From assembly GCA_905480085.1 (NCBI GenBank), contig CAJQPD010000300.1, forward strand, positions 1-8,684: a stretch of DNA of 8,684 bases, in the 5' to 3' direction. Both the position numbers and the translations under genes were made by a program. The stretch comes from an uncultured Acidimicrobiia bacterium (GTDB taxonomy: Bacteria > Actinomycetota > Acidimicrobiia > Spongiisociales > JAENVV01). Of the stretch, positions 1 through 8,684 are shown in pieces (within the stretch, counting starts at the first letter, position 1; the number at the start of each line of letters is the position of its first letter). The notes under the pieces were generated by a model that had not been told where the DNA came from, ran no database searches, and saw only the letters and a program-made list of their open reading frames with translations.

Positions 1-14
1 CAAAACCGACCAGG

Positions 15-1205
15 TCAAGCGAGGAGCTGGGCGATTCGCTCTATGCCTTCGATGAGGTCCTCGTCGCTGAGAGCGTATGACATCCGGGCATAGCCCGGTG
101 CCCCGAAGGCCTCGCCGGGCACGATTGCCACCTGAGCGAACTCCAGGATGTCTGCCGCCAGATCCAGCGTCGTGGTAGGCGTGTGACCGTTGATCGAACG
201 CCCGAGAATGCCCTCGAAATTCGGAAAAGCGTAAAAGGCGCCTTCCGGCTCGATGCACTCGACGCCATCAATGGCGTTGAGCATGGAAACCATCGTTTGG
301 CGGCGCCGATCAAAAGCAGCTCGCATGCTGACCACTGCGTCGAGCGGGCCACTTACTGCTGCCAACGCCGCTCGCTGGGCGATGTTGTCGACGTTGCTTG
401 TTGTGTGCGATTGCATGTTTGACGCAGCCTCGATGATGTCGGGTGGGCCGGCCATCCAGCCAACTCGCCATCCGGTCATCGAATACGTTTTGGCGACGCC
501 ATTCACGATGACACATCGATCCCTGATCTCGGGCACGAGCGTTGGCATTGACGCAAATACGGCATCGCCATAAACGAGGTGTTCGTAGATCTCATCTGTC
601 AGCACCCACAAGCCTTTTTCGGCTGCCCAGGCCCCCAGAGCAGAAATCTCGTCTTTGGTGTATACCGCCCCGGTCGGATTCGAAGGAGACACGAACAAGA
701 GGATCTTTGTCGCCGGAGTGAGCTGTTTCTCAAGCATTTCGACGGTCGCTTTGAATCCCATTGATGCGTCGGTCATCACATTCACAGGGACCCCACCGGC
801 CATCCTGATCGCTTCGGGGTAGGTGACCCAGTAGGGCGTGGGGAGGAGTACTTCGTCGCCCGGATCGAGCAGGGTTGCGAAGGCCTCGAACACGGCCATC
901 TTTCCGCCATCGGTCACGAGGAACTGGGAAGCTTCGAGGGCGAGTCCTGAATCCCGTTTGGTCTTGTCGGCGAGGGCCTGACGTAATTCGGGCAAGCCCG
1001 AGGAAGCGGTGTATTTGTGGTTTTTCGGGTCGCGGCAGGCGGCCACGGCGGCCTCGACGATGTAATCAGGAGTCGGGAAATCCGGCTCACCGGCTCCGAA
1101 GCCAATAACGGGGATGCCGGCAGCCTTCATCGCCTTGGCCGTGGCGGTGATTGAAACCGTAGCCGACGGTTCTATTGAAGCAATGCGTTCCGATACCCGG
1201 CCCAT
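15..1205 (-). CDS. class I/II PLP-dependent aminotransferase (aspartate aminotransferase-like)
   Basis: This complete 396-aa cytosolic aminotransferase of fold type I transfers an amino group between an amino acid (probably aspartate or a similar substrate) and a 2-oxo acid, using pyridoxal phosphate. Visible motifs, in order, are [10 protein letters not shown] (37-46), the phosphate-binding region TDGGK (98-102), the ring-stacking aromatic residues in PYW (124-126), SPSNPTG (173-179, with the cofactor-contacting Asn176), TDEIYE (203-208, Asp204 and Tyr207), [14 protein letters not shown] (237-250, Schiff-base Lys239) and the substrate-carboxylate Arg374 in GYARMSYA. Length is normal for the AspC/AspB-like Iγ subgroup. 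The ATG start has GAGAGGA about 6 nt upstream. It lies 65 nt after the 221-aa gene on the same strand and is probably the last known gene of that group. The family is certain. The exact substrate (Asp, aromatic or other) cannot be read from sequence alone. Confidence 0.95.
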
Positions 1206-1270
1206 ATTTTCCTCTCAAGGTGAGCTGTCTCGGGACACATTAGTGGCGCCTCAGAAGGGGTTGGCCTGAC

Positions 1271-1936
1271 CTACCCGGCAGGTTGGATGACCAGGTCGAT
1301 GATGTGGGCTGCCGGGCGAAACACTTGTCGGCTGAGTGGAGATAATGCGGAAGCAGGGTGTGCGACCGGCAGGACGGCCCGTCCGGCGGTCAGGGCCGCT
1401 CGCGCCGCACGGGCGCACCCCACTGTCGTCCACAGCCGTTGATTGTGGCGGGCGACGACCGGGAGTAGCACACAGTCTGCGGTCTCGGCCGGTACCAGCG
1501 ATACGGGCGCGACATACTCGAGAAGGCCCCTTCGAAACGCCCGGCTACTGGTCCGCAACTCGGGGCTGGCCGCTTCGGTTACGGCCTGCAACACCGCCCG
1601 AGTTCCCGATCCCAGCGACAAGACTCCCAGGCTCGGGAAGCGGGCCGCCTCATAGGCCAGGTCCATCGACCAGCGCGGATCTTCCAGTCGACCAATCATT
1701 GCCTGCAGGGCCAAAGCAGTTCGGCCGGGATTCAAATCCATGGCAGCTTCGGTGACCGCCAGTAGGAGGGCCTGGTCGGACCTCCGCTTCCGGAGTGATT
1801 GCGCAGCGGCAACGCCAGCCTCCGCCCACGACACTTCAGTAAGTTCGAGCAATGCCTTGGCAGCCTTGATGGCTGCCAAGACTGGATCTGCCCATTCGTC
1901 GCGGGCTACGTCGTTGAGGGTCTCACCGGGGTTCAA
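1271..1936 (-). CDS. uncharacterised protein, faintly IF-2B-like fold
   Basis: I do not recognise this 221-aa protein with confidence. It is Ala/Leu-rich, probably cytosolic, with no signal peptide or membrane segment. Two stretches recall the IF-2B / methylthioribose-1-phosphate isomerase-like fold: GVLSLGSGTRAVLQAV (104-119), placed like the family's 'ThSrSstV..aL' strand-loop-helix, and ADCVLLPV followed by TTVGCARAARAALTAGRAV (153-160, 170-188), placed like 'aDlVlvGaDav...NkvGt..lAl.A...g.PV'. The key catalytic Cys and Asp pattern of MTR-1-P isomerases is not obvious, so any member would be divergent or non-catalytic. The proposed start is a TTG that overlaps the TGA of the OsmC gene (TTGA), implying translational coupling. 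No good Shine-Dalgarno sequence is present, and a later TTG (codon 20) is possible. The aminotransferase follows 65 nt downstream. The gene call is solid; the fold suggestion is tentative. Confidence 0.7.
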   Translation of the reverse strand: MNPGETLNDVARDEWADPVLAAIKAAKALLELTEVSWAEAGVAAAQSLRKRRSDQALLLAVTEAAMDLNPGRTALALQAMIGRLEDPRWSMDLAYEAARFPSLGVLSLGSGTRAVLQAVTEAASPELRTSSRAFRRGLLEYVAPVSLVPAETADCVLLPVVARHNQRLWTTVGCARAARAALTAGRAVLPVAHPASALSPLSRQVFRPAAHIIDLVIQPAG

Positions 1937-2403
1937 GGGGCTAATTGCAGTTCGGTCGTGATCTCGATGGAGTCTTGAATCGAGCGTGCCACCGGACAGA
2001 AATCGGCATGGAAGCCATGGACTCTTTCTGCGGTGTCGCGTTGGTCGCCTTCTACGCCTCTGAGCGTGTAGGTGACATGGATGCGTTTGATTATGAGGAC
2101 TTTGCCCTCTTTCTCGACCTCGCCGGTCGTCTCAGAGATCAGGTCCCCGTGTGATGCGTTGATGCCGCGCGCCTCCAGCGCGCCCCCGAAGGTTCCCGTC
2201 AGTCAACCGCCGGCGGCGGCAATCACGTAGTCAATCGTGGTGGCGTCTGGTGGGTATTCCTCAGGGTCGACGCCGTAATGCTCGGCGATGGCTCCGTGCA
2301 CTCCGAAGCTGATTGGCTCATCCAGGGACGGCATCCATACTTTGCGAATCGGGCCTCGAACCCGTTCGATTCTGACCTTCGAGGTGTACGCAACGTCGCT
2401 CAT
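1933..2403 (-). CDS. OsmC-family peroxidase-like selenoprotein (in-frame TGA read as selenocysteine)
   Basis: OsmC/Ohr proteins are small cytosolic thiol peroxidases that reduce organic hydroperoxides using a peroxidatic and a resolving cysteine. Here the ATG frame gives 66 codons ending DYVIAAAGG, then a TGA at 2203-2205, then 89 more open codons starting LTGTFGGALEARGI and ending at TGA 1933-1935. Read through, the product is 156 aa, the normal family length. The TGA falls exactly at the first conserved Cys (family pattern AA.GGCL.), giving Sec67. The second conserved Cys is present as Cys136 in FCPVARSI. Downstream codons keep the family's beta-strand pattern (EGKVLIIKRIHVTYTL), so this is not random sequence. 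A hairpin suited to a bacterial SECIS follows the TGA. The true stop overlaps the start of the next gene. There is no clear Shine-Dalgarno before the ATG. The alternative is a nonsense mutation or a sequencing error (TGC or TGT to TGA). Standard annotation would give a 66-aa fragment. Confidence 0.85.
2167..2183 (-). promoter_or_regulatory. candidate bacterial SECIS hairpin after the OsmC TGA
   Basis: On the minus strand a perfect 6-bp stem GCGCGC/GCGCGC (2183-2178 with 2172-2167) closes a 5-nt loop, UGGAG. The loop starts 25 nt after the TGA at 2203-2205. Bacterial SECIS elements lie within the coding region just downstream of UGA, with an apical loop about 16-37 nt away and a guanine in the first two loop positions. 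Spacing and loop G both fit. Because GC content here is high, a 6-bp GC stem could also occur by chance, so the hairpin supports the selenocysteine reading but does not prove it. Confidence 0.6.
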
Positions 2404-2407
2404 GCGA

Positions 2408-2428
2408 TTGACGTTAGCGCTCTGTCAA
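2408..2428. promoter_or_regulatory. inverted repeat TTGAC-N11-GTCAA ahead of the OsmC gene
   Basis: Just upstream of the OsmC ATG (2403) is a 5-bp perfect inverted repeat with arms TTGAC at 2408-2412 and GTCAA at 2424-2428. A palindromic AGCGCT lies near its centre. A TANNNT-type hexamer (TAACGT) lies 7 nt before the ATG on the minus strand, which could be the -10 of a leaderless promoter. It could be an operator for a redox-responsive regulator, but the arms are short and no regulator gene is in the window. Confidence 0.3.
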
Positions 2429-2433
2429 TACCA

Positions 2434-2460
2434 GCGGGGGACGTACTGGCCGCCCCCCGC
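2434..2460 (-). terminator. GC-rich hairpin downstream of the 11-mer-repeat gene
   Basis: Arms GCGGGGG (2434-2440) and CCCCCGC (2454-2460) can form a 7-bp stem around a 13-nt loop, about 24 nt after the stop codon of the 128-aa gene. No T-run follows on the minus strand, so it would be a U-less terminator or a transcript-stabilising hairpin. It separates this gene from the OsmC group. Confidence 0.4.
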
Positions 2461-2483
2461 CGATGATTCCAACCAACTACTGA

Positions 2484-2870
2484 TTACTCGTCTTCGCTCT
2501 TGGCCTCGTCCACGGCATCGCTCACGACGTCGGTTGCGTCGTCCGCTGCGTCGCCGGCGGCATCGGCCACATCGCTGGCCGTGTCGCTGGCCGCATCGGT
2601 AGCGGTTGCGGCGCCACCCTTGACCTTTTCGACCACGTCGCCAGCTGAGTCCTTGGCCTTCTCGACCAGATCGCCCGCGACGTCTTTGGCCTTGCCGAGG
2701 GCGCCTTCAGCTTTGTCCATAGCGCCTTCGACCATGTCGCCTACACCTTCACCCAGATGCTCGGCCATGTCTTTGGCTTTTTCCACGGCGTCGCCGGCGC
2801 TCTCGGCAGCCTCGGCTGCAACATTTTTGGCTTTTCCGAACATATTCTTGATCGTATCCATGAATGCCAT
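2484..2870 (-). CDS. small 11-mer-repeat, LEA-like amphipathic helical protein
   Basis: This 128-aa protein is very rich in Ala, Asp, Lys, Glu, Val and Gly, with no Cys, no Trp and no signal peptide. It carries repeated 11-residue units with the same pattern: SAGDAVEKAKD (24-34), VAGDLVEKAKD (64-74) and SAGDVVEKVKG (75-85), with looser copies between. The C-terminal 40 residues are an acidic Ala/Asp tract of similar periodicity. Such 11-mers form amphipathic helices in LEA-like stress proteins that are disordered in solution and fold on drying or at membranes. The N-terminus (MAFMDTIKNMFGKAKN) also resembles small actinobacterial proteins of the MT0933 antitoxin-like family, so either name could appear in databases. 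GAAGGGA lies about 10 nt before the ATG. It has its own intergenic space on both sides and is probably a single gene. Desiccation or osmotic protection is only inferred. Confidence 0.8.
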   Translation of the reverse strand: MAFMDTIKNMFGKAKNVAAEAAESAGDAVEKAKDMAEHLGEGVGDMVEGAMDKAEGALGKAKDVAGDLVEKAKDSAGDVVEKVKGGAATATDAASDTASDVADAAGDAADDATDVVSDAVDEAKSEDE

Positions 2871-2907
2871 GGGTGGTTCGTCCCTTCATCGTTGGTAGTA
2901 CGGCGTA

Positions 2908-2938
2908 TGTATAACAGCTCAGCCCTACCTGATGTCCG
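2908..2938 (-). promoter_or_regulatory. putative promoter of the 11-mer-repeat gene
   Basis: On the minus strand, TATACA (2913-2908) resembles a -10 box. CGGACA (2938-2933) is a 4/6 match to a -35 box, with a rather long 19-nt spacer. The start codon is 37 nt downstream of the -10, leaving room for a leader carrying the GAAGGGA ribosome site. Confidence 0.35.
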
Positions 2939-2963
2939 GTATACGTCCACTGCCCGGCGAGAA

Positions 2964-3824
2964 TCAATACCCGTACTGAGCGACAATCGATCCGTTGGCA
3001 TCCAGAAGGAAGCCGGTATCGCCTGCGTTATCCCATACCGGAGTGTCGTTGCACCAGTAGAACTCGGGTGACCGATCCGGCCCACAGCCTGTATAGAGAA
3101 CCAATGACTCTCCCGGGGCTATCAGAACTCCGGAACCGAACGTGTAGCGATGCACGGACGATTCGTCTCTTACGGTCCACTTGGATAGGTCGACGACGGT
3201 TGGGTGATTGGATTCGATAGTGACCCACTCACCATTCAGATTCTCGTTGTCTCGTCCGATGGCGTCGGCGTTGATCCCGGTGATGGTCACCTCAAAGTGC
3301 TCGGTTGACCCGCAGGCTGTCGAAGACCACATCCCGGTTTCCTCTTCCTGGGCAATCTGTTCTGCCCCGTCGAGTACCGCCTGCAACGTCGTGTTTGGCT
3401 CGTAGCCTCTCGCTAGGGCAGCGCCCTGCCGAACCAGTTCGGCATTCACGAAGACGTCACCCGACCATACGTACCCCAGGATGCGGCCGTATTGGTCGAA
3501 TTCCTCGACATCGGTACCCACCAAAACGTGTTGGCCCCCGATCAAGTCGTCGAGCAATGCGCGAGCTTGCCGACCGAAGCATTCGCCTTGTTCGGGGGAG
3601 TTGATACCAATCAGGCGTACCCGTTCCTCCTGGCCGTCAATCTCGACCCTGAAGGAATCACCATCCTGGACATACAGCACGGTGGCGGTTCTGGCTTCGG
3701 CCGGTGCCGGGGGAATCTCGAACGTGATGGGCTGAGGATCTCCCGAGCTAGCCGACGGTCGGGCCTGGGGGGATACACACGCGCCGGCGATAGTGGCGGC
3801 GAGGAGGAATCCCGCCGCTCTCAC
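2964..3824 (-). CDS. exported thermonuclease-like (SNase) protein with C-terminal lamin-tail-like domain
   Basis: This 286-aa protein has a short hydrophobic N-terminus ending in Cys16 (IAGAC), so it is secreted and possibly a lipoprotein. A Ser/Pro/Ala linker follows. Residues 45-170 match the staphylococcal nuclease fold, which hydrolyses DNA and RNA with Ca2+: DGD (54-56), VRLIGINSPE (69-78) and DQYGR (110-114). Equivalents of Arg35 (Arg70), Glu43 (Glu78), Arg87 (Arg114) and Asp21 (Asp56) are present. The Ca-binding Asp40 position is Asn75, a change that may reduce or alter activity. Residues 177-286 look like a lamin-tail domain (GEWVTIES, DLSKWTVRDES, IAPGESLVLYTG, DTGFLLDANG), often found attached to secreted nucleases. 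The GTG start overlaps the upstream flavoprotein stop (GTGA) and has AAAGGG 5 nt ahead. It is the last gene of the 5652-2964 operon. Likely role: extracellular nucleic-acid scavenging. Confidence 0.88.
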   Translation of the reverse strand: MRAAGFLLAATIAGACVSPQARPSASSGDPQPITFEIPPAPAEARTATVLYVQDGDSFRVEIDGQEERVRLIGINSPEQGECFGRQARALLDDLIGGQHVLVGTDVEEFDQYGRILGYVWSGDVFVNAELVRQGAALARGYEPNTTLQAVLDGAEQIAQEEETGMWSSTACGSTEHFEVTITGINADAIGRDNENLNGEWVTIESNHPTVVDLSKWTVRDESSVHRYTFGSGVLIAPGESLVLYTGCGPDRSPEFYWCNDTPVWDNAGDTGFLLDANGSIVAQYGY

Positions 3825-5170
3825 ATAGCCCTTTCGTAGGCGCGGCGGGCGGCGATCAGAACCGGATCCCAGGTCCCCGAGAAGGGCGGTGCATATGAGA
3901 GGTCCATCATCGAGAAGGCCAGGCCATCCATTTCATTCCATATCCCGGTTGCGAGCGTGTCGATACGTTTGCCGGCCGACCGGCCGCCGACGATCTGCGC
4001 TCCAAGTAGACGACCGGTGCGTCGTTCAGCAGTGACCTTGAGAGTCATGTCGGTTGACTCCGGCCAGTATCCGGCCATGGTGGTGGATTCAGTGATGGCG
4101 GTCACCGCTTCGATTCCGGCCATCTCGGCCTCAGCCTGGCTCAATCCAGTGCGGGCGATTTCGATGTCGAGAACTTTCGTGATCGCCGTTCCGAGGATTC
4201 CAGGGAACGTGGCCTCGTCTCCACCAATGTTGATGCCGGCGACCCGTCCTTGTTTGTTGGCGACCGTTCCCAGGTGGACGTTGGCGGGTCGGCCCGTGAT
4301 TCGATGGAGCGCTTCGGCACAGTCGCCCGCCGACCAGATACCTTCGACGGATGTGCGTTGTCGATTGTCCACCGCAACCGCTCCGGTCGGGCCGATCCGA
4401 ATGCCTGCCTCGGCTGCGAGTTCGGACACCGGTTCCGTTCCAAGCGCCAGGATGACGATGTCGGCCTCCAGGACGGAGCCGTCGAGTTGAATTCCTCGGA
4501 CGTGACCTTGCTCGTCTGCCAGACAGTTGACCCGGTGACCGGGTTGGACCGCTATGCCGCGTTCCCGCATGCCTGCGGTCACGATTGCTCCCAGATCTTG
4601 ATCGATTGATCGGTTCATCACGACCGTTCCCGACGTGACCAACGTGGTGGTGATACCGCGCACGTGAAACGCTTCGGCCATTTCCAAGCCGATGTACCCG
4701 CCCCCCACCACGACCGCGTTCTTGGCATGAGCGGCGGCGGCCTTGATCGCCTCTGCGTCGTCGAGGGTCTTGAGATGGAACACACCGGTCAGGTCGATGC
4801 CTTCGATGGGTGGTCGAACCGGTCGGGCACCGGTGGCATAGACGAGCTGGTCGAAGGGAACTACCCGGGATTCGTGACCATTCAGTACGGTGATCGTCCG
4901 GCTATCCGTGTCGATTTCAGTGACGGTGTTTCCAAGGTGGACGCTGATGTCTTGCTGGCTGAACTGGGCGGGGGTACGGGCAATGAGCTGCTCGATATTG
5001 GGGACGTCACCCGAGATGTAATACGGTTCGCCGCAGGCCGAATAGCTAACCCGCTGAGTCATTTCGAACACATCGATGATCAGATCGTCCGAGGTACGAC
5101 GACGCCTGGCCTGGGACGCGGCTGACATGCCGGCGGCGTCACCGCCGATCACCACGAGGCGTTCGGTCAC
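3821..5170 (-). CDS. FAD-dependent pyridine nucleotide-disulfide oxidoreductase, CoA-disulfide reductase-like
   Basis: This 449-aa cytosolic flavoprotein belongs to the single-cysteine class (CoA-disulfide reductase, NADH oxidase, NADH peroxidase), which uses NAD(P)H and FAD with one redox Cys. Motifs are the N-terminal FAD-binding VVIGGDAAGMSAA (6-18), the active-site SYSACGEPYY (42-51, Cys46), YATGARP (111-117), the NAD(P)H-binding VVVGGGYIGLEMAE (153-166), the second FAD motif GIWSAGDCAE (277-286) and the C-terminal dimerisation domain with YAPPFSGTWDPV (426-437), where CoA-disulfide reductases carry a key Tyr. No rhodanese domain is attached. The GTG start overlaps the preceding stop (GTGA), and the end overlaps the nuclease gene in the same way, so the three genes are co-translated. 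Likely substrates are CoA-disulfide or other low-molecular-weight disulfides, or O2/peroxide. The exact one is not decidable from sequence. Confidence 0.9.
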   Translation of the reverse strand: MTERLVVIGGDAAGMSAASQARRRRTSDDLIIDVFEMTQRVSYSACGEPYYISGDVPNIEQLIARTPAQFSQQDISVHLGNTVTEIDTDSRTITVLNGHESRVVPFDQLVYATGARPVRPPIEGIDLTGVFHLKTLDDAEAIKAAAAHAKNAVVVGGGYIGLEMAEAFHVRGITTTLVTSGTVVMNRSIDQDLGAIVTAGMRERGIAVQPGHRVNCLADEQGHVRGIQLDGSVLEADIVILALGTEPVSELAAEAGIRIGPTGAVAVDNRQRTSVEGIWSAGDCAEALHRITGRPANVHLGTVANKQGRVAGINIGGDEATFPGILGTAITKVLDIEIARTGLSQAEAEMAGIEAVTAITESTTMAGYWPESTDMTLKVTAERRTGRLLGAQIVGGRSAGKRIDTLATGIWNEMDGLAFSMMDLSYAPPFSGTWDPVLIAARRAYERAM

Positions 5171-5652
5171 GAGTTCTTTTTGCCGAACCGGCGTCGTTCA
5201 ACTGGAGGGTTGAGCTGAGCTTTGAGTTTTTTGAGTTCTGCCAGTTGTTGCTTCACCTTGCGGCGTCGCATCCGGATCACATAACCGACGATTTCGTCGA
5301 TGATCACCGCAACCAGCGTGGTTCCGAGAAGGATTCCGGCCAGCGGGGCGCTAATTCTCCATTGCAGAAACTTGAATTCGACGGTTCCGGTGTTTTGGAC
5401 GACCAGGATGATGACGACCGCCAGAAGAATGGCGCCGAACAGCATCGACCATCGAAAGCCCGAGCCCTTGTAAATCGTGGTTGGGGTAGCCGGGGCGGCA
5501 GGGGCCGGCTCGTCCGCAGGAGATGTCTCCATCCCGGCGGTTTCGTCCATGGAGGCTGGAAGCATCTCTCCATCCGTGATGTCGATACCTTCGGTCGATT
5601 CGAGGCCGAGTTCGTCGAGGCCGTCAGCGTCGGGTGTGGGTTCGTCGTTCAT
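5167..5652 (-). CDS. LapA-domain (DUF1049) two-helix inner-membrane protein
   Basis: This 161-aa membrane protein has an acidic, Pro/Ala-rich N-terminal 65 residues that are probably disordered. Transmembrane helix 1 (about 67-86, LFGAILLAVVIILVVQNTG) leads into the diagnostic LapA pattern QNTGTVEFKFLQWRI (86-100). Helix 2 follows (about 102-125), then a strongly basic, coiled-coil-like tail (RMRRRK to LKAQL, 127-147). LapA in proteobacteria takes part in envelope assembly. In actinobacteria the family's role is unknown, so no function is given. It is the first gene of the operon with the flavoprotein and nuclease. The ATG has no Shine-Dalgarno sequence but sits 6 nt after a -10 box, suggesting a leaderless transcript. 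A later in-frame Met (MLPAS, residue 30) seems less likely. Confidence 0.85.
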   Translation of the reverse strand: MNDEPTPDADGLDELGLESTEGIDITDGEMLPASMDETAGMETSPADEPAPAAPATPTTIYKGSGFRWSMLFGAILLAVVIILVVQNTGTVEFKFLQWRISAPLAGILLGTTLVAVIIDEIVGYVIRMRRRKVKQQLAELKKLKAQLNPPVERRRFGKKNS

Positions 5653-5658
5653 GACAGC

Positions 5659-5687
5659 ATCGTAGCGACCATTGTCTGACGTGTCAG
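5659..5687 (-). promoter_or_regulatory. promoter of the LapA-like/flavoprotein/nuclease operon
   Basis: On the minus strand, CTGACA (5687-5682, 5/6 match to the -35 consensus) and TACGAT (5664-5659, TANNNT type) are separated by exactly 17 nt. The -10 ends 6 nt before the ATG at 5652, the spacing expected for a leaderless actinobacterial mRNA. The -35 overlaps the CTGAC-GT-GTCAG dyad. Confidence 0.6.
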
Positions 5688-5699
5688 TGGATCTACACT
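5672..5699 (+). promoter_or_regulatory. promoter of the secreted-protein gene at 5707
   Basis: TTGTCT (5672-5677, 4/6 match to -35) and TACACT (5694-5699, TANNNT -10) lie 16 nt apart. The -10 ends 7 nt before the ATG at 5707, again the leaderless spacing. It overlaps the opposing promoter and the shared dyad. Confidence 0.5.
5676..5687. promoter_or_regulatory. inverted repeat CTGAC-GT-GTCAG between divergent genes
   Basis: Perfect 5-bp arms around a 2-nt centre sit on the -35 region of both divergent promoters (5652 leftward, 5707 rightward). A dimeric regulator binding here would block both. No regulator gene is in the window and the arms are short, so this is a candidate only. Confidence 0.4.
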
Positions 5700-5706
5700 G
5701 TGCCGG

Positions 5707-6837
5707 ATGCGGGGATCACGCCTGGTGATGGGTTTGGTGCTGGTTATCGGCACCGTGGCTTGCGGGGGAGAGGTCGCCCTCGAACGTACCGCGCCGACCC
5801 TCCCGCCCCTGCAGCTCCCGGCGGTGACGCCGACCGTACCGGCGGCTGCTAGTTCACCTTCCACCACGTTGGTGGCGGCCCCGGCAGTTGACCTGCCCGA
5901 AGTGCTCGACATCTCCGCTTTTGACCTATTCGGGCGCCTCGACGTCGATCGGTACGAGGTGGCGTTTCGAATCGCCGGCGACGGTATGAACCAAGAGGCT
6001 ATCTATACCTATCAACGTGAACCGGAAGCCGGACGTATCTTCGGCATGGCCGACGGTGATGAGATCGAAGTGGTCCTCATCGATGGTTCGGTATGGGCCA
6101 GATTTGGCCCGACTCCCGGAGGAGCGTTGGTGGAGGCCAGTGCCACCTTCGCTGAGCTGGCCAACGACTTTTTTGAGCCAGGAGCCATTGCGGCTCAAAA
6201 CCTTGAGCCTTTCGACTTCCGACTCGGTGACTTTCTGCTGGTCGGTCCCGGAGAGTTCGACGGTCGGGCGGGTTTCGAGTATGCCGCCGGCCCTCCCCGC
6301 GTTTTCTCATGGTGGGTGAACGGTGAAGGGCTCATAATTGGAGGAAGTGGACTGCTGGGCGACGCTCCCGACACGAAGGAGTTGTTTTTCTCGTACAACT
6401 GGGAGGGCGAGATTGGGCCGATCGACCGCCCTCTGAACACGGTAACCCAAGATGAATATTTTGCGTTCCTGAACGGGGTAGACCCGTCGGATCCGTCGCA
6501 GCTGCAAAGCGACCTGCAGGAGGTTCAGGCATCCCTGCAACGTGTTCGCGCCGGCGACGGTGCCTTCGGAACCGATGAACTAGATGGCATGGTGCAGCTC
6601 GGCTTGATCGATGGGTGGCAAGCCGGCTTGACGAACCTAGCTCCTGGCGTGATCGGGATTGAGCTCGACGGAGACTCGGTGTTGCTGGTTGGGGTCATGG
6701 CCGACGGGCGTCATTACTGCATTGGCATGGTCGGCGAGGCGGTCTCGTTCGGTGGTGGCTACCTACTCAACGAGGTGAACTTGTTGGAAGGATGCGCTGA
6801 CCCTGCAGGGTTTCCCACCCTCGACCCGCCCAGCTGA
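5707..6837 (+). CDS. probable lipoprotein or secreted protein of unknown function
   Basis: I do not recognise this 376-aa protein. The N-terminus has a basic start, a hydrophobic core and Cys19 (GTVACGG). This looks like a lipoprotein signal, although the lipobox is imperfect because the -3 residue is Thr. A low-complexity Pro/Thr/Ala linker (about 28-63) would span the envelope. Residues 75-245 have a beta-rich pattern (YEVAFRI, IYTYQREPEAGRIFG, EIEVVLIDGSVWARFG) that recalls the LolA/LppX-like lipoprotein fold. Residues 265-285 form a short helix. The C-terminal 290-368 (ELDGMVQLGLIDGW, DGDSVLLVGVMADGRHYCIG) resembles the globular part of pilin-like or other small secreted domains, with Cys338 and Cys363 possibly forming a disulfide. 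The ATG is 7 nt after a -10 box. It is divergent from the LapA-like operon and convergent with the transporter. Both domain resemblances are tentative. Confidence 0.85.
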   Translation: MRGSRLVMGLVLVIGTVACGGEVALERTAPTLPPLQLPAVTPTVPAAASSPSTTLVAAPAVDLPEVLDISAFDLFGRLDVDRYEVAFRIAGDGMNQEAIYTYQREPEAGRIFGMADGDEIEVVLIDGSVWARFGPTPGGALVEASATFAELANDFFEPGAIAAQNLEPFDFRLGDFLLVGPGEFDGRAGFEYAAGPPRVFSWWVNGEGLIIGGSGLLGDAPDTKELFFSYNWEGEIGPIDRPLNTVTQDEYFAFLNGVDPSDPSQLQSDLQEVQASLQRVRAGDGAFGTDELDGMVQLGLIDGWQAGLTNLAPGVIGIELDGDSVLLVGVMADGRHYCIGMVGEAVSFGGGYLLNEVNLLEGCADPAGFPTLDPPS

Positions 6838-6858
6838 CGAAACGATCGGACCCGCGCT

Positions 6859-6880
6859 GACGCCGACGGGATCAGGCGTC
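6859..6880. terminator. short hairpin between convergent genes
   Basis: GACGCC (6859-6864) can pair with GGCGTC (6875-6880) around a 10-nt loop, in the 34-nt gap between the convergent stops at 6837 and 6872, reaching into the transporter stop region. It has no T-run on either side. It could serve as a weak bidirectional terminator. Confidence 0.3.
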
Positions 6881-8218
6881 GACGTCGGCGCCTTCGAAGT
6901 GCCAGCGTTCCTTGCTGGCTCTGGCCTCATCGACATCTACCCTCGTAAGCAGGAACCCGCCGATGATGAAGAACGCCGCGACGGAGATGATCCCGTTGCG
7001 GCCGCTGCCGGTTTGGGCGGTGACGATACCGAAGAGCAACGGTCCCCAGATGGCTGAGAACTTCGAGAAGACCGAGAAGAACCCGTAGAACTCGGCAGCG
7101 GCTTCTTCGGGAATCATCGTTCCGTACAAACTGCGAGACAACGCCTGGACCCCGCCGAGAACAAATCCTACGACTGCGGCGAGCATGAAGAAGGGGACAG
7201 CTTCACCTTCTGGCAGGAAGTAGGCGCTAACCGCCAGGCCGACCCAGATGACCAGATTGAAAAGGATCGCCCGTTTCGGGTTGATCTTCCCAGAGATCCA
7301 ACCGAAAGCGTATGCGCCCCCAAAGGCGATGAACTGAACGATCAGGAAGGCGATGATGACTTCCTGAAGCGACAGGTTGAGGGTGTCTTCGGCGTAGGCC
7401 CCGGAAATGTTGATCACGGTTTGGGTGCCGTCGTTGTAAAACATGAAAGCCAGAATGAAGAGCAGGAGTTGCGGGAACTGTCGCAAACGGAGCCCGGTCT
7501 TGATGGTGCGAGCCAGGCCGATTCTGGCGTAAGCCACGACGTCGGGTTGCCCGGCATACTTGGCTGGTATTGGCTGGGATACGCCGTCGGTGGGGAATCG
7601 TTTCAGGGCATAGATCGTGAAGAGGACCCACCAAACGCCGGCTCCGGCGATGGAGATGCGGGTGGCCATGTCGAGACTCAGGCCGATCACCTCCCGGTCG
7701 GCGAGGACGATGAGGACGAACGCGAACAGCACATAGATTCCGCCGCCGATGTAGCCAAGAGCGAAACCCTTCGACGACACCCGGTCGATGGTTTCGTCGG
7801 TAGCGATGATCGGCAGGTATCCGTCGTAAAAGACGTTGGCGGCGACGAAGCCGACCTGGGAAACGATGAATACCATCAGGAACAGCGGCACCGAGCCCGA
7901 TGGGACAAAGAAAATGGCGAACGTGAACCCGGCTCCGAGAAATGCAAACACCCGGAGATAGGCACGTTTAGCCGACGAAAAGTCTGCCATCGCCCCCAGG
8001 ATCGGCATGATGAGGAACAGAACGAAGGCTCCGCCAGCGACGAGGAACGACCAGATCGCTCCGCCGGTCATACCCCAGTAGCCATCTTCCGGGACGATTG
8101 AACCAGTGAAGAACGGAGCCACGATGGCTCCAGAGGTGGTCGCGTACGCAGAGTTCGCCCAGTCGTACATGGCCCATCCGAAGATGGTTTTCTTGTCATT
8201 CTTGACGATCTCGCTCAA
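6872..8218 (-). CDS. MFS transporter, UMF1 / Atg22-like family
   Basis: This is an integral membrane protein with about 12 hydrophobic helices, 448 aa from the chosen TTG start (460 aa from the upstream ATG at 8254). Diagnostic family motifs, numbered from TTG, are MYDWANSAY (17-25) at the start of helix 1, FYDGYLP (131-137, approximate), GGVQALSRSLYG (355-366) and AEFYGFFSVFSKFSAIWGP (375-393). Fungal Atg22 exports amino acids from the vacuole. Bacterial UMF1 substrates are mostly unknown, so amino-acid or metabolite efflux is only inferred. I prefer TTG at 8218-8216 because AGAGGAG lies 5 nt ahead of it and homologues usually begin close to the YDWANSAY helix. The ATG at 8254 has no good ribosome site and adds a basic 12-residue leader. 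The TPM gene is divergent from it across a short shared spacer. Confidence 0.92.
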   Translation of the reverse strand: MSEIVKNDKKTIFGWAMYDWANSAYATTSGAIVAPFFTGSIVPEDGYWGMTGGAIWSFLVAGGAFVLFLIMPILGAMADFSSAKRAYLRVFAFLGAGFTFAIFFVPSGSVPLFLMVFIVSQVGFVAANVFYDGYLPIIATDETIDRVSSKGFALGYIGGGIYVLFAFVLIVLADREVIGLSLDMATRISIAGAGVWWVLFTIYALKRFPTDGVSQPIPAKYAGQPDVVAYARIGLARTIKTGLRLRQFPQLLLFILAFMFYNDGTQTVINISGAYAEDTLNLSLQEVIIAFLIVQFIAFGGAYAFGWISGKINPKRAILFNLVIWVGLAVSAYFLPEGEAVPFFMLAAVVGFVLGGVQALSRSLYGTMIPEEAAAEFYGFFSVFSKFSAIWGPLLFGIVTAQTGSGRNGIISVAAFFIIGGFLLTRVDVDEARASKERWHFEGADVDA

Positions 8219-8223
8219 TCTGG

Positions 8224-8230
8224 CTCCTCT
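8224..8230 (-). promoter_or_regulatory. strong ribosome-binding site deciding the transporter start
   Basis: The minus-strand sequence AGAGGAG is followed by 5 nt and then TTG at 8218. This spacing and strength favour the internal TTG over the ATG 36 nt further upstream, which has no comparable site. Confidence 0.6.
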
Positions 8231-8272
8231 TCGGCGGACAGCGTAGGGGTTCATCGGCCGCAGGTCCCGGAG

Positions 8273-8297
8273 ATTCGGGCTTTTCCTTTCTCCGAAT
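8273..8297. promoter_or_regulatory. inverted repeat ATTCGG-N13-CCGAAT in divergent spacer
   Basis: Perfect 6-bp arms (8273-8278 and 8292-8297) lie between the divergent transporter and TPM genes. It may be an operator or simply a small hairpin in a leader. There is no T-run in terminator position. Confidence 0.3.
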
Positions 8298-8307
8298 TAG
8301 CCGGTCC

Positions 8308-8319
8308 GCCTAGGTAGGC
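8308..8319. promoter_or_regulatory. inverted repeat GCCTA-GG-TAGGC upstream of the TPM gene
   Basis: Perfect 5-bp arms surround a 2-nt centre. The right arm overlaps TAGGCT (8315-8320), a TANNNT hexamer that could be the -10 of the TPM-domain gene and lies 7 nt before an in-frame GTG at 8328. No convincing -35 is visible. The 5-2-5 architecture matches that of the dyad at 5676-5687, but the arm sequence is different. Confidence 0.35.
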
Positions 8320-8333
8320 TCTGGGATGTGACC

Positions 8334-8684
8334 ATGGCCAAACGCTTCTTCGTAATCGTTTTCCTCCTCGCGGCAGCAGTTCCAATGGCGGGTGTGGTCG
8401 GAGCTCAGACGGTCGACTGTCCAGAGGTGGCGGGGATCGTATGCGATGGTTGGATGACCGACACCGCAGGCGTCATCCGTGACGACGCCAACCTCGAGCG
8501 ACTCATCGACGGGATCGTCAATCAGTACGGACACCAAATCGCAGTCGTCATCGTCCAATCGGCTGACGACCCGAACGGACTCGCTCAGGAGATCGGCAAT
8601 ACCTGGGGAGTCGGCAAGTCCGGCCTTGACGATGGCATTGTCGTGCTTGTCGCTCTCGATCAGCGGAGGACCGCGGTTGAAACC
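8334..8684 (+). CDS. TPM-domain secreted/membrane protein, 3' end beyond the window
   Basis: The first 117 codons are present, with no stop before the edge. The N-terminus is a signal peptide (KRF, hydrophobic core VIVFLLAAAVPMAGVVG, likely cleavage after GA near residue 24). Cys29 and Cys37 follow in a short loop. Then the TPM domain (TLP18.3/Psb32/MOLO-1 type) begins: TDTAGVIRDDANLERLIDGI (42-61), the strand QIAVVIVQS (68-76), and the characteristic NTWGVGKSGLDDGIVVLVAL (89-108) followed by QRRTAVET. Bacterial TPM proteins are envelope-anchored, often with a C-terminal membrane helix and a low-complexity tail. Some members have acid phosphatase activity, but most are of unknown role. ATG 8334 is used as the start. 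GTG at 8328, two codons upstream in frame, is equally possible and would fit a leaderless transcript. It is divergent from the transporter. Confidence 0.88.
   Translation, partial: MAKRFFVIVFLLAAAVPMAGVVGAQTVDCPEVAGIVCDGWMTDTAGVIRDDANLERLIDGIVNQYGHQIAVVIVQSADDPNGLAQEIGNTWGVGKSGLDDGIVVLVALDQRRTAVET

Follow-up and report, generated by a model that had tools for sequence, protein, structure and literature searches.

Genes and features of the locus

The window, by which we mean the whole stretch of 8,684 nucleotides analysed here from an uncultured bacterium of the class Acidimicrobiia, carries on its minus strand a gene of the OsmC family with a single internal TGA. From the start codon the reading frame is open for 66 codons, reaches TGA at 2205-2203, continues for 89 codons and ends at a TGA stop at 1935-1933. 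The first-pass annotation had described the same 66 and 89 codons around a TGA at 2203-2205 and left the strand unstated; read on the plus strand, 1933-2403 is, by eye, without sign of OsmC. The features at the locus are the following.

1933..2403, minus strand: predicted selenoprotein gene of the OsmC family, starting with ATG at 2403-2401 and coding for 156 residues before the stop if its single in-frame UGA is read through
2203..2205, minus strand: in-frame UGA at codon 67, predicted selenocysteine (Sec), motif A-G-G-U-L-T-G-T
2167..2183, minus strand: predicted bSECIS stem-loop of 7 bp with the apical loop GGA, the loop lying 26 nt past the UGA
1996..1998, minus strand: TGT, encoding Cys136 in F-C-P-V-A-R-S, the candidate for the resolving residue
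1271..1936, minus strand: downstream gene for 221 amino acids, no Pfam match, whose TTG start codon shares bases with the stop of osmC (TTGA)

Translational coupling across the TTGA overlap is possible; among the 18 other loci compared, the 221-amino acid gene is kept only in the congeneric locus L015. The neighbourhood comparison covered 19 loci (the window and L015-L032, several of them on short contigs), and the gene order around the window osmC is common only to L015. Apart from an antisense reading of osmC itself, which was counted as a recurring family in 13 of the 19, no neighbour family occurs in more than four loci: one is found in four (L019, L022, L027, L028) and two in three each (the window, L015 and L025; L018, L020 and L025). 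A search of the window against Rfam returned two matches only, with E-values of 5 and 6, both far below the cut-offs. Elsewhere in the window, positions 2964-3824 encode a staphylococcal-nuclease domain (Pfam SNase, 68 bits) fused to a lamin-tail domain (LTD, 65 bits).

OsmC family, fold and redox residues

The read-through product matches the Pfam OsmC family PF02566 from residue 57 to 151 with 47.4 bits, against a cut-off of 27.5; the alignment spans the TGA and bears out the family first assigned to the gene. Its AlphaFold model has a pLDDT of 94.6 and a full-length match to the OsmC fold. Scores against the two peroxiredoxin models TIGR03562 (OsmC, 16 bits, cut-off 85.8) and TIGR03563 (14.7 bits, cut-off 166.15) stay below threshold, and a single-sequence phmmer search of the PDB gave no match at E 0.01.

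Residue 67 aligns with Cys in all three PDB alignments of OsmC-family proteins that cover it (assessed by eye, at E-values of 0.06 to 0.45), and five homologous loci have TGC or TGT at this codon, so the TGA does stand where the peroxidatic Cys was thought to be. The second cysteine, Cys136, is likewise intact as proposed, encoded by TGT at 1998-1996. It aligns with Cys in four of five PDB alignments and is matched by Cys in all 121 rows of a protein alignment made of the query and the best 120 of 532 database matches. The C-P motif is present in all 78 homologous loci with TGA, in 77 by pattern and in L044 by eye at the end of a contig.

Conservation of the in-frame TGA

A set of 83 loci with a readable codon 67, the window included, was assembled from a scan of public genomes, from relatives, from the host order and from a phylum sample. 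The codon is TGA in 78, TGC in four and TGT in one, the residue 67 comparison with homologues thus giving TGA or Cys throughout; the partial matches L046 and L047, from which codon 67 is absent, were left out of the count. The 78 TGA loci represent 74 distinct gene sequences (L015 and G002 are one sequence, as are L017 and G055, and there are two further identical pairs), and the five TGC/TGT loci are among the most divergent, at 38-46% identity. The first scan of public genomes contributed 18 loci, all with TGA at codon 67. In the host order the gene was found in 22 of 138 genomes at E <=1e-20, each time with a single TGA, and the phylum sample gave 46 matches in 43 of 396 genomes, 41 of them with a single TGA; 40 of these 41 were read at the codon, one match (G143) being left out. 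Carriers of the TGA branch belong to at least six phyla as labelled in the databases: Actinomycetota, Thermodesulfobacteriota, Acidobacteriota, Chloroflexota, KSB1 and Spirochaetota. The distribution of the gene is nevertheless patchy, since no match to it was obtained in the congeners G003 and G004. Among viral contigs, 34 stretches fitted a pattern and none of them coded for a relative.

The congeners G001 and G002 also have TGA at this position, in genes with 19 and 30 differences from that of the window among 468 bases. Given its recurrence in these genomes and in 78 of 83 loci, the TGA is neither a chance event nor a sequencing error. Compared with these congeners, the window gene has a dN/dS after the TGA of 0.26 (0.018/0.070) and 0.28 (0.044/0.159), on 8 and 18 differences, and the segment therefore appears to be under purifying selection. 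That the gene is a pseudogene or the product of an assembly error can accordingly be dismissed with near certainty: decayed copies may exist in the family, L046 in another genome (G053) being a C-terminal half in a longer open frame, with neither N-terminal half nor Sec codon, but the TGA of the window is common to other assemblies and conserved in 22 of 22 genes of the order, and these observations, with the low dN/dS, already refute such an origin. As a control, 135 OsmC-domain matches were inspected in 59 genomes; TGA is found in only 16 of them, 13 belonging to the branch of the window and three to a second type described below.

Tryptophan, cysteine and leucine in database proteins

In the 121-row protein alignment, the Sec column holds 83 Trp, 33 Cys (query included), two Leu, one Ser, one Gly and one gap. 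Taken at face value, the 83 Trp among the best 120 of 532 matches favour a reading of the UGA as Trp under genetic code 4, or its suppression as a stop codon. The origin of these rows points elsewhere. They come from contigs with a median length of 1355 bases, only one of 83 exceeding 5 kb, whereas 15 of 30 Cys rows lie on contigs of more than 5 kb (three protein matches without a contig size are left out of this comparison). Moreover, the Trp rows intermix with the TGA loci in the tree. In a comparison of 76 Trp and 37 Cys rows, identity to a TGA locus reaches 91% for the Trp rows and at most 63.1% for the Cys rows. From the short contigs and this mixing we infer that Trp at the Sec column looks like TGA translated with genetic code 4. 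The named NCBI rows P0043, P0054, P0060, P0061 and P0063 have Cys at position 67, and in the window itself TGA is the terminal stop of seven of nine complete genes, osmC included, and is therefore not globally reassigned. Together with the bSECIS-like hairpin after the UGA and the Sec machinery of near kin, both described below, these points leave decoding as Trp or by suppression very improbable. The gene had been expected to be misannotated as a 66-residue fragment; such a fragment is not the only form in databases, the Trp-bearing proteins being a second, apparent misreading.

Two proteins have Leu at the Sec position and keep Cys136: P0007, from a 5.86 Mb contig and placed among TGA rows of the host order, and P0033. 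They possibly represent natural losses of Sec. The tree was built by a quick method under LG+G4 and does not settle 72 of its 187 inner branches. Identical proteins were removed beforehand, which reduced the locus rows from 83 to 78, as were a gapped row and seven Trp rows shorter than 150 amino acids. Most Cys rows form clades of their own, and P0100 adjoins the TGA locus L101. The number of Sec/Cys label changes is two with Trp rows uncounted and eight with Trp counted as Sec, no ancestral state being drawn.

A hairpin downstream of the UGA

The bSECIS model specifies a loop of 3-9 nt, a stem of 4-16 bp and a G in the first two loop positions, together with a spacing of 16-37 nt and an energy of at most -7.5 kcal/mol (PMC13188914). 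The hairpin of the window fits this model, with 2183-2177 paired with 2173-2167, the loop GGA, a spacing of 26 nt and -11.2 kcal/mol. For the family as a whole we used the 67 distinct 42-mers that follow the UGA in the 78 TGA loci: a fitting hairpin is present in 60 of the 67, as against 1633 of 6700 synonymous resamples (24%) and 162 of 1601 windows placed elsewhere in these genes, at codons other than the UGA. Seven of the 67 TGA sequences lack one, and one of the five Cys genes has one through another hairpin.

The excess of structure peaks at +13 to +36 past the UGA, with a mean z of -1.28 over the 67 sequences; next come -0.89 immediately ahead of the UGA, -0.52 across it and -0.71 next to the peak, and the remaining values stay within 0.4. 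In a stem-energy test, 41 of the 67 sequences are singly significant and 26 do not reach p 0.05. The window's own sequence has p 0.05 in this test and a z of -0.9 to -2.0 on dinucleotide shuffles. In five sequences two silent sites co-change, C21-G33 becoming U21-A33 with a shift in the register of the helix; these sequences are close neighbours in the tree, so that a single event may account for them. The consensus computed by RNAalifold is weak over all 67 rows (-2.7 kcal/mol) and reaches -11.9 kcal/mol when only the 55 C21/G33 rows are taken, the five U21/A33 rows being in the shifted register and a few others breaking pairs.

Selenocysteine machinery

The window's own assembly, 68% complete, contains selD (388.9 bits), but no selA and no SelB or tRNA-Sec above cut-off. 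The expectation that sel genes would be found in the same genome is thus borne out for selD alone, and selA, selB and tRNA-Sec are all present, together with the TGA osmC, in the congeners G001 and G002 (97% complete). At 68% completeness the missing genes are weak counter-evidence. Seven tRNA-Sec-like matches in the own genome remained below cut-off; three were checked and are tRNA-Ser (the best), tRNA-Leu and tRNA-Lys. The selD of this assembly (L014) is itself a predicted selenoprotein gene, with an in-frame TGA at 1857 on the minus strand (motif G-A-G-U-A-C-K) and a predicted hairpin past that codon.

Across 59 genomes, the own included, matches above cut-off were obtained for selA in 52, for selB in 51 and for tRNA-Sec in 47; judging by selA, decoding of Sec seems to be common within the order of the host. 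Twelve of the 13 genomes with a TGA osmC (own included) have selA and selB, and ten have tRNA-Sec. The three without a tRNA-Sec match are the own assembly, G010 and G055. In G010, rated 100% complete, the TGA gene, selA and selB are present, and the absent tRNA-Sec match counts against the Sec reading; the search scored only 59 candidates per genome under strict filters. In 50 further genomes, picked by their osmC codon, selA was found in 41 of 46 with TGA versus none of four with Cys, the five TGA genomes without a match being 60, 75, 79, 82 and 93% complete (the last G324). Separately, some SelB matches below cut-off (G046:C12:54628-55506, and those in G025, G026, G049 and G056), probably EF-Tu, have an in-frame TGA, TAG or TAA within the aligned stretch; these stops possibly mark the end of a gene or a fault in assembly.

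The aligned TGA and Cys codons of the homologues and the Sec machinery of the near-complete congeners support the initial proposal of a probable selenoprotein, and we consider it very likely, on sequence evidence, that the window osmC encodes one.

A probable branch apart from the catalogued OsmC-like selenoprotein

Selenoproteins of the OsmC family are already known, as the first-pass annotation had noted; the new part would probably be the branch of the window gene, which is probably not a member of the listed family. An OsmC-like selenoprotein was reported in 2005 from the Sargasso Sea with the motif UxxT (PMC1088965), listed again in 2008 (PMC2398784) and included in reviews of 2022 and 2026, the family being given as PF02566 or COG1765. 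The 2026 catalogue comprises 119 families and subfamilies, treats different Sec motifs as separate subfamilies and, in its accessible part, has OsmC only with UxxT. The literature consulted also comprises PMC9312934, PMC5029168, PMC1794560 and PMC12013277.

All 78 TGA loci share the motif U-[LM]-x-G-T, which in the window is U-L-T-G-T; the residue at +3 is always G and never T, so the published UxxT motif is absent. The NCBIfam model NF041052 (OsmC_like_Se, cut-off 95 bits) gives no match to the window protein at E <=1. A second TGA-bearing osmC type, with the motif G-L-U-M-L-T, occurs in three of the 59 genomes (L156 in G050, L157 in G048, L158 in G012), and NF041052 scores 158 bits on the G048 copy, the one that was scanned. 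Identity between the two types is 30% in an alignment of 47 residues. Most of the 115 database matches of the second type are 97-108 amino acids long and cover about 54-60% of the query, which would fit gene calls that begin past the TGA.

Judging by motif and model, the catalogued family most likely corresponds to the second, U-M-L-T type, and NF041052, from its motif, is probably the Sargasso Sea family of 2005. The window gene could still be a plain member of that family if UxxT had been written loosely, and it does share the Pfam domain under which the papers of 2005, 2008, 2022 and 2026 place the catalogued proteins. Such membership is improbable in view of the invariant U-[LM]-x-G-T, of a model that misses the window protein and recognises its U-M-L-T paralogue, and of G012, which carries both types. 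The U-L-T-G-T motif and the missing NF041052 match rather place the window gene in another branch, a probable new OsmC selenoprotein branch of broad distribution in which Sec would be the common state. We find it fairly likely that this is a second, uncatalogued family, usually with Sec, spread over at least six phyla and hidden because metagenome gene callers write Trp. The searches covered open literature without its supplements; within that scope no paper was found that names the branch of the window osmC, and for Acidimicrobiia together with selenocysteine a single paper, on a sponge microbiome, came up.

Proposed mechanism and comparison with known systems

Taken together, the evidence makes it highly probable that UGA67 is decoded as Sec, giving a 156-residue selenoprotein with an OsmC fold that belongs to a branch probably distinct from the catalogued kind. 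In the mechanism that we propose, tRNA-Sec and SelB would decode the UGA, recruited by the 7-bp stem-loop 26 nt downstream, and Sec67 would replace the peroxidatic Cys in the predicted OsmC fold. Its selenolate would attack a peroxide, probably an organic hydroperoxide, a selenenyl-sulfide would form between Sec67 and Cys136, and a dithiol partner, for example a lipoyl protein, would reduce it. Ohr chemistry uses lipoyl donors, and PDB titles among the structures listed by Foldseek mention dihydrolipoamide.

By analogy, the protein is likely a Sec-based peroxidase for organic hydroperoxides with Cys136 as the resolving residue. Sec may instead be inserted into an enzyme whose substrate is a different oxidant or a disulfide, or which handles selenium or sulfur; an identity of 10-18% to the solved OsmC/Ohr chains listed by Foldseek and the lack of a widely conserved partner gene in the 19 loci speak for such a role, which we regard as unlikely, though clearly less so than the alternatives above, against the retained redox positions of Sec67 and Cys136 and the full-length OsmC fold.

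A distinct OsmC branch would extend the prokaryotic selenoproteome, and its genes would probably be truncated or misread by annotation pipelines, the Trp rows being a warning on code-4 gene calls. Moreover, the natural Sec and Cys forms offer a pair with which to test what Sec gives to the OsmC fold.

In the Ohr/OsmC organic hydroperoxide reductases of known structure (2onf, 1nye, 1ml8 and others), the catalytic residue is Cys, and identity to the window protein is 7-19% over 31 structures; Sec67 and Cys136 would occupy their two redox positions. The second, U-M-L-T type has its Sec at the corresponding place of the alignment. Finally, the Cys form of the same branch, such as P0054 of Tenacibaculum (53% identity), is full-length and keeps the C-P motif, but has Cys at residue 67 in place of the predicted Sec.
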